From Vogesella indigofera (GTDB lineage: Bacteria; Pseudomonadota; Gammaproteobacteria; Burkholderiales; Chromobacteriaceae), in assembly GCF_003633895.1 (NCBI RefSeq), contig NZ_RBID01000020.1:62001-126000 (forward strand): DNA of 64,000 bases, written 5' to 3'. A model generated the notes under the pieces. The model saw only the letters and a program-made list of their open reading frames with translations. It made no database searches and had not been told where the DNA came from. How positions within the stretch are numbered: position 1 is the first letter of the stretch; the number at the start of each line of letters is the position of its first letter. A program made the position numbers and the translations under genes. Shown here in pieces: positions 1 to 64,000 of this stretch.

Positions 1-1
1 G

Positions 2-928
2 TACGTGAAGAGCGCCGACAACGGCTGGGTAGCGATGCTGCAGCACTACTTCATGAGCGCCTGGATCCTGAAACCGCTGGACGGCAAATCGGTATGCGCC
101 AACGCACAGGCCTGCCAGTTCCAGCTGGAACCGAAGAACGGCGCCTACTCCGCCGCCGCCATGGTCAACGTGGCACCGATCGCGGCCGGCCAGAGCGCCA
201 GCATCACGGTACCGCTGTACGCCGGCCCGGAAGAGTACAACACCATCACCAAGGTGGCCGACGGCATGGAGTTCGCCAAGGACTTCGGCATGGTGCACAT
301 CTTCGCCTCGCCGCTGTTCTGGCTGCTGACCAAGCTGCACTCCATGGTGCAGAACTGGGGCTGGGCCATCATCCTGCTGACGCTGATCGTGAAGGCGGTG
401 TTCTACCCGCTGACCGCCGCTTCCTACCGCTCGATGGCGAAGATGAAGGTGCTGGCACCGCGTCTGGAAAACCTGAAGCAGCAGTTCGGCGACGACCGCA
501 TGAAGTTCCAGCAGGCGGTGATGGAGATGTACAAGACCGAGAAGGTCAATCCGCTCGGCGGCTGCCTGCCGATGCTGATCCAGATCCCGGTGTTTATCGG
601 CCTGTACTGGGCGCTGCTGGCCTCGGTCGAGCTGCGCCAGGCTGACTGGCTGTACATCGCCGACCTGGCCCGTCCGGATCCGTACTACATCCTGCCGGCG
701 CTGATGGCGATCACCATGTTCGCGCAGACCTTCCTCAACCCGCCGCCGGCCGATCCGATGCAGGCGAAGATGATGAAGATCATGCCGGTAGCGTTCTCGG
801 TGATGTTCTTCTTCTTCCCGGCCGGTCTGGTGCTGTACTGGGTAGTCAACAACCTGCTGTCGATCACACAGCAGTGGTATGTGAACCAGAGCATCGAAAA
901 AGCCCGCAAACTGGCACTGCAATCGTAA
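2..928 (+). CDS. yidC: Membrane protein insertase YidC, C-terminal part (5' end outside window)
   Basis: Inserts and folds inner-membrane proteins, alone or with the Sec translocon. The reading frame is open to the left edge, so this is the last ~308 residues of a protein usually near 550 residues. Visible are the end of the periplasmic beta-domain (to about residue 90) and then the conserved Oxa1/YidC membrane core: hydrophobic segments near [20 protein letters not shown], the positively charged cytoplasmic loop [38 protein letters not shown], and a last helix with [15 protein letters not shown]. It ends in a short basic tail. It is followed by a strong terminator and then mnmE, the order common near the replication origin of many proteobacteria. 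Identification is certain; the true start is not in the window. Confidence 0.97.
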
Positions 929-953
929 GCAGCCGCCAAGCTGGCGTAAAATC

Positions 954-982
954 AAAGCCCGGCCGTCATGGCCGGGCTTTTT
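954..982 (+). terminator. Rho-independent terminator after yidC
   Basis: Stem AAAGCCCGGCC / GGCCGGGCTTT with loop GTCAT, followed by a T run. It separates yidC from mnmE, so mnmE probably has its own promoter or depends on read-through. Confidence 0.9.
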
Positions 983-1035
983 ACCTTGTTGAGGGTCTCC
1001 AGCCAAGCGCGCACCGCTTGCCTCGACACCTTCGC

Positions 1036-1059
1036 CTTGCGGCCAACGTTGGCCGCAAG
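1036..1059. repeat. Palindromic copy of the dispersed GCGGCCAA motif
   Basis: Two half-sites CTTGCGGCCAAC meet head to head with no spacer, giving a perfect 24-bp palindrome 24 bp upstream of mnmE. It is one of many intergenic inverted pairs of this motif in the window; no T run follows, so it is unlikely to be a simple terminator here. Confidence 0.85.
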
Positions 1060-1082
1060 CAACCGACCCGACGGACCCCGCG

Positions 1083-2435
1083 ATGAACCTTGCCTACACT
1101 CCCAGCACCATCTGTGCCGTTGCCACCGCCCCCGGCCGCGGCGGCGTCGGCGTGGTGCGCATCTCCGGCCGCGCGCTGCTGCCGCTGGCCCAGGCCCTCA
1201 GCGGCGGCAAGACGCCCAAGCCGCGCTACGCCACCTACACCGATTTTGTCGCCGCCGACGGCACGCCGATCGACAACGGCCTGCTGCTGTTCTTCCCCGG
1301 CCCGAACAGCTTTACCGGCGAGGACGTGATCGAGCTGCAGGGCCACGGCGGCCCGGTGGTGCTGAAGATGCTGCTGTCGCGCTGCGTCGAGCTGGGCGCA
1401 CGCCTCGCCGAACCCGGCGAATTCACCAAGCGCGCCTTTCTCAACGACAAGCTGGACCTGGCGCAGGCGGAGAGCGTCGCCGACCTGATCGACGCCGCCA
1501 GCGAAAGCGCCGCCCGCAGCGCGCTGAAATCGCTGAAGGGCGCCTTCTCCGGCGAGATCCACACCCTGGTCGACGAACTGATCACGCTGCGCATGCTGGT
1601 GGAGGCGACGCTGGACTTCCCCGAGGAAGACATCGACTTTCTGGAAAAAGCCGACGCCGTCGGCAAGCTGCAGCGCCTGCGCGGCCAGCTGGGCAAGGTG
1701 CAGGCCACCGCCCGCCAGGGCGCGCTGCTGCGCGAAGGCATGCACGTGGTGCTGGTCGGCCAGCCCAACGTCGGCAAGTCCAGCCTGATGAACGCGCTGG
1801 CCGGCGACGACATCGCCATCGTCACCGACATCGCCGGCACCACCCGCGACACCGTGCGCGAGGAAATCGTCATCGACGGCGTGCCGGTGCACATCATCGA
1901 CACCGCCGGCCTGCGCGATACCGACGACGTGGTGGAAAAGATCGGCATCGAACGCACCTGGCAGGCGGTGGAACGCGCCGACGTGGCGCTGGTGCTGGTC
2001 GACAGCCGCGACGGCATCGTGCCGGAGGTCGAGGCCATCCTGGCCAAGTTGCCGCCGCGCCTGCCGCGCGTGCACGTGTTCAACAAGGTGGACCTGTCCG
2101 GCGACCAGGTTGGCCGCAGCGAGGAAGATGGCCACCCGGTGGTGCGGCTGTCGGCGCGCACCCACGCCGGCGTCGACGACCTGCGCGCACTGCTGCTGGA
2201 GATGATCGGCTACCAGGGCGACAGCGAGGGCGTATTCCTGGCCCGCGAACGCCACCTGGATGCCATCGCCCGCGCCGCCGGCCATCTCGACCTCGCCGCG
2301 CAGGACTGGCAGCAGGTGGAGATCTTCGCCGAGGAGCTGCGCATGGCGCAGAACGCGCTGTCGGAGATCACCGGCAAGTTCACCCCCGACGACCTGCTCG
2401 GCGTCATCTTTTCGCGCTTCTGCATCGGCAAGTAA
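1083..2435 (+). CDS. mnmE: tRNA modification GTPase MnmE
   Basis: With MnmG it installs the (carboxymethyl)aminomethyl group at C5 of wobble uridine 34 in certain tRNAs, using GTP, 5,10-methylene-THF and a potassium-activated G domain. The 450 residues match the family length. The N-terminal folate-binding domain begins with [20 protein letters not shown]. The G domain inserted in the helical domain has G1 GQPNVGKSS (about residue 226), G2 AGTTRDT (about 252), G3 DTAG (about 273) and G4 NKVD (about 334). The protein ends in the invariant FCIGK, whose cysteine is needed for modification. Start chosen at the ATG giving the standard N-terminus. It follows yidC on the same strand after a terminator. 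Confidence 0.98.
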
Positions 2436-2465
2436 ACGCCCCGCCCTGCCGCAACCGTACCCCAC

Positions 2466-2492
2466 AAGCACCCGCCGCCATGGCGGGTGTTT
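2466..2492 (+). terminator. Probable terminator after mnmE
   Basis: Stem GCACCCGCC / GGCGGGTGT around GCCAT, followed by TTTGC. The T run is weak but the position, 30 bp after the mnmE stop, fits. Confidence 0.6.
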
Positions 2493-2655
2493 GCTGTCTG
2501 CCGGCGCGCGGCGCCGCTATGCGGGCTAGCGCACCGACCGCCACCAGCGGGCGGCGCAGTGTGGCAGTCGGGCCCGCTGCGGGTCCGGCGTTGCCGCATC
2601 ATGATGATGCGGCAACCGCAGGCACCCACGCCTGCCATCACGCTGAGGTCCGGCT

Positions 2656-2931
2656 ATGACAGAAAACGAGATAATGGCAAAACTGAAGAGTATTCGCGGC
2701 GGGCGCGACCGTGCCGTGCTGGCCGGCTTCTGGCTGATGATGGGCTCGCGACAGGGCGTGAAAACGCTGGGCTTCGCCGAGCTGCGCAGCCTGAGCGGCG
2801 ACAGCCGTGCGCTGTTTCATGCCATCAGCAACGGCCTGCTGTCGCACCGCCTGCCGCAGCTGTCCAGCCGCCACACCAGCGAGCTGTTGCACATGCTGCA
2901 CGCCGACCACGGCCTGCCGGCACTGCATTAA
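2656..2931 (+). CDS. Small protein of unknown function (91 aa)
   Basis: No family recognised. It is a basic, leucine-rich, mostly helical protein with repeated serine/histidine patches (HAISNGLLSHRLPQLSSRH) and no signal peptide or membrane segment. Start at ATG 2656; an internal ATG (residue 7, AKLKSIRGG) is an alternative. It stands alone between the mnmE terminator and a second hairpin, so it looks like a monocistronic gene. Codon third positions are G/C-rich like its neighbours, which supports coding. Function cannot be inferred from context. Confidence 0.65.
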   Translation: MTENEIMAKLKSIRGGRDRAVLAGFWLMMGSRQGVKTLGFAELRSLSGDSRALFHAISNGLLSHRLPQLSSRHTSELLHMLHADHGLPALH

Positions 2932-2978
2932 GCCACCGCCATCCCGCGCCGCCCCCACGGCGGTGCCTCCCTGACCAG

Positions 2979-3003
2979 CAATCCGCCCGCGTGGCGGATT
3001 GTT
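2979..3003. terminator. Hairpin terminator, convergent genes
   Basis: Stem CAATCCGCC / GGCGGATTG with loop CGCGT followed by TTG. It lies between the 91-aa gene and the leftward LysR gene and could serve either. Confidence 0.65.
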
Positions 3004-3018
3004 GCTGCCTACCCTGCC

Positions 3019-3906
3019 TCAGCCTACCGCCAGCGCCGACGCGACAAAGGCCGCCACCAGCGGTGACGCCTCCGCCCCGGGCGCCTGCGCCAGCACCACC
3101 CGCTGCGCCGGCAGCGCCTCTGCCAGCGGACGGCAGGCGATGGCCCGGCCGTCGTAGCTGCAGTCGCCGGCCGGGCGGGTGCACGACAGCGCCACACCCT
3201 GGCCGTGCGCCACCAGCCCGCGCTGCATCTCGAAGCTCTGCACCGTCTGCGCGATGCGCGGCGTCAGCTGCTGCTGCCAGAACAGCGACAGCAGGTACTC
3301 GCGGGTGTGCGGAATGTCCTCCAGCACCAGCGGCTGGCTGGCCAGCTGCGCCAGCGACACCTTGTCCTGCGCCGCCAGCGGATGATCCGCCGGCAGCAAC
3401 GCGTACGGCGCCAGCTCCGCCAGCGTGCAGCGCGCCATCTGCGCGTCGATGGCCAGCTCGTAGGTCAGCGCCAGTTCCGCCTTGCCGCTGCGCAGCGCGC
3501 GTTGCACCGTGGCCAGATCGCCTTCCAGCAGCGTGACCGCCACCTGCGGATGGCGCGCGCGAAAACCGGCCAGCAGCCGCGGCGCAAAGTAGGGGCCGAG
3601 ATCCTGGAAGCAGATCAGCGCCAGCTGGCCGCGCAGCTCGCCGCTCGCACCGCCAGCGCCGAGTGCCGCCGCCTGGCCGAGGATGTCGCGCGCCTGCAGC
3701 AGCACGCGCTGGCCGGCACTGGTCAGCTCCACACCACGGCTGGCCTGGCGGCGGAACAGCGCGCTGCCTAGCGCCGCTTCCAGTTGCGCGATGGCCAGCG
3801 ACACCGACGGTTGCGATACGTGGCAGGCGCGTGCGGCGGCGCTGACGCCGCCATGCTCGACGGTGGCGACGAAGTACTGCAGCTGGCGCAACGAGAAATT
3901 GATCAT
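3019..3906 (-). CDS. LysR-family transcriptional regulator
   Basis: A DNA-binding regulator with an N-terminal winged helix-turn-helix (residues ~5-62: LRQLQYFVATVEHGGVSAAA, then SQPSVSLAIAQLEAALGSAL) and a C-terminal periplasmic-binding-like effector domain (~90-290). 295 residues is typical. The start is placed at MINFSLRQLQYF, the usual LysR N-terminus; an upstream in-frame ATG at 3945 would add 13 AT-rich-encoded residues. It is divergent from the PhyH-like dioxygenase at 4015, with a 108-bp intergenic region holding an AT-rich palindrome. By the usual LysR logic it probably controls that gene and itself. The inducer is unknown. Confidence 0.92.
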   Translation of the reverse strand: MINFSLRQLQYFVATVEHGGVSAAARACHVSQPSVSLAIAQLEAALGSALFRRQASRGVELTSAGQRVLLQARDILGQAAALGAGGASGELRGQLALICFQDLGPYFAPRLLAGFRARHPQVAVTLLEGDLATVQRALRSGKAELALTYELAIDAQMARCTLAELAPYALLPADHPLAAQDKVSLAQLASQPLVLEDIPHTREYLLSLFWQQQLTPRIAQTVQSFEMQRGLVAHGQGVALSCTRPAGDCSYDGRAIACRPLAEALPAQRVVLAQAPGAEASPLVAAFVASALAVG

Positions 3907-3929
3907 GTTTTCCAATAATGAAAAATAGG

Positions 3930-3941
3930 AAATATATATTT
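3930..3941. promoter_or_regulatory. AT-rich palindrome in LysR/dioxygenase intergenic region
   Basis: A perfect 12-bp palindrome AAATATATATTT, extended imperfectly to GAAATATATATTTTC. It sits between the divergent starts, where LysR proteins usually bind T-N11-A sites. Candidate operator only. Confidence 0.4.
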
Positions 3942-4014
3942 TCACTATGATAGCGCCGGATCCGATACTGAGGCGGCCAACTCGGCATTCCCCACCGCAA
4001 GCAAGGAGTCACAG

Positions 4015-4818
4015 ATGCAGGCAGTCACTATCGGTAATGAACAGATCGCGGCGTTCCAGCGCGACGGCGTCATCGTGTTGCGCGGCGTGTTCCGCGACTG
4101 GATAGAACCGCTGCGCGACGGTTTCGAGCAGGTACTGGCCGCGCCCGGCCCGTTCGCGATCGAGAACGTCGGCAACAACGAACGTGGTCGTTTCTTCGAG
4201 GATTACTGCAACTGGCAGCGTATCGAACCATTTTCCCGCTTCATCCAGCAGTCACCGGCGGCGGCGCTGGCCGGCCAGCTGATGGGCGCGCACCAGGTGC
4301 AGATCTTCCACGAGCACATCCTGGTGAAGGAGCCGGGCACCGCCAAGGCCACGCCGTGGCATCAGGACATCCCCTACTACTGCGTCGATGGCGAGCAGAC
4401 CGCCAGCTACTGGATTCCACTGGATCCGGTGACGCAGGACAACACGCTGCGCGTGGTGCTCGGCTCGCACCGCTGGCCCAAGCTGGTGCGCCCAAAACGC
4501 TGGGCCAGCAACGAGAATTTCTTCGCCGGCGACGATGACTACATGGAGATGCCGGACGTGGAGGACGGCAGCTACACCATCCTCGCGCCGGAGCTGGAGC
4601 CGGGCGACGCGGTGCTGTTCGATTTCCGCACCGTGCACGGCGCCGCCGGCAACCAGGGTGGCAACCGCCGCCGCGCCTTCTCGGCGCGTTTCCTCGGCGA
4701 CGACGCGTGCTATGCCGAACGCCCGGGGCGCACCTCGCCCCCCTTCCCCGGTATCAACCAGCGCCACGGCGAACGACTGCGCGAGGACTGGTTCCCGGTG
4801 GTGTGGTCGGCCGACTGA
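4015..4818 (+). CDS. Phytanoyl-CoA dioxygenase (PhyH) family protein
   Basis: Predicted Fe(II)/2-oxoglutarate-dependent hydroxylase of 267 residues. Near residue 120 is TPWHQDIPYYCVDGEQTASYWIPLD with the metal-binding H-x-D pair, and near residue 205 is DFRTVHGAAGNQGGNRRRAFSARF with the distal histidine and the arginine that binds 2-oxoglutarate. The N-terminus (FQRDGVIVLRGVF) is the typical PhyH opening. A good ribosome site (AAGGAG) precedes the ATG. The substrate cannot be told from sequence; bacterial members act on small molecules such as ectoine or secondary metabolites, and no such pathway is adjacent. The divergent LysR gene suggests inducible expression. Confidence 0.88.
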   Translation: MQAVTIGNEQIAAFQRDGVIVLRGVFRDWIEPLRDGFEQVLAAPGPFAIENVGNNERGRFFEDYCNWQRIEPFSRFIQQSPAAALAGQLMGAHQVQIFHEHILVKEPGTAKATPWHQDIPYYCVDGEQTASYWIPLDPVTQDNTLRVVLGSHRWPKLVRPKRWASNENFFAGDDDYMEMPDVEDGSYTILAPELEPGDAVLFDFRTVHGAAGNQGGNRRRAFSARFLGDDACYAERPGRTSPPFPGINQRHGERLREDWFPVVWSAD

Positions 4819-4856
4819 GGCGGCAACGGTCGTAGGCGCGGCCGTCGTGACCGCCC

Positions 4857-4912
4857 GCGGCCAACGTCAGTGCCAATATCAACGCCGGCATCCGCACCGG
4901 GGTTGGCCGCAA
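4857..4912. repeat. Inverted pair of the GCGGCCAA motif with long spacer
   Basis: GCGGCCAAC at 4857 and GTTGGCCGC at 4902 face each other across ~36 bp, between the dioxygenase and the solute-binding protein gene. No T run follows. Confidence 0.6.
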
Positions 4913-5038
4913 CCATGTCAAAGAGATACGTTGCCATCGGCAAGCCGGCACGGCGTGTTACGCTGTGCCACGGCGTACCCTCCCGCCACGGCGGGAGGCA
5001 ACACGCCACGTTGCCAACCCTTGCCCCGCCCCCTGCCC

Positions 5039-5857
5039 ATGATCGTCCGCACCCTGCTGTTTGCCCTGCCCCTGCTATGGCTGGCCCCACCGGCCAGTGC
5101 CGCCGTCACGCCCACCCCGACGTTGGTGTACGCCTTCAGCCGTTTCGAGCCGTACAAGACCGTGGACACCGACGGCAAGCCGGGCGGCCCCTATACCGTG
5201 CTGCTGCAGGAGCTGGCACGGCGCAGCGGTGTGCAGCTCGACATCGTGCACTGCCCGCTGCAACGCTGCCTGGCGCTGCTGCAGCGCGGCCAGGCCGATC
5301 TCAGCATCGGCATCCGCGGCAACGCCGAACGCGACCGCTATCTGGATTTCCTCGATCCGCCGTTCGCGCCGCCTACCGCCACCATGGTGTTGCAACGGCA
5401 CGACGATCCGCGCCCGATCCGGCACTACGACGACCTGTATGCGCTGCGTGTCGGGGTGGTGGAAGGTGCCAGCTATTTCCAGCGTTTTGATGACGACAGG
5501 CTGATGCGTCGCGATGCCGCGCCCAGTGCCAGACTGGCGCTGCGCAAGCTGGCGGCAAAGCGTTTCGACGTGCTGCTGATCAATGCGCAACAGGGCCGCC
5601 AGCTGAGCCGGGAGCTGGGCGCCAGGCAGTACCGCCGCGCCGAATTGCAGTTTCCCGGCGAGCTGCCGCGCCGCATCGCGCTGTCACGGCTGTCGCCGGC
5701 GGTACAGGCCGCCAAACCGCGACTGGCGGCACAATTACAGCAGATGCTGCGCGATGGCAGCGTGCGGCGCATTCTGGACGGCGCTGCCGTTCAGGCCGCC
5801 CACGCCGGATCGAAGCGGTCGGGACGGTCGCTGCACAGCATGTCGACCCCCCACTGA
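5039..5857 (+). CDS. Periplasmic solute-binding protein (ABC transporter type, family 3)
   Basis: A secreted binding protein of the amino-acid-type SBP_bac_3 fold. A signal peptide (about residues 1-22, LLFALPLLWLAPPASAA) is followed by YAFSRFEPYKTVDTDGKPGG and PYTVLLQELARRSGVQLDIV, then DLSIGIRGNAERDRYLDFLD and GVVEGASYFQRFDDD, the normal order of motifs in this family. 272 residues. No permease or ATPase gene is adjacent, so it may serve a transporter elsewhere or act as a sensor-like orphan. The last ~20 residues are low-complexity and are read across the 3' end of the opposite-strand glycerophosphodiesterase gene, a 67-bp tail-to-tail overlap. This suggests the original stop was lost and the frame ran on. 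Confidence 0.85.
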   Translation: MIVRTLLFALPLLWLAPPASAAVTPTPTLVYAFSRFEPYKTVDTDGKPGGPYTVLLQELARRSGVQLDIVHCPLQRCLALLQRGQADLSIGIRGNAERDRYLDFLDPPFAPPTATMVLQRHDDPRPIRHYDDLYALRVGVVEGASYFQRFDDDRLMRRDAAPSARLALRKLAAKRFDVLLINAQQGRQLSRELGARQYRRAELQFPGELPRRIALSRLSPAVQAAKPRLAAQLQQMLRDGSVRRILDGAAVQAAHAGSKRSGRSLHSMSTPH

Positions 5858-6528
5858 CGCAGGCACTGCATCTCCTGCGGCTGGTTCACCGTCCACGCCA
5901 TCACCGCCAGGCCGAGGCCGTGCAGCTGCGCCACCCACTCCGCGCTCAGCGCACGGTGGCAGACATGCAGCGCGCGGCAACCGAGCGCCTGCGCCTGCGC
6001 CACCAGCGCCGGGTTCAGCTCTTCCACCAGCAGCGCCAGCGGCAGTTCCGGCGCCGCCTGGCGCACCCCGGCCAGCGCCTCGGCATTGAATGACGACACC
6101 AGCGGCAACAGCGCCGCGCCCTGCCAGTGCTGGCGGATCTGCGCCGCGCACAGCTGCCCCATCTGCCGCGCGTCGCCAGCCGGCTTCAGCTCCAGATTGA
6201 CCGCCATGCCCAGCCGCCGCAGCGTGGCGGCCAGTTTTTGCAGGCTGGGCAGCGCCTCGCCGGCAAACGCCGGATGGTGATAGCGGCCGGCATCCAGCTG
6301 CAGCAGTTCTGCCGCGGTGTGCGCCGCCAGTGCGCCGTTGCCGCTGGTGGTGCGCTCCAGCTCGGCGTCGTGGGCGATCACCGCCACACCGTCGGCGCTG
6401 AGCTGCACGTCGCACTCCACCGCCGTCACCCCCAGCCGGTGTGCCAACAGCAGGCCGGCGAGCGTGTTTTCCGGCGCCAGCGCGCCGCCAAGGCGGTGGG
6501 CAAACCCCACCGGATAAGGCCAATGCAT
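5791..6528 (-). CDS. ugpQ: Glycerophosphodiester phosphodiesterase
   Basis: Hydrolyses glycerophosphodiesters (deacylated phospholipids) to sn-glycerol 3-phosphate and an alcohol. 245 residues, no signal peptide, so the cytoplasmic UgpQ type rather than periplasmic GlpQ. Catalytic motifs are at the N-terminus: HRLGGALAPENT (general acid/base histidine), then ECDVQLSADG (metal ligands) and IAHDAELERTTSGNG (second histidine). NLELKP follows near residue 115. Leftward, with its 3' end overlapping the solute-binding gene by 67 bp. A GAGACGC stretch precedes the ATG. Confidence 0.92.
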   Translation of the reverse strand: MHWPYPVGFAHRLGGALAPENTLAGLLLAHRLGVTAVECDVQLSADGVAVIAHDAELERTTSGNGALAAHTAAELLQLDAGRYHHPAFAGEALPSLQKLAATLRRLGMAVNLELKPAGDARQMGQLCAAQIRQHWQGAALLPLVSSFNAEALAGVRQAAPELPLALLVEELNPALVAQAQALGCRALHVCHRALSAEWVAQLHGLGLAVMAWTVNQPQEMQCLRQWGVDMLCSDRPDRFDPAWAA

Positions 6529-6571
6529 GAGCGTCTCCTTGTCATGAGAATGTCGCCGGTCGGCGACTTGG

Positions 6572-6680
6572 CGCCGCGAACAAAACCTCGCAGCGCACCT
6601 GAGACTAGGCGCGCCGACGCAGACCGTACACGTCGTACGGCAAGAAGGCGCAACGCAGGATCAGGGGTTTGGTCAGTGGC
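6572..6680 (-). repeat. Dispersed repeat family A, copy 1
   Basis: About 105 bp whose reverse complement matches 60333-60450 at roughly 90 % identity by eye, including the blocks CCTGATCCTGCGTTGCGCC, TTGCCGTACGA and GGTCTGCGTCGGCGCGCC. It lies between ugpQ and pntAA. No protein-coding capacity is shared by the two copies. Confidence 0.85.
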
Positions 6681-7022
6681 GCTTAGCGTTATCCCTTAAG
6701 CGTAAGCCCTTGTTTACAGCATGGCAGGCAAAACGGTTTACTGAAACGGCTATTGCGGCGCAATAAATCGCCTTGACATGAGAAATGCGGCCAACCTTGG
6801 CTGCCGGCCGGCGACAAGCACCGCCACGGCGTCCGGATGTTGCCCCGCAGCAACGTACAAAAATGGCAACAGTTGTGTGCTATCAAGCCGTGATTGATGA
6901 AAATACATCGTCAAATCATTTGATTAAAAAACTGTCAGACAGTATTCCTATAGCCAACTGCAACGTGCCCGGCGGCCAACGCCGGCAAGCGGATGTCGCT
7001 TTTATGTAAAAGCATTGCGCCA

Positions 7023-7040
7023 AATCACAAATTTGTGATT
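7023..7040. promoter_or_regulatory. 18-bp perfect palindrome upstream of pntAA
   Basis: AATCACAAATTTGTGATT is a perfect palindrome, ~100 bp upstream of the pntAA start. Arm order (TCACA inside, TGTGA outside) is opposite to a CRP site. It looks like an operator for a dimeric regulator (MarR or GntR size), identity unknown. Confidence 0.6.
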
Positions 7041-7142
7041 AATTACCAATTCAAACGCTCGTTCGAAATCAAGCCTCGCACGGGCGTTCGCTATCTCTGT
7101 CGTTTTTACATTTTTCATTCAACATTTGCAGAAAGGAAGACC

Positions 7143-8300
7143 ATGCAAATCGCTATTGCCACCGAACGGCTGGCAGGTGAACTCCGCGTGGCCGCAACAC
7201 CGGAAACGGTGAAGAAACTCGTCGCCATGGGTCACACCGTGGTGATCGAGGCCGGGGCTGGGCGGCATGCCGCGGCACCGGATGCGGCCTACTCGGAGGC
7301 CGGCGCAACGTTGACCGCATCGCGCGCCGCGGCGCTGGGCCAGGGCGACATCGTGCTCACCGTGCGCCCGCTGCCCGCCGATGCCATTGCCGAGCTGAAG
7401 GACGGTGCGGTGCTGATCGGCCAACTGGCGCCCTACCACAACGACACCTTCCCGCTGCTGGCGGCCAAGCAGGTGTCGGCCTTCGCCATGGAGCTGCTGC
7501 CGCGCACCACCCGCGCGCAGAGCATGGACGTGCTGTCCAGCCAGAACAACATCGCCGGCTACCGCGCGGTGTTGCTGGCCACCCACTACTACCCGCGCTT
7601 CATGCCGATGCTGATGACCGCCGCCGGCACGGTGAAACCGGCACGGGTGCTGATCATGGGTGTCGGCGTCGCCGGCCTGCAGGCGATTGCCACCGCCAAG
7701 CGCCTCGGCGCGGTGGTGGAAGCCACCGACGTGCGCGCCTCGACCAAGGAACAGGTGGAATCGCTGGGCGGCAAGTTCATCGAAGTGCCGATGAGCGAGG
7801 AGGAGAAAAAAGCCAACGACGGCGTCTACGCCAAGGAGATGTCCGACGACTACAAGCAGCGCCAGGCCGAGCTGGTGGCCAAGCACGCACGCCAGGCCGA
7901 CATCATCATCACCACCGCGCTGATTCCGGGCAAGAAGGCGCCGACGCTGCTCAGCGCCGAGGTGGTGCAGGCGATGAAACCGGGCAGCGTGATCATCGAC
8001 CTCGCCGCCGAAGCCGGCGGCAACTGCGCGCAAACGGTGCCGGGCGAGGTGATCACCACCGACAACGGCGTCACCGTCGTCGGCCTCACCAACCTGCCGG
8101 GCATGGTGGCGGCGGACGCCTCCAGCCTGTACGCCAAGAACCTGTTCACCTTCCTCGGCCTGATGCTGAGCAAGGAAGGTTTCACCCTGAATCTGGAAGA
8201 CGACCTGCTGGCGGCCACCCTAGTCACCCACGCCGGCGAAGTGCGCTTCCCTGCGGCCAACGTGGCCAATCCGGCAAAGAAGGAGACCTCTCATGGTTGA
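7143..8300 (+). CDS. pntAA: NAD(P)+ transhydrogenase subunit alpha, part 1
   Basis: NAD(H)-binding component (domain I) of the proton-translocating transhydrogenase, which makes NADPH from NADH using the proton gradient. 385 residues. The N-terminus is [20 protein letters not shown], an alanine-dehydrogenase-like fold. The nucleotide-binding glycine motif is [20 protein letters not shown] near residue 170, and [15 protein letters not shown] corresponds to the mobile loop region. The ATG at 7143 has AGGAAG upstream; an in-frame extension to 6993 lacks family similarity and is rejected. The stop overlaps the start of pntAB by 8 bp, so the two are translationally coupled. Confidence 0.96.
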
Positions 8301-8589
8301 TCCGTTCATCACCAGCTTCACCATCTTTGTCCTCGCCGTGTTCGTCGGCTACCACGTGGTGTGGAACGTCACCCCGGCGCTGCACACGCCGCTGATGGCC
8401 GTCACCAACGCCATCTCCGGCATCATCATCGTCGGCGCCATGCTGCAGGTGGTGGACATCAATGGCAGCGAGCTGAGCGTCACCTCGGTGCTGGGCACCA
8501 TCGGCATCTTCCTCGCCAGCATCAACATCTTCGGCGGCTTCCTGGTCACCCAGCGCATGCTCGACATGTTCAAGAAGAAGAAAAAATAA
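8293..8589 (+). CDS. pntAB: NAD(P)+ transhydrogenase subunit alpha, part 2 (membrane)
   Basis: Membrane component of the transhydrogenase: 98 residues with three hydrophobic helices ([58 protein letters not shown]) and a lysine-rich cytoplasmic end. In enteric bacteria this is fused to PntAA; the split three-gene form is known from Rhodospirillum and many betaproteobacteria. It starts inside the end of pntAA and is followed after 10 bp by pntB. Confidence 0.95.
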
Positions 8590-8599
8590 GGGACACACG

Positions 8600-9973
8600 A
8601 TGGAAAATCTCTCGGCAATACTTTATCTGGTCGCGGCGGTACTGTTCATCCTGGCACTGAAGGGGCTGTCGTCGCCCACCACCGCCATCCAGGGCAACCG
8701 CTACGGCGTGATCGGCATGCTGCTCGCGGTGGCCACCACCTTCATGGTGATGGACAAGCCGGTGCTGGCGCTGATCATCGGTGCCATCGCCGCCGGCGGC
8801 GCCATCGGCGCCTGGAAGGCGAAGACGGTACAGATGACCGGCATGCCGGAACTGGTGGCGGCGATGCACTCGCTGGTGGGCCTCTCCGCGGTGCTGATCG
8901 CGGTGGCCGCCATCTTCCACAGCGGCGTCGAACACACCGCGGTGCAGAAGGTGGAGCTGTTCATCGGCGCCTTCATCGGTGCCATCACCTTCACCGCCTC
9001 GGTGATCGCCTACGGCAAACTGTCCGGTAAATTCGGCGCCAAGGCGATCAACTTCAGCGGCCAGCATCTGCTGAACCTGGTGCTGGCGCTGTCTATGGTC
9101 GGCTTCGGCGTGCTGTATTTCGTCAGCGACAGCCACGCCGCCTTCCTGGCAATGGTCGCCATCGCACTGGTGCTGGGCGTGACGCTGATCATCCCGATCG
9201 GCGGTGCCGACATGCCGGTGGTGGTGTCGATGCTGAACAGCTACTCCGGCTGGGCGGCGGCGGGTATCGGCTTCACGCTGAACAACCCGGTGCTGATCAT
9301 CGCCGGCGCCTGCGTCGGTGCGTCCGGTGCCATCCTGTCCTACATCATGTGCAAGGCGATGAACCGCTCCATCGTCAGCGTGCTGCTCGGCGGTTTCGGT
9401 GCCGAGACGGCCAGCGGCGGCAGCAGCGACGCCGGCGGGCCGAAGCACTACAAGTCCGGCTCCGCCGAAGATGCGGCCTTCCTGATGGGCAACGCCGACA
9501 GCGTGATCATCGTGCCGGGCTATGGCCTGGCGGTATCGCGCGCGCAGCATGCACTGCAGGAATTCGCCGAGCTGCTCTCCGAGAAAGGCGTCAACGTGCG
9601 CTACGCCATCCACCCGGTGGCCGGCCGCATGCCGGGGCACATGAACGTGCTGCTGGCGGAAGCGGAGGTACCGTACGAGCGGGTGCAGGAGATGGAGGAG
9701 ATCAACTCCGACTTCGCCAATACCGACGTGGTGCTGGTGATCGGCGCCAACGACGTGGTCAACCCGGCGGCGCAGAAGGACAAGGCCAGCCCGATCTACG
9801 GCATGCCGATCCTGGAAGCGCACAAGGCGCGCACCGTGATCGTGGTCAAGCGCTCGATGAACGCCGGCTACGCCGGTCTCGACAACGAGCTGTTCTACAT
9901 GGACAAGACCATGATGGTATTCGGCGACGCCAAGAAGGTGGTCGAGGATCTGGTGAAAGGCGGCGGCCACTAA
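8600..9973 (+). CDS. pntB: NAD(P)+ transhydrogenase subunit beta
   Basis: Carries the remaining transmembrane helices (about residues 1-260) that form the proton channel and the NADP(H)-binding domain III (~285-457). The latter shows VIIVPGYGLAVSRAQHALQE and YAIHPVAGRMPGHMNVLLAE, then VVLVIGANDVVNPAAQ and the C-terminal DNELFYMDKTMMVFGDAKK, all typical. 457 residues is full length. Third gene of pntAA-pntAB-pntB, with a terminator 33 bp after the stop. Confidence 0.97.
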   Translation: MENLSAILYLVAAVLFILALKGLSSPTTAIQGNRYGVIGMLLAVATTFMVMDKPVLALIIGAIAAGGAIGAWKAKTVQMTGMPELVAAMHSLVGLSAVLIAVAAIFHSGVEHTAVQKVELFIGAFIGAITFTASVIAYGKLSGKFGAKAINFSGQHLLNLVLALSMVGFGVLYFVSDSHAAFLAMVAIALVLGVTLIIPIGGADMPVVVSMLNSYSGWAAAGIGFTLNNPVLIIAGACVGASGAILSYIMCKAMNRSIVSVLLGGFGAETASGGSSDAGGPKHYKSGSAEDAAFLMGNADSVIIVPGYGLAVSRAQHALQEFAELLSEKGVNVRYAIHPVAGRMPGHMNVLLAEAEVPYERVQEMEEINSDFANTDVVLVIGANDVVNPAAQKDKASPIYGMPILEAHKARTVIVVKRSMNAGYAGLDNELFYMDKTMMVFGDAKKVVEDLVKGGGH

Positions 9974-10005
9974 GCCACCCGCTGCAGCCAAGGTTGGCCG
10001 CAAGC

Positions 10006-10042
10006 AAAACCCCCGTCGCGTGGCACGCAGCGGGGGTTTTTT
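10006..10042 (+). terminator. Terminator of the pnt operon
   Basis: AAAACCCCCG pairs with CGGGGGTTTT across a 15-nt loop and is followed by six Ts. A single TTGGCCGC motif lies just before it at 9994. Confidence 0.85.
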
Positions 10043-10073
10043 CATGGAGCTGGCGGTGTGGACAGCGCACGGG

Positions 10074-10619
10074 TCAGTGCAGCGCGACGCCGTACAGGAA
10101 CGGCCCGGCCGCCTCACCCGGCGGCGGTGCCGACAGCAGCCGCATCCCCAGCCGCGCGCACAGGCGGTGTGCCGCCTGCTGGCTGTCGGCCACCGGCACG
10201 CGGATGTCGCGCACCTGGTAGTGGCCAAAGGCCAGCACCAGCATGCGCTCCACCGCCTCGGTGAACAGCCCCTGCCCCTGCCAGTCGCTGTGACCCCAGA
10301 ACTGCAGCAGCCACGACTCGTCCGGCTGGTGTTGCAAGCGCAGCCAGCCGACCACCTCGTCGCCCAGCCACAGCAACGCCACCTTGCTGTCGCCGCGCTG
10401 CCAGTTGCGCTGCACCTCGTAGCAGTAGCGCTCCACCAGCGCCACGTCCAGCACCGGCTGCGACCACGGCAGATCGGCGGCAAAGCCCTGCAACTCGTGC
10501 TGCGAGGCGACGATGGCCTGGAACAGCGCCGCGCCGTCGCCCGCCTGCGGGGCCACCAACACCAGCCGCGGGGTTCGGATGCCATCCAACAGCGGGTCAG
10601 ACTGGGTAATCACTGCCAT
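10074..10619 (-). CDS. GNAT-family N-acetyltransferase (RimJ/RimL-like)
   Basis: 181 residues of the Acetyltransf_3 type, which acetylates N-termini of ribosomal proteins or small amines with acetyl-CoA. It opens with IRTPRLVLVAPQAGDGAALF and has WLGDEVVGWLRLQHQ (beta4) and HSDWQGQGLFTEAVERML, which holds the acetyl-CoA-binding Q/R-x-x-G-x-G/A loop in variant form. It ends with AHRLCARLGMRLL. It is 15 bp downstream of waaA on the same strand, so it may be transcribed with the LPS genes. The substrate is unknown. Confidence 0.85.
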   Translation of the reverse strand: MAVITQSDPLLDGIRTPRLVLVAPQAGDGAALFQAIVASQHELQGFAADLPWSQPVLDVALVERYCYEVQRNWQRGDSKVALLWLGDEVVGWLRLQHQPDESWLLQFWGHSDWQGQGLFTEAVERMLVLAFGHYQVRDIRVPVADSQQAAHRLCARLGMRLLSAPPPGEAAGPFLYGVALH

Positions 10620-10634
10620 GGCGGCCTCCCAGGT

Positions 10635-11888
10635 TTATTGATCAAGCTGGCTGGCCAGCAGCGCGACGATGCGCGCGCTGGCGCCACGATGCTGCGCGGT
10701 AAACGCCAGGCCGGCGTCGCGCATCGCCGCGCGCTGCGGCGCGTCGGCCAGCAGTTGCAACACCAGCGCCACCAGGGCGCCGGCGTCAGCCACCTGCCGC
10801 GCGGCACCGGCAGCCAGCGCCAACTGGCTGGCCTCGGCAAAATTATAGGTCGACGGCCCCAATAACACCGGCACGCCGATGCTGGCCGGCTCGATCAGGT
10901 TCTGCGCGCCGAAATCCAGCAGCGAGCCGCCGACAAAGGCGACATCGGCGGCGGCGTAATAGCCGAACAGCTCGCCCATGCTGTCGCCGAGCCACACCTG
11001 CGTTTCACGTGAAACCGGCAACTGGTCGCTGCGCCGCTGCACGGCAAAGCCCTGCTCCGCCGCCAGCGCGGCAACCGTGCCGAAGCGCTCCGGATGGCGC
11101 GGCACCAGCAGCAACAGCGCGTCGCCAACGTTGGCCGCACGCCACGCCGTCAGGATCAGCGCTTCCTCGCCGTCGCGGGTGCTGGCGCACAGCCACACCG
11201 GCCGCTGGCCGATGCGTTCGCGAAACTGCGCCCCCAGCGCCAGCTGCGCCGATGGCGGCGTGAAGTCGTACTTGGTATTGCCGCACACGCGGATATTGCC
11301 CGCCCCCAGCGTCCCCAGCCGTGCGGCGTCGGCCTCGCTCTGCGCGGCGATGGCGCGCAACTGGCGCAACGCCGGGCGGATCAGCGCACCGATACGGCGG
11401 TAGCCGCGCAGCGATTTTTCCGACAGCCGGGCATTGACCAGAAAGGCCGGTACGCCGGCCTGTGCGCAAGCGTGCAGCAGATTGGGCCAGATCTCGGTTT
11501 CCATCAGGATCAGGCAGCGCGGCCGCAGCGCGGCGACGAAACGGCGCATCACCCGCGCGTTGTCGTACGGCAGGTAGCGCACCTCGGCGTCGGGGTACAG
11601 CTGCTCGGCGGTGGCGCGCCCGGTCGGCGTCATCTGGGTGATGACGAAACGCGCCTGCGGATACCGTTCCCGCAAACGGGCCACCAGCGGCTGTGCCGCG
11701 CGCGTCTCGCCCACCGACACCGCGTGCAGCCAGATCACCTCGCCACCGGCCTGCGGCAGCAGGTCGCCGAAGCGCTCGTCCCAGTGTTCGAGATAGGCCG
11801 GCGCCTGGCGCGCGCGTTTTCGCAGGTAGCGCCTGAGCAGCGGCGTCGCCAGCGGCCACAGCAGGCTGTACAGCGCGCGAGCGATCAT
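10635..11888 (-). CDS. waaA: 3-deoxy-D-manno-octulosonic acid (Kdo) transferase
   Basis: Transfers Kdo from CMP-Kdo to lipid IVA at the cytoplasmic face of the inner membrane, the first step of LPS core assembly. 417 residues. The N-terminus MIARALYSLLWPLATPLLRR is a membrane anchor. The Kdo-transferase domain shows IWLHAVSVGETRAAQPLV and the C-terminal GT-B half has GGSLLDFGAQNLIEPASIGV with PVLLGPSTYNF. The start codon overlaps the waaC stop in an ATGA, showing coupling to waaC. A longer upstream frame to 12200 is a shadow of waaC and is rejected. Confidence 0.97.
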   Translation of the reverse strand: MIARALYSLLWPLATPLLRRYLRKRARQAPAYLEHWDERFGDLLPQAGGEVIWLHAVSVGETRAAQPLVARLRERYPQARFVITQMTPTGRATAEQLYPDAEVRYLPYDNARVMRRFVAALRPRCLILMETEIWPNLLHACAQAGVPAFLVNARLSEKSLRGYRRIGALIRPALRQLRAIAAQSEADAARLGTLGAGNIRVCGNTKYDFTPPSAQLALGAQFRERIGQRPVWLCASTRDGEEALILTAWRAANVGDALLLLVPRHPERFGTVAALAAEQGFAVQRRSDQLPVSRETQVWLGDSMGELFGYYAAADVAFVGGSLLDFGAQNLIEPASIGVPVLLGPSTYNFAEASQLALAAGAARQVADAGALVALVLQLLADAPQRAAMRDAGLAFTAQHRGASARIVALLASQLDQ

Positions 11889-12841
11889 GCGCCGCGTACC
11901 CGCGCCAGCAGCGCCAGCACCGCGTCCACCGTCGGGATTTCTCCGGCACGGCCGATGTTGGCCGCACGCGCGGTTTCCACCACCCCGGTCAGCGCCGGGT
12001 CGGTATCGGTATAGATCGCCACCAGCGGCACATCCAGCGCGTTGGCGAGATGAGTCAGCCCGGTATCGACGCCGATCACCGCCGCGGCGTGGCCCAGCAG
12101 TGCCGCCGCCTCGCGCAGGTTCATCTTCGGCGCCAGCACGGCGCCAGGGATGGCCGCGGCCAACCTTTGCGCACGCTGCTGCTCCGCCGCACTGCCCCAC
12201 GGAATGACGATGGCCAGATCCTGATTCTGCAGCGCCTGTGCCAGCTCAATCCAGTGCGCCTCCGGCCACAGCTTGCTGTCGCGGCTGGTGGCGTGCAGCA
12301 GCACCGCGTAGTCGCCGGCCGGCAACCACGCCAGTCGTTCACCGCAGCGGATGCCGAACACCGGCGCGCCCTCGGGCCGGTAACCGAAGGCGGCGCCGAA
12401 CAGCTGGCGGTTGCGTTCGATCGCCGACAGCTGGCGGCTGACCGCGTAGCGGCGCTCGTAAAAGCGGCTGGCCAGCGGCTCGCGGATGCTGGCGCGGTCG
12501 TAGCCGGCCAGCGGGCCGTTGGCCCAGCGACCGGGAATGGCACTCTTCAACAGCCCCTGCGCGTCCAGCACCAGCTCCCAGCGCGTGGCGGCCAACGTAT
12601 GCCGCAGCGCCGCGATCTCGCGCCAGGTGGCGGCCTTGAACAAGGCCTTGCGCCAGCGTCGCCAGGCAATGGGAATGGTGCGGCTCACCAGCGGATGCAG
12701 GCCGGGAATGTCGGCAAAGCCTTCTTCCGCCAGCCAGCTGACGCTCAGCTCCGGACGGTGACGTGCCAGATCGGTCAGCGCCGGCCAGGTGTGGATAAGG
12801 TCGCCCATCGACGATGTGCGCAGCAACAGGACGTTTTTCAT
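11885..12841 (-). CDS. waaC: LPS heptosyltransferase I
   Basis: Adds the first L-glycero-D-manno-heptose to Kdo2-lipid A (glycosyltransferase family 9). 318 residues. It starts with VLLLRTSSMGDLIHTWPALT, the signature of this family, and has HATSRDSKLWPEAHWIELA near residue 190 and VIGVDTGLTHLANALDVPLV near 270, the ADP-heptose-binding loop. The start at 12841 gives MKNVLLLR; a frame extended to 12877 adds residues not seen in the family. A perfect DnaA box (12790-12798) lies inside the 5' part of the gene, continuing the array found upstream. First gene of the leftward waaC-waaA-(GNAT) unit. Confidence 0.96.
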   Translation of the reverse strand: MKNVLLLRTSSMGDLIHTWPALTDLARHRPELSVSWLAEEGFADIPGLHPLVSRTIPIAWRRWRKALFKAATWREIAALRHTLAATRWELVLDAQGLLKSAIPGRWANGPLAGYDRASIREPLASRFYERRYAVSRQLSAIERNRQLFGAAFGYRPEGAPVFGIRCGERLAWLPAGDYAVLLHATSRDSKLWPEAHWIELAQALQNQDLAIVIPWGSAAEQQRAQRLAAAIPGAVLAPKMNLREAAALLGHAAAVIGVDTGLTHLANALDVPLVAIYTDTDPALTGVVETARAANIGRAGEIPTVDAVLALLARVRGA

Positions 12842-13335
12842 GCGCCGGATTTTACGGGCAGCCCTGTGGTTAACCAAGTAAAATCAGGGCTACCGCTTTG
12901 TGGATAACTGGCAGTGGATAAATATCGCCAAAACTGTCCACAAGCTGTCCTGTTGCTGGCAGGCCCTTCAAAGACCCAGCCCCCAACAGGGCAAACTGTT
13001 GAAAACATTGGTCAATAGCGGGTTATCCACAGAAAAGTGTCCACTACATCAGTATCTTCATATTTAAAATAGGCAAACAATGAAAAGATGAGGTGCAGAC
13101 CCAAACGGCTGGAAACACTGTTTGCGTCATTGCTGGCAAGAGATTGTGGATAAGCGGGCAGCACGGCAAGATGGCAAAATTGTCCACAACTGATGCACGC
13201 CATTCCAGCTGCGGCAACGACAAGCTAGGCGACATCTCAAGTCATTGAAAAAAAACGTCTTTAGCGTGTTATCCACAGACCGGCACTGCCTTCTACTATC
13301 CTTATCCTTTATATAACTAGAAAGTACTAGAAAGA
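12842..13335. other. AT-rich intergenic region with regularly spaced DnaA boxes
   Basis: A 494-bp region between divergent waaC and the family-2 glycosyltransferase. It holds four perfect 9-mers TTATCCACA (either strand) at 12899-12907(-), 13023-13031(+), 13145-13153(-) and 13269-13277(+), spaced 124, 122 and 124 bp. One- or two-mismatch sites lie at 12913-12921, 12934-12942 and 13180-13188. AT-rich blocks occur near 13065-13100, 13240-13262 and 13300-13330. DnaA binding is expected from the known consensus. Whether this is an origin, a DnaA-titration or reactivation site, or a DnaA-regulated promoter cannot be told from sequence. Confidence 0.75.
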
Positions 13336-14097
13336 ATGTCGCGCCAACTTAGCGTGGTTCTGATCACCAAAAATGCCGAAGCGTTGCTGGAAAAATGTCT
13401 GCAAAGCTGTGCCTTTGCCGACGAGATCGTGGTGGTGGATTCGGGTAGCACCGACAGGACATTGGCAATAGCCTCTGCCTATAAGGCAAAAGTTATCCAC
13501 CAAACGTGGTTGGGATTCGGTCCGCAGAAGCAATTCGCGGTACAGCAGGCCAGCCACGACTGGGTGCTGTGTCTGGATGCCGACGAGTGGTTGTCTGAAA
13601 AATTGCGCCATGAAATCAGTAACTTGCTGCACAATCCGGCGCTTGGCGCCTACCGTTTTGCACGCAGCAACAAGTTCATGGGCCGCTTCCTGAAGTTTGG
13701 CGAAGGCTATCCCGATTACAGCTTGCGGCTGTTCGATCGCCGCCAGGCACGCTGGTCCGACGACGTGGTGCACGAGTACGTGATCGCCGACGGTGACGTC
13801 GGCACCCTGCCCGGCGACCTGATGCACGAATCCGGCGAAGACATCGCGCTGTACCTCGGCAAACAGAACCGCTACACCAGCCTGCAGGCAGAAACGCTGT
13901 ATCAGCGCGGGAAAAAGGCGGGGATTGCCAAGCTGCTGCTCAGCCCGCTGCTGCGCTTCGTGAAGTTTTACCTGCTGCGGCAGGGTTTTCGCGACGGCCT
14001 GCCCGGACTTGTCCACATCAGCATTGGCTGCTTCAACAGTTATCTCAAATACGCGAAGCTGATCGAACTGCACCGGCTTCGCCCACAGGAAAAATGA
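13336..14097 (+). CDS. Glycosyltransferase family 2 (WaaE/LgtF-like, LPS core)
   Basis: Cytoplasmic GT-A fold transferase of 253 residues, like the beta-1,4-glucosyltransferases WaaE/LgtF that extend heptose I of the LPS core. Residues 4-100 carry LSVVLITKNAEALLEKCLQS, FADEIVVVDSGSTDRTLAIA and DWVLCLDADEWLSEKL, which includes the D-x-D metal motif. HEYVIADG and the basic C-terminal helices are also typical. ATG 13336 lies at the end of the DnaA-box region. The last 4 bp overlap the following epimerase (ATGA), so the two are coupled. The exact sugar and linkage are inferred. Confidence 0.85.
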   Translation: MSRQLSVVLITKNAEALLEKCLQSCAFADEIVVVDSGSTDRTLAIASAYKAKVIHQTWLGFGPQKQFAVQQASHDWVLCLDADEWLSEKLRHEISNLLHNPALGAYRFARSNKFMGRFLKFGEGYPDYSLRLFDRRQARWSDDVVHEYVIADGDVGTLPGDLMHESGEDIALYLGKQNRYTSLQAETLYQRGKKAGIAKLLLSPLLRFVKFYLLRQGFRDGLPGLVHISIGCFNSYLKYAKLIELHRLRPQEK

Positions 14098-15068
14098 CGA
14101 TGAAAGTACTGGTCACCGGCGCCGCCGGTTTCATTGGCCGCGCGGTATGTGAAAAACTGCTGGATCGCGGCGATGTGCAAGTGATTGCTGTGGATAACCT
14201 CAACGACTACTACGCGGTGGCGCTGAAACACGCGCGCCTGGCCACGCTGCAGGGCCGTGCCGGTTTTGTTTTCCACAAGCTGGACATCGCCGACTGGGCC
14301 GCCATCGACGCGCTGTTTGCCGCCGAGCGCCCGGACTACGTGATCCACCTCGCCGCCCAGGCCGGCGTGCGCTACAGCATCGACAACCCGCACGTGTACG
14401 CGCAGAGCAATCTGGTTGGCCACACCAATATGCTGGAAGCCTGCCGCCGCTACCCGGTGCAGCACCTGGTGTTCGCCAGCTCTTCCAGCGTCTACGGCAA
14501 GAACGCCAAGGTGCCGTTCAGCGAAGACGACCGCGTCGACGAGCCGGTCAGCTTCTACGCTGCCACCAAGAAGGCCAACGAGGTGATGGCGCACAGCTAC
14601 GCCCACCTGTACCAGCTGCCGATCACCGGCCTGCGCTTCTTCACCGTCTACGGCCCGTGGGGCCGCCCGGACATGGCGCCGTGGCTGTTTACCGAGGCCA
14701 TCCTCAACGGCGACCCGATCAAGGTGTTCAACCACGGCCAGATGCAGCGCGATTTCACCTACATCGACGACATCGTCGAGGGCGTGCTGCGGGTGATGGC
14801 GCATCCGGCCAGCGGCGACGTGCCGTTCGCGGTGTTCAACATCGGCAACCACAACCCGGTGCCACTGATGGACTTCATCCAGGCCACCGAAGCCGCCTGC
14901 GGCCGCGAGGCGGTCAAGCAGTACCTGCCGATGCAGGACGGCGACGTGCCGGTCACCTACGCCGACACCGCGCGGCTGCGCGCCGCGGTCGGTTTCTCGC
15001 CGGACACGCCGCTGCGCGACGGCATGCAGGCCTTTGTCGACTGGTATCGCGACTACCACCAGCGTTGA
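14094..15068 (+). CDS. NAD-dependent sugar epimerase (UDP-glucuronate 4-epimerase-like)
   Basis: Short-chain dehydrogenase/reductase of the extended type, 324 residues. The NAD-binding motif is VLVTGAAGFIGRAVCEKLLD (residues 4-24). The catalytic serine is in VFASSSSVYG near residue 124 and the Y-x-x-x-K is in SFYAATKKANE near 153. It also has RFFTVYGPWGRPDMA and FTYIDDIVEGVL. This set is closest to CapI/WbpP-like UDP-glucuronate 4-epimerases, which supply UDP-galacturonate for capsule or LPS. Starts are ATG 14094 or 14100; the first overlaps the upstream stop. A perfect DnaA box lies inside at 14189-14197. Confidence 0.9.
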   Translation: MTMKVLVTGAAGFIGRAVCEKLLDRGDVQVIAVDNLNDYYAVALKHARLATLQGRAGFVFHKLDIADWAAIDALFAAERPDYVIHLAAQAGVRYSIDNPHVYAQSNLVGHTNMLEACRRYPVQHLVFASSSSVYGKNAKVPFSEDDRVDEPVSFYAATKKANEVMAHSYAHLYQLPITGLRFFTVYGPWGRPDMAPWLFTEAILNGDPIKVFNHGQMQRDFTYIDDIVEGVLRVMAHPASGDVPFAVFNIGNHNPVPLMDFIQATEAACGREAVKQYLPMQDGDVPVTYADTARLRAAVGFSPDTPLRDGMQAFVDWYRDYHQR

Positions 15069-15411
15069 GTCTTATCCAGTCCAGTGTGGCGGCAACGGCG
15101 GCCTTGCGCCCCGTTGCTGGCCGGCGGCCGCGGCTTCACACACGTACCATCGTGGCTGCCGGGCCGTAAACCGGCCGCCAGCGCCCGCTGTCGTTGCCAA
15201 CACCTCGTGCTGACGGAAGCGCACGCCAGGCGCGTGGCGGGCCGCTGTGGCGCCGCGATACCGCCTTGCCGCGCCATCCTGCCGCCGCTGCCGGCGTGGC
15301 GGCCAACTTTATCCACAGTTGGCCGCGCCGTTTCCGCCGCCGTGATGCGGCAATTTTTCCGCCACGGTCTAAGCTGAACTGATGAATTTTCCAGCGCGGG
15401 AGGCGGCAATC
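15069..15411. other. Intergenic region with motif hairpin enclosing a DnaA box
   Basis: 343 bp, GC-rich. The only structure seen is the inverted GCGGCCAA pair at 15299-15325 with TTATCCACA in its loop. No open frame here has a ribosome site and a family match. Confidence 0.6.
15299..15325. repeat. Inverted GCGGCCAA pair with DnaA box in loop
   Basis: GCGGCCAACT and AGTTGGCCGC type arms flank a loop that is itself a perfect DnaA box (15309-15317). It is the only hairpin of this family in the window with that arrangement. Confidence 0.7.
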
Positions 15412-15648
15412 ATGGATACCGGGCATCACGAACTGACCGAGCTGTTTGCACAGCTCGGGCTGGACAACAGCACCAAGGCGATCAACCAGTTTGTACAGAG
15501 CCATCCGCTGCCGGAGCATGTGGTGCTGGCGGAGGCGCCGTTCTGGAGCGCGAGCCAGGCCGCGTTCCTGCGCCAGTCGCTGGCCTGCGACGCGGAATGG
15601 TCGGACGCGGTCGATACCCTGGCGACCCTGCTGCAGCAACGCGGTTGA
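15412..15648 (+). CDS. DUF2789 domain protein
   Basis: 78 residues. The sequence MDTGHHELTELFAQLGLDNS, the later HPLPEHVVLAEAPFWSASQA and the end DAEWSDAVDTLATLLQQRG match the small DUF2789 family of proteobacteria, which has no assigned function. The start is placed at 15412, after GGGAGGCGG, rather than the in-frame ATG at 15382, because the family begins MDT-HH. Small, acidic and cytoplasmic, with no operon partner. Confidence 0.85.
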   Translation: MDTGHHELTELFAQLGLDNSTKAINQFVQSHPLPEHVVLAEAPFWSASQAAFLRQSLACDAEWSDAVDTLATLLQQRG

Positions 15649-15793
15649 AGCGGTCATCCGGCGCAGAGGCTACTAGCATTGCGTCGGCGATAAATGACAG
15701 ACAGATAAACGGTTTGCCGATGGCTGCGGCCAACGTTTGGTGTCGCGGCGGCATGGTCTATGCTGGGTTATCACAGTCGTTGAGGAGCCCGTC

Positions 15794-16108
15794 ATGCTGA
15801 TCGCCCGCTGGAGTATCGAGGCCAAGTTTGGCCACAAACCGGAAGTCATCGCCGAGATGCAGCGCTGGCTGCGCGACATCGGCTCGCAGGCTGGCTGGAC
15901 GCCGCAGCGCGTGCGGCTGCTGAACGGCTCGATCGGCGCCAAGGAATCCACCATCCTGTCCGAAATCGAGATCGCCGATCTGGCCGAGCTGGACGCCGCC
16001 TGGCACAAGCTGGGCACCCTGCCCGAGCACGCGGCGTGGAGCAAGGCGCTGGAGCCGCACGTGGTGTCCGGCACCCAGCGCTGGGAAATCTTCCGCGTCA
16101 TCGGTTAA
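15794..16108 (+). CDS. Small uncharacterised protein (104 aa)
   Basis: No family recognised with confidence. It opens MLIARWSIEAKFGHKPEVIA and alternates short strands with amphipathic helices, ending RWEIFRVIG, in a pattern like dimeric alpha/beta-barrel (NIPSNAP or ABM-like) proteins. The start is placed at ATG 15794 after TTGAGGAG; the in-frame extension to 15737 lacks a ribosome site. It is monocistronic and followed by an inverted GCGGCCAA pair at 16182-16205. Confidence 0.75.
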   Translation: MLIARWSIEAKFGHKPEVIAEMQRWLRDIGSQAGWTPQRVRLLNGSIGAKESTILSEIEIADLAELDAAWHKLGTLPEHAAWSKALEPHVVSGTQRWEIFRVIG

Positions 16109-16181
16109 CCGCCGTCACCGCAGCCGCACCCGGGGATGACCGCGTGTCATCCCTTGGCTTTGCCGTGTCTGGCAGTACGGC

Positions 16182-16205
16182 CTTGCGGCCAAGGTTGGCC
16201 GCAAC
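16182..16205. repeat. Inverted pair of the GCGGCCAA motif
   Basis: CTTGCGGCCAAG followed by GTTGGCCGCAA. It is upstream of rlhA, with no T run. Confidence 0.75.
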
Positions 16206-16276
16206 ATCGATCCCACCCAAGTGTCTGATTCTGCTATCATTCCGCGCCTTGCCCCCACCCACCGCAGGAAGTATTC

Positions 16277-18265
16277 ATGAGTCTGTTGCCGCACCAGGTT
16301 GAGCTGTTGTCCCCCGCCAAGAACATCGACATCGGCCGCGAGGCGATTTTGCACGGTGCGGATGCGGTCTATATCGGCGGGCCGAGCTTTGGCGCGCGGC
16401 ACAACGCCTGTAACAGCGTGGCCGAGATCGCCGAGCTGGTGCAGTTTGCCCACCGCTACCACGCGCGCATCTTCACCACGCTCAATACCATCCTGCACGA
16501 CGCCGAGCTGGACGCCGCGCGCACGCTGATCTGGCAACTGTACGACGCGGGTGTCGACGCGCTGATCGTGCAGGATATGGGCATCCTGCAGCTGGACCTG
16601 CCGCCGATCCAGCTGCACGCCTCCACCCAGTGCGAAATCCGCGATGCGGCCAAGGCGCGTTTCCTGTCCGATGCCGGCTTCTCGCAGGTGGTGCTGGCGC
16701 GCGAGCTGACCATCCCGCAGATCGCCAAGATCTCGCAGACCGTGGCTGAGGGGCATGACCCGGCCGCCATCGAATACTTCATCCACGGTGCGCTGTGCGT
16801 CGCCTTCTCCGGCCAGTGCTACATCAGCCACGCCGACAACGGCCGCAGCGCCAACCGTGGCGACTGCTCGCAAGCCTGTCGCCTGCCGTACACCCTCACC
16901 GACGAAAAAGGCGGTGTGGTCGCCTTCGACAAGCACCTGCTGTCGATGAAGGACAACAACCAGAGCCGCAACCTCGAGGCGCTGCTCGACGCCGGCGTGC
17001 GTTCGCTCAAGATCGAAGGCCGCTACAAGGACGTCAGCTACGTCAAGAACATCACCGCCCACTACCGCCTGCTGCTCGACGAAATCATCGAGCGCCGGCC
17101 GGAACTGGCGCCCGCCTCCAGCGGCAGCAGCGAAATCTACTTCGCGCCCGATCCGGACAAGACCTTCCACCGCGGGGCAACGGATTATTTCGCCACCGGC
17201 CGCAAGATCGACATCGGCGCCTTCGATTCGCCGAAATTCGTCGGCGTCGAGCTGGGCAGCGTGCACCAGGTCGGCGATAACTGGCTGGAGATCGCCACCG
17301 CTGACAGCATGGCCAACGGCGATGGCATCAACTACATGAAGAAGCGCGACGTTGTCGGCATGCAGCTCAACACCGTGAAGCAGATCGGCCACGTGCCGGG
17401 CGGCGAGCTGCTGTGGCGCTGCGTGCCCAACGACCCGGCGGTGCTGGCCGGCCTCAAGCCCGGCACCCGCATCAGCCGCAACCGCGACCACGCGTGGGAG
17501 CTGTCGCTGCTGAAAAAATCGGCAGAACGCCGCATCGGCGTGTGGCTGAACCTGGACCAGACCGCCGACGGCCTGGCACTGACCATCACCGACGAAGACG
17601 GCTGCAGCGCCACCGCCCACGCGACACTGGCGCTGGAACCGGCCAAGGACGCCGCCCGCGCCGAAGCCGGCCTGCGCGACGCCGTCGCCAAGCTCGGCAA
17701 CACGATGTTCGTGGCCAACGACGTGGCGCTGAACCTGGCGCAGCCGTGGTTCGTGCCGTCATCGGTGATCAACGCGCTGCGCCGCGACGCGGTGGAAAAA
17801 CTGGAAGCCGCCAGGTTGGCCGCCTGGCCACGCCAGCCGCGCAAGGCGCCGGTACAGCCGCCGGTACCGTATCCGGAAAAAAACCTCAGCTACCTCGCCA
17901 ACGTCTACAACGCCAAGGCCTGGGATTTCTACAAGAAACACGGCGTGGAAGTGATCGAGCCGGCCTACGAGGCGCACCAGGAAGAAGGCGAAGTCAGTCT
18001 GATGATCACCAAGCACTGCCTGCGCTTCTCCTACAACCTGTGTCCGAAGCAGGCCAAGGGTGTCAAGGGCGTGATGGGCCAGGTGCGCGCCGACCCGATG
18101 GTGCTGAAATCCGGCGACGAGACCTACACGCTGAAATTCGAATGCCGCCCGTGCGAGATGCACGTGATGGGCAAGATGAAGAAGCACATCCTGAAATCGC
18201 CGCCACCGAGCGAGATTCCGGCGACGGCACCGATCACCTTCTTCAAGCAGCGACCTGCGTCGTGA
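16277..18265 (+). CDS. rlhA: U32-family 23S rRNA C2501 hydroxylase RlhA (YdcP-like)
   Basis: Peptidase-U32-family protein; in E. coli RlhA makes 5-hydroxycytidine at C2501 of 23S rRNA using prephenate-derived chemistry. 662 residues against ~650 for E. coli YdcP, longer than TrhP (YegQ). It has LLSPAKNIDIGREAILHGAD, IGGPSFGARHNA and the U32 signature EYFIHGALCVAFSGQCYISH with following cysteines (GDCSQACRLPY) near residues 175-205. SLKIEGRYKDVSYVKN follows, and the C-terminal region has KHCLRFSYNLCPKQ and FECRPCEMHVMG, cysteines likely to bind a cluster. The ATG has AGGAAG upstream. A terminator follows. Confidence 0.9.
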   Translation: MSLLPHQVELLSPAKNIDIGREAILHGADAVYIGGPSFGARHNACNSVAEIAELVQFAHRYHARIFTTLNTILHDAELDAARTLIWQLYDAGVDALIVQDMGILQLDLPPIQLHASTQCEIRDAAKARFLSDAGFSQVVLARELTIPQIAKISQTVAEGHDPAAIEYFIHGALCVAFSGQCYISHADNGRSANRGDCSQACRLPYTLTDEKGGVVAFDKHLLSMKDNNQSRNLEALLDAGVRSLKIEGRYKDVSYVKNITAHYRLLLDEIIERRPELAPASSGSSEIYFAPDPDKTFHRGATDYFATGRKIDIGAFDSPKFVGVELGSVHQVGDNWLEIATADSMANGDGINYMKKRDVVGMQLNTVKQIGHVPGGELLWRCVPNDPAVLAGLKPGTRISRNRDHAWELSLLKKSAERRIGVWLNLDQTADGLALTITDEDGCSATAHATLALEPAKDAARAEAGLRDAVAKLGNTMFVANDVALNLAQPWFVPSSVINALRRDAVEKLEAARLAAWPRQPRKAPVQPPVPYPEKNLSYLANVYNAKAWDFYKKHGVEVIEPAYEAHQEEGEVSLMITKHCLRFSYNLCPKQAKGVKGVMGQVRADPMVLKSGDETYTLKFECRPCEMHVMGKMKKHILKSPPPSEIPATAPITFFKQRPAS

Positions 18266-18278
18266 GCTAGTGGGGGAT

Positions 18279-18296
18279 GCGGCCAAGGTTGGCCGC
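18279..18296. repeat. Palindromic GCGGCCAA pair after rlhA
   Basis: GCGGCCAAGGTTGGCCGC, an 18-bp near-perfect palindrome, 14 bp after the rlhA stop and upstream of the true terminator. Confidence 0.8.
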
Positions 18297-18316
18297 AGGT
18301 TTGGATGACATAGAGC

Positions 18317-18344
18317 AAGGGCAAGCCGGATGGCTTGCCCTTTT
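18317..18344 (+). terminator. Terminator of rlhA
   Basis: AAGGGCAAGCC / GGCTTGCCCTT, loop GGAT, with TTTT at the 3' end. Confidence 0.85.
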
Positions 18345-18480
18345 GTCATTGTCTTGCCGTATGATGATCGGGTTTGTAGGTTGGCGCAGCACATAGCCAA
18401 GATCAACACTTGATGAGCATGGCGCGGTAAACATTGAGTTTCGCAGGCTCAGTCCAGTCTACCCTGCTTATGGAGAAGTA

Positions 18481-19041
18481 ATGAGAGCAATTAATAAGAT
18501 ATTATTTTTGATAATTACTTTTTCAATTATGGCATGTAGTAAAAACCATGTTGAACCAGTTGTTCTTAAGCTGAATGGTGACTCCTCTTTATTTATTGAA
18601 GTGAAAAATTGTAATTTCCCTTTTCAAGGGGAGTCAATGATATCTTTTTATGCCGAGCTTGATCGATCTACCCGTAATTTTGTGTGTGGTGATGGCAGCA
18701 ATAAGGATGATGTTTTTAGAATACAAATTGGAAATTTTAGATTTGAATATAGTCTTGGCTATTACATGAAGATTGAAGAAACAGAATATTATTCTTTGTA
18801 CAAAGAACGAAATAATGAAACATCTATTGGATGGGCTATTTTTTCGAAAAAACATGGTTTTCTGGTGAGAAAATCAAATATTAAGAATAAAATTGTTGAA
18901 GTAACTTCAGATATGGGTGGCCGGTTTTACATGGAGGCACTGATTGATGTGAATTCATTTGAACCAGATAACGTTATATATCAGGCTAATCGAGTAGTTG
19001 AGCTTCTAAATGCTAACGTAAGAAACGGTAAGCCGGACTGA
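18481..19041 (+). CDS. AT-rich putative lipoprotein, unknown function (186 aa)
   Basis: No family recognised. Residues 1-19 are a lipoprotein signal (hydrophobic ILFLIITFSIMAC, cysteine at 19). The mature part has many charged and aromatic residues, with two to three cysteines (KNCNFPFQGE, FVCGDG). Base composition is far more AT-rich than the rest of the window and codon choice (AAT, ATT, AAA, TTT) is unlike the neighbours, a strong sign of transfer. A good ribosome site GGAGAAG lies just before the ATG. It is followed directly by an inverted GCGGCCAA terminator and repeat C copy 1, the same arrangement as the gene at 19573. A C-x-F-x(1-2)-G-x-x-x-I-x-F pattern is loosely shared with that gene. 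Confidence 0.75.
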   Translation: MRAINKILFLIITFSIMACSKNHVEPVVLKLNGDSSLFIEVKNCNFPFQGESMISFYAELDRSTRNFVCGDGSNKDDVFRIQIGNFRFEYSLGYYMKIEETEYYSLYKERNNETSIGWAIFSKKHGFLVRKSNIKNKIVEVTSDMGGRFYMEALIDVNSFEPDNVIYQANRVVELLNANVRNGKPD

Positions 19042-19077
19042 GCTTGTGAAGCCCAATTTTTTATCGCAATGAATTGG

Positions 19078-19123
19078 AAAGGTTGGCCGCAAGCCGTCAT
19101 GGGCTTTGCGGCCAACCTTTTTT
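19078..19123 (+). terminator. Inverted GCGGCCAA pair acting as terminator
   Basis: AAAGGTTGGCCGCAAGCC pairs with GGCTTTGCGGCCAACCTTT (one bulged T) and runs into six Ts, 37 bp after the 186-aa lipoprotein gene. Confidence 0.85.
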
Positions 19124-19385
19124 GAAATATGGCATCCGCTGCGCGGATATTTTTTTATCTGCCGCTTTCCGCACGGCGGCGGGATACTTTCTTTTGCTTC
19201 GCCAAAAGAAAGTATCCAAAGAAAAGGCGACCCGAAGGCGCAAGCATTCCCGTGAAAACCGCCGCCATCCCGGCGCCGCCCATCCGCTGCGCTCAAAAGA
19301 GGGCGGCTTGTTTCCGGGCTGGCGGCCGTTTCCACGGCTTGCGCCAACGGTGATGGGAGCGTCGGTTCGGTTTTGGCTGGTGATA
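19124..19385 (+). repeat. Dispersed repeat family C, copy 1
   Basis: About 260 bp nearly identical (mid-90s % by eye) to 20120-20385. A central hairpin at 19182-19217 has 15-bp perfect arms (GGATACTTTCTTTTG / CAAAAGAAAGTATCC, loop CTTCGC). Together with the preceding motif hairpin the repeated unit is ~305 bp. It is GC-rich, unlike the gene it follows. Confidence 0.85.
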
Positions 19386-19572
19386 TTGGAGTGAGAACCG
19401 TAGGGTGCAACACCCCGGCTTTATCGAGGCGTTGCACCGTTTTTCGGGCGGGTGAAACGTGTAGCCAGAATAAGCTGCAGGCGCATCCGGGTAGGTGCGG
19501 GGTAAATCTCAAGGCGGGTTACTAGCGATTGGTTGGTCACTCCCACGGTAATAATATATTTTTGAGGTTGGA

Positions 19573-20022
19573 ATGAGAAATTATTTTGATGTGGTGGTTA
19601 TTTGGATGGTAATGATTTTGGTGTTTGCTTTTTTTTGTACAGCATGCGCCTCTGATTATGAAACAATAAAGATACCTAAAAATAAATATGGTGTTTTTTA
19701 TATTAATCATTGCCCTACAAGATTTTTTTCAGGCGCACCACTAATCGAGTTTAAATTTTATTCATCGGCAGGTGATCTTGAGAAAATTATGAATGAATTA
19801 GGCAGAGACTCTGCAAAAGGAAGAGTGGTTTTTGAAAGTTTTGAAACTAATCAACGTCAAGTATATGGCAAGAGCTCTATGTATGGTGGGTATGTCGCTA
19901 AGGATAGTGTACGTGTTAGTATGGACTTCATAAAATCAGCTAGTTGTCAAAAATATAAAGTGATAGTTGAAGAGGCATTTAATGAAGATGTGGATATATA
20001 TGTTGGTAATCGCTATCTTTAG
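19573..20022 (+). CDS. AT-rich putative lipoprotein, unknown function (149 aa)
   Basis: No family recognised. Signal segment VVVIWMVMILVFAFFCTAC suggests a lipoprotein with the lipidated cysteine near residue 25; a plain N-terminal membrane anchor is the alternative. The mature part is mixed alpha/beta with a C-x(3)-FFSGAPLIEFKF stretch loosely like the 186-aa neighbour. Strongly AT-rich with foreign codon use. GAGG precedes the ATG. It is followed, as its neighbour is, by an inverted GCGGCCAA terminator and a repeat C copy, so the two look like two units of one cassette type. An immunity or surface role is possible but nothing in the sequence proves it. Confidence 0.72.
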   Translation: MRNYFDVVVIWMVMILVFAFFCTACASDYETIKIPKNKYGVFYINHCPTRFFSGAPLIEFKFYSSAGDLEKIMNELGRDSAKGRVVFESFETNQRQVYGKSSMYGGYVAKDSVRVSMDFIKSASCQKYKVIVEEAFNEDVDIYVGNRYL

Positions 20023-20077
20023 CACTGTAATTTGTGCTTCGTTTGCAAATCCCAATGTTGATCACGAATGAATGACC

Positions 20078-20121
20078 AAGGTTGGTCGCAAGCGATAACA
20101 GCTTTGCGGCCAACCTTTTTT
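20078..20121 (+). terminator. Inverted GCGGCCAA pair acting as terminator
   Basis: AAGGTTGGTCGCAAGC pairs with GCTTTGCGGCCAACCTT and ends in six Ts. One arm has a C-to-T change in the motif (GGTCGC). It ends the 149-aa gene. Confidence 0.8.
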
Positions 20122-20385
20122 GAAATATGGCATCCGCTGCGCGGATATTTTTTATCTGCCGCTTTCCGCGCGGCGGCGGGATACTTTCTTTTGCTTCGCC
20201 AAAAGAAAGTATCCAAAGAAAAGGCGACCCGACGGCGCAAGCATTCCCGTGAAAACTGCCGCCATCCCGGCGCCGCCCATCCGCTGCGCTCAAAAGAGGG
20301 CGGCTTGTTTCCGGGATGGCGCCATTTTTCACGGCTTGCGCCAACGGGGATGGGCGAGTTGGTGCGGTGTTGGCTTGTGGGTATA
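20122..20385 (+). repeat. Dispersed repeat family C, copy 2
   Basis: Near-identical to copy 1 at 19124-19385, including the 15-bp-arm hairpin around GGATACTTTCTTTTG and the block CATCCGCTGCGCTCAAAAG. The copies diverge after about position 20370. Confidence 0.85.
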
Positions 20386-20455
20386 AGTTATCCACAGGTG
20401 GTATCGCGGTCGCTTGCACTGACCCTGCGAAGCCCATCTCTACCGCGATCAAATC

Positions 20456-20502
20456 AAAAAGGTTGGCCGCAAGCCGTCATGGCTTTGCGGCCAACCTTTT
20501 TT
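20456..20502 (-). terminator. Inverted GCGGCCAA pair abutting yitT-like stop
   Basis: The arms match the 19078 hairpin almost exactly. On the minus strand it begins right at the stop of the YitT-family gene and ends in a T5 run, so it is best read as that gene's terminator; on the plus strand it also ends in Ts. Confidence 0.8.
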
Positions 20503-21139
20503 ACGATGCCGCGATGTAGCGATCCGGCCGGTGGTAGAAGCCGATCACCAGGCTCATCGCGGCGGCGCCGATCAGTGAGCCGATCAGCTGCGGCAGGCTG
20601 CACAGCAGCAGCGACGCGAGCAGGATCGCAAGGTCGATGCCGAATTGCAGCTTGCCGGCGCGCAGGCCGTAACGCTGCTGTACGTACAGCGCCAGGATGT
20701 TGATGCCGCCGACGCTGGCCTTGTGGCGGAACAGCGCGATCAGGCCCATGCCGAGCAGCAGTCCGCCGAGCAGGCCGGTGGAGTACGGGTTCAGCGTGCC
20801 GGCAAACGGGAACAGCTCGCGGCATTGGGTGGACAGCAGGGACACCAGTGCGACGCAGACAAAGGTGCGCACGGTGAAGGCGGCGCCCATGTGGCGCAGC
20901 GCCAGCCAGTAGAACGGCAGGTTGATCAGGAAAAACAGCCAGCCGAAGGGCGCCAGGCCCTGGTAGTGCAGCAGGAAGGCGATGCCGGCGGTGCCGCCGG
21001 TGAGCAGGCCGGCCTGCACGAACATGGCCATGCCGAAGCCGATGAAGGAAGTGCCGATCAGGATGGCGAGCAGGTCTTCTGCCCGGCTGTGTGCCAGCGG
21101 ATTGTGTCCGCTTGTCAGGCGCGTGGTGTCGGTAGTCAT
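20501..21139 (-). CDS. YitT-family membrane protein
   Basis: 212 residues with about five to six transmembrane segments (LLAILIGTSFIGFGMAMFVQ; GLAPFGWLFFLINLPFYWLA; RTFVCVALVSLLSTQ; LLGGLLLGMGLIALFRH; IDLAILLASLLLCSL). GLLTGGTAGIAFLLHY and KASVGGINILALYVQQRYG are the two internal-repeat glycine motifs of the YitT_membrane (DUF161) family. Unlike Bacillus YitT it lacks the C-terminal DUF2179 domain. Probably a transporter; the substrate is unknown. Its stop codon touches a motif hairpin. Confidence 0.85.
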   Translation of the reverse strand: MTTDTTRLTSGHNPLAHSRAEDLLAILIGTSFIGFGMAMFVQAGLLTGGTAGIAFLLHYQGLAPFGWLFFLINLPFYWLALRHMGAAFTVRTFVCVALVSLLSTQCRELFPFAGTLNPYSTGLLGGLLLGMGLIALFRHKASVGGINILALYVQQRYGLRAGKLQFGIDLAILLASLLLCSLPQLIGSLIGAAAMSLVIGFYHRPDRYIAAS

Positions 21140-21461
21140 GTGGATACCGTTGGGGGCGATTTGTCAGAAACGGCGCGCCGGGTAAGGGCGCCGCACCGGT
21201 AGCCGGCGCAGCAAGAAGCCTGCCAGCGCCGCGGGGTCGATGCGTGGCGCTGGCGGGCTTGCGGTGCCTTGTGGCGGGGCAAACGGCCAGTGCCGGCCGG
21301 TCTGCCGCGCCAGAGTGGTGCATGGCCGCGCTGTTTGCTGCTGCGGCCAACCCTGGCCACCGGCGTGGCTGTGTTGCCGTCGCTGGCGAGGCCGGCGCGG
21401 AATGTCGCCGCATTTCGTGCTACAACGGCAGCATCTGCCCCTTTCTGTTGCCGTGCCGCCC
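21140..21461. other. Intergenic region, no gene recognised
   Basis: 322 bp upstream of the YitT-family gene. Open frames in several directions have no ribosome site and no recognisable protein. Nothing else seen. Confidence 0.5.
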
Positions 21462-21641
21462 ATGGATTTCCTGCGCCGCTTTTTCCTGCGTCACTACCGC
21501 GATCCCTACACCCGCTTTTCGTTGCTGATGTGTGGGCTGATGCTGGCCTTGCTGCTGCTGGTGTGGCTGTTCGATCTCGATACCCCGGCGCGCGAGCCGG
21601 TGCCGTTGCCGCCGCCGGCGACCATCGGCGTGCCGGTGTAG
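21462..21641 (+). CDS. Possible small single-pass membrane protein (59 aa)
   Basis: Starts MDFLRRFFLRHYRDPYTRFS, then one transmembrane helix (LLMCGLMLALLLLVWLF) and a short proline-rich tail. The arrangement of a basic amphipathic N-terminus, one helix and an outside tail is plausible for a real small protein. There is no clear ribosome site at this ATG, and the frame is open further upstream to 21240, so the start is uncertain. No family recognised. Confidence 0.45.
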   Translation: MDFLRRFFLRHYRDPYTRFSLLMCGLMLALLLLVWLFDLDTPAREPVPLPPPATIGVPV

Positions 21642-21717
21642 TCGCGGTGCTCTTGCGCGGCTTGCCAGCCACGGTTGATGGCAGGATCATCGGTGGCTTA
21701 CTGCGGGGGATGAGGCG

Positions 21718-22179
21718 ATGAACGGGCTGTTACTGGCGCTGGCGTTTGTGATGGGGGTGGTGGTGCCGCTGCAGGCGGCGATCAATCACCAGCTGAAGCT
21801 GCTGATCGGCGGCAGCCCGGTGCTGGCGGCGCTGGTGTCGTTTGCGGTGGGGCTGGTGACGCTGACCATCGCCGCGCTGCTGAGCGGGCAAAAGTGGGTT
21901 GGTCTCGCCGCCTTGCCGCGCGCGGAGTGGTGGATGCTGAGCGGTGGCGCGCTGGGGGCGCTGTTCGTGTTCGGCACCACGCTGCTGGCGCCGAGGCTGG
22001 GGGTGGCGGTGATGCTGTCGCTGATCATCGCCGGCCAGGTGTGCGCGTCGCTGTTGTTCGACCGTTACGGCTGGCTGGGCATGCCGCTGAAGGAGATCAA
22101 CAGCTGGCGTCTGCTGGGCGCGCTGCTGGTGGTGGCCGGGGTGTTGCTGGTCAATCTCGGCGACCGCATCGGCCGGTAG
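21718..22179 (+). CDS. DMT-superfamily inner membrane protein (YdcZ/DUF606)
   Basis: 153 residues with five hydrophobic helices (LLLALAFVMGVVVPLQAAIN; AALVSFAVGLVTLTIAALLS; MLSGGALGALFVFGTTLLAP; VAVMLSLIIAGQVCASLLFD; LLGALLVVAGVLLVNLG). VPLQAAINHQLK and IAGQVCASLLFDRYGWLG are typical of the YdcZ (EamA-like half-length) family. It likely works as a dimer in small-molecule export; the substrate is unknown. The ATG 21718 follows GGGGGATGAGGCG. Confidence 0.85.
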   Translation: MNGLLLALAFVMGVVVPLQAAINHQLKLLIGGSPVLAALVSFAVGLVTLTIAALLSGQKWVGLAALPRAEWWMLSGGALGALFVFGTTLLAPRLGVAVMLSLIIAGQVCASLLFDRYGWLGMPLKEINSWRLLGALLVVAGVLLVNLGDRIGR

Positions 22180-22319
22180 CGGCCGGCGCGGCGTTTCACG
22201 TGGAACGGCCCGGCCGCCGCCGACAAACAGCACAATGGCAACAGCGGATTGCGTTACAATCCGCTGTTTTTCATTGCGGCGGCAGAAATGCTGCCGAATC
22301 AGGGTTTTAAGGAATCAGT

Positions 22320-22718
22320 GTGGCCGATATCGAGCGCCTCGATACGTGGGTAAAGTACAAGAATGGCCTGTGCAGCGACTGCATGGGCAGCTGTTGCAGC
22401 ATGCCGGTGGAAGTGAAGCTGCCGGATCTGGTGCGCATCGGCGTGGTGGACGAGTTCGAGCTGGGCGAGCCTATCAAGAACATCGCCAAACGTCTGGAAA
22501 AGCAGCGCATCATCCAGCATTTCAACTTCAAGAGCGGTCTGTTCACGCTGACGCAGCGCGCCAACGGCGATTGCCAGTACCTGGATCAGAAGACCCGGCT
22601 GTGCAGCATCTACGCGCTGCGGCCGAATACCTGCCGCAATCACCCGCAGGTCGGTCCGCGACCGGGGTTTTGCGCCTATACCCGTAATCCGCAGCATGGC
22701 CGCAAGGTGAGTACATGA
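22320..22718 (+). CDS. YkgJ-family cysteine cluster protein
   Basis: 132 residues with the zinc- or iron-type cysteine signature GLCSDCMGSCCSMPVEVK near residues 17-34 and later cysteines in CQYLDQKTRLCSIYALRPNT and GFCAYTRNP. This matches the YkgJ/CxxCxxCC family of unknown biochemical role. It starts with GTG at 22320, placed by AAGGAATC upstream; no ATG is available. The stop overlaps the start of the VF530 gene (ATGA), so the two are co-translated. Confidence 0.88.
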   Translation: MADIERLDTWVKYKNGLCSDCMGSCCSMPVEVKLPDLVRIGVVDEFELGEPIKNIAKRLEKQRIIQHFNFKSGLFTLTQRANGDCQYLDQKTRLCSIYALRPNTCRNHPQVGPRPGFCAYTRNPQHGRKVST

Positions 22719-23047
22719 GCGACAAACAGAGCAACAACCCGCTGCACGGCGTGACGCTGGAAGCGATGCTGACCGAGCTGCACGGCCACTACGGCTGGGA
22801 TGGCCTCGCCAGCCGCATTGCGGTGCGCTGCTTCAGCCACGAGCCGAGCATCAAGTCCAGCCTCGCCTTCCTGCGCCGCACGCCGTGGGCGCGCGACAAG
22901 GTCGAGGCGCTGTACCTGCAGCTGAAGAAGCCGAAGCGCAGCCTGGCGCCGAAGGCGGCCACCGCGCGCGCGCCGGCCGGCCACGGCGCGGCCAAGGCGC
23001 CGACCATCCTGTTTGCCCGCAAGACCCCGCCGACCGACGACGCCTGA
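22715..23047 (+). CDS. VF530 (DUF2132) family protein
   Basis: 110 residues. The conserved domain is residues ~5-72: NNPLHGVTLEAMLTELHGHY, GWDGLASRIAVRCFSHEPSI and FLRRTPWARDKVEALYLQ. This is the VF530 fold, a small helical protein suggested to bind DNA. The C-terminus is a basic, alanine- and proline-rich tail (PKRSLAPKAATARAPAGHGA), longer than in many relatives. It overlaps the YkgJ-like gene by 4 bp. Confidence 0.88.
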   Translation: MSDKQSNNPLHGVTLEAMLTELHGHYGWDGLASRIAVRCFSHEPSIKSSLAFLRRTPWARDKVEALYLQLKKPKRSLAPKAATARAPAGHGAAKAPTILFARKTPPTDDA

Positions 23048-23114
23048 GCCGGCTGCCACCCGAACCCTCCGGCCGCGACACGTCGTCGCGGCTTTTTGAC
23101 GCAAGGAGCCGCCG

Positions 23115-23459
23115 ATGACCGCGCCCGCCGTATTGCTCGATGCCCGTGGCCTGATCGCCGCGCAACGCCAGTTTGCCGCCGAGCGCGACTGGCAGCGTTT
23201 CCATACCCCGCGCAATCTGATGCTGGCACTGACCGGCGAGGTCGGCGAGCTGGCGGAGCTGTTCCAGTGGCGCACGGACGCCGAGGCGGCGGCGATGGCG
23301 AGCGAGCCGCAGGCCTTCGAACGGCTGCAGGAGGAAATCGCCGACGTGATGATGTACCTGGTGCGGCTGGCCGATGTCTGCGGCGTCGATCTCGACCACG
23401 CGCTGCAGGACAAGCTGCACAAGAATGCGCTGAAATATCCGGCCGGCGGGCGGGAATAA
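23115..23459 (+). CDS. MazG-like nucleotide pyrophosphohydrolase
   Basis: 114 residues of the all-alpha NTP pyrophosphatase group (RS21-C6/iMazG type), which hydrolyses (d)NTPs such as modified dCTP to monophosphates. It has DWQRFHTPRNLMLALTGEVG and ELAELFQWRT, with the E-x-x-E metal pair, and then LQEEIADVMMYLVRLADVCG with the second E-x-x-D pair; all four metal-binding acids are present. It follows the VF530 gene by 67 bp and may share its transcript. AGGAG lies 9 bp before the ATG. Confidence 0.9.
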   Translation: MTAPAVLLDARGLIAAQRQFAAERDWQRFHTPRNLMLALTGEVGELAELFQWRTDAEAAAMASEPQAFERLQEEIADVMMYLVRLADVCGVDLDHALQDKLHKNALKYPAGGRE

Positions 23460-23619
23460 ATTGCCACAGTTTTGCCGCAGTACCCGGATGTTATTTATAG
23501 AAAGCGGCGGCAATTGATAATCCAATACTTTTCTATCCGGCGCGGCAGCGGCAAGCAAACATGCCGTTGGCTTAGCCTGTGCTAAGCTGGCCGATTGTGT
23601 TTGCCGCAGATCCCGACCG

Positions 23620-24552
23620 ATGAACCAAGCCGACACGCTGTCTTTCCACGCCGCCTCGCTGCCGCCTGCCGCCCGCCTGCAGCAGCTGTACGCGGCGCTG
23701 CCCTACCCGGTGCTGCTGTTTGACGTGCACGGGCAGCTGGAGTTTGCCAATCACGCCGCGCAGTGCTGTCCCGATGCGCAGCCGGCGCTGCAACAGCTGG
23801 CCGCCGGCGCCACGCTGGCGACGGTGACGCTGCCGGGGCTGAGCGCCGACAGCTTCGCCCAGGTGCTGGCCACGGCCGCGCCGCAGAGCATGGAGCTGAG
23901 CCTGCCGCAGACCGATGGCAGGCCGGGACACTACCAGATCACGCTGACGCCGCTGTGTGATGCCAGCGGCAAGGTGGACGGCGTGCTGCAGACCCGCCAC
24001 GACGTCACCCGCCAGCGCCAGGAAGCGCAGCGGCTGCAGCTGTTGCAGGGGCACCTGCTGGAGATGGCGCACCGCGACGCGCTGACCAATCTCGCCAACC
24101 GCCGCTATCTGGAACTGAAACTGGAAAGGTTGGCCGCAGACAGCGCGTCCAGCCTGTGCGCGCTGCTGTTCATCGATCTCGACCGTTTCAAGCCGATCAA
24201 CGACGCCCACGGCCACGACACTGGCGACGCGGTGCTGTCGGCGATTGCCGCGCGGCTGAAGCAGGCGCTGCGCGGCACCGACCTGCTGGCGCGCATCGGC
24301 GGCGACGAGTTTGCCATCCTGCTGGAAGGCGTCACCGAGAGCGGCGCGCGCGCGGTGGCCGGCAAGATCATCCAGGCACTGGACGAGCCGTTTGCCGAGC
24401 TGTCGCCACCGAACCGGCTCGGCCTGTCGGTCGGCATCTGCCTGTTCAAGAGCGGTGCGACGATGCCGGCCGAGGTGCTGGCCGAGGCCGACCAGGCGAT
24501 GTACCGCGCCAAGCGCCGTGGCGGCCGCCAGTTCGAGCTGCAGCAGCTGTAA
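23620..24552 (+). CDS. Diguanylate cyclase with N-terminal PAS domain
   Basis: Makes cyclic di-GMP from two GTP. 310 residues: a PAS-like sensor (about 15-135, LPYPVLLFDVHGQLEFANHA; VTLPGLSADSF) then GGDEF (about 150-305) with HRDALTNLANRRYLEL and IDLDRFKPINDAHGHDTGD. The active site is ARIGGDEFAIL near residue 225. The inhibitory RxxD site (RGTD) sits five residues before GGDEF, so product feedback inhibition is expected. No signal or transmembrane segment: a cytosolic sensor. It is convergent with the HD-GYP gene that would break down its product, separated by a repeat B element. Confidence 0.93.
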   Translation: MNQADTLSFHAASLPPAARLQQLYAALPYPVLLFDVHGQLEFANHAAQCCPDAQPALQQLAAGATLATVTLPGLSADSFAQVLATAAPQSMELSLPQTDGRPGHYQITLTPLCDASGKVDGVLQTRHDVTRQRQEAQRLQLLQGHLLEMAHRDALTNLANRRYLELKLERLAADSASSLCALLFIDLDRFKPINDAHGHDTGDAVLSAIAARLKQALRGTDLLARIGGDEFAILLEGVTESGARAVAGKIIQALDEPFAELSPPNRLGLSVGICLFKSGATMPAEVLAEADQAMYRAKRRGGRQFELQQL

Positions 24553-24693
24553 GAACCTGTTCACGATCTGCTGCGCGTCGGCGATACCGCGTTAAAAACG
24601 CCTTCGGAATGCTCATTTACCACTTGTAAACTCCGCTTCCTCAGCCGTTTTCGCCTTGTCTCGCTCTAGCTCGCGAGATCGTGAACACGTTCT
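24552..24693. repeat. Dispersed repeat family B, copy 1 (MITE-like)
   Basis: 142 bp beginning AGAACCTGTTCACGATCT and ending with the inverted form AGATCGTGAACACGTTCT: 18-bp terminal inverted repeats with one mismatch. The inside contains CCGCTTCCTCAGCCGTTTTC, shared with copies at 60178 and 40870. It starts on the last bases of the diguanylate cyclase stop codon. Confidence 0.85.
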
Positions 24694-24711
24694 AAGCATG
24701 CGCGCATGACA

Positions 24712-24745
24712 AAACGGCCACCCGCGTTGCCGGTGGCCGTTGTTG
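24712..24745 (-). terminator. Terminator of HD-GYP gene
   Basis: AACGGCCACC / GGTGGCCGTT with a short loop; on the minus strand it is followed by TTTTGT, right after the HD-GYP stop. Confidence 0.75.
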
Positions 24746-24747
24746 TT

Positions 24748-25962
24748 TCACATGAAACGCAAGGGGTTGATGCCCCACTTTTCCGGCGCCTCGTGGCGCA
24801 CGATCTTGTCGCCGCCGCCAAAGCCGAGCGGTCGCGACAGGTCGATGATTTCCGGCTGCAGGTAGGTATTGCTCTTGCTGCTGAACATCACCTTGATCTT
24901 CGGCGTCAGCAGGTTGCTGTCGTGCTGCTCGATCACCACCCCCAGCTTGCCGGATTCCAGCAACACCAGCGTGCCGACCGGGTAGATGCCGACACAGCGC
25001 ATGAAGGCCTGCACCAGCTTGGGGTCGAAGTGGTATTTCGACCATTCGAAGATCTTGCGCAGCGCATCGGTCGGTGCCATGCCCTTGTGATAGCAGCGAT
25101 CGGCGGTGATGGCGTCGTAGACGTCGACGATGGCCGCCATCTTGGCCAGTGTGCTGATGGTGTCACCCTTGAGATTGTGCGGGTAGCCGCTGCCGTCGAC
25201 GCGTTCGTGGTGATGCAGGGTGATGTCGAGCGGGATCTCGCTGATGCCCTCGGTGCGGCTGAGGATGTCGAAGCCGTCGCGCGGGTGGCGCTTGATGATG
25301 TCGAACTCCTCCTCGGTCAGGCGCCCCGGCTTGTTGAGGATCTCGTCCGGCACCAGCGCCTTGCCGGTGTCGTGCAGGATGCCGCCCAGCCCGGCAAGGT
25401 GGATAGTTTCCATGTCCATGCCCACCGAGCGGCAGAACGCGATCATCAGCGTGCCGACGCTGACCGAATGCAGGAAGGTGTAGTCGTCCTTGTTCTTGAT
25501 GCGCAGCAGCGTCAGCAGCGCGCCGCTGTTGCTGAGCACCGATTCGGTGATCGATTCGATCATCGGCTCGACCTGCTCCAGCTCCACCGCCCGCCCCAGG
25601 CGCACATCCTGCATCACGGTCTTGACCAGCGCGTGCGCCTGGCTCTTGATGCGGTTGGCGCGGCCCAGCTCCTCGGCAAACGACAGCGCGATGATCGGCG
25701 CCGGCTTGCTGGTGACCGCCTCGATCATCTGCTGCTGCAAGCTGGCGTTGACCTCGTCCACGCTGCGCGCATGGCTGACATCCAGCCCCTTTTCGGTATC
25801 GATATAGAGTTCGTGAATACCGGCTTCGACGATCTTGGCGATTTCGGCATCGTTCTTGATCAGGAAGCGCTTGCGGAAAAACGGATGAGAGGTCCAGTCG
25901 CAGTTCAGGTCATGCACATACATGCCGATCTTGATGTCGGCAATATCGATATTTTTGATCAT
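24748..25962 (-). CDS. HD-GYP cyclic di-GMP phosphodiesterase with DUF3391
   Basis: 404 residues. The N-terminal DUF3391 (about 5-125, ADIKIGMYVHDLNCDWTSHP) is followed by an HD-GYP domain (about 150-330). Catalytic motifs are intact: the HD pair in AGLGGILHDTGKALVP near residue 196, HHERVDGSGYP near 249, and D in MAAIVDVYDAITADR. It should hydrolyse c-di-GMP to pGpG/GMP. Soluble, with no receiver domain. Convergent with the diguanylate cyclase. The second HD-GYP-type protein in the window (62686) lacks these residues. Confidence 0.94.
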   Translation of the reverse strand: MIKNIDIADIKIGMYVHDLNCDWTSHPFFRKRFLIKNDAEIAKIVEAGIHELYIDTEKGLDVSHARSVDEVNASLQQQMIEAVTSKPAPIIALSFAEELGRANRIKSQAHALVKTVMQDVRLGRAVELEQVEPMIESITESVLSNSGALLTLLRIKNKDDYTFLHSVSVGTLMIAFCRSVGMDMETIHLAGLGGILHDTGKALVPDEILNKPGRLTEEEFDIIKRHPRDGFDILSRTEGISEIPLDITLHHHERVDGSGYPHNLKGDTISTLAKMAAIVDVYDAITADRCYHKGMAPTDALRKIFEWSKYHFDPKLVQAFMRCVGIYPVGTLVLLESGKLGVVIEQHDSNLLTPKIKVMFSSKSNTYLQPEIIDLSRPLGFGGGDKIVRHEAPEKWGINPLRFM

Positions 25963-26320
25963 GGCGTTGTTTTCTTGGAGTCTGGTCTGGCAAAAAACGG
26001 TGTAAAAACAGCGGTCAGGCTGCTGGTGGCAGCGCTGCGACGGTGGTGTGGTGTGCCACGACAGTTTGTGCCAGAAACCTTATCCGACGATTATCGCGCC
26101 AATCGGCGATGCAAACAGGGTTTTATTTGTATTGATATTGGTTATCATTATTTTATTCAAATAAATAGTGATCGATAATAATTATGGCAATTGATAATCA
26201 ATGATCAGTGCTTTTTTATTATTACGTATTGGTGATAGTCAATTTTCATGCAAGCGGATATTCTAGGTATAAATACCTAGAACAAAAAACCGGATTTCGC
26301 GAGCTACAGGAGTGCAAGGC
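25963..26320. other. AT-rich control region between HD-GYP gene and chemoreceptor
   Basis: 358 bp with a strongly AT-rich middle (26130-26250) containing ATTGATAATCAAT (26190-26202) and a nearby ATAATAATTAT block, a pattern reminiscent of Fur or H-NS targets, and the 22-bp inverted repeat at 26261-26282. It must contain the divergent promoters. No gene seen. Confidence 0.55.
26261..26282. promoter_or_regulatory. 22-bp perfect inverted repeat before chemoreceptor gene
   Basis: Arms TTCTAGGTAT and ATACCTAGAA around AA, 38 bp upstream of the ATG. No T run suited to termination (A-rich after it on the plus strand), so an operator overlapping the promoter is more likely. Confidence 0.6.
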
Positions 26321-28399
26321 ATGACGCAGAGTACACGTTGGGGGCATCTGGGCAACCGCATCATCGGCGTTGCCGCGGTGGCGGTGGCGGTTGGTTTTGC
26401 GGTGATGATCGCCATCATCGCCAAGCAAAGTTATGACGCCGCGGTCGAGCAGGGTAACCAGCTGGCCTCGGAGCAGGCCGGCCGCGTGGCGGACAGTGTC
26501 GAGGCCAAGCTGGCCAACGGCTTTGCCATTCCGCGCAGCATGGCCGCCAGCGTGCAGGGGCTGCAGCGCGCGCAGGCGGTGGAGCGCAAGGTGGTCGACA
26601 ACATCCTGCTCAGCTCGCTGGACAACGCGCCGGGCATCATCGGCGCGTGGATGATCTGGGAGCCGAACGCACTGGATGGCCGCGACGACGAATTCCGCCG
26701 CGACTGGCCGAAGCACGACCCGAGCGGGCGCTACACGCCGTACCTGACGCGCGGTGGCGACGGCAAGGCGGCGCTGGACGTGATGATGTCCAGCGACCGG
26801 GTGGCGAAATTCCCGGAGTGGCAGGACAGGCTCACCGAGTACGCGCCGGACTATGAAAAATCGGGCTGGGGCGATTTCTACTTCGTGCCGAAATCGCGCG
26901 GCCGCGACACCATCACCGAGCCGTTCTTCTACGAGGTGCAGGGCAAGCAGGTACTGGAAAGCTCGCTGGCGGTGGTGATGAAGGACGCGTCCGGCAAGCT
27001 GCTGGGGGTATCCGCCGTCGATCTAGCGCTGGACGACCTGCAAAAGCAGTTCGGCGCCATCCGCCTCTATGACACCGGCTATGTGCGCATGGTGTCCGAG
27101 GGCGGCCTGTTCGTGGTCAACCCGCAGGCGGAACTGGTCGGCAAGGCGGTGGCCAGTGGCGATCCGCTGGCGGCCAACCTCGACAAGATCAAGAAGGGCG
27201 AGCGCTTCGTCTACGAAGACGGCGGCTTTACCCACTTCTTCTACCCGATCAAGGTGGCAGACAGCGGCCAGTTCTGGTCCGCCGGCGTCAGCGTGCCGAC
27301 CGCGGCGATTACCGCGACCGCCAACAGCCAGCGCAATACCGCCATCGTGGTCGGCGTCATCGCGCTGGCGCTGATCATCCTGGTGCTGACGCTGCTGATC
27401 CGCACCCTGACGCGGCCGCTGAACACGCTGGCGGAAACCATGGAACAGTTCGCCAGCGGCAAGGGCGATCTGACGTTGCACCTCACTGTCAGCAACCGTG
27501 ACGAAATCGGCCGCACCGCCGCCGCCTTCAACCGCTTCATCGAGAGCCTGCGCGAGATGTTCATCGAGGTGCGCGAGCAGAGCCTGGCGGTGAGCCGTTC
27601 CGCCGGCCAGCTGGCCGACTCCGCGGTACAGGTGGAGCAGTCGTCGGCGCAGCAGTCGGACGCCGCCAGCGCCACTGCTGCCGGCGTGGAGCAGGTCACC
27701 GTCAGCGTGCACCACATCGCCGATACCGCGATGCTGGCCGAGAGCATGGCGCGCGAAACCGGCGTGCTGACCGAGCACAGCGTGGCAACGGTGGATAAGG
27801 TCACCGGCGAGATCCAGCGCATGACCAGCAATATGCAGGCGCTGGCCGGGCGCATGGGCGCGCTGGGTGCACGTTCGGCGGAGGTCAGCACCATTGTCGG
27901 CGTAATCAAGGACATTGCCGACCAGACCAACCTGCTGGCGCTGAACGCGGCCATCGAGGCGGCGCGCGCCGGCGAGCAGGGGCGCGGCTTTGCGGTGGTG
28001 GCGGACGAGGTGCGCAACCTCGCCGGCCGCACCGCCGAGGCCACGGTGCAGATCAGCCGCATCGTCAACGCCATCAGCAGCGAGACCAACGACGCGGTGG
28101 ACGAGGTGAAGCGCAGCACCGAGCTGGTGTCGGTCAGCGTCGGCATCGCCGAGGAGGCCAACGTGGCGATGAAGGGTGTGTACGAGAAAAGCGTCGATCT
28201 GGTGGACAATATCGGTGATATCGCGTCGTCGACGCGGGAACAGTCGAACGCGACCTCGGAAATCGCGCAGAACGTGGAGCGCATCAGCACCATGGCGCAG
28301 TCCAACAGCGAAGTGGCGCGCGAGGTACGCGCCGCGGTGGAGCAGCTGCGCGAGCAGTCCGCCAGCCTGGAAGCGCTGGTCGGCAATTTCCGACTCTGA
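26321..28399 (+). CDS. Methyl-accepting chemotaxis protein (dCache type)
   Basis: Transmembrane chemoreceptor of 692 residues. Order: TM1 (about 10-35, [18 protein letters not shown]); periplasmic double-Cache domain (~40-330, with [20 protein letters not shown] and [16 protein letters not shown]); TM2 (~338-360, [18 protein letters not shown]); HAMP (~362-415); then the signalling helices. The hairpin tip is [20 protein letters not shown] near residue 540, followed by [18 protein letters not shown]. There is no C-terminal NWETF pentapeptide. The ATG 26321 is preceded by CAGGAG; GTG 26312 is less likely. dCache domains often bind amino acids or organic acids. A terminator follows. Confidence 0.95.
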
Positions 28400-28419
28400 G
28401 TAGCCGGCTAGCCGCAGCC

Positions 28420-28449
28420 AGCGCCGCCCGTCACGGGCGGCGCTTTTTT
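28420..28449 (+). terminator. Terminator of chemoreceptor gene
   Basis: AGCGCCGCCCG / CGGGCGGCGCT with loop TCA, then six Ts. Confidence 0.9.
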
Positions 28450-28464
28450 ATTGGCGGTTTTGGC

Positions 28465-28493
28465 CTGACAGCGCGCGGTGATTTTCGTATAAT
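28465..28493 (+). promoter_or_regulatory. Sigma-70 promoter of the pyrBI operon
   Basis: -35 CTGACA (28465-28470) and -10 TATAAT (28488-28493) with a 17-bp spacer, ~28 bp upstream of the leader peptide start. Close to consensus. Confidence 0.75.
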
Positions 28494-28520
28494 CCGCCGG
28501 TTTGCTTTGCGAGACCCGCC

Positions 28521-28622
28521 ATGTCGCCCTTACCCTGCCCGCTTCCTTGCCCCGCCGCGCTGTCTGCGCGTCGCCAGGCGTTGCCGGTACGGGGTCGACA
28601 CGACGCCGGGCCGCTGCATTGA
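28521..28622 (+). CDS. pyrL: Putative pyrBI leader peptide (33 aa)
   Basis: A short frame, ATG 28521 to TGA 28622, between the promoter and a strong terminator that precedes pyrB, the layout of E. coli pyrL. The peptide is rich in Pro, Leu, Ala and Arg (MSPLPCPLPCPAALSARR...). In E. coli, UTP shortage slows RNA polymerase so that the ribosome translating the leader prevents terminator formation. The same logic fits here, although the U-rich pause tract seen in E. coli is not obvious. The ribosome site is weak (GCGAGACC). Coding status is inferred from layout. Confidence 0.55.
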   Translation: MSPLPCPLPCPAALSARRQALPVRGRHDAGPLH

Positions 28623-28632
28623 TATATAAAGA

Positions 28633-28664
28633 AGCTCCTGATCCGGCATCAGGGGCTTTTTTTT
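28633..28664 (+). terminator. Attenuator terminator in front of pyrB
   Basis: AGCTCCTGAT / ATCAGGGGCT (one G-U pair), loop CCGGC, followed by eight Ts. It lies 11 bp after the leader stop codon and 37 bp before the pyrB ATG, so transcription must pass it to express pyrBI. Confidence 0.85.
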
Positions 28665-28700
28665 CAGCCATTGATTCTGTTATTGCCAAAGGTGACCGCC

Positions 28701-29621
28701 ATGCCCAACCCGCTTTATCGCAAGCACATCATTTCGATACCGGATTTCACGCGCGAGGAACTGGAACTGGTCGTGCAGACGGCGGCACAACTGAAGGCCG
28801 CGTCGCGTGGTGACCTGCTCAAGGACCGCCTGCTGGCGACCTGCTTCTTCGAGCCGTCGACCCGTACCCGGCTGTCGTTCGAGACCGCGGTGCAGCGCCT
28901 GGGCGGCAACGTGATCGGTTTTGCCGACGGTGCCAACACCTCGGCGAAGAAGGGCGAAACGCTGGCCGACACCGTGCGCATCATCAGCTCCTACACCGAC
29001 GCCATCATTATGCGCCATCCGAAGGAAGGCGCCGCGCGTGTGGCCAGCGAGTTTTCCAGTGTGCCGATCATCAACGGCGGCGACGGTGCCAACCAGCACC
29101 CGTCGCAGACGCTGCTCGACCTGTTCACGCTGCAGGAAACCCAGGGCCGTCTCGACAACCTGACGGTGGCCTTCGTCGGCGACCTGAAATACGGCCGCAC
29201 CGTGCACTCGCTGGCGCAGGCGCTGTCGCTGTTCGGCGCGAAGTTCTACTTCGTCGGCCCCGAGGCGCTGGCGATGCCGGACTACCTGTGCGAGGAGCTG
29301 GACGAGCGCGGCATCAGCTACAGCATTGCCGCCACCATCGAGGAAGTGATCCCGCACATCGACATCCTGTACATGACCCGCGTGCAGCGCGAGCGCTTCG
29401 ACGAGGCCGAGTACAAGAAGATCCAGGGCCAGTTCGTGCTGCGTGCCGACATGCTGCGCAGCGCGCGCCCGAACATGAAGATCCTGCACCCGCTGCCACG
29501 GGTGGACGAGATCACCACCGACGTCGACGCCACCCCGCACGCCTACTACTTTGAGCAGGCCAAGAATGGTGTCTACGCCCGCCAGGCGCTGCTGTCGCTG
29601 GTGCTCAACGAAACGGTGTGA
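28701..29621 (+). CDS. pyrB: Aspartate carbamoyltransferase catalytic subunit
   Basis: Condenses carbamoyl phosphate and aspartate to N-carbamoyl-aspartate, the committed step of pyrimidine synthesis. 306 residues, class B (E. coli) size. The carbamoyl phosphate site is [14 protein letters not shown] near residues 51-64; the 80s loop has [11 protein letters not shown] with its lysine; then [13 protein letters not shown] near 130 and [11 protein letters not shown] near 260. The start ATG 28701 is placed by AAGGTGA upstream; the frame upstream (28671) overlaps the attenuator. It is followed after 11 bp by pyrI, so a regulated dodecameric enzyme is expected. Controlled by the upstream leader/terminator. 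Confidence 0.97.
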
Positions 29622-29632
29622 AAGGAAAAACC

Positions 29633-30100
29633 ATGACTGAAAAAGTGTATGCCCGCAATGTCGAGGCACTGAAATCCGGCACCGTGATCGACCACATTCC
29701 GGCCGGCCAGGGCCTGCGCATCCTGCGCCTGTTCCAGCTGGCGGAATACCGCGAGCGCGTTACCGTCGGCCTCAACCTGCCCAGCGGGCACATGGGCAGC
29801 AAGGACCTGATCAAGATCGAGAACGTGGTGCTGAGCGAGGAGCAGGCCAACGAGCTGGCACTGTTCGCGCCGCGCGGCACCGTCAGCGTGATCGAGGATT
29901 TTGCCGTGGTACGCAAGCAGAAGCTGGCGATCCCGGACACGGTGGAAGGCATCTTCGCCTGCCCCAACTCCAACTGCGTGTCGCACGTGGAGCCGGTGCA
30001 GAGCCATTTCAGCGTGCGCGTCACCGAGCACGACACCAAGATGAAGTGCAAGTACTGCGAGAAGGTGTTCAGCAAGGACATCGTGGTCGACGTACGCTAA
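29633..30100 (+). CDS. pyrI: Aspartate carbamoyltransferase regulatory subunit
   Basis: Binds CTP and ATP and couples allosteric control to PyrB. 155 residues. The N-terminal nucleotide-binding domain has GTVIDHIPAGQGLRILRLFQ and MGSKDLIKIENVVL. The C-terminal zinc domain holds four cysteines, C-x4-C (CPNSNC, near 110) and C-x2-C (KCKYCEKVF, near 139), that contact PyrB. The ATG 29633 is preceded by AAAGGAAA. Second gene of the pyrBI operon, with a terminator following. Confidence 0.97.
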   Translation: MTEKVYARNVEALKSGTVIDHIPAGQGLRILRLFQLAEYRERVTVGLNLPSGHMGSKDLIKIENVVLSEEQANELALFAPRGTVSVIEDFAVVRKQKLAIPDTVEGIFACPNSNCVSHVEPVQSHFSVRVTEHDTKMKCKYCEKVFSKDIVVDVR

Positions 30101-30120
30101 GCCGGCCGGTATCGGCATCG

Positions 30121-30151
30121 GGCGGTCGCGGGCAACCGCGGCCGCCTTTTT
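30121..30151 (+). terminator. Terminator of pyrBI
   Basis: GGCGGTCGCGG / CCGCGGCCGCC with loop GCAA and a T5 run. A single GCGGCCAA motif follows at 30159. Confidence 0.8.
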
Positions 30152-30240
30152 CATGGCTGCGGCCAACCTTGAGCGCCCGTGGCGGGAACTCGCCGCCGCG
30201 GCGGGCTTTCCAAGCGCTTATTTGCCCTGTGGAGAACATC

Positions 30241-30888
30241 ATGTGGCGTCCCCTGCTGTTGGCCGCGATCGGCCTGCCCCTGTTGCTGGCCTGTAGTGAC
30301 GAACAGGTCGGCAAGCTGCAACAAGACGCGTCCGCCGCCATCGGCGTGGCCGGTAATAAACTGCAGCAGGCCAGCGCGCCGCTGGCCGAGATCAAGCAGC
30401 AGGCGGCCACGGCGCTGGACAAGGCCGGCACGCTGGCCGGGGAGCTGCAGCCCAAGGTGCAGCAGCAGGTGGAAGAACTGAAACAGCAGGCCGGCGTGGT
30501 GCGCGAGGTGGTCAGCGCGTGGCAGGGCAAGGGCGACTGGACGGTGCTGGAAAAGCAGGTCGGCCAGTATCCGCGCGACAGCGGCCTGTTCGACAAGCCG
30601 CCACTGGCGGCACCGCTGAAGGCCTTGCTGGGCAAGGACCTGGCCAAGTTCAAGTTGTTCATGGATACCCAGGGGCCGTTGCAGCAGGACCGGCTGCTGT
30701 TCGTCACCGGCAACAAGCGCCACGCGGCGCAGGATGGCGCGGCCTACCTGCTGATCGACGTGTCGCAGCGCAAGCTGGAGGCGGGGCTGATCGAGAACGG
30801 CCTGCTCAAGGTCTACGCCAGCGAGGGCACACCGTTGCAGCCGCCGGCCGAGGTGCGCACCTTCATCGGCAACCTGCAGCGGCAGTAA
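30241..30888 (+). CDS. Putative lipoprotein with helical domain (215 aa)
   Basis: No named family. The signal is MWRPLLLAAIGLPLLLACSD with a good lipobox (LLAC, cysteine at 18). Residues ~20-95 form a long helical, Gln/Ala-rich stretch with heptad-like repeats (LQQDASAAIGVAGNKLQQAS; EIKQQAATALDKAG) that may be coiled coil. The rest is a small globular part (LFVTGNKRHAAQDGAAYLLI). The ATG 30241 follows GTGGAGAAC; an in-frame extension to 30046 is a shadow of pyrI. It may sit in the outer membrane facing the periplasm. It is convergent with the Sel1 gene across a hairpin. Confidence 0.8.
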   Translation: MWRPLLLAAIGLPLLLACSDEQVGKLQQDASAAIGVAGNKLQQASAPLAEIKQQAATALDKAGTLAGELQPKVQQQVEELKQQAGVVREVVSAWQGKGDWTVLEKQVGQYPRDSGLFDKPPLAAPLKALLGKDLAKFKLFMDTQGPLQQDRLLFVTGNKRHAAQDGAAYLLIDVSQRKLEAGLIENGLLKVYASEGTPLQPPAEVRTFIGNLQRQ

Positions 30889-30920
30889 GCGGCGCCGGCG
30901 CAAGGTTGGCCGCAATGAAA

Positions 30921-30946
30921 AACGCCACGACCGGGGTCGTGGCGTT
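30921..30946. terminator. Bidirectional hairpin between convergent genes
   Basis: AACGCCACGAC / GTCGTGGCGTT with loop CGGG. A on one side and T on the other allow use in both directions. A TTGGCCGC motif lies just before it at 30906. Confidence 0.75.
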
Positions 30947-30964
30947 GTGCTGTCGGCGCGCGGT

Positions 30965-32872
30965 TCAGCGTTTGCGCTTCAACGACTTCTTGGCGTAGAA
31001 GGTCTTGCTGGCGGCCTTGCGGCGGGTGCTGCTCTTCAGCTGGCGATCCAGTTCCGGCAACAGGCGGCCGGCGACGTTCATGCGTCGCGACAGCTCCTGC
31101 GCGCTGGCGATCTGCTCCGGCTTCATCTCGTGCTGCAGCTGGTTCAGCTTGCTGGCGGCCTGGGCATTGCCCTGCGCCCGTGCCAGGTTGTGCAGCGCGT
31201 AGGCCAGCACCTCGTTGTGCGGGATGCCCTGGTAGCTGTAGGCGGTGTAGGCATGGCCGAGGCTGTTCAGCGCGTCGACCTGATACTTGGCGGCGGCCTT
31301 GCGATACCAGCTCAGTGCCAGTTTCAGGTCGCGCGACACGCCCTGGCCGTTTTCGTACAGGCTGCCGAGCTGGAATTGCGCTTCGGCGTTGCCCTGCTTG
31401 GCGGCCTTGGTGTACCACTGCGCGGCGTCGAAATAGTCCTGCTCCACGCCCTGGCCCTGACGGAACAGGTTGCCGAGGCTGGCCTGGGCGCCGGCATGGC
31501 CTTGCTCGGCTGCCTTGCGCAACCACAGCGCGGCCTGGCTGGCGTCCTGCGGCACGCCCTTGCCCTGTGCGTACAGCTGGCCGAGGTTGGCCTGCGCGTT
31601 CATGTCGCCCTGCTCGGCGGCCTTCTGATACCACTGGGTGGCGTCGCTGAGGCTCTGCGTGACTTCCACGCCCTGCTCATACAGCTGGCCGAGCGCGTTC
31701 TGTGCCTGCAGGTGATCCTGCGCCGCGGCTTTCTGATACCAGCTGGCGGCTTCCGCCAGATCCGGGTTCACGCCGTTGCCCTTCTCGTACAGTTCGCCCA
31801 GGCCGTACTGCGCCTCGGCATCGCCCTGCTCGGCGGCCTTGCGATACCAGCTGGCGGCTTGCAGCTCGGCACCCTTCTGGTACCACTGCAGCGCCTGCGC
31901 CGGGTCTTTCGGCACGCCGCGACCGCTCTGGTACAGGCTGGCCAGCGCCGTCTGCGCGTTGGTGTGGCCCTGCTCGGCGGCCTTGCGATACCAGTTGGCC
32001 GCCAGCGCCAGGTTGCGCGGGGTGCCGCGACCGTTCTGGTGCAGCACCGCCAGTGCGTACTGGGCATCGGCGATGCCCTGCTCGGCGGCACGGCCGAACC
32101 AGATCGCGGCGGCCGCCAGATCCTGCGGCATGCCCTGGCCGTTCTGGTACATCAGGCCCAGTGCGTGCTGCGCCGGGGCGTAGCCCTGCTGTGCGGCCTT
32201 GTGCTGCCATTGCGCGGCATCGATCAGGTTGCGCGGCACACCCTTGCCGGCGAGCAGCAGGTTGGCGTAGTGGTACTGCGCCTCGGCGCTGCCCTGTTCG
32301 GCGGCACGGCGGTACAGCACCGCCGCCTGATTGCTGTTTTGCGTCACGCCGACGCCATTCTGCGAGATCTGTGCCAGCTGGGTCCGCGCCAGCGCGTTGC
32401 CCTGCCGTGCCGCCTGCTGGAACAGGCTGGATGCCTGCGCCAGATCCTGCGGCACGCCGCGGCCGTACTGGTACATCAGGCCGAGGCTGGTCTGTGCGGC
32501 GGTGTTGCCCTGTGCCGCGGCTTTCTGATACCAGCTGACGGCGGTGGCGTAGTCCTGGCGCACGCCGAGGCCGTTTTCATACAGGCCACCCAGCTTGTGC
32601 TGGGCGTCGACATTCCCCTGCGCCGCGGCCTTGTCGTACCAGCGGGCGGCTTCGGCCAGGTCCGGCACCACGCCCTGACCCTTGCGGTACATCTCGGCCA
32701 GCAGCAGCTGAACGCGCGGATTGCCCTGCTCGCCGACCGGGGTCAGCTCTTGCAAGGCGGTGGCAAAATCCCCTTTGCCATAGGCAAGACGGCCTTCTTT
32801 CAGACCTGCCATCGCGGGCGCAGCCAGCAGCATGCTGGTCAGAAGGACGGAAGTAGCAAAATGTCTGTTCAT
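30965..32872 (-). CDS. Secreted Sel1-like repeat protein
   Basis: 635 residues. A signal peptide (1-22, TSVLLTSMLLAAPAMA) is followed by about 14 Sel1-like repeats of ~36 residues (pattern A-x2-WY-x-KAA-x-QG-x2-x-AQ-x-LG-x-LY-x2-G-x-GV). These stack into a solenoid for protein-protein contact in the periplasm. Between repeats 8 and 9 one unit is collapsed (WYQKGAELQAASWYRKAAEQ), losing roughly 25 residues, the mark of recombination between repeats. The C-terminus is strongly basic (STRRKAASKTFYAKKSLKRK), which could bind nucleic acid or cell-wall polymers. Partner unknown; HcpA- or EnhC-like proteins are relatives in build. Confidence 0.9.
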   Translation of the reverse strand: MNRHFATSVLLTSMLLAAPAMAGLKEGRLAYGKGDFATALQELTPVGEQGNPRVQLLLAEMYRKGQGVVPDLAEAARWYDKAAAQGNVDAQHKLGGLYENGLGVRQDYATAVSWYQKAAAQGNTAAQTSLGLMYQYGRGVPQDLAQASSLFQQAARQGNALARTQLAQISQNGVGVTQNSNQAAVLYRRAAEQGSAEAQYHYANLLLAGKGVPRNLIDAAQWQHKAAQQGYAPAQHALGLMYQNGQGMPQDLAAAAIWFGRAAEQGIADAQYALAVLHQNGRGTPRNLALAANWYRKAAEQGHTNAQTALASLYQSGRGVPKDPAQALQWYQKGAELQAASWYRKAAEQGDAEAQYGLGELYEKGNGVNPDLAEAASWYQKAAAQDHLQAQNALGQLYEQGVEVTQSLSDATQWYQKAAEQGDMNAQANLGQLYAQGKGVPQDASQAALWLRKAAEQGHAGAQASLGNLFRQGQGVEQDYFDAAQWYTKAAKQGNAEAQFQLGSLYENGQGVSRDLKLALSWYRKAAAKYQVDALNSLGHAYTAYSYQGIPHNEVLAYALHNLARAQGNAQAASKLNQLQHEMKPEQIASAQELSRRMNVAGRLLPELDRQLKSSTRRKAASKTFYAKKSLKRKR

Positions 32873-33361
32873 GTGCGTTTCTTCATTTTGTAGAGAGGCC
32901 GTGCCGATCGTGTGCGGGTAATGAAACCTGATCCGCGCGGGGTAACATTTTATTCTGCATGATTAACGGCTAGTTTAACGGCTAATCATAAGCTGTTAAA
33001 GGATTGTCCCTGCCAAGACGCGGGTATTTGATAGCAAAGTGTTGCAGCCGTGGTGTCCGGCACGGTTTTGTCATGACTTTGCGCTTGATCGTGGCATGAG
33101 TCACCCGCCAGCGGCGTGCCGGCGCAGCAATAGTGGTGCCGGCGGGCGCGCGATCACGCGCTGCGCGATGATAAGGATGCCGCCAGGGCGCAACCTTGTC
33201 CATGATCAGGCAATGGCAACACTGCGGCCAACTTTGATTGCTTTGACATAAAAGGCGCCACCGATTTGCTGCGGAAAAGCGCGCCAGCCTCACCTATGAT
33301 GAAATCTCGGCGCCTGTTGCGCCGCTGCCGGATGACTGTGTGACAGCACAGGGGGGGCATC
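32873..33361. other. Intergenic region, no gene
   Basis: 489 bp. A direct repeat TTAACGGCTA occurs twice 12 bp apart (32963-32972, 32975-32984) close to the Sel1 start, perhaps an operator. A single GCGGCCAA motif is at 33224. Short open frames have no ribosome sites. Confidence 0.55.
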
Positions 33362-33736
33362 ATGTTTGACAGTCGGTTCTATTTCACCGGGGCGACGATC
33401 CTGGCGGTGCTGTCCACGCTGGCCACCGCCTGGACACTACTGATGTTTTCCGTGCTACTGATCTTTGTCGGGCTGTGGCAGGCCGACCGCGAGCAGATCC
33501 GCGAGCTCTCCCCCAGCACCGCGGTGATGTTCGTGATGCAGGACGACAGCTCGCCGCGCTCGCTCGACGATTTCATCGGCCACCACCTGATGTTCTATCA
33601 GGACGGCATCCCGGTTTATCGCGACCTGTTCGACGGCGATCACTACTGGCAGCTGCTGGAAGCCGACAGCCAGGCGCTGAGCGGCGACGACATCATCCGC
33701 GTGTTCCCCGGCGTCAGCTACCGGCGCAAAGCCTGA
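33362..33736 (+). CDS. Uncharacterised protein with N-terminal membrane helices (124 aa)
   Basis: No family recognised. Residues ~8-42 ([32 protein letters not shown]) are hydrophobic enough for one or two transmembrane helices. The remainder is an acidic soluble domain ([30 protein letters not shown]). The ATG 33362 follows GGGGGGCATC. Monocistronic; neighbours give no clue to its role. Confidence 0.65.
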
Positions 33737-33826
33737 TTCTGCGCCATCGCCACAAGCAAGAGCAGCCACTGACGGCTGCCGTTTTGCTGTCTGGCACCAA
33801 GCTTGGCCGCAAGATGGTGGCCGGGT

Positions 33827-34846
33827 TTAGCGTGGTGCCTTATCCATGATGCTTTCGGATTCTGCAATCATCTTTTTGCCATCTTCGGCTCGGCCATTTT
33901 TATAGTAGAGCCAGCCAAGACCGTTTAAGGCCACACCATAGGCATAGTGCTGCGTGCCAAGCACTTTTCCCAGAGTACCCAGGGATGCCTTGTAGTAGCG
34001 TTCTGCTGCTTCGATTTGCCGTTGGTAATGGTAAACATCGGCAAGCTCGCGTTGCGTGATACCGGCAATGACACTTTCTGCCATGCCGTTTTCTTGCATG
34101 CCATCCATCACCGCGTTTAGTGTCGTGATCGCTTCCGGATAATGCTTTTTGTCCGTGTACACCGATCCCAGTCGTGACAGCGTATTGAGTATGCGCGGGT
34201 GGTTTGGCCGGAGTATTTTTTGCTTGATGTGCAAGGCGGACAGCAACTGCTGCTCGGCATCGTCATATTGTTTTGCTCTCGCGTACAAGGTGCCGAGGTT
34301 ATGCAAGGTTTCGGCGGCTTCGTAACTCTCCGAGCCGGCTATTTTCTGCCGCATTGTCAGTGCTTGTTGATAAAGAACTTTTGCGGTGTCGGTTTTTTTC
34401 ATGTCGACCAACAACAGTGCCAAATTGTTCAGCGATTCGGCGACCAGCAAGTGTTCCTCGCCAAGCAGTTTGCGACGCAAAGCCAAGGCCTGTTCCGCGT
34501 AGGGCAATGCTTCCTTGCTGCGGAGTGTTCTCCTTAGTACCGAGACCTGTGCATCCTGGATGTCCGCATAGAGCAGCGTGTCGGGTACGACGACATCATC
34601 ACCGTGCAGCAATTCATGCAGCAGGGATTCGGCCCGCTGTAGTTTGTCCTGCTGGATCAATACTCGGGCCAGATCCCGTTTTGCCTGTTGCCGAGCAGTG
34701 TTGTCGCTTGCTGTCGCCAGTGCCTGATGCGCTGTTTGGTACGCTTGCGAGTACTCCCCATTGATGATCATGGCGTCGATGGCGCTTGCCCCGGCAATGG
34801 CCGGGAGTTGGAGTGCGGTGATGAGGAGCAGGGTTATGCGTTTCAT
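33827..34846 (-). CDS. Secreted tetratricopeptide-repeat protein
   Basis: 339 residues. A signal peptide (1-19, ITLLLITALQLPAIAGAS) is followed by TPR repeats of the kinesin-light-chain type (TPR_10/12): EALPYAEQALALRRKLLGEE, VAESLNNLALLLVDMKKTDT, AAETLHNLGTLYARAKQYDD and RILNTLSRLGSVYTDKKHYP. A periplasmic scaffold is likely. The start at MKRITLLL is chosen for the signal peptide; an upstream ATG at 34885 would add 13 residues and spoil it. The ribosome site is poor. Base composition is a little more AT-rich than the neighbours. No operon partner. Confidence 0.85.
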   Translation of the reverse strand: MKRITLLLITALQLPAIAGASAIDAMIINGEYSQAYQTAHQALATASDNTARQQAKRDLARVLIQQDKLQRAESLLHELLHGDDVVVPDTLLYADIQDAQVSVLRRTLRSKEALPYAEQALALRRKLLGEEHLLVAESLNNLALLLVDMKKTDTAKVLYQQALTMRQKIAGSESYEAAETLHNLGTLYARAKQYDDAEQQLLSALHIKQKILRPNHPRILNTLSRLGSVYTDKKHYPEAITTLNAVMDGMQENGMAESVIAGITQRELADVYHYQRQIEAAERYYKASLGTLGKVLGTQHYAYGVALNGLGWLYYKNGRAEDGKKMIAESESIMDKAPR

Positions 34847-34963
34847 CGGGAGATTTCTGACGTGATGGCGAGGTAAGCATTGCATTACAGCACATCATTT
34901 TATGCAAATAAAATTGTGATGTTCATGCCCGGTCATGTGGTTGTTTCTATGTGCGATAACAAA

Positions 34964-34995
34964 AAAGGTTGGCCGCATCGCTGCGGCCAACCTTT
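34964..34995 (-). terminator. Inverted GCGGCCAA pair, terminator of thiC
   Basis: AAAGGTTGGCCGCA / TGCGGCCAACCTTT, perfect 14-bp arms with loop TCGC. On the minus strand a T6 run follows, 27 bp after the thiC stop. Confidence 0.85.
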
Positions 34996-35021
34996 ATCGT
35001 TTCAGCTGAAGCAAAACCGGC

Positions 35022-37178
<2,157 letters not shown>

Positions 37179-37312
37179 ATGCTGTGAAGGTAAGGTAAAT
37201 GTGGGATAATCGCAAGTTACGAATTGCTCGGGCGGTTGTGAAATGCGGGTTGAGGCAGCCTGTTTTTCAGAGTCGTCCTTGATATTGTCTAGAATCCAAG
37301 CCGGAGTTTCCG

Positions 37313-37972
37313 ATGAATTTCGAACAAGCCCGCTTCAATATGGTTGAGCAACAGATCCGTCCGTGGGACGTGCTCGACACCTCCATTCTCGATCTGCTGT
37401 TCCACGTGAAACGCGAAGATTTTGTCGGTACCGACAAGCGCGCGCTGGCCTTTGTCGACACCCAGCTGCCGCTGGACAACGGCTGCACCATGCTGGAGCC
37501 GAAGGTCGAAGCCCGTCTGGTGCAGGACCTGCAGGTGAAAGCCAGCGACAAGGTACTGGAAATCGGCACCGGCAGCGGCTACCTGACCGCGCTGTTGGCC
37601 GCCGTCGGCCAGCACGTGTACAGCGTCGACATCGACGCGCAGCAGCTGCAGCACGCTGCGGCCAACCTCAAGACCGCCGGCATCAAGAACGTGACGCTGA
37701 GCCAGGGCAACGGCATTGACGGTCTGGCGGCGCAGGCGCCGTTCGACGTGATCTGCGTCGGCGGTTCGGTACCGGTGGTGCCGGAAGCGCTGAAGGCGCA
37801 GCTGGCCGTCGGCGGCCGCATGGCGGTAATCGTCGGCGACGCGCCGGTAATGATCGCCAAGATCATCACCCGCGTGTCCGAAACCGCGTATCAGGAAAGC
37901 GTCAGCTTCGATACCAACATCGCGCGCCTGCAGCAGCTGGACGCGATCGAACCGTCGCGCTTCAGCTTCTGA
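37313..37972 (+). CDS. pcm: Protein-L-isoaspartate O-methyltransferase
   Basis: Methylates isoaspartyl residues of damaged proteins with SAM so that they revert to aspartate. 219 residues. It has FEQARFNMVEQQIRPWDVLD at the N-terminus, the substrate-loop region MLEPKVEARLVQDLQ, and SAM motif I VLEIGTGSGYLTALLAAVGQ near residue 82, followed by VYSVDIDAQQL and PFDVICVGGSVP. The member lacks the classic family opening and is closer to the betaproteobacterial Pcm-like group, so substrate preference is inferred. The stop overlaps the start of the rhodanese by one base (TGATG): translational coupling. Confidence 0.9.
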   Translation: MNFEQARFNMVEQQIRPWDVLDTSILDLLFHVKREDFVGTDKRALAFVDTQLPLDNGCTMLEPKVEARLVQDLQVKASDKVLEIGTGSGYLTALLAAVGQHVYSVDIDAQQLQHAAANLKTAGIKNVTLSQGNGIDGLAAQAPFDVICVGGSVPVVPEALKAQLAVGGRMAVIVGDAPVMIAKIITRVSETAYQESVSFDTNIARLQQLDAIEPSRFSF

Positions 37973-38298
37973 TGATCCGCGAAATCAACGCCCGCGAGCT
38001 GGCCGACTGGCTGGCCGACGCGTCCCGTCCGCAGCCGGTGCTGCTCGACGTGCGCGAGGACTGGGAATACGCGCTGTGCCGCATCGACGGTTCGCGCCAG
38101 ATTCCGATGAACCTGATCCCGCTGCGCCACAACGAGCTGCCGGATGACACCCCGGTGGTGACCATCTGCCACCACGGCGTGCGCAGCTACCAGGTCGGCC
38201 TGTTCCTGGAAAACGCCGGTTTCGAGCAGGTGCTGAGCCTGCGCGGCGGCGTGGCGGCGTGGGCGGACGAGGTCGAGCCGGCGATGGCGCGCTACTGA
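37972..38298 (+). CDS. Rhodanese-like sulfurtransferase
   Basis: Single-domain rhodanese of 108 residues, similar in size to GlpE. It has PVLLDVREDWEYALCRIDGS and the active-site loop TICHHGVRSYQVGLFLENAG, with the catalytic cysteine near residue 64, and ends FEQVLSLRGGVAAW. It moves sulfane sulfur from a donor such as thiosulfate to an acceptor thiol. It starts on the last base of pcm and is followed by a terminator at 38321. Confidence 0.92.
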   Translation: MIREINARELADWLADASRPQPVLLDVREDWEYALCRIDGSRQIPMNLIPLRHNELPDDTPVVTICHHGVRSYQVGLFLENAGFEQVLSLRGGVAAWADEVEPAMARY

Positions 38299-38320
38299 GC
38301 CGACGTTGGCCGCAAGCAAA

Positions 38321-38347
38321 GCCGTTCCCTGTGGAGCGGCTTTTTTA
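38321..38347 (+). terminator. Terminator of pcm-rhodanese unit
   Basis: AAGCCGTTCC / GGAGCGGCTT with loop CTGT, followed by six Ts. A TTGGCCGC motif precedes it at 38306. Confidence 0.85.
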
Positions 38348-38488
38348 TTGGTACCGCTCCGGCACGGCATGCCCGCGTGTGCTGGCCGTTGGCGGTCGCT
38401 ATTGCTGCTGCGGGTTCGGTGGCAGCAACGGGGGGTGACTCCCCCGCTGCCGGACCCTGAATTTTTCGTGATTCCGATGGTTAATAAC

Positions 38489-39202
38489 ATGACTTATCTC
38501 GCCCCCGCCCTCGCCACCCTGCCCGCCGCCTGGCAACAGGTGCTGGCAACGCCGGCCATCAGTGCGCAACTGGCGCTGATCGACGCGCAACTGGCCGACC
38601 GCGCCGCCGCCGGTGCGGTGATCTATCCGCCGCGCGAGCTGGTGTTCAACGCGCTGCGCCACGTGGCGCCGGCCGACATCCGCGTGGTGATCATCGGGCA
38701 GGACCCGTATCACGGCGCCGGCGAGGCGATGGGGCTGAGTTTTTCGGTGCCGGACGGGGTGAAGATCCCGCCCAGCCTGCGCAATATCTACAAGGAACAG
38801 CTCAGCGACCTCGGCCTGCCGCCGCCGGCCAGCGGCAACCTGACGCACTGGGCGGCGCAGGGCGTGCTGCTGCTCAATGCCTCGCTGACGGTGGAGGCCG
38901 ACCGCGCCGGCAGCCACGGCAAGCTCGGTTGGCAGCCGGTGACCGACGCGCTGATCGACGCGGTGAACGCGGCCAACCCCGGCTGCGTGTTCCTGCTGTG
39001 GGGCAACTGGGCGCACGGCAAGGCCGAGCGCATCGATGCCGCCCGCCACTGCGTGCTGAAGGCGGCGCACCCGTCGCCGCTGTCGGCCAGCCGCGGCTTT
39101 CTCGGCTGCCGTCATTTCTCGCAGGCCAACCAGTGGCTGGCCGAGCGCGGCCGCGGCGAGATCGCCTGGGGTGGCGCGGTGGCACAGGGCGGGCTGTTCT
39201 AG
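38489..39202 (+). CDS. ung: Uracil-DNA glycosylase
   Basis: Removes uracil from DNA, the first step of base excision repair. 237 residues. The water-activating loop is VVIIGQDPYHGAGEAMGLSF near residue 70; the uracil pocket is LLLNASLTVE; the leucine intercalation loop is HPSPLSASRGFLGCRHFSQA near residue 190. All family-1 residues are present. The start is unclear: ATG 38489 (used), ATG 38477 or GTG 38468 all lack a strong ribosome site. Confidence 0.95.
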   Translation: MTYLAPALATLPAAWQQVLATPAISAQLALIDAQLADRAAAGAVIYPPRELVFNALRHVAPADIRVVIIGQDPYHGAGEAMGLSFSVPDGVKIPPSLRNIYKEQLSDLGLPPPASGNLTHWAAQGVLLLNASLTVEADRAGSHGKLGWQPVTDALIDAVNAANPGCVFLLWGNWAHGKAERIDAARHCVLKAAHPSPLSASRGFLGCRHFSQANQWLAERGRGEIAWGGAVAQGGLF

Positions 39203-39210
39203 CACGCACG

Positions 39211-39232
39211 CTGCGGCCAACGTTGGCCGCAG
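39211..39232. repeat. Palindromic GCGGCCAA pair after ung
   Basis: A 22-bp perfect palindrome made of two head-to-head CTGCGGCCAAC half-sites, 8 bp after the ung stop. No T run. Confidence 0.8.
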
Positions 39233-39361
39233 CGGCGCCGTGCCGCTTCAAGGCCGGCCCGGATGGCAAGCGGCTGATACGGCGTTAGCGGCACCGGCAC
39301 CCGGCGTGCGCGCGGTCACGCCGCCGTTGTCGTGTTGCCGCGCGCGGCTTGGCGCCACCGT

Positions 39362-40135
39362 TTACAGGCAGCTGGTTGCCGCATCCAGGATGTAGCCCTC
39401 GCCGCGCACGGTGCGGATCAGCCGCGGGTTGCGCGGGTCGTCCTGCAGCTTGTGGCGCAGGCGCGAGATCAGGATGTCGATGCTGCGGTCGAAGGCGTCG
39501 ACGGTACAGCCGCGGGTCAGGTCCAGCAGCAGCTCGCGGTCGAGGATGGTGCGCGGTCGCTGCAGCAGCACCGACAGCAGGCGGAATTCGGCGTTGGACA
39601 GCGGGATCACCACGCCCTGCTTGTCCTGCAGCTGGCGCAGGCCGACGTTGAGGCGCCAGTCGCCGAACTGGATCTGGCGCGGCGGCTTGTCGCTGCCGTG
39701 GCTGGCGGCCGGCTGGCGCCCGGCCTGGGTGCGGCGCAGCACCGAGTGGATGCGCGCCACCAGTTCGCGGATATCGAACGGCTTGCTGACGAAGTCGTCG
39801 GCGCCCACCTCCAGGCTGATGATGCGTTCGATCGGCTCGCCGTGGGCGCTGATCATCAGGATCGGCACGCTGGACTGGCTGCGGATCTCCTTGCACAGCG
39901 TCAGCCCGCTTTCGCCGGGCAGCATCAGGTCGAGCACGATGACGTCGAACTGGCGGCTGGCCATCGCCTCGCGCATGGCGCGGCCGTTGCCGACGCCGAC
40001 GCAGCTCATCGCGTAGCCGTGCAGGTACTGGCAGATCAGGCTGCGGATGTCTTCGTCGTCGTCCACCACCAGCACGTGCAGCATGGCTGGTGCGGCGCCG
40101 GGGGCAACGGTGAGAGCGGGACTGCTGGAAATCAT
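39362..40135 (-). CDS. OmpR-family response regulator (orphan)
   Basis: Receiver plus winged-helix regulator, 257 residues from ATG 40135 (the domain proper begins at MLHVLVVDDDED, ATG 40084, an alternative start). Acidic pocket DDDED, phosphorylated aspartate in VIVLDLMLPGESGLTLC, threonine-position serine in ILMISAHGE and lysine in DDFVSKPFDIREL. The C-terminal DNA-binding domain has AEFRLLSVLLQRPRTILDRE and RLRHKLQDDPRNPRLIRTVR. No histidine kinase gene is next to it. The ~17 residues before the receiver are Ala/Pro-rich. Confidence 0.92.
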   Translation of the reverse strand: MISSSPALTVAPGAAPAMLHVLVVDDDEDIRSLICQYLHGYAMSCVGVGNGRAMREAMASRQFDVIVLDLMLPGESGLTLCKEIRSQSSVPILMISAHGEPIERIISLEVGADDFVSKPFDIRELVARIHSVLRRTQAGRQPAASHGSDKPPRQIQFGDWRLNVGLRQLQDKQGVVIPLSNAEFRLLSVLLQRPRTILDRELLLDLTRGCTVDAFDRSIDILISRLRHKLQDDPRNPRLIRTVRGEGYILDAATSCL

Positions 40136-40305
40136 GGGAATCAGGGCCTGCGCCGGAACACGATCGCGCCAGCTTAAACAGCGGCTGCAACGCCGGTGTG
40201 TGCGTTGTGTACGGGAATGGATACAAAGCGACAAACTGCCCGCTACATCGCCGCGCGTAGACTGCCGGCTGGCTCTCCCCGTTACCGCCTGGCGCGGCCG
40301 TCCCC

Positions 40306-40845
40306 ATGCCCCACTCCTGCTCGCGAACCGCCCGCCTCGGCCTGCTGCTGGCCTGCGCCAGCCTCGGCGGCTGCATCACCATCCAGGCGCTGCCCAACCC
40401 GGTGCGCGAGGTATTCACCTTCGGCTTTTCCACCGCCACCGAGATGCAGGCGATGGCGGAAAAGGAACGCCAGGCCAGCGAGCGGCGGCTGGCGCCGTAC
40501 CCGCAGCTGTGCATCGAGTGGAACGAACGGGTGACGGTGCCGGATTTCCTGCGCGTGGTGGAGGACGGCCTGCGCCGCCGCGGCGTGGCCAGCCAGGTGT
40601 ACGCGCCGGGCACCCTGCCCGCCGGCTGCGTGGTGCTCAGCTACGCCGCCAGCCGCGCCTGGGAACAGGATTTTGCCTACATGAGCTACGCCACGCTGGC
40701 GCTGCGCAAGGACGGCAACGTGCTGGCCAAGGTGGTGTACGAGCCGCGCCGCCTCGGCTTCGACAAATGGGCCAGCACCGAGGCCAAGCTGATCTTCCTG
40801 CTCGACCAGCTGCTGTTCAGCGGCGGCCCGCGCGACGTGCGCTAG
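40306..40845 (+). CDS. Putative lipoprotein of unknown function (179 aa)
   Basis: The signal is LGLLLACASLGGC with a lipobox LGGC (cysteine at 23). The mature protein begins ITIQALPNPVREVFTFGFST and has a conserved-looking core PQLCIEWNERVTVPDFLRVV, GCVVLSYAASRAWEQDFAYM and LDQLLFSGG. No family named with confidence. It is divergent from the orphan response regulator (170 bp apart), which could control it. The start ATG 40306 has a weak ribosome site. Confidence 0.78.
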   Translation: MPHSCSRTARLGLLLACASLGGCITIQALPNPVREVFTFGFSTATEMQAMAEKERQASERRLAPYPQLCIEWNERVTVPDFLRVVEDGLRRRGVASQVYAPGTLPAGCVVLSYAASRAWEQDFAYMSYATLALRKDGNVLAKVVYEPRRLGFDKWASTEAKLIFLLDQLLFSGGPRDVR

Positions 40846-40869
40846 CTGCCTGCGGCCAACCTTGTGCGC

Positions 40870-41020
40870 AGAACCTGTGGATGATTTGTAGCGAATGGCT
40901 GTAAATGGGGCGATACGGCGTTGAAAACGGTGCCGGAATGCGTGTTCCTGTCTGGCGCAACGCCGCTTCCTCCGCCGTGTTCGTCCTGTTTTGCGTGAGC
41001 GCGCGAGATCGTGAAGCGCT
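40870..41020. repeat. Dispersed repeat family B, copy 3
   Basis: Starts AGAACCTGTGGATGATTTG (diverged left end) and ends GCGCGAGATCGTGAAGCGCT. Inside are GGGGCGATACGGCGTTGAAA and CGCCGCTTCCTCCGCCGTGT, shared with the 60178 copy. It ends exactly at the flgH stop codon. Confidence 0.75.
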
Positions 41021-41688
41021 CAGTACAGGCTGACCGCGGCGCCGAACAGTAACTGCACCCACGCCAGCACGCCGGCATCCAGCGGCATGTTCTGGTTGAC
41101 CTGGTCCAGCCGCGCGTTGATCACGTACTTCGACGAGATGCTGTTGCCGGGCTGGATGTGGTTGCCGTTGACGATGCCGGAGAAGCGCAGCACGCTCTGC
41201 TTGCCGTTGACCAGCACCGCCTTGTCGCCGCCGACCACCAGATAGCCGTTGGGAAGCACGTCCAGCACCGACACCATGATGTTGCCGTTGACCTTGTTGC
41301 TGTTCTTGACGCTGCTCTGGCCGTTGTCGTTGATGCTGTAGTCGGAATCGACATCGACCTCGAACAGCTGCTTGATCAGCCCCGGCATGGTGTGCAGCGC
41401 ACCGGGGCCGTTGATGCTGGTGGCGCCGCTGGCCTTGTCGTTCAGCTGCCGGCTGCTGCTGCTGCTGACGTCTTCCTCGATGGTGACCACGATGCTGTCG
41501 CCGACGTGCTTGGCGATCTGGGTCTCGAAGAACAGCCGCGCGGTGACCGGATTGAAGATGCCGCCGCCGCTGTCCTGCGTCAGCAGCGGCCGCAACTGCG
41601 GGTAGCTACTGGTCGGCAGCTGCACCACCGACGGCGTGGTACAGGCCGCCAGCAGCAGCGGCAACAGCAGGGAGACGACACGGTGCAT
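41020..41688 (-). CDS. flgH: Flagellar L-ring protein FlgH (isolated copy)
   Basis: Outer-membrane lipoprotein forming the L ring around the flagellar rod. 222 residues. Signal and lipobox are [20 protein letters not shown]. Family motifs: [20 protein letters not shown] then [40 protein letters not shown] and [40 protein letters not shown]; and the terminal [11 protein letters not shown]. It lies alone, without flgG, flgI or other flagellar genes, which is unusual because flgH normally sits in the flgBCDEFGHIJ operon. It may be a second copy or a relic. A repeat B element abuts its stop. Confidence 0.85.
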
Positions 41689-41906
41689 GGCTCGGATCCG
41701 GCAAAGTTGACCCCACCATTCAAGCATGCCGCGGTTGTCGCATTACGGCACTTTCGTTTCAAAATGCCGTACTTTGGCTACATATCGCCAACAATGGCGA
41801 TATCTACCCGCTTGCAGGTGCCGGCGTCGGCCGGCCAGTGCCGTGCCCGGTGGCGACCGGCGCGCATGCTAAAATGCGGCATCGACAGCCACCCGCGAGT
41901 ATCCCC

Positions 41907-43109
41907 ATGCGTATCGGAACCCCTCTTTCCGCGTCGGCCCGACGCGTCATGCTGCTGGGCAGCGGCGAACTGGGCAAGGAAGTGGTCATCGCCCTGCAGC
42001 GCCTTGGCGTGGAAACCATCGCCGTCGACCGCTACCCCGACGCGCCGGCGATGCAGGTGGCGCACCGCAGCCACGTCATCAACATGGCCGACCCTGCCGC
42101 GCTGCGTGCGTTGGTGGAGGCGGAGCGGCCGCACCTGATCGTGCCGGAGATCGAGGCCATCGCCACCGAGGAATTGCTGCGCATTGAGGCCGATGGCCTC
42201 GCCGAGGTGATCCCCACCGCGCGTGCGGCCAACCTGACCATGAACCGCGAAGGCATCCGCCGCCTGGCCGCCGAGGAGCTGGCACTGCCGACCTCGCCGT
42301 ACGCCTTTGCCGCGAGCGAGGCTGAGCTGCAGGCCGCCATCGCCGCCGGCATCGGCTACCCCTGCCTGGTGAAGCCGGTGATGTCGTCCAGCGGCAAGGG
42401 CCAGTCGCTGCTGCGCGGGCCGGCCGATGTCGCCGCCGCCTGGCAGTACGCGGTCAGCGCCGGCCGCGTCGACAAGGGGCTGGTGATCGTCGAGGGCTTC
42501 ATCGACTTCGACTACGAAATCACCCTGCTCACCGTGCGCGCCAGTGACGGCGCCGGCGGCATCGCCACCCACTTCTGCGCCCCGGTCGGCCACCTGCAGC
42601 AGCGCGGCGACTACATCGAAAGCTGGCAGCCGCAGCCGATGTCGCCGCTGGCGCTGCAGCGCGCGCAGGACATGGCGGCACAGGTCACCGCCGCGCTCGG
42701 CGGCCGCGGCCTGTTCGGCGTCGAGCTGTTCGTCAAGGGCGACCAGGTGTGGTTCTCCGAGGTCAGCCCGCGGCCGCACGATACCGGGCTGGTGACGCTG
42801 GCCAGCCAGATCTACAGCGAATTCGAGCTGCACGCGCGCGCCATCCTCGGCCTGCCGGTGGACGTCACGCTGCGCAATGCCGCGGCGTCGGCGGTGATCT
42901 ACGGCGGGCTGGACGAAGCCGGCATCGCCTTCGACGGCGTCGCCGAGGCGCTGGCGGTGCCAGGCGCCGACCTGCGCCTGTTCGGCAAGCCGGAAAGCTT
43001 CGAACGCCGCCGCATGGGCGTGGCGGTGGCACGCGCCGACGATATCGCCACCGCGCGCGCGCGCGCACGGCTGGCGGCGGGTAAGGTCAAGCCGGTCAGC
43101 GGCAACTAG
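41907..43109 (+). CDS. purT: Formate-dependent phosphoribosylglycinamide formyltransferase
   Basis: Makes formyl-GAR from GAR, formate and ATP in purine synthesis, a folate-free alternative to PurN. 400 residues, ATP-grasp. It has [39 protein letters not shown], the ATP-binding [20 protein letters not shown] near residue 155, and the metal-binding [20 protein letters not shown] with HDTGLVTL near 270. The start at [13 protein letters not shown] is chosen over an in-frame ATG at 41838. It contains a single GCGGCCAA motif. Monocistronic. Confidence 0.97.
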
Positions 43110-43112
43110 GCG

Positions 43113-43134
43113 TTGCGGCCAACCTTGGCCGCAC
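43113..43134. repeat. Palindromic GCGGCCAA pair after purT
   Basis: TGCGGCCAACC immediately followed by TTGGCCGCA, 4 bp after the purT stop and 37 bp before the FKBP start. Confidence 0.8.
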
Positions 43135-43170
43135 GCGGCAGCACAGAATCAACCAGGAGTGACAGACAGC

Positions 43171-43512
43171 ATGAATGACGAATTGCAGATTGAAGACCTG
43201 CTGCCCGGCGACGGCAAGGCGGTGGTCAAGGGCGCGCTGATTACCACCCAGTACCGCGGCTGGCTGGAGGACGGCACCTGCTTCGATTCCTCCTACCAGC
43301 GCGGCAAGCCGTTCCAGTGCGTGATCGGCAGCGGCCGCGTGATCAAGGGCTGGGACCTGGGCCTGATGGGCATGCGTGTCGGCGGCAAGCGCAAGCTGTG
43401 GGTGCCGGCGCACCTCGCCTACGGCGAACGCCAGATCGGCGCCCACATCACGCCGCACTCCAACCTGATCTTCGAGATCGAGCTATTGGAAGTACTGACC
43501 CGCGACGACTGA
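43171..43512 (+). CDS. FKBP-type peptidyl-prolyl isomerase
   Basis: 113 residues, a single FKBP domain with no signal, so a cytoplasmic prolyl isomerase. It has YRGWLEDGTCFDSSYQRGKP and FQCVIGSGRVIKGWDLGLMG (aromatic pocket Phe, Ile, Trp), followed by GGKRKLWVPAHLAYGERQIG and PHSNLIFEIELLEV. CCAGGAGT lies upstream; ATG 43171 is used, GTG 43159 is an alternative. A strong terminator follows. Confidence 0.93.
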   Translation: MNDELQIEDLLPGDGKAVVKGALITTQYRGWLEDGTCFDSSYQRGKPFQCVIGSGRVIKGWDLGLMGMRVGGKRKLWVPAHLAYGERQIGAHITPHSNLIFEIELLEVLTRDD

Positions 43513-43528
43513 ACGTCACCGCGGCATG

Positions 43529-43567
43529 AAAAAACGCCCGTTACCGGCTGCCGGTAACGGGCGTTTT
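43529..43567. terminator. Bidirectional terminator
   Basis: AAAACGCCCGTTACCGGC and CGGTAACGGGCGTTTT pair around CTG, with an A run on one side and a T run on the other. It serves the FKBP gene rightward and the MFS gene leftward. Confidence 0.9.
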
Positions 43568-43589
43568 GCTGTGCTTCCCTGCTCTGGCG

Positions 43590-44912
43590 TCAGCCGGCGC
43601 TGGTGGCCAGCGCCGGCTGGCGACGCTCGACCAGCAGCAGGTAGATGCCGACCAGTACCCCGAGCGCGCACAGGCTGCTGACATAGTGTGACGGTGCCAG
43701 CGGATCGGCCTTCATCCACAGCGTCACCACCATGGGGGTCAGGCCGCCGAAGATGGCATAGGACAGGTTGTAGGAGAACGACAACCCGCTGAAGCGCACC
43801 ACCGGCGGGAAGGCATGCACCATCACGTAGGGCACGGCGCCGACGATGCCGACTGTGAAGCCGGTCAACGCATACCAGCCGTACAGCGCGCCGCTGCTGA
43901 TGCTGCTATCGAGTTGGTGATAGAAGTGGTAGCTTGCCAGTCCCAGCAGCAGGCTGCCGACGATAAAGGTGATGCCGCTGCCGATACGGTCGATGATGGC
44001 GCCGGCCAGCACGCAGCCGAAGGTCAGCGCCACGATGGCGAGGCTGTTGGCCTTCAGCGAGGTGGCGGCGTCGATGGCGAACTGCTTCTGCAGGTAGGTT
44101 GGCGTCATCAGGATCACCACCACGATGGCGGCGGACAGCAACCAGGTCAGCAGCATCGACACCACCACCGCCGGCTTGTGATCGCGCAGCACGGTTTTCA
44201 GCGGCATTTCCTCGGCCAGCGCCTTGTTGGCCTGCATTTCGGCAAACACCGGCGTCTCTTCCAGCCAGCGGCGCAGGTACATCGCCATCAGGCCGAAACC
44301 GCCACCGAGAATGAACGGAATACGCCATGCCCAGTCGGCGATCTCCGTCGCGCTGTAGCTGGTATTGATGGCGGTGGCGATCAGCGAACCGAGCAGGATG
44401 CCGGCAGTCAGGCCGGCGGTCAGCGTGCCGCAGGCATAGCCGATGTGGCGCTGTGGCACGTGTTCGGAGACGAATACCCACGCCCCCGGCACCTCGCCGC
44501 CGATGGCGGCGCCCTGCAGGATGCGCAGCGCCAGCAGCAACAGCGGCGCGGCAATGCCGAGGTTGGCATAGGTCGGTAGCAGGCCCATCAGCAAGGTGGG
44601 CAAGGCCATCAGCACGATGCTGAGCGTGAACATGCGCTTGCGGCCAAGCAGGTCGCCAAAATGCGCCATGATGATGCCGCCCAGCGGTCGTGCCAGATAA
44701 CCGGCGGCAAAGATGCCGAAAGTCTGGAACTGGCGCAGCCAGTCCGGCATTTCCGGCGGGAAGAACAGGTTGCCGATCACCACGGCGAAAAAAACGAAGA
44801 TCACGAAATCGTAAAACTCCAGCGCACCGCCGAGGGCAGCGAGCGACAGCGTCTTGTAATCCTGGCGGTTGAGGGGGCGTGCCGCATGGGCCACGCTACG
44901 GTGTGGGTTCAT
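43590..44912 (-). CDS. MFS transporter, metabolite:H+ symporter family
   Basis: 440 residues, 12 predicted transmembrane helices. The MHS signature GYLARPLGGIIMAHFGDLLG with RKRMF lies between TM2 and TM3 (near residue 75-95), and RILQGAAIGGEVPGAWVFVS is in TM4. ALGGALEFYDFVIFVFFAVV in TM1 is typical of ProP/KgtP/YdfJ relatives. These carriers import osmolytes, dicarboxylates or citrate with protons; the substrate cannot be fixed from sequence. Start at ATG 44912 (MNPHRSVAH). Its 3' end shares the bidirectional terminator with the FKBP gene. Confidence 0.9.
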   Translation of the reverse strand: MNPHRSVAHAARPLNRQDYKTLSLAALGGALEFYDFVIFVFFAVVIGNLFFPPEMPDWLRQFQTFGIFAAGYLARPLGGIIMAHFGDLLGRKRMFTLSIVLMALPTLLMGLLPTYANLGIAAPLLLLALRILQGAAIGGEVPGAWVFVSEHVPQRHIGYACGTLTAGLTAGILLGSLIATAINTSYSATEIADWAWRIPFILGGGFGLMAMYLRRWLEETPVFAEMQANKALAEEMPLKTVLRDHKPAVVVSMLLTWLLSAAIVVVILMTPTYLQKQFAIDAATSLKANSLAIVALTFGCVLAGAIIDRIGSGITFIVGSLLLGLASYHFYHQLDSSISSGALYGWYALTGFTVGIVGAVPYVMVHAFPPVVRFSGLSFSYNLSYAIFGGLTPMVVTLWMKADPLAPSHYVSSLCALGVLVGIYLLLVERRQPALATSAG

Positions 44913-45111
44913 AACGGTAATCTCTTTGGTCTTATTGGTGGTGGGTGCTAACGGTCGGCCTGCCTGCGGCGGCAATGTCGCAATGCGGCAACCGAGTCTG
45001 GCAGACTAAACGGCTGTTTCACGATTGGCAATTGTCATTTATGACGTCATGAAGTATGGCATGTGGATCACGTGCGATGGACGGCGCACGGAAAGGATCA
45101 GCGGGAAGCGG

Positions 45112-45131
45112 TGCGGCCAACGTTGGCCGCA
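45112..45131. repeat. Palindromic GCGGCCAA pair
   Basis: A 20-bp perfect palindrome of two TGCGGCCAAC half-sites, followed by seven As on the plus strand. It could end transcription leftward only weakly. Confidence 0.8.
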
Positions 45132-45175
45132 AAAAAACCGCCGGCGGGTGCACGGCGGTGTTGTGTATGAGCGAT

Positions 45176-45211
45176 GTGTGATTCGTGACCGGTCTGTGTC
45201 ACGAATCACAC
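45176..45211. promoter_or_regulatory. Perfect inverted repeat with 14-bp arms
   Basis: Arms GTGTGATTCGTGAC and GTCACGAATCACAC with an 8-nt centre, 21 bp beyond the stop of the HTH gene. No T run on either strand. It could be an operator or a stabilising RNA hairpin. Confidence 0.6.
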
Positions 45212-45231
45212 TGTCGTGCCTGTCATTCCAT

Positions 45232-45630
45232 TCAGAACTCGACGGTCACCTTCTTTGCTCCCATCGCCTTGGCGCGGGCGATCAGCTGTTCCAGTGTGGC
45301 GTCGGCCAGCAGGATGCCGGCGGCCAGCGGCGCAGCCGGCTCCGCCGCGGTGGCGGCTACCACGGCCACGGGCGGCGTCACCGGGGGTGGCGGGCTGACC
45401 GCGGCGCTGGCGCTGTCGGCGAGCAGTGTCGCCAGCACCTTGCTCAGCCGTTCGTAGGCTTCGCGGCTGGGCTTGATGTTGCTGCCGTCCTGCGCCTCGT
45501 AGCGCTGGATGGCTGCGGTGGACAGTCCGACCTGGGCCGCCAGCGCGGTGCGTGACAGCTGCAATTGCTTGCGGATGGCTTTCAGCGCCGGGGCAAATTC
45601 GGCACTTTCAAAGTCGGGCAGTACGGGCAT
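45232..45630 (-). CDS. HTH-domain DNA-binding protein (XRE-like)
   Basis: 132 residues. The N-terminal helix-turn-helix (about 12-65) reads FAPALKAIRKQLQLSRTALA, AQVGLSTAAIQRYEAQDGSN and EAYERLSKVLATLLADSAS, an XRE-type fold. A Pro/Ala/Val-rich linker follows (VSPPPPVTPPVAVVAATAAE) and then a short C-terminal helix ATLEQLIARAKAMGAKKVTV. The start at 45630 is set by CTGGAGAG; the frame is open upstream to 45762. The 5' region has inverted GGTGT/ACACC blocks (around 45704-45735) that may be its own operator. Targets unknown. Confidence 0.8.
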   Translation of the reverse strand: MPVLPDFESAEFAPALKAIRKQLQLSRTALAAQVGLSTAAIQRYEAQDGSNIKPSREAYERLSKVLATLLADSASAAVSPPPPVTPPVAVVAATAAEPAAPLAAGILLADATLEQLIARAKAMGAKKVTVEF

Positions 45631-46130
45631 CGCGCTCTCCAGCAGACGGGAATAAGCGTTGATCATACACAGGATGCGCCGATTAATACAATAAAACATA
45701 CACCAAACGGTGTCACGCCAAGGTGTGTGTATGGTGTTTGCCACATCTGGCAGATAAATCATACATGAACAGCGATGCGCTGCCGATTAATCATTTCGTT
45801 ATCAATGGCTTGCGTTTGTTGTGTGATTTATTGCGAAAACACAATCACACCGTGGCAATACAAGTAATCCGGGGGTAAGTCCACCCAAAAGTATGGTTTG
45901 TATGATTGTATGAAAGTCGTACCGTGCCCTATTAATACAGTGGTGGCGGCTGGGAGTGGCGCAGCGTTGCTGCCGGTGATGACGGACGCGAGCACCCTGC
46001 TGGCGCGATCGATGACAGGTGCACGGTGGCAGGCTGTCATGGCCTGCTGCCAGCGGCTGACAACGGGCGCTCACCCTCAAACGGTGGCTGCCACCGGTGC
46101 GTCAGGCTTGGCCGCCACGCCGGCGGCGGT
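45631..46130. other. Intergenic region between HTH and DinB-like genes
   Basis: 500 bp, notably AT-rich from 45640 to 45940. ACACC-AAAC-GGTGT is found at ~45704-45717 and a related GTGTATGGTGTTT nearby, both upstream of the HTH gene. Open frames in this stretch lack ribosome sites and family matches. No RNA gene recognised. Confidence 0.5.
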
Positions 46131-46922
46131 TCAGGCCGCACAGCCGTCCAGTGCCAGCAGCAGCTCGTCGATTTCCTGCAGATGGGTGTCGTCGTGCGCC
46201 ACCATGTCGGCGACCAGCTCCGCCAGCGTCAGCCGCTGCCGGCCTTCCCAGACGCCGATGCGGGCCTGGGCATCGGCGTCGCAGCCCTGCAGCAGAGCCA
46301 GCAGCTCGCCGCGCGCGCGCAGCATGCCGCTGGCCGCCTGCGCGTAATCCTGTGCCTGGTAGTCGCGGGCGATGGCCCACTCGCTGCCGTTGACGCCGTG
46401 CAGCAGCGGCTGCGGCTGTTCGAGGATGGCGCGCACGCGCGGGCGGAAGGCGTCGTCGTCGAGATCGCGCAGGTGGCAGAGGTGCTCCAGCGCGGAGAAG
46501 CCGATGCCGGCCGGCCGCGTGCGCTGGCGCGCCAGTGGCAGTGCCGCCAGCCGCTGCAGCACCTGTTGCGGCATCGCGGCGAGGCTGGCCAGCAGCTGGT
46601 CGAAGCTGCGCGGCTGCGGCAGCGGCGACCACACCGCGCCGTAACTGAAGTAGCCGCCCGGCACCCGCCCGCGCGGGCGCAGCAGCTGGTGGCCGTGGCG
46701 GCGCATCACGTCGCCGACCATGGCACCACAGAACTGGCGCGCGCCCTGGTCGGCGGTGACTTCGGCGAACTTGTGCTGTAGTTCGTGGACGATGGCCGTC
46801 ACCGCCGGGATGCCGGCGCGCGACAGCGCCGCGTATTCGAGGTAGCGCTGCGGGGTGTCGATCAGCTGTTCCAGCTGCTGGCCGAGGGCGCTGCGGCGGA
46901 ACTGGTCAAAGCGGTTGTGCAT
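46131..46922 (-). CDS. DinB-superfamily-like protein (263 aa)
   Basis: The C-terminal half (about 115-255) looks like a DinB four-helix bundle: SFDQLLASLAAMPQQVLQRL, then GFSALEHLCHLRDLDDDAFR with a metal-type histidine, and LAELVADMVAHDDTHLQEID with two more histidines in the last helix. These would form the usual three-histidine metal site. The N-terminal ~110 residues are helical and not recognised. DinB proteins are often bacillithiol/mycothiol transferases or hydrolases; function here is open. It is ~240 bp downstream of the SRPBCC gene, same direction. Confidence 0.72.
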   Translation of the reverse strand: MHNRFDQFRRSALGQQLEQLIDTPQRYLEYAALSRAGIPAVTAIVHELQHKFAEVTADQGARQFCGAMVGDVMRRHGHQLLRPRGRVPGGYFSYGAVWSPLPQPRSFDQLLASLAAMPQQVLQRLAALPLARQRTRPAGIGFSALEHLCHLRDLDDDAFRPRVRAILEQPQPLLHGVNGSEWAIARDYQAQDYAQAASGMLRARGELLALLQGCDADAQARIGVWEGRQRLTLAELVADMVAHDDTHLQEIDELLLALDGCAA

Positions 46923-47163
46923 GGTGGCAGGCCTAGTAACGTATCAAAATGATACGTTACTTGCTGGCGGCTACCACGGCAAGCCGTTTCCGCCGTGAGC
47001 TGACTCGGCCGGGCCGCGCGCCACCATTGCGAACCCGGCTGGGCTGCGCGGGGGCTGGCGATGCCGTCAGGCCTGCGGCCAACCCTGGCGGCGGCTTGCG
47101 CGGTGCGAGCCACTACCCGGTCGCGACCTCGCCATACCGTGCGCGCCCGGCCGTGGCCCGGCG

Positions 47164-47640
47164 CTACAGCGTGCGCGCCAGCGCGATCATCTGTTCCATG
47201 CAGCGGCCCCAGCCGTCGTGGAAACCCATGTCGGCGTGGGTCTGGCGGTCGATGGCGTCCTTGTGCAGCACGCGCGCGTTGTAGCGGGTGCCGCCGTCGG
47301 CCAGCGCGTCAAAGCTGATGATGGCGGTGAAGAAGGGCTTGCTGGCGGGGCGGAAGCCCGGTTGCAGCGCATCGCTGAACACCAGCCGCCGCTGCGGCAC
47401 GATGTCGAGGAAGCAGCCGCTGGTCGGGTAGCGGGCGCCGTCCGGCGCCTGCATCACGGTGCGGAACACGCCGCCCGGCTGCAGTTCCATTTCGCACTCG
47501 GGGGTGGTCAGCGGCGCCGGTGCCCACCATTGCTGCAGCAGCGCCGGCGTGGTCCACACCCGCCACAGCAGCGCCGGCGGCAGCGCGATGTCGCGGCCCA
47601 GTTCCAGGTCCAGGTGTTCGTCGAAGGGTGGCAGGGTCAT
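47164..47640 (-). CDS. SRPBCC (AHSA1/CalC-like) family protein
   Basis: 158 residues of the activator-of-Hsp90-homologue-1-like START fold: DIALPPALLWRVWTTPALLQ, QWWAPAPLTTPECEMELQPG, GVFRTVMQAPDGARYPTSGC and the end helix DMGFHDGWGRCMEQMIALAR. The hydrophobic cavity suggests binding of a small molecule or a chaperone-like role. Such genes often sit beside VOC and WYL/ArsR regulators, as here. AGGAGCAACC lies just upstream of the ATG. Confidence 0.9.
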   Translation of the reverse strand: MTLPPFDEHLDLELGRDIALPPALLWRVWTTPALLQQWWAPAPLTTPECEMELQPGGVFRTVMQAPDGARYPTSGCFLDIVPQRRLVFSDALQPGFRPASKPFFTAIISFDALADGGTRYNARVLHKDAIDRQTHADMGFHDGWGRCMEQMIALARTL

Positions 47641-47699
47641 GGTTGCTCCTTGCTTTGGCTAGGCGCCGGCGGCGGCCAGGGTTGGCCGCAGGCGCGGGT

Positions 47700-48107
47700 T
47701 CAGACGTGCGGGAAATCCGGGTTCCACGCCACTTCCCACAGGAAACCGTCGGCGTCGGCGAAGTAGCCGCTGCGCCCGCCCCAGAACGCGTCCTGTGCCG
47801 GCTTGACGATGCGGCCGCCGCGGGCGGCGACTTCGGCCAGCAGCGTGTCCACCTCGGCCGCGCTGCGCACATTGTGCGCCAGCGTAAAGCCGGGGAACGC
47901 CGCCGCCGGGCTGTCCGCCACGCCGGCATCGGCGGCCAGCGCCGCGCGCGGATACAGCGACAGCCAGGTGTGGCCGAGTTCGAAAAAGGCGACGCCGGCG
48001 CCGTCCGGCATCGCGATCTGCGGCAGCTGCAGCACGTCGCGGTAGAAGGCGGTGGCGCGCGCCAGATCGGCGACGCCCAGGGTGACAAAGCTCAGTCTTG
48101 CTTCCAT
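47700..48107 (-). CDS. VOC-family (glyoxalase/bleomycin resistance) protein
   Basis: 135 residues with two beta-alpha-beta-beta-beta units: LSFVTLGVADLARATAFYRD near the start and VDTLLAEVAARGGRIVKPAQ with GYFADADGFLWEVAWNPDF at the end, where the last E is the usual metal ligand. Probably a small-molecule lyase, isomerase or resistance protein. The start ATG 48107 follows GGGAGTACC and lies inside the end of the WYL regulator gene (16-bp overlap), so it is coupled to it. Confidence 0.88.
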   Translation of the reverse strand: MEARLSFVTLGVADLARATAFYRDVLQLPQIAMPDGAGVAFFELGHTWLSLYPRAALAADAGVADSPAAAFPGFTLAHNVRSAAEVDTLLAEVAARGGRIVKPAQDAFWGGRSGYFADADGFLWEVAWNPDFPHV

Positions 48108-48826
48108 GCGTGGTACTCCCGGTGCCAGGGTTGGCTCATTTGTTGTTGCAGGTGCCGCCGCGCCGGCTCGCCGACGTCGGCGTGGTGCAGGAAGGCATCC
48201 AGTGAAATGTTGTCCGGCCACGGCGTGTCGTTTTGTTGTATAGCCTGCATCCGGTCAACACGAAAATGGCGATAGTCGTGGCGCAGCAGGCACCACGCCG
48301 CCAGCGTCCAGCGGTCGCCCCAGAAGAACAGCCCCAGCGGCGCCAGTGTGCGACAGCTGGCCTGGCCGGCCTCGTCGCGGTAGTCGATGGCGAGGCAGCG
48401 CCGTGTGTGGATGGCGGCGGTGATGCCGCCCAGCCGTTCGCGCGGATAGCCGTGATGGCGCGCGGCAAACAGCGGCGCCGGCGCCAGCCCGGCGGAGCCG
48501 AGCACGGCGTGGATCTTGGCCAGCGCGCTGGCGGCCGCGTCGGCGGTGGCATGATCCGCCCACGCCGCCAGCATGCGGGCGCCGACTTCCAGTGCCGACA
48601 GCTCGGCCGCGGAAAAGCTCAGCGGCGGCGGGGTGAAGCCGGCTTCCAGCCAGTAGCCCTCGCCGGCCTCGCCGTTCACCGGCGCGCCGCTGGCCATCAG
48701 GTCGGCCATGTCGCGGTACACCGTGCGCGGTGACACCTCCAGCCACTGCGCCAGCTGTTGTGCGGTGGTGCGGCGGCGGCCGCGCAGCAGCAGCAGGATC
48801 TGCATCAGGCGGTCGGCACGGCGCAT
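48092..48826 (-). CDS. YafY-like transcriptional regulator with WYL domain
   Basis: 244 residues. The N-terminal HTH_11 (1-55) reads ADRLMQILLLLRGRRRTTAQ, QLAQWLEVSPRTVYRDMADL and SGAPVNGEAGEGYWLE. The WYL domain (about 135-215) reads RRCLAIDYRDEAGQASCRTL, APLGLFFWGDRWTLAAWCLL and RHDYRHFRVDRM. WYL proteins sense nucleotides or small ligands and often control stress or defence genes. It overlaps the following VOC gene by 16 bp and lies 1 bp after the HhH gene, in one leftward unit. Confidence 0.92.
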   Translation of the reverse strand: MRRADRLMQILLLLRGRRRTTAQQLAQWLEVSPRTVYRDMADLMASGAPVNGEAGEGYWLEAGFTPPPLSFSAAELSALEVGARMLAAWADHATADAAASALAKIHAVLGSAGLAPAPLFAARHHGYPRERLGGITAAIHTRRCLAIDYRDEAGQASCRTLAPLGLFFWGDRWTLAAWCLLRHDYRHFRVDRMQAIQQNDTPWPDNISLDAFLHHADVGEPARRHLQQQMSQPWHREYHAWKQD

Positions 48827-48827
48827 G

Positions 48828-49070
48828 TCAGCCGCCGTCCTGTTGCCGGGCCAGCCGGATCACGGCACGAATGGCGGCGCGCGCCTGCGGGCTATTGCCC
48901 CAGCAACTGCTGCGCAGCATGAGGGCGATCTGGCGGCACAGTTCGGCCTCGTCGCTGTCGCGCAGCTGCGCCAGCGACTGGTAGCCCAGCTGTTCCAGCC
49001 GCGCGATCACGCTGTCGCCGACGCCGTGCAGGGCGCGCATGGCCTGTCGTTCGTGCTCGGGAAAGGCCAT
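48828..49070 (-). CDS. Helix-hairpin-helix small protein (TfoX C-terminal/Cdd1-like)
   Basis: 80 residues. GVGDSVIARLEQLGYQSLAQ and LRDSDEAELCRQI form a helix-hairpin-helix like that of TfoX-C and the Cdd1 (pathogenicity locus) proteins. The rest is a helix with SCWGNSPQARAAIRAVIRLA. It may bind DNA non-specifically. ATG 49070 is placed by AAGGAGTG; the GTG two codons before is an alternative. Its stop is 1 bp from the WYL regulator start. Confidence 0.8.
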   Translation of the reverse strand: MAFPEHERQAMRALHGVGDSVIARLEQLGYQSLAQLRDSDEAELCRQIALMLRSSCWGNSPQARAAIRAVIRLARQQDGG

Positions 49071-49136
49071 GGGCACTCCTTCAATGCTGAATGGATGACA
49101 AGGATAAACCGCGAGCCATGGCGGCGGGATGTTTTG

Positions 49137-49451
49137 TCAGGCCACACGCTGGTAAAACGCCAGCAGCGCGCTGCCGGGGGCGAGCAGCGACAGGAAGTGC
49201 GCGCCGTGCGGATCGTCCGGCCACAGCTCGCACAGCGCGACGGCGCGTTCGCGGCTGTCGGCCAGCACCAGGTCGACATAGCTGTCGTCGTCGCCGCGCC
49301 ACAGCGTGTGGCTGACAAAGCCGGGCTGGTGGCGCAGCAAGTGCTGTTCCACCGCCTGTGCTGCCTGGCGCAGCGTCGCTTCGCTGACGCCGGGGCGCAG
49401 CCGGAAACTGGCGAATTCGAGTCCGCCGATGGGGGGGAGTGTGGTCGTCAT
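49137..49451 (-). CDS. Antibiotic-biosynthesis-monooxygenase-like small protein
   Basis: 104 residues with an alpha/beta-barrel pattern: LEFASFRLRPGVSEATLRQA, then HLLRHQPGFVSHTLWRGDDD and SYVDLVLADSRERAVALCEL. This is the ABM/dimeric ferredoxin-like layout, in which members act on quinones or haem, or serve as structural homologues. Its start overlaps the stop of the EVE gene by 4 bp. Function unproved. Confidence 0.75.
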   Translation of the reverse strand: MTTTLPPIGGLEFASFRLRPGVSEATLRQAAQAVEQHLLRHQPGFVSHTLWRGDDDSYVDLVLADSRERAVALCELWPDDPHGAHFLSLLAPGSALLAFYQRVA

Positions 49452-49930
49452 GGTGCGGGGCTTTCGTCAAAAAGGGGATAGGCCGGCGCTGGTGGCAACG
49501 TGGCCGGCAGCGCGGCCTGCATCGCCGCGGCAATCAGGTAAAAATCGGCGGCGCTGATCTGCAGCTGGCCGAAACGCAGCGGATAGCCCCAGCGTGCCGG
49601 GTCGGTGATGAAGGCCAGCTGCGTGAGCAAAGGCCGGATCGGCGCCGCTTGCGCGGCGACAAAGGCGACATCGCGGCGCCACGGCCGGAAGTGCGCGTCC
49701 ATGCTGACGCGGTACGGCGCGCCGGCGCCGACGCTGCCGATGGCGGTGAACGCCTGGCACCGGCGCGGGCTGCCCAAGGCGTCTTGCGGCGAGTAGTACA
49801 CCAGGCCGTCGCCGGCCGCCATGCGCGCCAGCGGTGCCGCCTTGCCGTGGCACAGCTGGGCAAAGCCGCCGGCCACACCGCGGGCAACGTGTTCGCGGCA
49901 GGCGACGCCGATCCAGTAGCGCCGGCTCAT
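49448..49930 (-). CDS. EVE-domain protein
   Basis: 160 residues. RYWIGVACREHVARGVAGGF, LARMAAGDGLVYYSPQDALG, FTAIGSVGAGAPYRVSM and FRPWRRDVAFVAAQAAPIRP match the EVE (UPF0310/DUF55) domain, which belongs to the PUA-like group and in known members binds modified bases in DNA or RNA. Stand-alone EVE proteins are common; links to modified-DNA restriction exist for fusions, but no nuclease is adjacent. It overlaps both neighbours by 4 bp, so it is part of one operon. Confidence 0.88.
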   Translation of the reverse strand: MSRRYWIGVACREHVARGVAGGFAQLCHGKAAPLARMAAGDGLVYYSPQDALGSPRRCQAFTAIGSVGAGAPYRVSMDAHFRPWRRDVAFVAAQAAPIRPLLTQLAFITDPARWGYPLRFGQLQISAADFYLIAAAMQAALPATLPPAPAYPLFDESPAP

Positions 49931-50295
49931 GGCGCGTGGTGCAGGCCGATGTGGTTGCCCTCGCTGTCCTGGAACAGCGCGATGTCGCCGTTGCCGTCCG
50001 GCAGCGTCAGGCGCGGCTGCAGGATCACGCCGCCGGCGGCAGCGATGCGCACCAGCAGCGCGTCCATGTCCGGCCCGCTGTCGAGATAGACGCGGCTGCC
50101 GGCACTGCCGGCTTGCAAGCGCGGGCTGGCCATGATGCAGCCGGGGTGCTCGCCGCCGGCGGTGCGGAAGACGGCAATCTGTTCGCCCATGAACGGCTCG
50201 ACGTGCAGTTCCACGTGGAACGTGTCGCGGTAAAAGGCGACCGCGCGCTCGAAATCGGTGGCGGGAATTTCAAACCAGTGAACAAAGGCAGACAT
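49927..50295 (-). CDS. VOC-family protein
   Basis: 122 residues. FVHWFEIPATDFERAVAFYR opens the first module; FHVELHVEPFMGEQIAVFRT and the second module VYLDSGPDMDALLVRIAAAG end in GDIALFQDSEGNHIGLHHAP with the metal-binding glutamate replaced by Asn/His in EGNHIGL, as in the PhnB/lactoylglutathione-lyase-like subgroup. First gene of the leftward run VOC-EVE-ABM-HhH-WYL-VOC-SRPBCC. The ribosome site is weak. Confidence 0.88.
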   Translation of the reverse strand: MSAFVHWFEIPATDFERAVAFYRDTFHVELHVEPFMGEQIAVFRTAGGEHPGCIMASPRLQAGSAGSRVYLDSGPDMDALLVRIAAAGGVILQPRLTLPDGNGDIALFQDSEGNHIGLHHAP

Positions 50296-50555
50296 GGTGT
50301 GGCTCCGGTAGCAGGTTGGCGGCAGGGTTTGCCGTTGCCCAGTATCGCGACCGGCTGCTGACAGCCTGCTGTCAGTAGTCTTTTGTCATGGTGAAATTAT
50401 TTTCGCCGGCGGCGGCCAGAGCTAGCGTGGCGCTCGTGTCCGGCGCGGCCGCTGGCGCCATGGCCAAGCCGGGAGCATGGCGGCGGGATCGGCAACGGCA
50501 GGCCGGCTGCACCGCCAGCTTGCTGGCGGCACCTTCGCCGCTCCGCCGGTGAGTC

Positions 50556-52409
50556 TCAGCCCTGGCGCAGGCGGCGGTAGAAGGTGCTGCGGCTGATGCC
50601 CAGCGCGCGGGCGGCGGCGCTGGCGTTGCCGCCGTGCTGTTGCAGCAGTTGCGCCAGTTGCCCGCTGGCGGCGCTGGCCGCCGCCGGATGGTGTTCGCGC
50701 AGGGTGTCCGGCAGATGGGCCAGCCCCAGCTCGGTGCCGTCGTCGACCAGCGCCAGCAGCGTCTTCAGCAGGTTGTCGAGCTGGCGAAGGTTGCCCGGCC
50801 ACGGGTAGCGGCGGATGAAGTCGGCCAGCGCCGCCGACAGCGTCACCCCGCGCCGCGCGCCGCCGTGCTGCGCCAGCAGGTTGGCCGCAATCTGCGCCAC
50901 GTCGCCGCGCTCGCGCAGTGGCGGCAGCCGCAGTGGATAGTGGCCGAGGCGGTAGTAGAGGTCGGCACGGAAGCGGCCGGCGGCGACTTCGTGCTCCAGG
51001 TTGCGGTGGGTGGCGGCGACGATGCGCACGTCCACCTTCTGGCCGATGCCGCCGCCCAGCGGCACCACCAGCCGCTCCTGCAGCACGCGCAGCAGCCGCG
51101 CCTGCAGGCTGGCCGGCATGTCGCCGATCTCGTCGAGGAACAGGATGCCGCCGTCGGCCTCGCGCAGGCGCCCCTTGGCACCCTGCTTGCGCGCGCCGGT
51201 AAAGGCGCCCTCCTCATAGCCGAACAGCTCGGCCTCGATCAGCCCCTCCGGAATCGCCGCGCAGTTGACCGCCACCAGCGGCGCAGCGGCGCGGCTGCTG
51301 GCGGCGTGCAGCGCCTGCACGAAGCGCTCCTTGCCGACGCCGGTTTCACCCAGCACCAGCACCGGGATGTCGGCCTCCAGCAGCCGCTGCCCGCGCTGCA
51401 GCAGGCCGTCCGGCAGCGCACCGGCGTCGTTGCGGCCAACCTTGCTGTCGGCCATCCGGCCGGGGCGCGCGGCGGCGTGATCGGTCGGCACCGCTGCGGG
51501 CGCCGCCTGCCGTGGTGTGGGCGGCAGCAGCCGCGCCGAGTACAGCTGGCCGCCGTGACGCAAGGAGGCGGCGCCGATGCCGTGGCGGCTGAGCCAGTGT
51601 TCCAGGCTCTGCCCGGCCAGCGCGGCAAAGCGGCTGTGGCCCAGCGCCGGCCAGTCCAGCCCCAGCGCCGCCAGCGCGGCACGGTTGGCCGCGCGCAGCA
51701 CGCCGTCGTCGTCGAAGCCCAGCCGCCCGCAGCGCGGCGTGGTCAGCGTGGCGGCGTCGGGCGCGAAGCGCAGCTCGAACAGTGCGCCTGCCTGCTCGTC
51801 GAACAGGCGCTGCTCGATATGGCGCACCGCCGCCTGCACCTGCTGCTGCTGCGCGTCGCCCAGCTTGCGCGGCAGGCCGGAGACATCGACCACGCCCAGC
51901 AGCTCGCCCTGCGGGCTGACGATGGCGCCGGCGGTGCACGACAGCTGGCGGTTGCGCTCCAGGTAGTGCTCGCTGCCGCGTACCCGCACCGGGCCGCCGA
52001 GCACCAGCGCGGTACCGATGGCGTTGGTGCCGCGCACGTCCTCGCGCCAGTCCATGCCCGGCAGCAGCGCCACCCGCTCGGCACGGTCGAGAAAGGCCGG
52101 GTGCCCCATCTGGTCGAGGATCACGCCGTGGCGGTCGGCGACGATCACCACGTGGCCGTCGTCGACCACGCTGTCGAACAGCGCGTCAATCGCCGGCCGC
52201 GCCAGCTGCAGCCAGTCGGCGTTTTCCTGCTGCCGACTGCCGAGGCTGGCGGTGTCCAGCTTGTCCGGCAGCCGCAGCCGCGCCGCCGACAGGCCGAGGC
52301 CGAGGCAGCGCCGCCACGAGTGCAGGATCGGGCTGGGCACGCTGTTGTCGGGCAGGGTTTCGCCCTCGAAAAAGCGGCGGCGGATTTCGGCTAGCGGCAA
52401 GGACGACAT
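50556..52409 (-). CDS. Sigma-54-dependent activator, AcoR-like
   Basis: 617 residues. The N-terminal GAF-type sensor (about 60-215) has GVILDQMGHPAFLDRAERVA, WREDVRGTNAIGTALVLGGP and CTAGAIVSPQGELLGVVDVS, the AcoR pattern. The AAA+ domain (about 325-555) has Walker A LGETGVGKERF, the sigma-54 contact EEGAFTGARKQG and Walker B GGILFLDEIGDMP. The Fis-type HTH lies at the C-terminus (NASAAARALGISRSTFYRRL). It is divergent from the aldehyde and alcohol dehydrogenase genes, in front of which lies a candidate sigma-54 promoter. It probably senses an alcohol, aldehyde or acetoin-like compound and activates them. Confidence 0.94.
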   Translation of the reverse strand: MSSLPLAEIRRRFFEGETLPDNSVPSPILHSWRRCLGLGLSAARLRLPDKLDTASLGSRQQENADWLQLARPAIDALFDSVVDDGHVVIVADRHGVILDQMGHPAFLDRAERVALLPGMDWREDVRGTNAIGTALVLGGPVRVRGSEHYLERNRQLSCTAGAIVSPQGELLGVVDVSGLPRKLGDAQQQQVQAAVRHIEQRLFDEQAGALFELRFAPDAATLTTPRCGRLGFDDDGVLRAANRAALAALGLDWPALGHSRFAALAGQSLEHWLSRHGIGAASLRHGGQLYSARLLPPTPRQAAPAAVPTDHAAARPGRMADSKVGRNDAGALPDGLLQRGQRLLEADIPVLVLGETGVGKERFVQALHAASSRAAAPLVAVNCAAIPEGLIEAELFGYEEGAFTGARKQGAKGRLREADGGILFLDEIGDMPASLQARLLRVLQERLVVPLGGGIGQKVDVRIVAATHRNLEHEVAAGRFRADLYYRLGHYPLRLPPLRERGDVAQIAANLLAQHGGARRGVTLSAALADFIRRYPWPGNLRQLDNLLKTLLALVDDGTELGLAHLPDTLREHHPAAASAASGQLAQLLQQHGGNASAAARALGISRSTFYRRLRQG

Positions 52410-52432
52410 GGTGGCTCCGGCTTGTGTCAGTG

Positions 52433-52461
52433 TGTCGCGACAGGTGTGTCAGGCTGCGACA
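52433..52461. promoter_or_regulatory. Candidate upstream activator sites (TGTC/GACA)
   Basis: A perfect palindrome TGTCGCGACA (52433-52442) and a second pair TGTC-N7-GACA (52447-52461), ~170 bp upstream of the candidate sigma-54 promoter and beside the AcoR-like gene start. Position and symmetry fit an enhancer for that activator. Confidence 0.55.
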
Positions 52462-52614
52462 GCGGCGCTCGGCTCGCTCCGCCGATTATGCGCGCCCGGG
52501 CGTGGCGAACAAGCGCTAAAAAAACAGCGCCGCTGGCGCGCTGCAACATCGGCACGCGGCGGTGGCCGCCGTTGCAAGGTTGGCCGCACGCTGCGGTGCA
52601 GCATCAGAAAACGC

Positions 52615-52630
52615 TGGCACGCGCCGTGCA
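52615..52630 (+). promoter_or_regulatory. Candidate sigma-54 promoter of aldehyde dehydrogenase gene
   Basis: TGGCACGCGCCGTGCA matches the -24/-12 consensus TGGCAC-N5-TTGCA with one change, correct GG-GC spacing of 12, 51 bp before the ATG. It agrees with the divergent sigma-54 activator. Confidence 0.7.
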
Positions 52631-52681
52631 CTGTTGCAGCCACACCCGCTTGAGGTGAGCCAAGACAACAGGAGAGAGACG

Positions 52682-54196
<1,515 letters not shown>

Positions 54197-54376
54197 GGCT
54201 GAGCGCGGCCGGCGCAGGCCGGCCAGCATCACCGGCGCGGCGGGCTGCCTGCCGCCGCGCCGTACCGCAATACCCGAACGCTGGCGCAGCACGCACCCCC
54301 TGCCAGCAGTCGCAGATGAACCATCGCCGGGCCGCAGCATGGCGGCGGGCAAAGCCAGACATAGGGATTACTTACC

Positions 54377-55528
54377 ATGACAACGACCACTTTCTTCATT
54401 CCGCCGGTCAACCTGATCGGCGACGGCTGTCTCAACGACGCGCTGCAGGCGATCCGCGGCTACGGCTTCCGCCACGCGCTGATCGTCACCGACGCCGGGC
54501 TGGCGCGTGCCGGCGTGGCCGCCAAGGTCGCCGCGCTGCTGCAGGCGCAGGACATCGAGGCCACCATCTTCAGCGGCGCGCAGCCGAACCCGACGGTGGC
54601 CAACGTCGAGGCCGGCCTCGCGCTGCTGCGCGAGAAACGCTGCGACTGCGTGATCTCGCTCGGCGGCGGTTCGCCGCACGACTGCGCCAAGGGCATCGCG
54701 CTGGTGGCCACCAACGGCGGCCACATCGGCGACTACGAGGGCGTCGACAAGTCGGCCAAGCCGCAGCTGCCGCTGATCGCCATCAACACCACCGCCGGCA
54801 CCGCCAGCGAGATGACGCGCTTCTGCATCATCACCGACCAGGCACGCCACATCAAAATGGCCATCGTCGACCGCAACGTGACGCCGATCCTGTCGGTGAA
54901 CGACGCCTCGCTGATGCTGGCCAAGCCGGCGGCGCTGACCGCCGCCACCGGCATGGACGCGCTGACCCACGCCATCGAGGCCTACGTGTCCACCGCCGCC
55001 ACCCCGATCACCGACGCCTGTGCGCTGCAGGCGGTGCGGCTGATTGCGGCCAACCTGCGCACCGCGGTGCGCAACGGCCAGGACCTGCACGCCCGCGAAC
55101 AGATGGCCTACGCCCAGTTCCTCGCCGGCATGGCCTTCAACAACGCGTCGCTCGGCTATGTGCACGCGATGGCACACCAGCTCGGCGGCTTCTACGACCT
55201 GCCGCACGGGGTGTGCAACGCGCTGCTGCTGCCGCACGTCGAGGCCTTCAACGCCAGCGTCGCCGCCGGCCGGCTGGCCGATGTCGCCGCCGCGATGGGC
55301 GAGGATGTCGCGGCGCTGGATGCCGCCGCCGCCGCTGAATGCTGCCTGGCCGCCATCCGCCGCCTCGCCGCCGACATCGACATCCCAGCCCGGCTCAGCG
55401 AGCTGGGGGTGCAGGAAGCCGACATCCCGCTGCTGGCCGCCAACGCGCTGAAGGACGCCTGCGGCCTGACCAACCCGCGCCCGGCCAGCCAAGCCGAGAT
55501 CGAGGCCATCTTCCGCCAGGCGCTCTAA
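54377..55528 (+). CDS. Iron-containing alcohol dehydrogenase
   Basis: Group III (Fe-ADH) enzyme, 383 residues, reducing or oxidising short alcohols with NAD. It has [20 protein letters not shown], the NAD motif [19 protein letters not shown] near residue 95, [18 protein letters not shown] and [16 protein letters not shown] with metal ligands. [20 protein letters not shown] near 260-280 holds further metal-binding histidines. It is close to ethanol-type YiaY/AdhB proteins. With the preceding aldehyde dehydrogenase it gives alcohol to aldehyde to acid. A terminator follows at 55604. Confidence 0.95.
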
Positions 55529-55603
55529 CCCGTCCTCCTGGCACGGTACTGCGGCGGCAGGGCTCCCTCCCGCTGTCGCCGCAGTGCTGCTGCCTTGTCC
55601 TTG

Positions 55604-55639
55604 CCCGTCTGATGTGTCGCAACACAGACGGGTTTTTTT
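55604..55639 (+). terminator. Terminator of dehydrogenase operon
   Basis: CCCGTCTG / CAGACGGG with a 13-nt loop and seven Ts; a second hairpin ACTGCGGCG / CGCCGCAGT lies before it at 55547-55587. Confidence 0.85.
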
Positions 55640-55739
55640 GGGCCTATCATTTTGATGTCATGGCTGGCGCGGCACCCTGCCCGCCGGCCGCCGGCGCCAC
55701 CTTCCGGTGGTCTGCCCGCCCCCAACCGCTGGAGTCCGC

Positions 55740-57728
55740 ATGTCGTTTTTCCGTAACCGAGCCACCCGTGTGCCCGCTGCCGCCAGCGCCATCCCGCCGC
55801 TGCAGGTCTTGCGCAGCGACAGCCACAGCTATGAAGCGGCGCTGGCCGCCAGCGCCAGTCCGCGGGTGCGGCTGGTGCTGGGCTACGTCAACCCGTCCGC
55901 CAACCTGGAACAGATCGGCCGCTGCATCGCGCGCCATTTCCCGCAGGCGAAGATGCTGCTGACCACCACCGCCGGCGAGCTGTGCAGCCGCCAGGCTGGC
56001 GACGCGCTGTACCTGCCGGCCGACGGCCAGTGGCAGAGCATGGTGTTCCAGCTGTTCGACGAGGCGCTGCTGGCCGGGGTGCACATCGAGGCGGTGGCGC
56101 TGGCCTGCGACGACATCAAGGCCGGCAGCCCGGTGCTGAGCCACGCCGCGCGCATCGCGCGGCTGCAGGAGCACGTTGGCCGCATCCGGCTGCCGTTCGC
56201 GATGCGCCACGACGAGGGCTTCGTGCTGACCCTGGTCGACGGCCTGTCCAATAGCGAGAGCTACCTGCTGGAGGCGCTGTACGAATCCGGCAAGCTGCCC
56301 TACCTGTTCGTCGGCGGCTCCGCCGGCGGGCCGCTGGATTTCTCGATGACGCGGCTGTACGACGGCCAGCAGGTGCGCGACGGCCACGCGGTGTTCGCCT
56401 TCATCAAGCTGGCGCCGGCCTACCGCTACGGCGTGTTCAAGAGCCAGAACTTCGAGGACAGCGGCAGCCACTTCACCATCGCCGAGGCCAGCACCGAGCT
56501 GCGCCGCGTGCACTCGGTGATCGATGAACACAGCGGCGAGATCCGCAACGTGCTCGACGCGCTGTCCGCGCACTTCCGCTGTCCGCGCCAGCAGCTGGCG
56601 GCCAAGCTGCAAAGCCACAGCTTCGGCATCAAGATCAATGGCGAGCTGTTCGTGCGCTCGGTGCTGGCGGTGAACGAGGCCGGCGGCTACCTGCAGTTCG
56701 CCTGCGACCTCGCCTTCGGCGAGCGGCTGCACCTGCTGCGCAGCACCGATCTCGCCGAGCACACCCGCCGCGACTTTGCCGCCTTCAGCGCCGGCAAGCC
56801 GGCCGCGGTCGGCGCCATCCTCAACGACTGCATCCTGCGGCGGCTGAACAACGCCGGCGCGCTGGCGCGTGCCAACGTCTACGGCGACATCCCCGCCGCC
56901 GGTTTTTCCACCTTCGGCGAGCTGCTCGGCGTCAACATCAACCAGACGCTGACCGCGATCTTCTTCTACCCGGCGACGGCGGCGTTCAGCGACGATTTCG
57001 TCGACCGCTTCCCGGTGCACTACGCCAACTTCAAGAACTACTTCTACCGCCGCGAGCTGGCGCGCGAGCAGATGACCGGGCAGATGAAGAGCCGCGTCAT
57101 CGCCGAGCTGAACGGCTACAAGAGCTTTGCCGCGCAGCTGATGGCCAGCCTGCCGCTGTTCCGCGATGCCACCACCGAGCTGGTGTCGCATCTGGGCGTG
57201 ATCGAGAACGACATCCACCGCTTCGGCAGCGAGATCAATCGCGGCGCGCAGACCGCCGGCACGGTGACCGAACGCATCGGCCATCTGGAAAAGGATGCGC
57301 AGCAGATCGGCGAGGTGATGCAGATGATCAAGAAGATCGCCGAACAGACCAATCTGCTGGCGCTGAACGCCGCCATCGAGGCGGCGCGCGCCGGTGAGGC
57401 CGGGCGCGGCTTTGCCGTGGTCGCCGACGAGGTGCGCAAGCTGGCCAACACCACGCAGTCGAACCTGAATGCCACCGGCGGGGCGGTGGACAACGTGATG
57501 AACGGGGTGCGCGATGTCGGCGGCGACGTGCGCGACATGGGCAGCCAGGTCAGCGCCTTTGCCGGCGAGATGGGCAAGGTGGTCGGCACCCTGCAGCAAC
57601 TGGCTGCAACCTCGCAGCACAGCAAGCTGCGCGTGGACGAGATGCTGGGCCAGACCGAGGCGCTGTACGAAAAGATGCGCGCGGTGGACAAGGAGCTGGA
57701 CGCGATCCTGAAACTGGAACAGCAGTAA
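55740..57728 (+). CDS. Cytosolic FIST-domain chemoreceptor
   Basis: A soluble methyl-accepting protein, 662 residues. The FIST N domain (about 35-240) has [40 protein letters not shown] and [25 protein letters not shown] (about 245-390) has [20 protein letters not shown] and [20 protein letters not shown]. After a linker with [20 protein letters not shown] comes the MCP signalling domain, with tip [20 protein letters not shown] near residue 540 and [20 protein letters not shown]. There are no transmembrane segments. FIST domains are thought to bind small ligands such as amino acids. The start ATG 55740 follows CTGGAG. It feeds chemotaxis or a related Che pathway from the cytosol. Confidence 0.92.
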
Positions 57729-57743
57729 GCCTGCCCGTACTGC

Positions 57744-57779
57744 GCTTGCGGCCAACCCTGACAGGTTGGCCGCAAGCGT
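57744..57779 (+). terminator. Inverted GCGGCCAA pair after FIST chemoreceptor
   Basis: CGCTTGCGGCCAACC / GGTTGGCCGCAAGCG, 15-bp perfect arms with loop CTGACA, 16 bp after the stop and followed by TTTGTG. Likely terminator. Confidence 0.75.
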
Positions 57780-57937
57780 TTGTGTGACGGTGTGTGACCG
57801 GCTTCACAAAGCTTAACCAGCGCCTGATTGACGCTGGCATGAGGTGGCCGTTAGCCTTGCGGCCATCCTGGCAGGGCGCGTGTTCCCCTGCCGCCCTGCG
57901 CCGCGTTGTTGCCGGCGCCCTGCCACAAGGAGCCCGC

Positions 57938-58573
57938 ATGAGCCTGTCCCGCTATTCCGCCCTCATCTCCGCCGCGCTGCTGGCCGCCTGCGCCGCCACC
58001 ACGCCGCAACCCGACGGCCGCTGGAAGTCGGCCGGCGACAACGAGCCGCCGATCGAACTGGAACTGAAAAACGGCCGCCTGTCCGTGTCCGGCGGCTGCA
58101 ACCGCCTGTTCGGCACCGCCCGCGTCGAGAACGGCGTACTGATCGTCGACCAGCTGGCTAGCACCATGATGGCCTGCGACGCGGTGTCGATGGCGCGCGA
58201 CCGTGACCTCAGCCTGCTGCTCAATAGCCGGCCGACGGTGCGGCAGCAGGACGGCCACCTGTTGCTGGCCGGGCCGGGCAAGCAGCTGGAATTGCGGCAG
58301 CAGGAGGATCTGTCGGCGGCGCCGACGCGGCTGGTCTACGTCGCCGCCGAACGCAAGCCGTGCAGCGGCGTGGCACCGATGCAGTGCCTGCAGGTGCGCG
58401 ACAGCAAGGACGCGCCGTGGCAGCTGCACTACGGCGAGATCGAGGGCTTCAAGCCCGAGCCGGGCATCGCCTACCGCCTGCGCATCAGGGAAGTGAAAGT
58501 CGCCAAGCCGCCTGCCGACGCGCCATCCGTGCGCTGGGTGCTGGACCAGGTGCTGGAACAGAAACTTGAATAG
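57938..58573 (+). CDS. META-domain (HslJ-like) lipoprotein with DUF4377-like C-terminus
   Basis: 211 residues. The signal is YSALISAALLAACAA with lipobox LAAC (cysteine near 19). The META domain (about 25-110) has LSVSGGCNRLFGTARVENGV and STMMACDAVSMARDRDLSLL with the family GCN and MAC motifs. The C-terminal part (about 125-205) has LVYVAAERKPCSGVAPMQCL, PWQLHYGEIEGFKPEPGIAY and LRIREVKV, like DUF4377. The combination is known among heat-shock-type outer-membrane lipoproteins; HslJ in E. coli is linked to novobiocin resistance. AAGGAG precedes the ATG. Confidence 0.88.
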   Translation: MSLSRYSALISAALLAACAATTPQPDGRWKSAGDNEPPIELELKNGRLSVSGGCNRLFGTARVENGVLIVDQLASTMMACDAVSMARDRDLSLLLNSRPTVRQQDGHLLLAGPGKQLELRQQEDLSAAPTRLVYVAAERKPCSGVAPMQCLQVRDSKDAPWQLHYGEIEGFKPEPGIAYRLRIREVKVAKPPADAPSVRWVLDQVLEQKLE

Positions 58574-58611
58574 CAGCGGGTCGCGCCGTAAAACGCGCGG
58601 CGCATCGCACA

Positions 58612-58655
58612 AAAAGACTGCGGCCAACCTTGCACAAGGTTGGCCGCAGTCTTTT
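58612..58655. terminator. Bidirectional terminator built from two GCGGCCAA motifs
   Basis: Perfect 21-bp arms (left begins AAAAGACTGCGGCCAACC; right ends GGCCGCAGTCTTTT) around CA, flanked by A and T runs, between two convergent genes. The clearest case of the dispersed motif used as a terminator. Confidence 0.9.
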
Positions 58656-58670
58656 GTGGTTACCGGAAAC

Positions 58671-59576
58671 TCAGCGTCGCGCGATCAGCACGATGCCCAT
58701 TCCGATCAGCAGCATGCCCAGCAGCTCGCCGCTGCCTGGCCATTCGCCCAGGCTGGTGGCGGCCATCGCCACCGCCAGCACCGGGATCACCAGCGCGTTG
58801 AAGCTGAGCGTGGACGCCGGCAGGCGGCGCAGCAGCCACAGCCACGCCAGCCAGCCGACCGCGCTGGAGAACACGCCGGAGTAGATCATGCCCAGCACGA
58901 AGGCCGGCGACCAGTGGATGGCGGCGAAATCGGCGAACGGCAGCAGCAGCGGCAGCGGCGCGAGGCCGATCAGCGCCTGCCAGCCGGAGAAGTTCAGGCT
59001 GTCGAGCTGGCCCTGCTGCGCGGTCTTCTTGGTCAGCACCGAGCCCAGCGCCCACAGGAAGCCGGCCAGCACCGCCAGCAGCATCGGCAGCACGCCGTGC
59101 AGCTGCCACGGCGCCACAATCAGCATCAGCCCGGCAAAGCCGGCGACGAGCGCCCGGCGCGCGTTGGCGGTGAACGGCTCCGCCAGCAGCCAGCGCGACA
59201 GCAGCGCCACCCAGAACGGCATGGTGAACACCAGTACCGAGGTGCGCCCGGCGGCGCCGGCCACCAGCGCCAGCGTCACCGTCAGGCCGTAGGCGAAGGT
59301 GGTGGTCAGCCCGACCTGCAGTGTCTGCTTCAGCCGTTGCGGCTTGAGGCCGTGGCCGCGCGCCAGCAGCACGCCGAACAGCGTCAGGCTGCCGATGGTG
59401 GTGCGGATGATCAGGTGGGTGATGGGCGTCGCCGCCTGCAGCGTCACCTTCATCACCACGTAGTTGTACGCCCACATCGTCACCAGCCCGGCGAACAGCG
59501 CGTAGGGCAGCCAGCGGCTGGCGGACAGCGCGGCAAGGTTGGCCGCGAGGCGGCGGGCGGGATTGAGGGTGCTCAT
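58671..59576 (-). CDS. EamA-family (DMT) transporter
   Basis: 301 residues, ten transmembrane helices in two EamA halves: LPYALFAGLVTMWAYNYVVM, LIIRTTIGSLTLFGVLLARG, TSVLVFTMPFWVALLSRWLL; then AVLAGFLWALGSVLTKKTAQ, YSGVFSSAVGWLAWLWLLRR and ELLGMLLIGMGIVLIARR. Likely an exporter of amino acids or other metabolites (RhtA/YdcZ relatives). Start at ATG 59576. It is divergent from the Lrp-type regulator at 59714, 137 bp apart, a common pairing in which Lrp-like proteins switch on amino-acid exporters. Confidence 0.9.
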   Translation of the reverse strand: MSTLNPARRLAANLAALSASRWLPYALFAGLVTMWAYNYVVMKVTLQAATPITHLIIRTTIGSLTLFGVLLARGHGLKPQRLKQTLQVGLTTTFAYGLTVTLALVAGAAGRTSVLVFTMPFWVALLSRWLLAEPFTANARRALVAGFAGLMLIVAPWQLHGVLPMLLAVLAGFLWALGSVLTKKTAQQGQLDSLNFSGWQALIGLAPLPLLLPFADFAAIHWSPAFVLGMIYSGVFSSAVGWLAWLWLLRRLPASTLSFNALVIPVLAVAMAATSLGEWPGSGELLGMLLIGMGIVLIARR

Positions 59577-59713
59577 GTGAGGCTCCGGTGGCGGGCGTCT
59601 GCCCGATGCGATGCTCACAGTGTAGAAAGCCCGCCGCTGCCGCTTGCTGCGTTATCATGCGCCACAGTGCAGCGACGCTGCTTTTGAATGGCTGTTGACG
59701 CAGGATTCCTGAC

Positions 59714-60178
59714 ATGCTGGATGCTTACGATCGCAAACTGCTGGTGCTGCTGCAGGAAGACGCGCGCCAGACCCACGACGCGCTGGCCGAAGCGGTCAAC
59801 CTGTCGCCGACCGCGGTCACCCGCCGCCTGAAGCGGCTGCGCAGCGAGGGCATCATCCGGCGCGAGGTGGCGCTGGTCGATCCGGCGCTGTTCGGCCGCA
59901 CACTGCGGCTGGTGGTCAACGTGATGCTGCAGCGTGCGCAGGCGCCGCTGGTGGACGCGTTCAAGGCGGCGATGGACGCGGCGCCGGAGGTGATGGAGTG
60001 CTACAACGTCACCGGGCGTCCGGATTTCGTGCTGATGGTGCTGGTGCGCGACATGGGCGACTACGAGCGCTTCGCCCGTGCCCACCTGATGAACAACCCG
60101 CACGTGCGCGAGTTCGAGTCGCTGGTGGTGATCAATACCTGCAAGTACCGCACCGCGGTGCCGGCCGATCCGGACTGA
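59714..60178 (+). CDS. Lrp/AsnC-family transcriptional regulator
   Basis: 154 residues. The N-terminal HTH (1-60) reads LDAYDRKLLVLLQEDARQTH, DALAEAVNLSPTAVTRRLKR and LRSEGIIRREVALVDP. The C-terminal RAM (AsnC) ligand-binding domain (about 65-145) has LRLVVNVMLQRAQAPLVDAF, VMECYNVTGRPDFVLMVLVR and LVVINTCKYRTAVP. It binds amino acids and forms octamers in relatives. The divergent EamA transporter is the likely target. The stop codon overlaps a repeat B element. Confidence 0.93.
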   Translation: MLDAYDRKLLVLLQEDARQTHDALAEAVNLSPTAVTRRLKRLRSEGIIRREVALVDPALFGRTLRLVVNVMLQRAQAPLVDAFKAAMDAAPEVMECYNVTGRPDFVLMVLVRDMGDYERFARAHLMNNPHVREFESLVVINTCKYRTAVPADPD

Positions 60179-60329
60179 GCACCTGTTCACGATCGGCTGC
60201 AACTGATCTCACGGGGCGATACGACGTTGAAAACCGCTTCGGCATGCGGATTTATATCGGGATAAACGCCGCTTCCTCGGCCGTTTTCGCCTTGCCTCGT
60301 GTGAGCGCGCGAGATCGTGAACACGTTCT
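60178..60329. repeat. Dispersed repeat family B, copy 2
   Basis: Starts GCACCTGTTCACGATC and ends GCGAGATCGTGAACACGTTC; the termini are inverted repeats. Shares CGATACGACGTTGAAAACCG and CCGCTTCCTCGGCCGTTTTC with the other copies. Directly joined to a repeat A copy. Confidence 0.85.
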
Positions 60330-60332
60330 GAG

Positions 60333-60450
60333 CGCCGCAAACCAAACCCCTGATCCTGCGTTGCGCCTCCTTGCCGTACGACTGGTACGGTCTGCGTCGG
60401 CGCGCCTAGGCTCAGCTGCGCTGCGAGGTGTTGTTAGCGGCGCTGGACGC
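60333..60450 (+). repeat. Dispersed repeat family A, copy 2
   Basis: Forward-oriented match to the reverse complement of 6572-6680, beginning ACCAAACCCCTGATCCTGCG. It lies 3 bp after repeat B copy 2, so the two families form a composite here. Confidence 0.85.
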
Positions 60451-60465
60451 GACCCTGCAAACGAA

Positions 60466-60494
60466 TGCGGCCAACCTTGATCAAGATTGGCCGC
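60466..60494. repeat. Inverted GCGGCCAA pair
   Basis: GCGGCCAACCTTGA and TCAAGATTGGCCGC, ~14-bp arms with one mismatch, downstream of the repeats and 34 bp beyond the CBS gene stop. Followed by ATATTG, a weak terminator at best. Confidence 0.75.
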
Positions 60495-60527
60495 AATATT
60501 GTCCGGCTTAGCTTAAGGCGCCGTGGC

Positions 60528-61130
60528 TCAGTCCTCGTGCAGCAGCGCGTGTTCGATCTCGGAGAACGCCTGCGGCACGCGGATGAAGTTCAGCGAGATG
60601 CCGAGCCGGCGCGCGATGTGCGAGGTGGAGAACAGGCCGCACACTTCCAGGTGCTTGCTGCTGCCGTTCAGCTCCACCACCAGCGCGTGCTGGCGGCCGG
60701 TGTGCTTCATGGTGGCGACCAGCTGGCCGATGCTGGCGTTCGCCACCTCGGCCATGTCCAGTGCCTCCAGCTCGCGGCGCGGGGTCATCACGTCGGACAC
60801 CAGCAGTTCATCGTGGCGCTTGCCGCGTTCCTGAATGCATTTCATCGGCCGCTCGCCGAGCACGTCGGAGGCGGTGAGCAGGCCGGTCAGCGCGCCCTCG
60901 CGGTCGGTGACGAACAGCAGGCGGATGCCGTGGCTGACCATGCGTTCGTGGGCGTCGTGCAGCAGCGCGTCCTCGCAGATGCTGACCGGGTCGATCACCT
61001 TCAGGTCGGTCATCACGTCCAGCGCCGGGCTTTTCAGCGACAGCGTGCGCTGCGGGCGCTGGTCGACGTGGATCAGGTCGGTGGTCTGCGGCAGGGAAAG
61101 GGTGGTCAGGGCTTGGTACTGGGTGTCCAT
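60528..61130 (-). CDS. CBS-domain protein
   Basis: 200 residues with a pair of CBS motifs forming a Bateman module: ALDVMTDLKVIDPVSICEDA with MVSHGIRLLFVTDREGALTG (CBS1, about 35-100), and LVSDVMTPRRELEALDMAEV with THGRQHALVVE-type strand QHALVVELNGSSKHLEVCGL (CBS2, about 108-180). Bateman modules bind adenosyl ligands and regulate partners. No fused effector domain. The C-terminal helix INFIRV-like segment is family-typical of betaproteobacterial stand-alone CBS proteins. GGAGCGCC precedes the ATG. Confidence 0.9.
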   Translation of the reverse strand: MDTQYQALTTLSLPQTTDLIHVDQRPQRTLSLKSPALDVMTDLKVIDPVSICEDALLHDAHERMVSHGIRLLFVTDREGALTGLLTASDVLGERPMKCIQERGKRHDELLVSDVMTPRRELEALDMAEVANASIGQLVATMKHTGRQHALVVELNGSSKHLEVCGLFSTSHIARRLGISLNFIRVPQAFSEIEHALLHED

Positions 61131-61408
61131 GGCGGGCGCTCCTCGTCTGTTTTCTGGTTTTGCCGCGCGCCGGGCACGAGCTCCCGACGGCGGTGCGCAA
61201 TACCGGGGGCAACACCATCACGCTTCCCCATTGGCACCCCGGTGTCTTTATCTAAGCACGCTTTGCCGGCGCCTGGCGCGTTTTTCGTGGCCGGCAGCTG
61301 ATTTTCGTCAACCACAGGAGCTAGCCGGCTCCGTCTTTTGGCGTATCGGCAACAGTTGCCGCCGCCCGTACACTGTTAGTCCCGCCCCGTGTATCAGGAC
61401 CGCCCGCC

Positions 61409-61804
61409 ATGACCGCCATTACCGATTTCGCCAGCCTGCTGGCCGCCGCCCGCGCCCAGCCGACCCCGCAACGCCTGCTGTTCGCCTTTTGCCAGCGCCG
61501 CCTGCACGACGACCACAGCGCGCAGGAAGCAGAACGCTTCGCCGCCGGCGAAGGCGGCATCCTGCAGCCCATCCTGTGTGTCGACAAGACCCCGGCCGAG
61601 CTGGGCGATTTCGCGCAGCTGGCTCAGGACGCCGATGCGCTGGACGCGCGCTGGCAGCTGGTGTTCGTTGCCGCCATCGACAGCAGCAGCAGCGCCGACG
61701 CCGACGGCCCGCTGAAGCGCATGGTGCAGACCATCCAGACCGGCGGCGACGTCGCGCGTTACCTCGCGTTCAATCGCGACGGCGCGCTGCTGCAGTTCCT
61801 GTGA
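61409..61804 (+). CDS. Small conserved-type protein of unknown function (131 aa)
   Basis: Reads ITDFASLLAAARAQPTPQRL, LFAFCQRRLHDDHSAQEAER, GEGGILQPILCVDKTPAELG and ends GGDVARYLAFNRDGALLQFL. From memory, similar small proteins in betaproteobacteria carry the database label ribonucleotide reductase subunit alpha, but no such catalytic motif (radical cysteine or ATP-cone) is visible, so that name should not be trusted. Cytoplasmic, acidic. ATG 61409 lacks a strong ribosome site. Monocistronic. Confidence 0.75.
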   Translation: MTAITDFASLLAAARAQPTPQRLLFAFCQRRLHDDHSAQEAERFAAGEGGILQPILCVDKTPAELGDFAQLAQDADALDARWQLVFVAAIDSSSSADADGPLKRMVQTIQTGGDVARYLAFNRDGALLQFL

Positions 61805-61941
61805 CCACGGCTTAGCCGGCGCAGCAGCTTGTCAAACGGCCCGGGCAGGGATCACCCTGCGGCGGGCCGTTGTTGCGTGCGGCTTCGTGTGCGGCAGCCG
61901 GACACCCCCGGCGACGGCGGCAAGACGCGGCGTGAGCGGCG

Positions 61942-62541
61942 TTAGCCCGCCGCCGGCAACTGCGCCAGCAGCTGGGTCAGCGCCGCGTGCAGCGCCGTTA
62001 CCGCGCCGTCCATGTCCCAGTCGTCGTGCCCCGGCTGCACCACGTTGGAGATGGCGCGCAGCTCGATAAACGGCACCCCTTCCTGCTGGCAGACATGGAA
62101 GAAGGCGGCGCCCTCCATGTTCTCGATCTCCACCTCGCTGCTGTCCACGAACGGCGCCAGCGCCGCGTTCAGCGACAGGCTGCGCGCGCGGCGCAGCGGG
62201 CTTGCCGCCGGCAGGTGCGGGCAGTGCAGCGTATGGCGGCGCTCGAACGCCATCTCCAGCGGCAGCTGCGCCAGATGGGTGAAGCCCTGCGGCGTGAAGA
62301 AGCCGAGATCGCCCTCCACCTCCGAGCTGACCAGCACCACCTCGCCGATGGCCAGCCCGGCCTGCGGATACATGCCGGCGATGCCGGCCAGGATCAGCAG
62401 CGACGGCCGCCGCTCGTGGATCACCTTCAGCGTGGCGTAGGCGGTGGCGGTCAGCCCGACGCCGCTGACCACGGTGTGCACCCCGGGGTGCTGGAACTGG
62501 CGCGCCTCGGTGGCGGTGGGAAAGAGGATGCAGATGCTCAT
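61942..62541 (-). CDS. Nucleoside phosphorylase/hydrolase-family protein
   Basis: 199 residues of the PNP/UDP-like superfamily, short form. It has HTVVSGVGLTATAYATLKVI, LLILAGIAGMYPQAGLAIGE, VVLVSSEVEGDLGFF and the catalytic-region VEIENMEGAAFFHVCQQEGV followed by FIELRAISNVVQPGHDDWDM. The ENMEGAAF block and length are closest to futalosine hydrolase (MqnB) or MTA/SAH nucleosidase relatives. No other menaquinone-futalosine gene is nearby, so the substrate is open. The ATG is at 62541. Confidence 0.85.
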   Translation of the reverse strand: MSICILFPTATEARQFQHPGVHTVVSGVGLTATAYATLKVIHERRPSLLILAGIAGMYPQAGLAIGEVVLVSSEVEGDLGFFTPQGFTHLAQLPLEMAFERRHTLHCPHLPAASPLRRARSLSLNAALAPFVDSSEVEIENMEGAAFFHVCQQEGVPFIELRAISNVVQPGHDDWDMDGAVTALHAALTQLLAQLPAAG

Positions 62542-62685
62542 GGCGGCTCGCGGGCTAGTGAAAAGGGACAGCCGCCACTATGCCACATCGGCCGGCGCGG
62601 CCGGGCGGCGGCGGCCTGCATTTAGTGGTGTTCTTTTCAGGAATTTGAGCCATTACTGAATAATCCCGTCGCCGGTGCCCTTGCC

Positions 62686-63834
62686 ATGGCCGATTCCGCC
62701 AAGACCCGACTGCCGTCCTCCTTCGTCCGCCTCGGCCAGCCCCTACCGGTCGATGTCTACCACGAGAGCGGCATCCTGCTGCTGAAGAAGGGCCACTACG
62801 TGCTGACCCCGGAGCAGCGCGAGCGCCTGCTCGCCGCCGGCCACGGCGACAGCGAGGCGGTGGCGGCGCGGCTGGAACGCGAGCAGCAGGAACGCGCGGC
62901 GCGGCGGCAGCAGGACAGCCTGGCGCAGCCGTGCAATCCGCTGGTGGAGTTCGAATTCCTGCTGCACCGCGTCGAGGGCCTGCTCAGTCACGGCCTGGCG
63001 GTGCGCGGCCTGGGCAGCGCGCTGCGCGAGGTGCTCGCCAGCCTGCTGGAACTGAGCCAGCGCCTGCCGGACGGCATGCTGGCGGCCAGCCTGCTGCTGG
63101 ACAGCCGCCTGCCCGCTGCCGCACACGGGCTGCGAGTGGCGACCACGCTGGCGGTGCTCGGCCGCCGCCTGGGGCTGGACGCGGCGACGCTGCACAGCGC
63201 CTGTGGTGCGGCGCTGACCATGAACATCGCCATCGTCGGCCTGCTGGGCAAGCTGCGGCAGCAGGACGAGCCGCTGAGCGAGGCGCAGAGTGCGGCACTG
63301 CTCGCCCATCCGGTGATCGGCTCCGCCATCCTGCGCGAGGCCGGCATCGACGACGAGCTGTGGCACAGCCTGGTGCAGTGCCACCACGAAAAGCCGGACG
63401 GCAGCGGCTACCCGCAGGCGCTGCGCGGCGACGAGGTGCCGCCGCTGGCGCGCCTGCTGGCGCTGCTGGACCAGCTGGGGGAACAGGTGGAAAGCGGGCG
63501 GCTGTTGCCGTCGCAGGCGCTGGCGACGCTGTTCCGCGATCCGGCCGGCGGCCACGATCCGGCGCAGCTGGCGGCGCTGGTGAAGGAGCTGGGCGTGTAT
63601 CCGCCGGGCAGCTTTGTCGAGCTGGCCAGCGGCGAGATCGCGGTGGTCACCTACCGCGGCGACAGCGCCAACACGCCGCGGGTGGCGGCGCTGCGCCGTC
63701 GCGACGGCCCGCCCTACGCCGAGCCGCTGCTGCGCGATACCCGCCAGCTGCCATTCCGCATCAACAAGGCGGTCGGCCGCGGCAGCACCGGCGTCAAGCC
63801 GGCCTATCTGATCCGGCTGTGGCAGCGGCGCTGA
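62686..63834 (+). CDS. Degenerate HD-GYP domain protein
   Basis: 382 residues. The N-terminal part (about 10-60) resembles the start of DUF3391/PilZ-like HD-GYP proteins (VDVYHESGILLLKKGHYVLT). The HD-GYP domain (about 130-290) keeps CHHEKPDGSGYPQALRGDEV and LARLLALLDQLGEQVESGRL. Where the catalytic HD pair should stand, it reads LHSACGAALTMNIAIVGLLG, so the HD residues are gone. It is probably a c-di-GMP-binding or scaffolding protein rather than a phosphodiesterase. The C-terminus has LGVYPPGSFVELASGEIAVV, as in the 24748 protein. The upstream region is short and no ribosome site is clear. Confidence 0.85.
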   Translation: MADSAKTRLPSSFVRLGQPLPVDVYHESGILLLKKGHYVLTPEQRERLLAAGHGDSEAVAARLEREQQERAARRQQDSLAQPCNPLVEFEFLLHRVEGLLSHGLAVRGLGSALREVLASLLELSQRLPDGMLAASLLLDSRLPAAAHGLRVATTLAVLGRRLGLDAATLHSACGAALTMNIAIVGLLGKLRQQDEPLSEAQSAALLAHPVIGSAILREAGIDDELWHSLVQCHHEKPDGSGYPQALRGDEVPPLARLLALLDQLGEQVESGRLLPSQALATLFRDPAGGHDPAQLAALVKELGVYPPGSFVELASGEIAVVTYRGDSANTPRVAALRRRDGPPYAEPLLRDTRQLPFRINKAVGRGSTGVKPAYLIRLWQRR

Positions 63835-63837
63835 GTG

Positions 63838-63970
63838 TTGCTTCACGATCGGCGGCGCCCGATCGCTGATGGGGTGATCCGGTGTTGGACATGGCCACAG
63901 CAGGCGTGTTGATCGCAACTGCAACGGCGTTCTTTGATCCATGCCACCTGCGCTGACTTTGGCTCGCGAA
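63838..63970. repeat. Possible degraded repeat family B copy
   Basis: Begins TTGCTTCACGATCGGC and has GATGGGGTGATCCGGTGTTG, loosely matching TCACGATCGGC and GGGGCGATACGACGTTG of copy 2. The right end is diverged. A GCGGCCAA motif (63990) follows as the window ends. Confidence 0.4.
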
Positions 63971-64000
63971 CCCGTGCCGGGCAGCAAGGTTGGCCGCAAG

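Follow-up and report, generated by a model that had tools for sequence, protein, structure and literature searches.

A very probable chromosomal oriC of Vogesella, separate from dnaA, with two tandem DnaA-box modules beside waaC

The 64-kb stretch of the Vogesella genome analysed here (the window, to which all positions refer unless stated) contains a 494-bp intergenic region between waaC and a glycosyltransferase gene. Perfect TTATCCACA boxes lie at 12790, 12899, 13023, 13145, 13269, 14189 and 15309, as the first-pass annotation had reported, and we found one more, the eighth, at 20388. In dinucleotide-shuffled versions of the window, perfect boxes numbered 0.13 on average and 2 at most, and the real window holds 8 of the 24 perfect boxes in the whole genome (3.62 Mb). 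By both measures this is a DnaA-box cluster above chance, as expected of an oriC, and the annotation's view that the boxes far exceed chance is borne out. Its description of four intergenic boxes on alternating strands (in the order -, +, -, +) at intervals of 124, 122 and 124 bp is also correct. The spacing arises because one putative origin module is tandemly repeated with a shift of 246 bp. Each module consists of a minus-strand box at 0, plus-strand boxes at +35 and +124, a 12-13 bp spacer and an AT-rich unwinding-type element, and both co-oriented copies fit within the intergenic region. A sequence model of the module (the R1 model) was built from 30 family loci, and matches in those loci are by construction. 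The features are as follows.

11885..12841, minus strand: waaC, LPS heptosyltransferase I (TIGR02193, 395.6 bits, for a longer frame to 12877); left neighbour in the relatives checked
12790..12798, minus strand: upstream DnaA box in waaC codons, perfect; box kept in 35 of 47 relatives
12865..12873, minus strand: one-mismatch box TTAACCACA beside the waaC start, within a strongly conserved stretch
12899..13076, plus strand: distal (waaC-side) module; R1 model match 12898-13076, 98.5 bits, from a model that contains this copy
12899..12907, minus strand: distal box 1, perfect
12913..12921, minus strand: accessory DnaA box, one mismatch; several relatives have a perfect version
12934..12942, plus strand: distal box 2 at +35, with two mismatches in this genome; most of the relatives listed have it perfect
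12992..13001, plus strand: CAAN4TTG, tentative IHF-like core (distal); AA and TG columns identical in all 60 aligned modules
13023..13031, plus strand: distal box 3 at +124, perfect
13044..13076, plus strand: distal AT-rich unwinding-type element, AT 0.76 (family mean 0.73); conserved stretches in alignments
13145..13322, plus strand: proximal (glycosyltransferase-side) module; R1 model match 13144-13322, 80.6 bits, by construction; also from alignments
13145..13153, minus strand: proximal box 1, perfect
13180..13188, plus strand: proximal box 2 at +35, one mismatch here
13238..13247, plus strand: CAAN4TTG, tentative IHF-like core (proximal), from the same module alignment
13269..13277, plus strand: proximal box 3 at +124, perfect
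13290..13322, plus strand: proximal AT-rich unwinding-type element, AT 0.70 (family mean 0.68); begins 12 bp past box 3
13336..14094, plus strand: glycosyltransferase; right neighbour here, without an orthologue in 11 family genomes

The seven perfect boxes first annotated are not all equivalent; the core consists of 12899, 13023, 13145 and 13269. The box at 12790 depends on a rare Leu codon, CTT, used in 35 of 47 relatives at this position versus 31 of 850 Leu codons elsewhere in the waaC fragments. The two modules each place an AT-rich unwinding-type element beside a box, as in an oriC: across the family, mean AT is 0.73 and 0.68 in the elements versus 0.51 and 0.56 in the stretch from box 1 to box 3. 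The TTC that opens the proximal element is invariant across 47 aligned sequences.

A sequence-model search of 61 family genomes recovered both modules in 60 of them, the pattern of one-per-chromosome, vertical conservation expected of an oriC; the sole genome without both is 84% complete and in 360 contigs. The first-pass annotation had proposed comparing box spacing in relatives, and it is conserved, all 47 distinct family loci having the module architecture. These were drawn from 69 scanned, omitting duplicate copies and loci with matches that did not begin at a start codon (L017, L021, L028, L091); box spacing in L028 is related but different. The +35 offset served as a module-finding criterion among the 47 loci; counted without it, 44 perfect box pairs lie exactly 35 apart. 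In a second family, all six genomes sampled have at least two co-oriented model matches, one second copy being partial. Among the matches listed, those in other families are weaker, and many of them are perhaps what any DnaA-box cluster would give. Two genomes of one further family, again among the matches listed, have two co-oriented matches 391 and 424 bp apart, and therefore tandem modules may extend beyond two families. In a tree, distal and proximal copies fall into separate clades, 47 versus 47, with support 0.92; the tree also took in seven second-family modules, two of which joined the distal side while the others did not resolve. That the copies have been kept as two distinct lineages suggests a separate job for each.

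Cumulative GC skew and the position of dnaA, also proposed as a check, point to the same place in relatives. In G039, G029 and G059 the sign switches at the modules rather than at dnaA (placed to about 5 kb in the first two and about 20 kb in the third), and dnaA lies 146, 236 and 75 kb from the modules, respectively; individual blocks of the intervening stretch have a skew close to zero or slightly positive in these genomes. The skew of one second-family genome, G260, although noisy globally, likewise switches at the modules, with dnaA about 408 kb off. The check gave no such clear answer on the window's own contig, where cumulative skew is irregular, with a minimum at 17914 (4.6 kb beyond the modules on the right), another low point at about contig position 24 kb and an upward stretch from 28 to 60 kb. 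The first-pass annotation had taken nearby yidC-mnmE as a clue to the origin, but that proximity is a coincidence of this lineage. The distance from dnaA to the modules is 15 kb here versus 34-296 kb in 22 relatives, and the closeness is lineage-specific. These 22, of which 14 are assembled into one or two contigs and 8 are drafts, are the genomes among the 61 that carry both on one contig, not counting this genome and three members of its close clade.

The whole genome was also searched for parS-like sites, defined as the 14-base core with at most one mismatch. All six lie on the 168-kb contig of the window, four of them within 25 kb of the modules and the nearest 1.9 kb away. The window contains the following sites, with no strand assigned.

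11001..11016: parS-like site whose 14-base core is perfect
22193..22206: parS-like site whose 14-base core has one mismatch; contig position 84193
24744..24759: parS-like site, from the parS search
37398..37413: parS-like site, from the parS search

The relatives are mixed in this respect. Exact 16-base parS occurs in 16 family genomes, of which 11 have one 4-16 kb from the modules; the nearest is more than 100 kb away in G001 and G025 and on another contig in G009, G014 and G043. No exact 16-base parS was found in the other 45 of the 61 family genomes, this one included.

Taken together, the sequence evidence makes it very probable that the locus is the Vogesella chromosomal oriC, separate from dnaA and made up of two modules in the same orientation, offset by about 246 bp. 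Among the options first offered, oriC itself is strongly supported by the skew in relatives, the conservation and the parS-like sites. A datA- or DARS-like titration or reactivation site, with oriC elsewhere, for instance at dnaA, was another. Dense DnaA boxes distant from dnaA, and a 12790 box conserved within coding sequence, would suit such a site, which by definition is a box locus that is not an origin; however, the skew of relatives and the parS-like sites clustered around the modules indirectly place the origin here, and on the dnaA side of this genome there is a single perfect box and the module model finds no match. We consider this reading scarcely credible. It is also quite improbable that the boxes serve DnaA regulation of waaC and the glycosyltransferase gene. 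The two genes are divergent, waaC adjoins the modules at the loci checked, and the one-mismatch box sits within the conserved stretch by the waaC start, which is possibly the waaC promoter. Yet repression would not require rigid 35/124 spacing together with AT-rich elements, and we found no sigma-70 consensus promoter, and no terminator, in 12750-13400. Control of the glycosyltransferase, as the annotation had suggested, is unlikely to be why the boxes are there, because all 11 family genomes without an orthologue keep the modules, each time next to waaC; none of the 11 contributed to the model. The best glycosyltransferase matches in these genomes are 36-43% identical; nine have no such gene in the 5-kb stretch around the modules and two have a 37-38% paralogue about 1.5 kb off. 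An added DnaA effect on waaC is possible as a side effect of oriC.

Within the oriC reading, the roles of the two modules could be divided. One module might be the unwinding site and the other a DnaA-loading or spacing array, a version that overlaps the best explanation and to which we give an even chance. Proximal box 1 keeps an almost constant distance from the gene start (-187 to -193) whereas the distal shift varies from 245 to 340 bp, and in a passage of PMC4285127 the known bipartite origins have a DNA unwinding element (DUE) in one part only, their clusters being separated by a gene. Against this, both copies retain box 3, the spacer and the AT-rich element in 47 of 47 loci, and past box 3 the two copies within a genome are 54% identical versus 27% in shuffles. 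A twin origin of two complete, anciently duplicated modules, both binding DnaA and opening DNA in at least two families, would fit these observations but seems to us rather doubtful. If true, the single unwinding site of the textbook would give way to two sites of opening, perhaps one for each helicase or one main and one backup.

Comparison with known systems places the preferred oriC reading in context. The DUE-proximal half of E. coli oriC shares the polarity of the modules, with TTATCCACA followed by a short GC-rich spacer and an AT-rich region; we take the E. coli box to be R1. E. coli oriC has one such unit, whereas the Vogesella locus has two in tandem. The R1 model matches E. coli oriC weakly (12.5 bits, E 0.01, at L199:289-372 over the box and flank), which is not proof of homology. 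In other members of the GTDB order, the model match in 4 of 7 other-family loci has a dnaA-like and a dnaN-like gene on either side, both identified by eye from the starts of the ORFs; unlike such dnaA-dnaN origins, the Vogesella modules lie beside waaC, away from dnaA and in tandem. Laribacter is a fairly near relative. A passage of PMC3135505 gives Laribacter hongkongensis an Ori-Finder-predicted oriC with eight DnaA boxes. The bipartite oriC of Bacillus subtilis and Helicobacter pylori likewise has two DnaA-box clusters; here, however, both lie in a single intergenic region and each has its AT-rich element. Our literature search found no description of this origin in Vogesella or Chromobacteriaceae, no case of two DUEs at oriC and, with DoriC and subscription papers outside its scope, no twin-module origin.

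By analogy with other origins, DnaA would fill the module boxes, and a bend near CAAN4TTG would fold box 3 back onto boxes 1 and 2. An oligomer from box 3 could then open the adjoining AT-rich element, leading to helicase loading, while the one-mismatch boxes and the waaC box at 12790 would aid DnaA loading or timing. One or both modules may fire. Scored against WATCARNNNNTTR, which we take as the full IHF consensus, 87 of 94 family modules have 2-3 mismatches and 7 proximal modules have 0-1, and a control segment fits somewhat worse than the modules. The spacer of 12-13 bp fits the peak of 10-13 bp given for the basal unwinding system in a passage of PMC8287927. DnaA-trios themselves are not claimed for the modules: of 47 modules of each kind, 13 distal and 18 proximal ones satisfy the published rule of at least three trios within 16 bp of a box, versus 39% and 34% of shuffled tails, with no enrichment. 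In this genome the proximal module has three trios and the distal module one. GATC is scarce, with a mean of 0.43 versus 1.67 expected in the 47 loci and none in the 460 bp here, in contrast to the GATC excess of a SeqA/Dam-sequestered oriC; therefore, such sequestration is unlikely at this origin.

The assignment would place the oriC of the whole family at waaC, a locus that a dnaA-centred search would overlook. As a natural tandem origin, it would allow the part played by a second unwinding element to be tested directly, along with helicase loading and the spacing of modules.

Outside the modules, the 14189 box was rejected as a selected site, since it consists of ordinary epimerase codons, with 8 of 19 loci parsed. 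An apparent strand bias of the repeat AAGGTTGGCCGCA was likewise dismissed, with whole-genome totals of 489 versus 471 and about equal strands in seven 20-kb stretches. The 15309 box is flanked by inverted arms similar to the core of a dispersed repeat that is specific to the genus.

Two copies of one DnaA-box module are present in 47 of 47 distinct family loci, as determined by alignment allowing up to two mismatches per box; in the window they lie between waaC and the glycosyltransferase gene. The module is laid out as follows, in bp from its first box.

0, (-) strand, box 1
+35, (+) strand, box 2
+123 to +125, (+) strand, box 3
after box 3, a spacer
after the spacer, an AT-rich stretch

The seven perfect boxes (exact 9-mers) reported by the first-pass annotation are all present (12790, 12899, 13023, 13145, 13269, 14189 and 15309), and a scan of the window adds an eighth at 20388; shuffles give a mean of 0.13. 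Of 24 perfect boxes in the genome (3.62 Mb in 20 contigs), 8 fall inside the window, which spans C9:62001-126000. By the glycosyltransferase (94-95% identity), the genome's closest named relatives are the Chromobacteriaceae species Vogesella margarita, V. fluminis and V. alkaliphila. The annotation had also proposed comparing box spacing in relatives, and the spacing is indeed conserved. Measured from the glycosyltransferase start, boxes sit at near-constant positions, about -190, -155 and -66, with a second set at about -437, -402 and -312 in many relatives. The commonest distances between perfect boxes are 35 bp (-/+, 44 pairs), 89 bp (+/+, 35) and 124 bp (-/+, 27), and the shift between module copies is 245-259 bp in 40 of 47 loci, 337-340 in six and 311 in one. 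The window's own +35 boxes are degenerate, with two mismatches in one copy and one in the other, so the first reading saw only -, +, -, + at 124/122/124.

With boxes masked, identity is 0.52 among distal (waaC-side) copies, 0.49 among proximal copies and 0.40 between distal and proximal copies of the same genome, and a tree fully splits the 47 distal from the 47 proximal copies (support 0.92). The separate clades and higher within-class identity indicate that the duplication is old and that the copies diverged as two lineages. Downstream of box 3, same-genome copies are 0.54 identical versus 0.27 when shuffled. The 12790 box lies over the conserved GDLIHT motif of WaaC. Its box-making Leu codon, CTT, is used in 35 of 47 relatives, compared with 31 of 850 Leu codons elsewhere in waaC fragments; these counts come from related sequences and do not amount to a probability, and the excess points to selection for the box.

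R1 is a sequence-only model derived from 60 modules at 30 loci. Of 61 family genomes, 60 show two tandem matches; the sole miss is G047 (84% complete, 360 contigs). Eleven genomes outside R1 lack an orthologue of the glycosyltransferase (best hits 36-43%) and keep both modules: G012, G017, G025-G027, G030-G033, G036 and G037. waaC adjoins the modules in all eleven, and G036 and G037 carry a 37-38% glycosyltransferase paralogue ~1.5 kb away. A search with stricter filters in a sample of 399 genomes from the order gave some match (E 0.01 or better) in at least 256. In a second family (f51), all 6 genomes sampled carry two or more co-oriented matches spaced by 217-275 bp, one second copy being partial, and waaC adjoins them in each; among the matches listed, two genomes of family f8 have two, 391 and 424 bp apart. 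The match lies between dnaA- and dnaN-like genes, named by eye, in four of seven other-family loci and not in the other three (f5, f8).

The first-pass annotation had raised oriC itself as a possibility, with GC skew as a check. In relatives G059, G039 and G029, skew computed over adjoining 20-kb blocks turns from negative to positive at the modules, located to within about 20, 5 and 5 kb, respectively. Their dnaA genes lie 75, 146 and 236 kb off, in an arm that is mainly negative, with single blocks near zero or slightly positive. The second-family genome G260 shows the same switch at the modules within a noisy global profile, with dnaA ~408 kb off on the circle. The dnaA-to-modules distance is 34-296 kb in 22 relatives with both on one contig (75-296 kb in 14 one- or two-contig genomes, 34-236 kb in 8 drafts) and 14-15 kb in the close clade of G000 (our genome), G049, G052 and G053. 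On our contig the cumulative skew is lowest at window position 17914; a second low lies near 24 kb on the contig, and the curve rises from 28 to 60 kb. We infer that this irregularity reflects a rearrangement specific to the lineage, which also moved dnaA closer. The stretch 18001-20000, of low GC (0.44-0.45) and positive skew (0.155, 0.182), helps set the minimum; it was perhaps acquired, and contains two small ORFs, lipoprotein-like by eye, beside repeat hairpins.

A genome scan for parS-like sites (14-base core with up to one mismatch) found six, all on this contig, and the reversed pattern gave none. Four of them are no more than 25 kb from the modules, the nearest at 1.9 kb. Exact 16-base parS was found in 16 of 61 family genomes and not in the other 45. 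Eleven have one 4-16 kb from the modules; the nearest is >100 kb away in two (G001, G025) and on another contig in three.

The module shares polarity and order (box, short GC-rich spacer, AT-rich element) with the DUE-proximal half of E. coli oriC. DnaA would bind the boxes and open the DNA, and helicase would then be loaded. The 12-13 bp spacer is within the peak for box-to-trio spacers reported in PMC8287927; DnaA-trios as defined there are not enriched in the modules. A CAAN4TTG motif, AA and TG invariant, lies 21 bp before box 3 and could be an IHF core, the consensus outside it matching weakly. GATC is depleted at the module loci, which argues against SeqA-type sequestration. A review describes continuous origins, and bipartite ones whose unwinding element is confined to one part (PMC4285127); an Ori-Finder prediction for Laribacter has eight boxes (PMC3135505). 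Our literature search turned up no account of a continuous origin made of two complete modules in tandem, as proposed for this putative oriC.

Elsewhere in the genome, perfect boxes form same-orientation pairs 29-30 bp apart at C2:244724/244753, C8:10565/10594 and C13:46104/46134, and at C5:103226/103253 two boxes in opposed orientation are separated by 27 bp. These are possible DnaA-regulated or titration sites. A dispersed repeat, GGTTGGCCGCA, has 34 copies in the window versus 0.10 in shuffles (for example 19081/19107, 20461/20486, 34967/34982 and 58619/58638). Its longer form, AAGGTTGGCCGCA, has 960 copies genome-wide (489 on one strand and 471 on the other; 0 for the reversed control), some being terminator-like inverted pairs. 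Nine Vogesella or Vogesella-like loci of 20 kb carry 7-12 copies of this form each, ten other family loci carry one copy in total, and it is absent from two further family genomes over 400 kb of each. It resembles, and may be, an element of the DNA-uptake-sequence type. The box at 15309-15317 lies between inverted arms, GCGGCCAACT and AGTTGGCCGC; since these resemble the repeat core, this box is probably not part of oriC.
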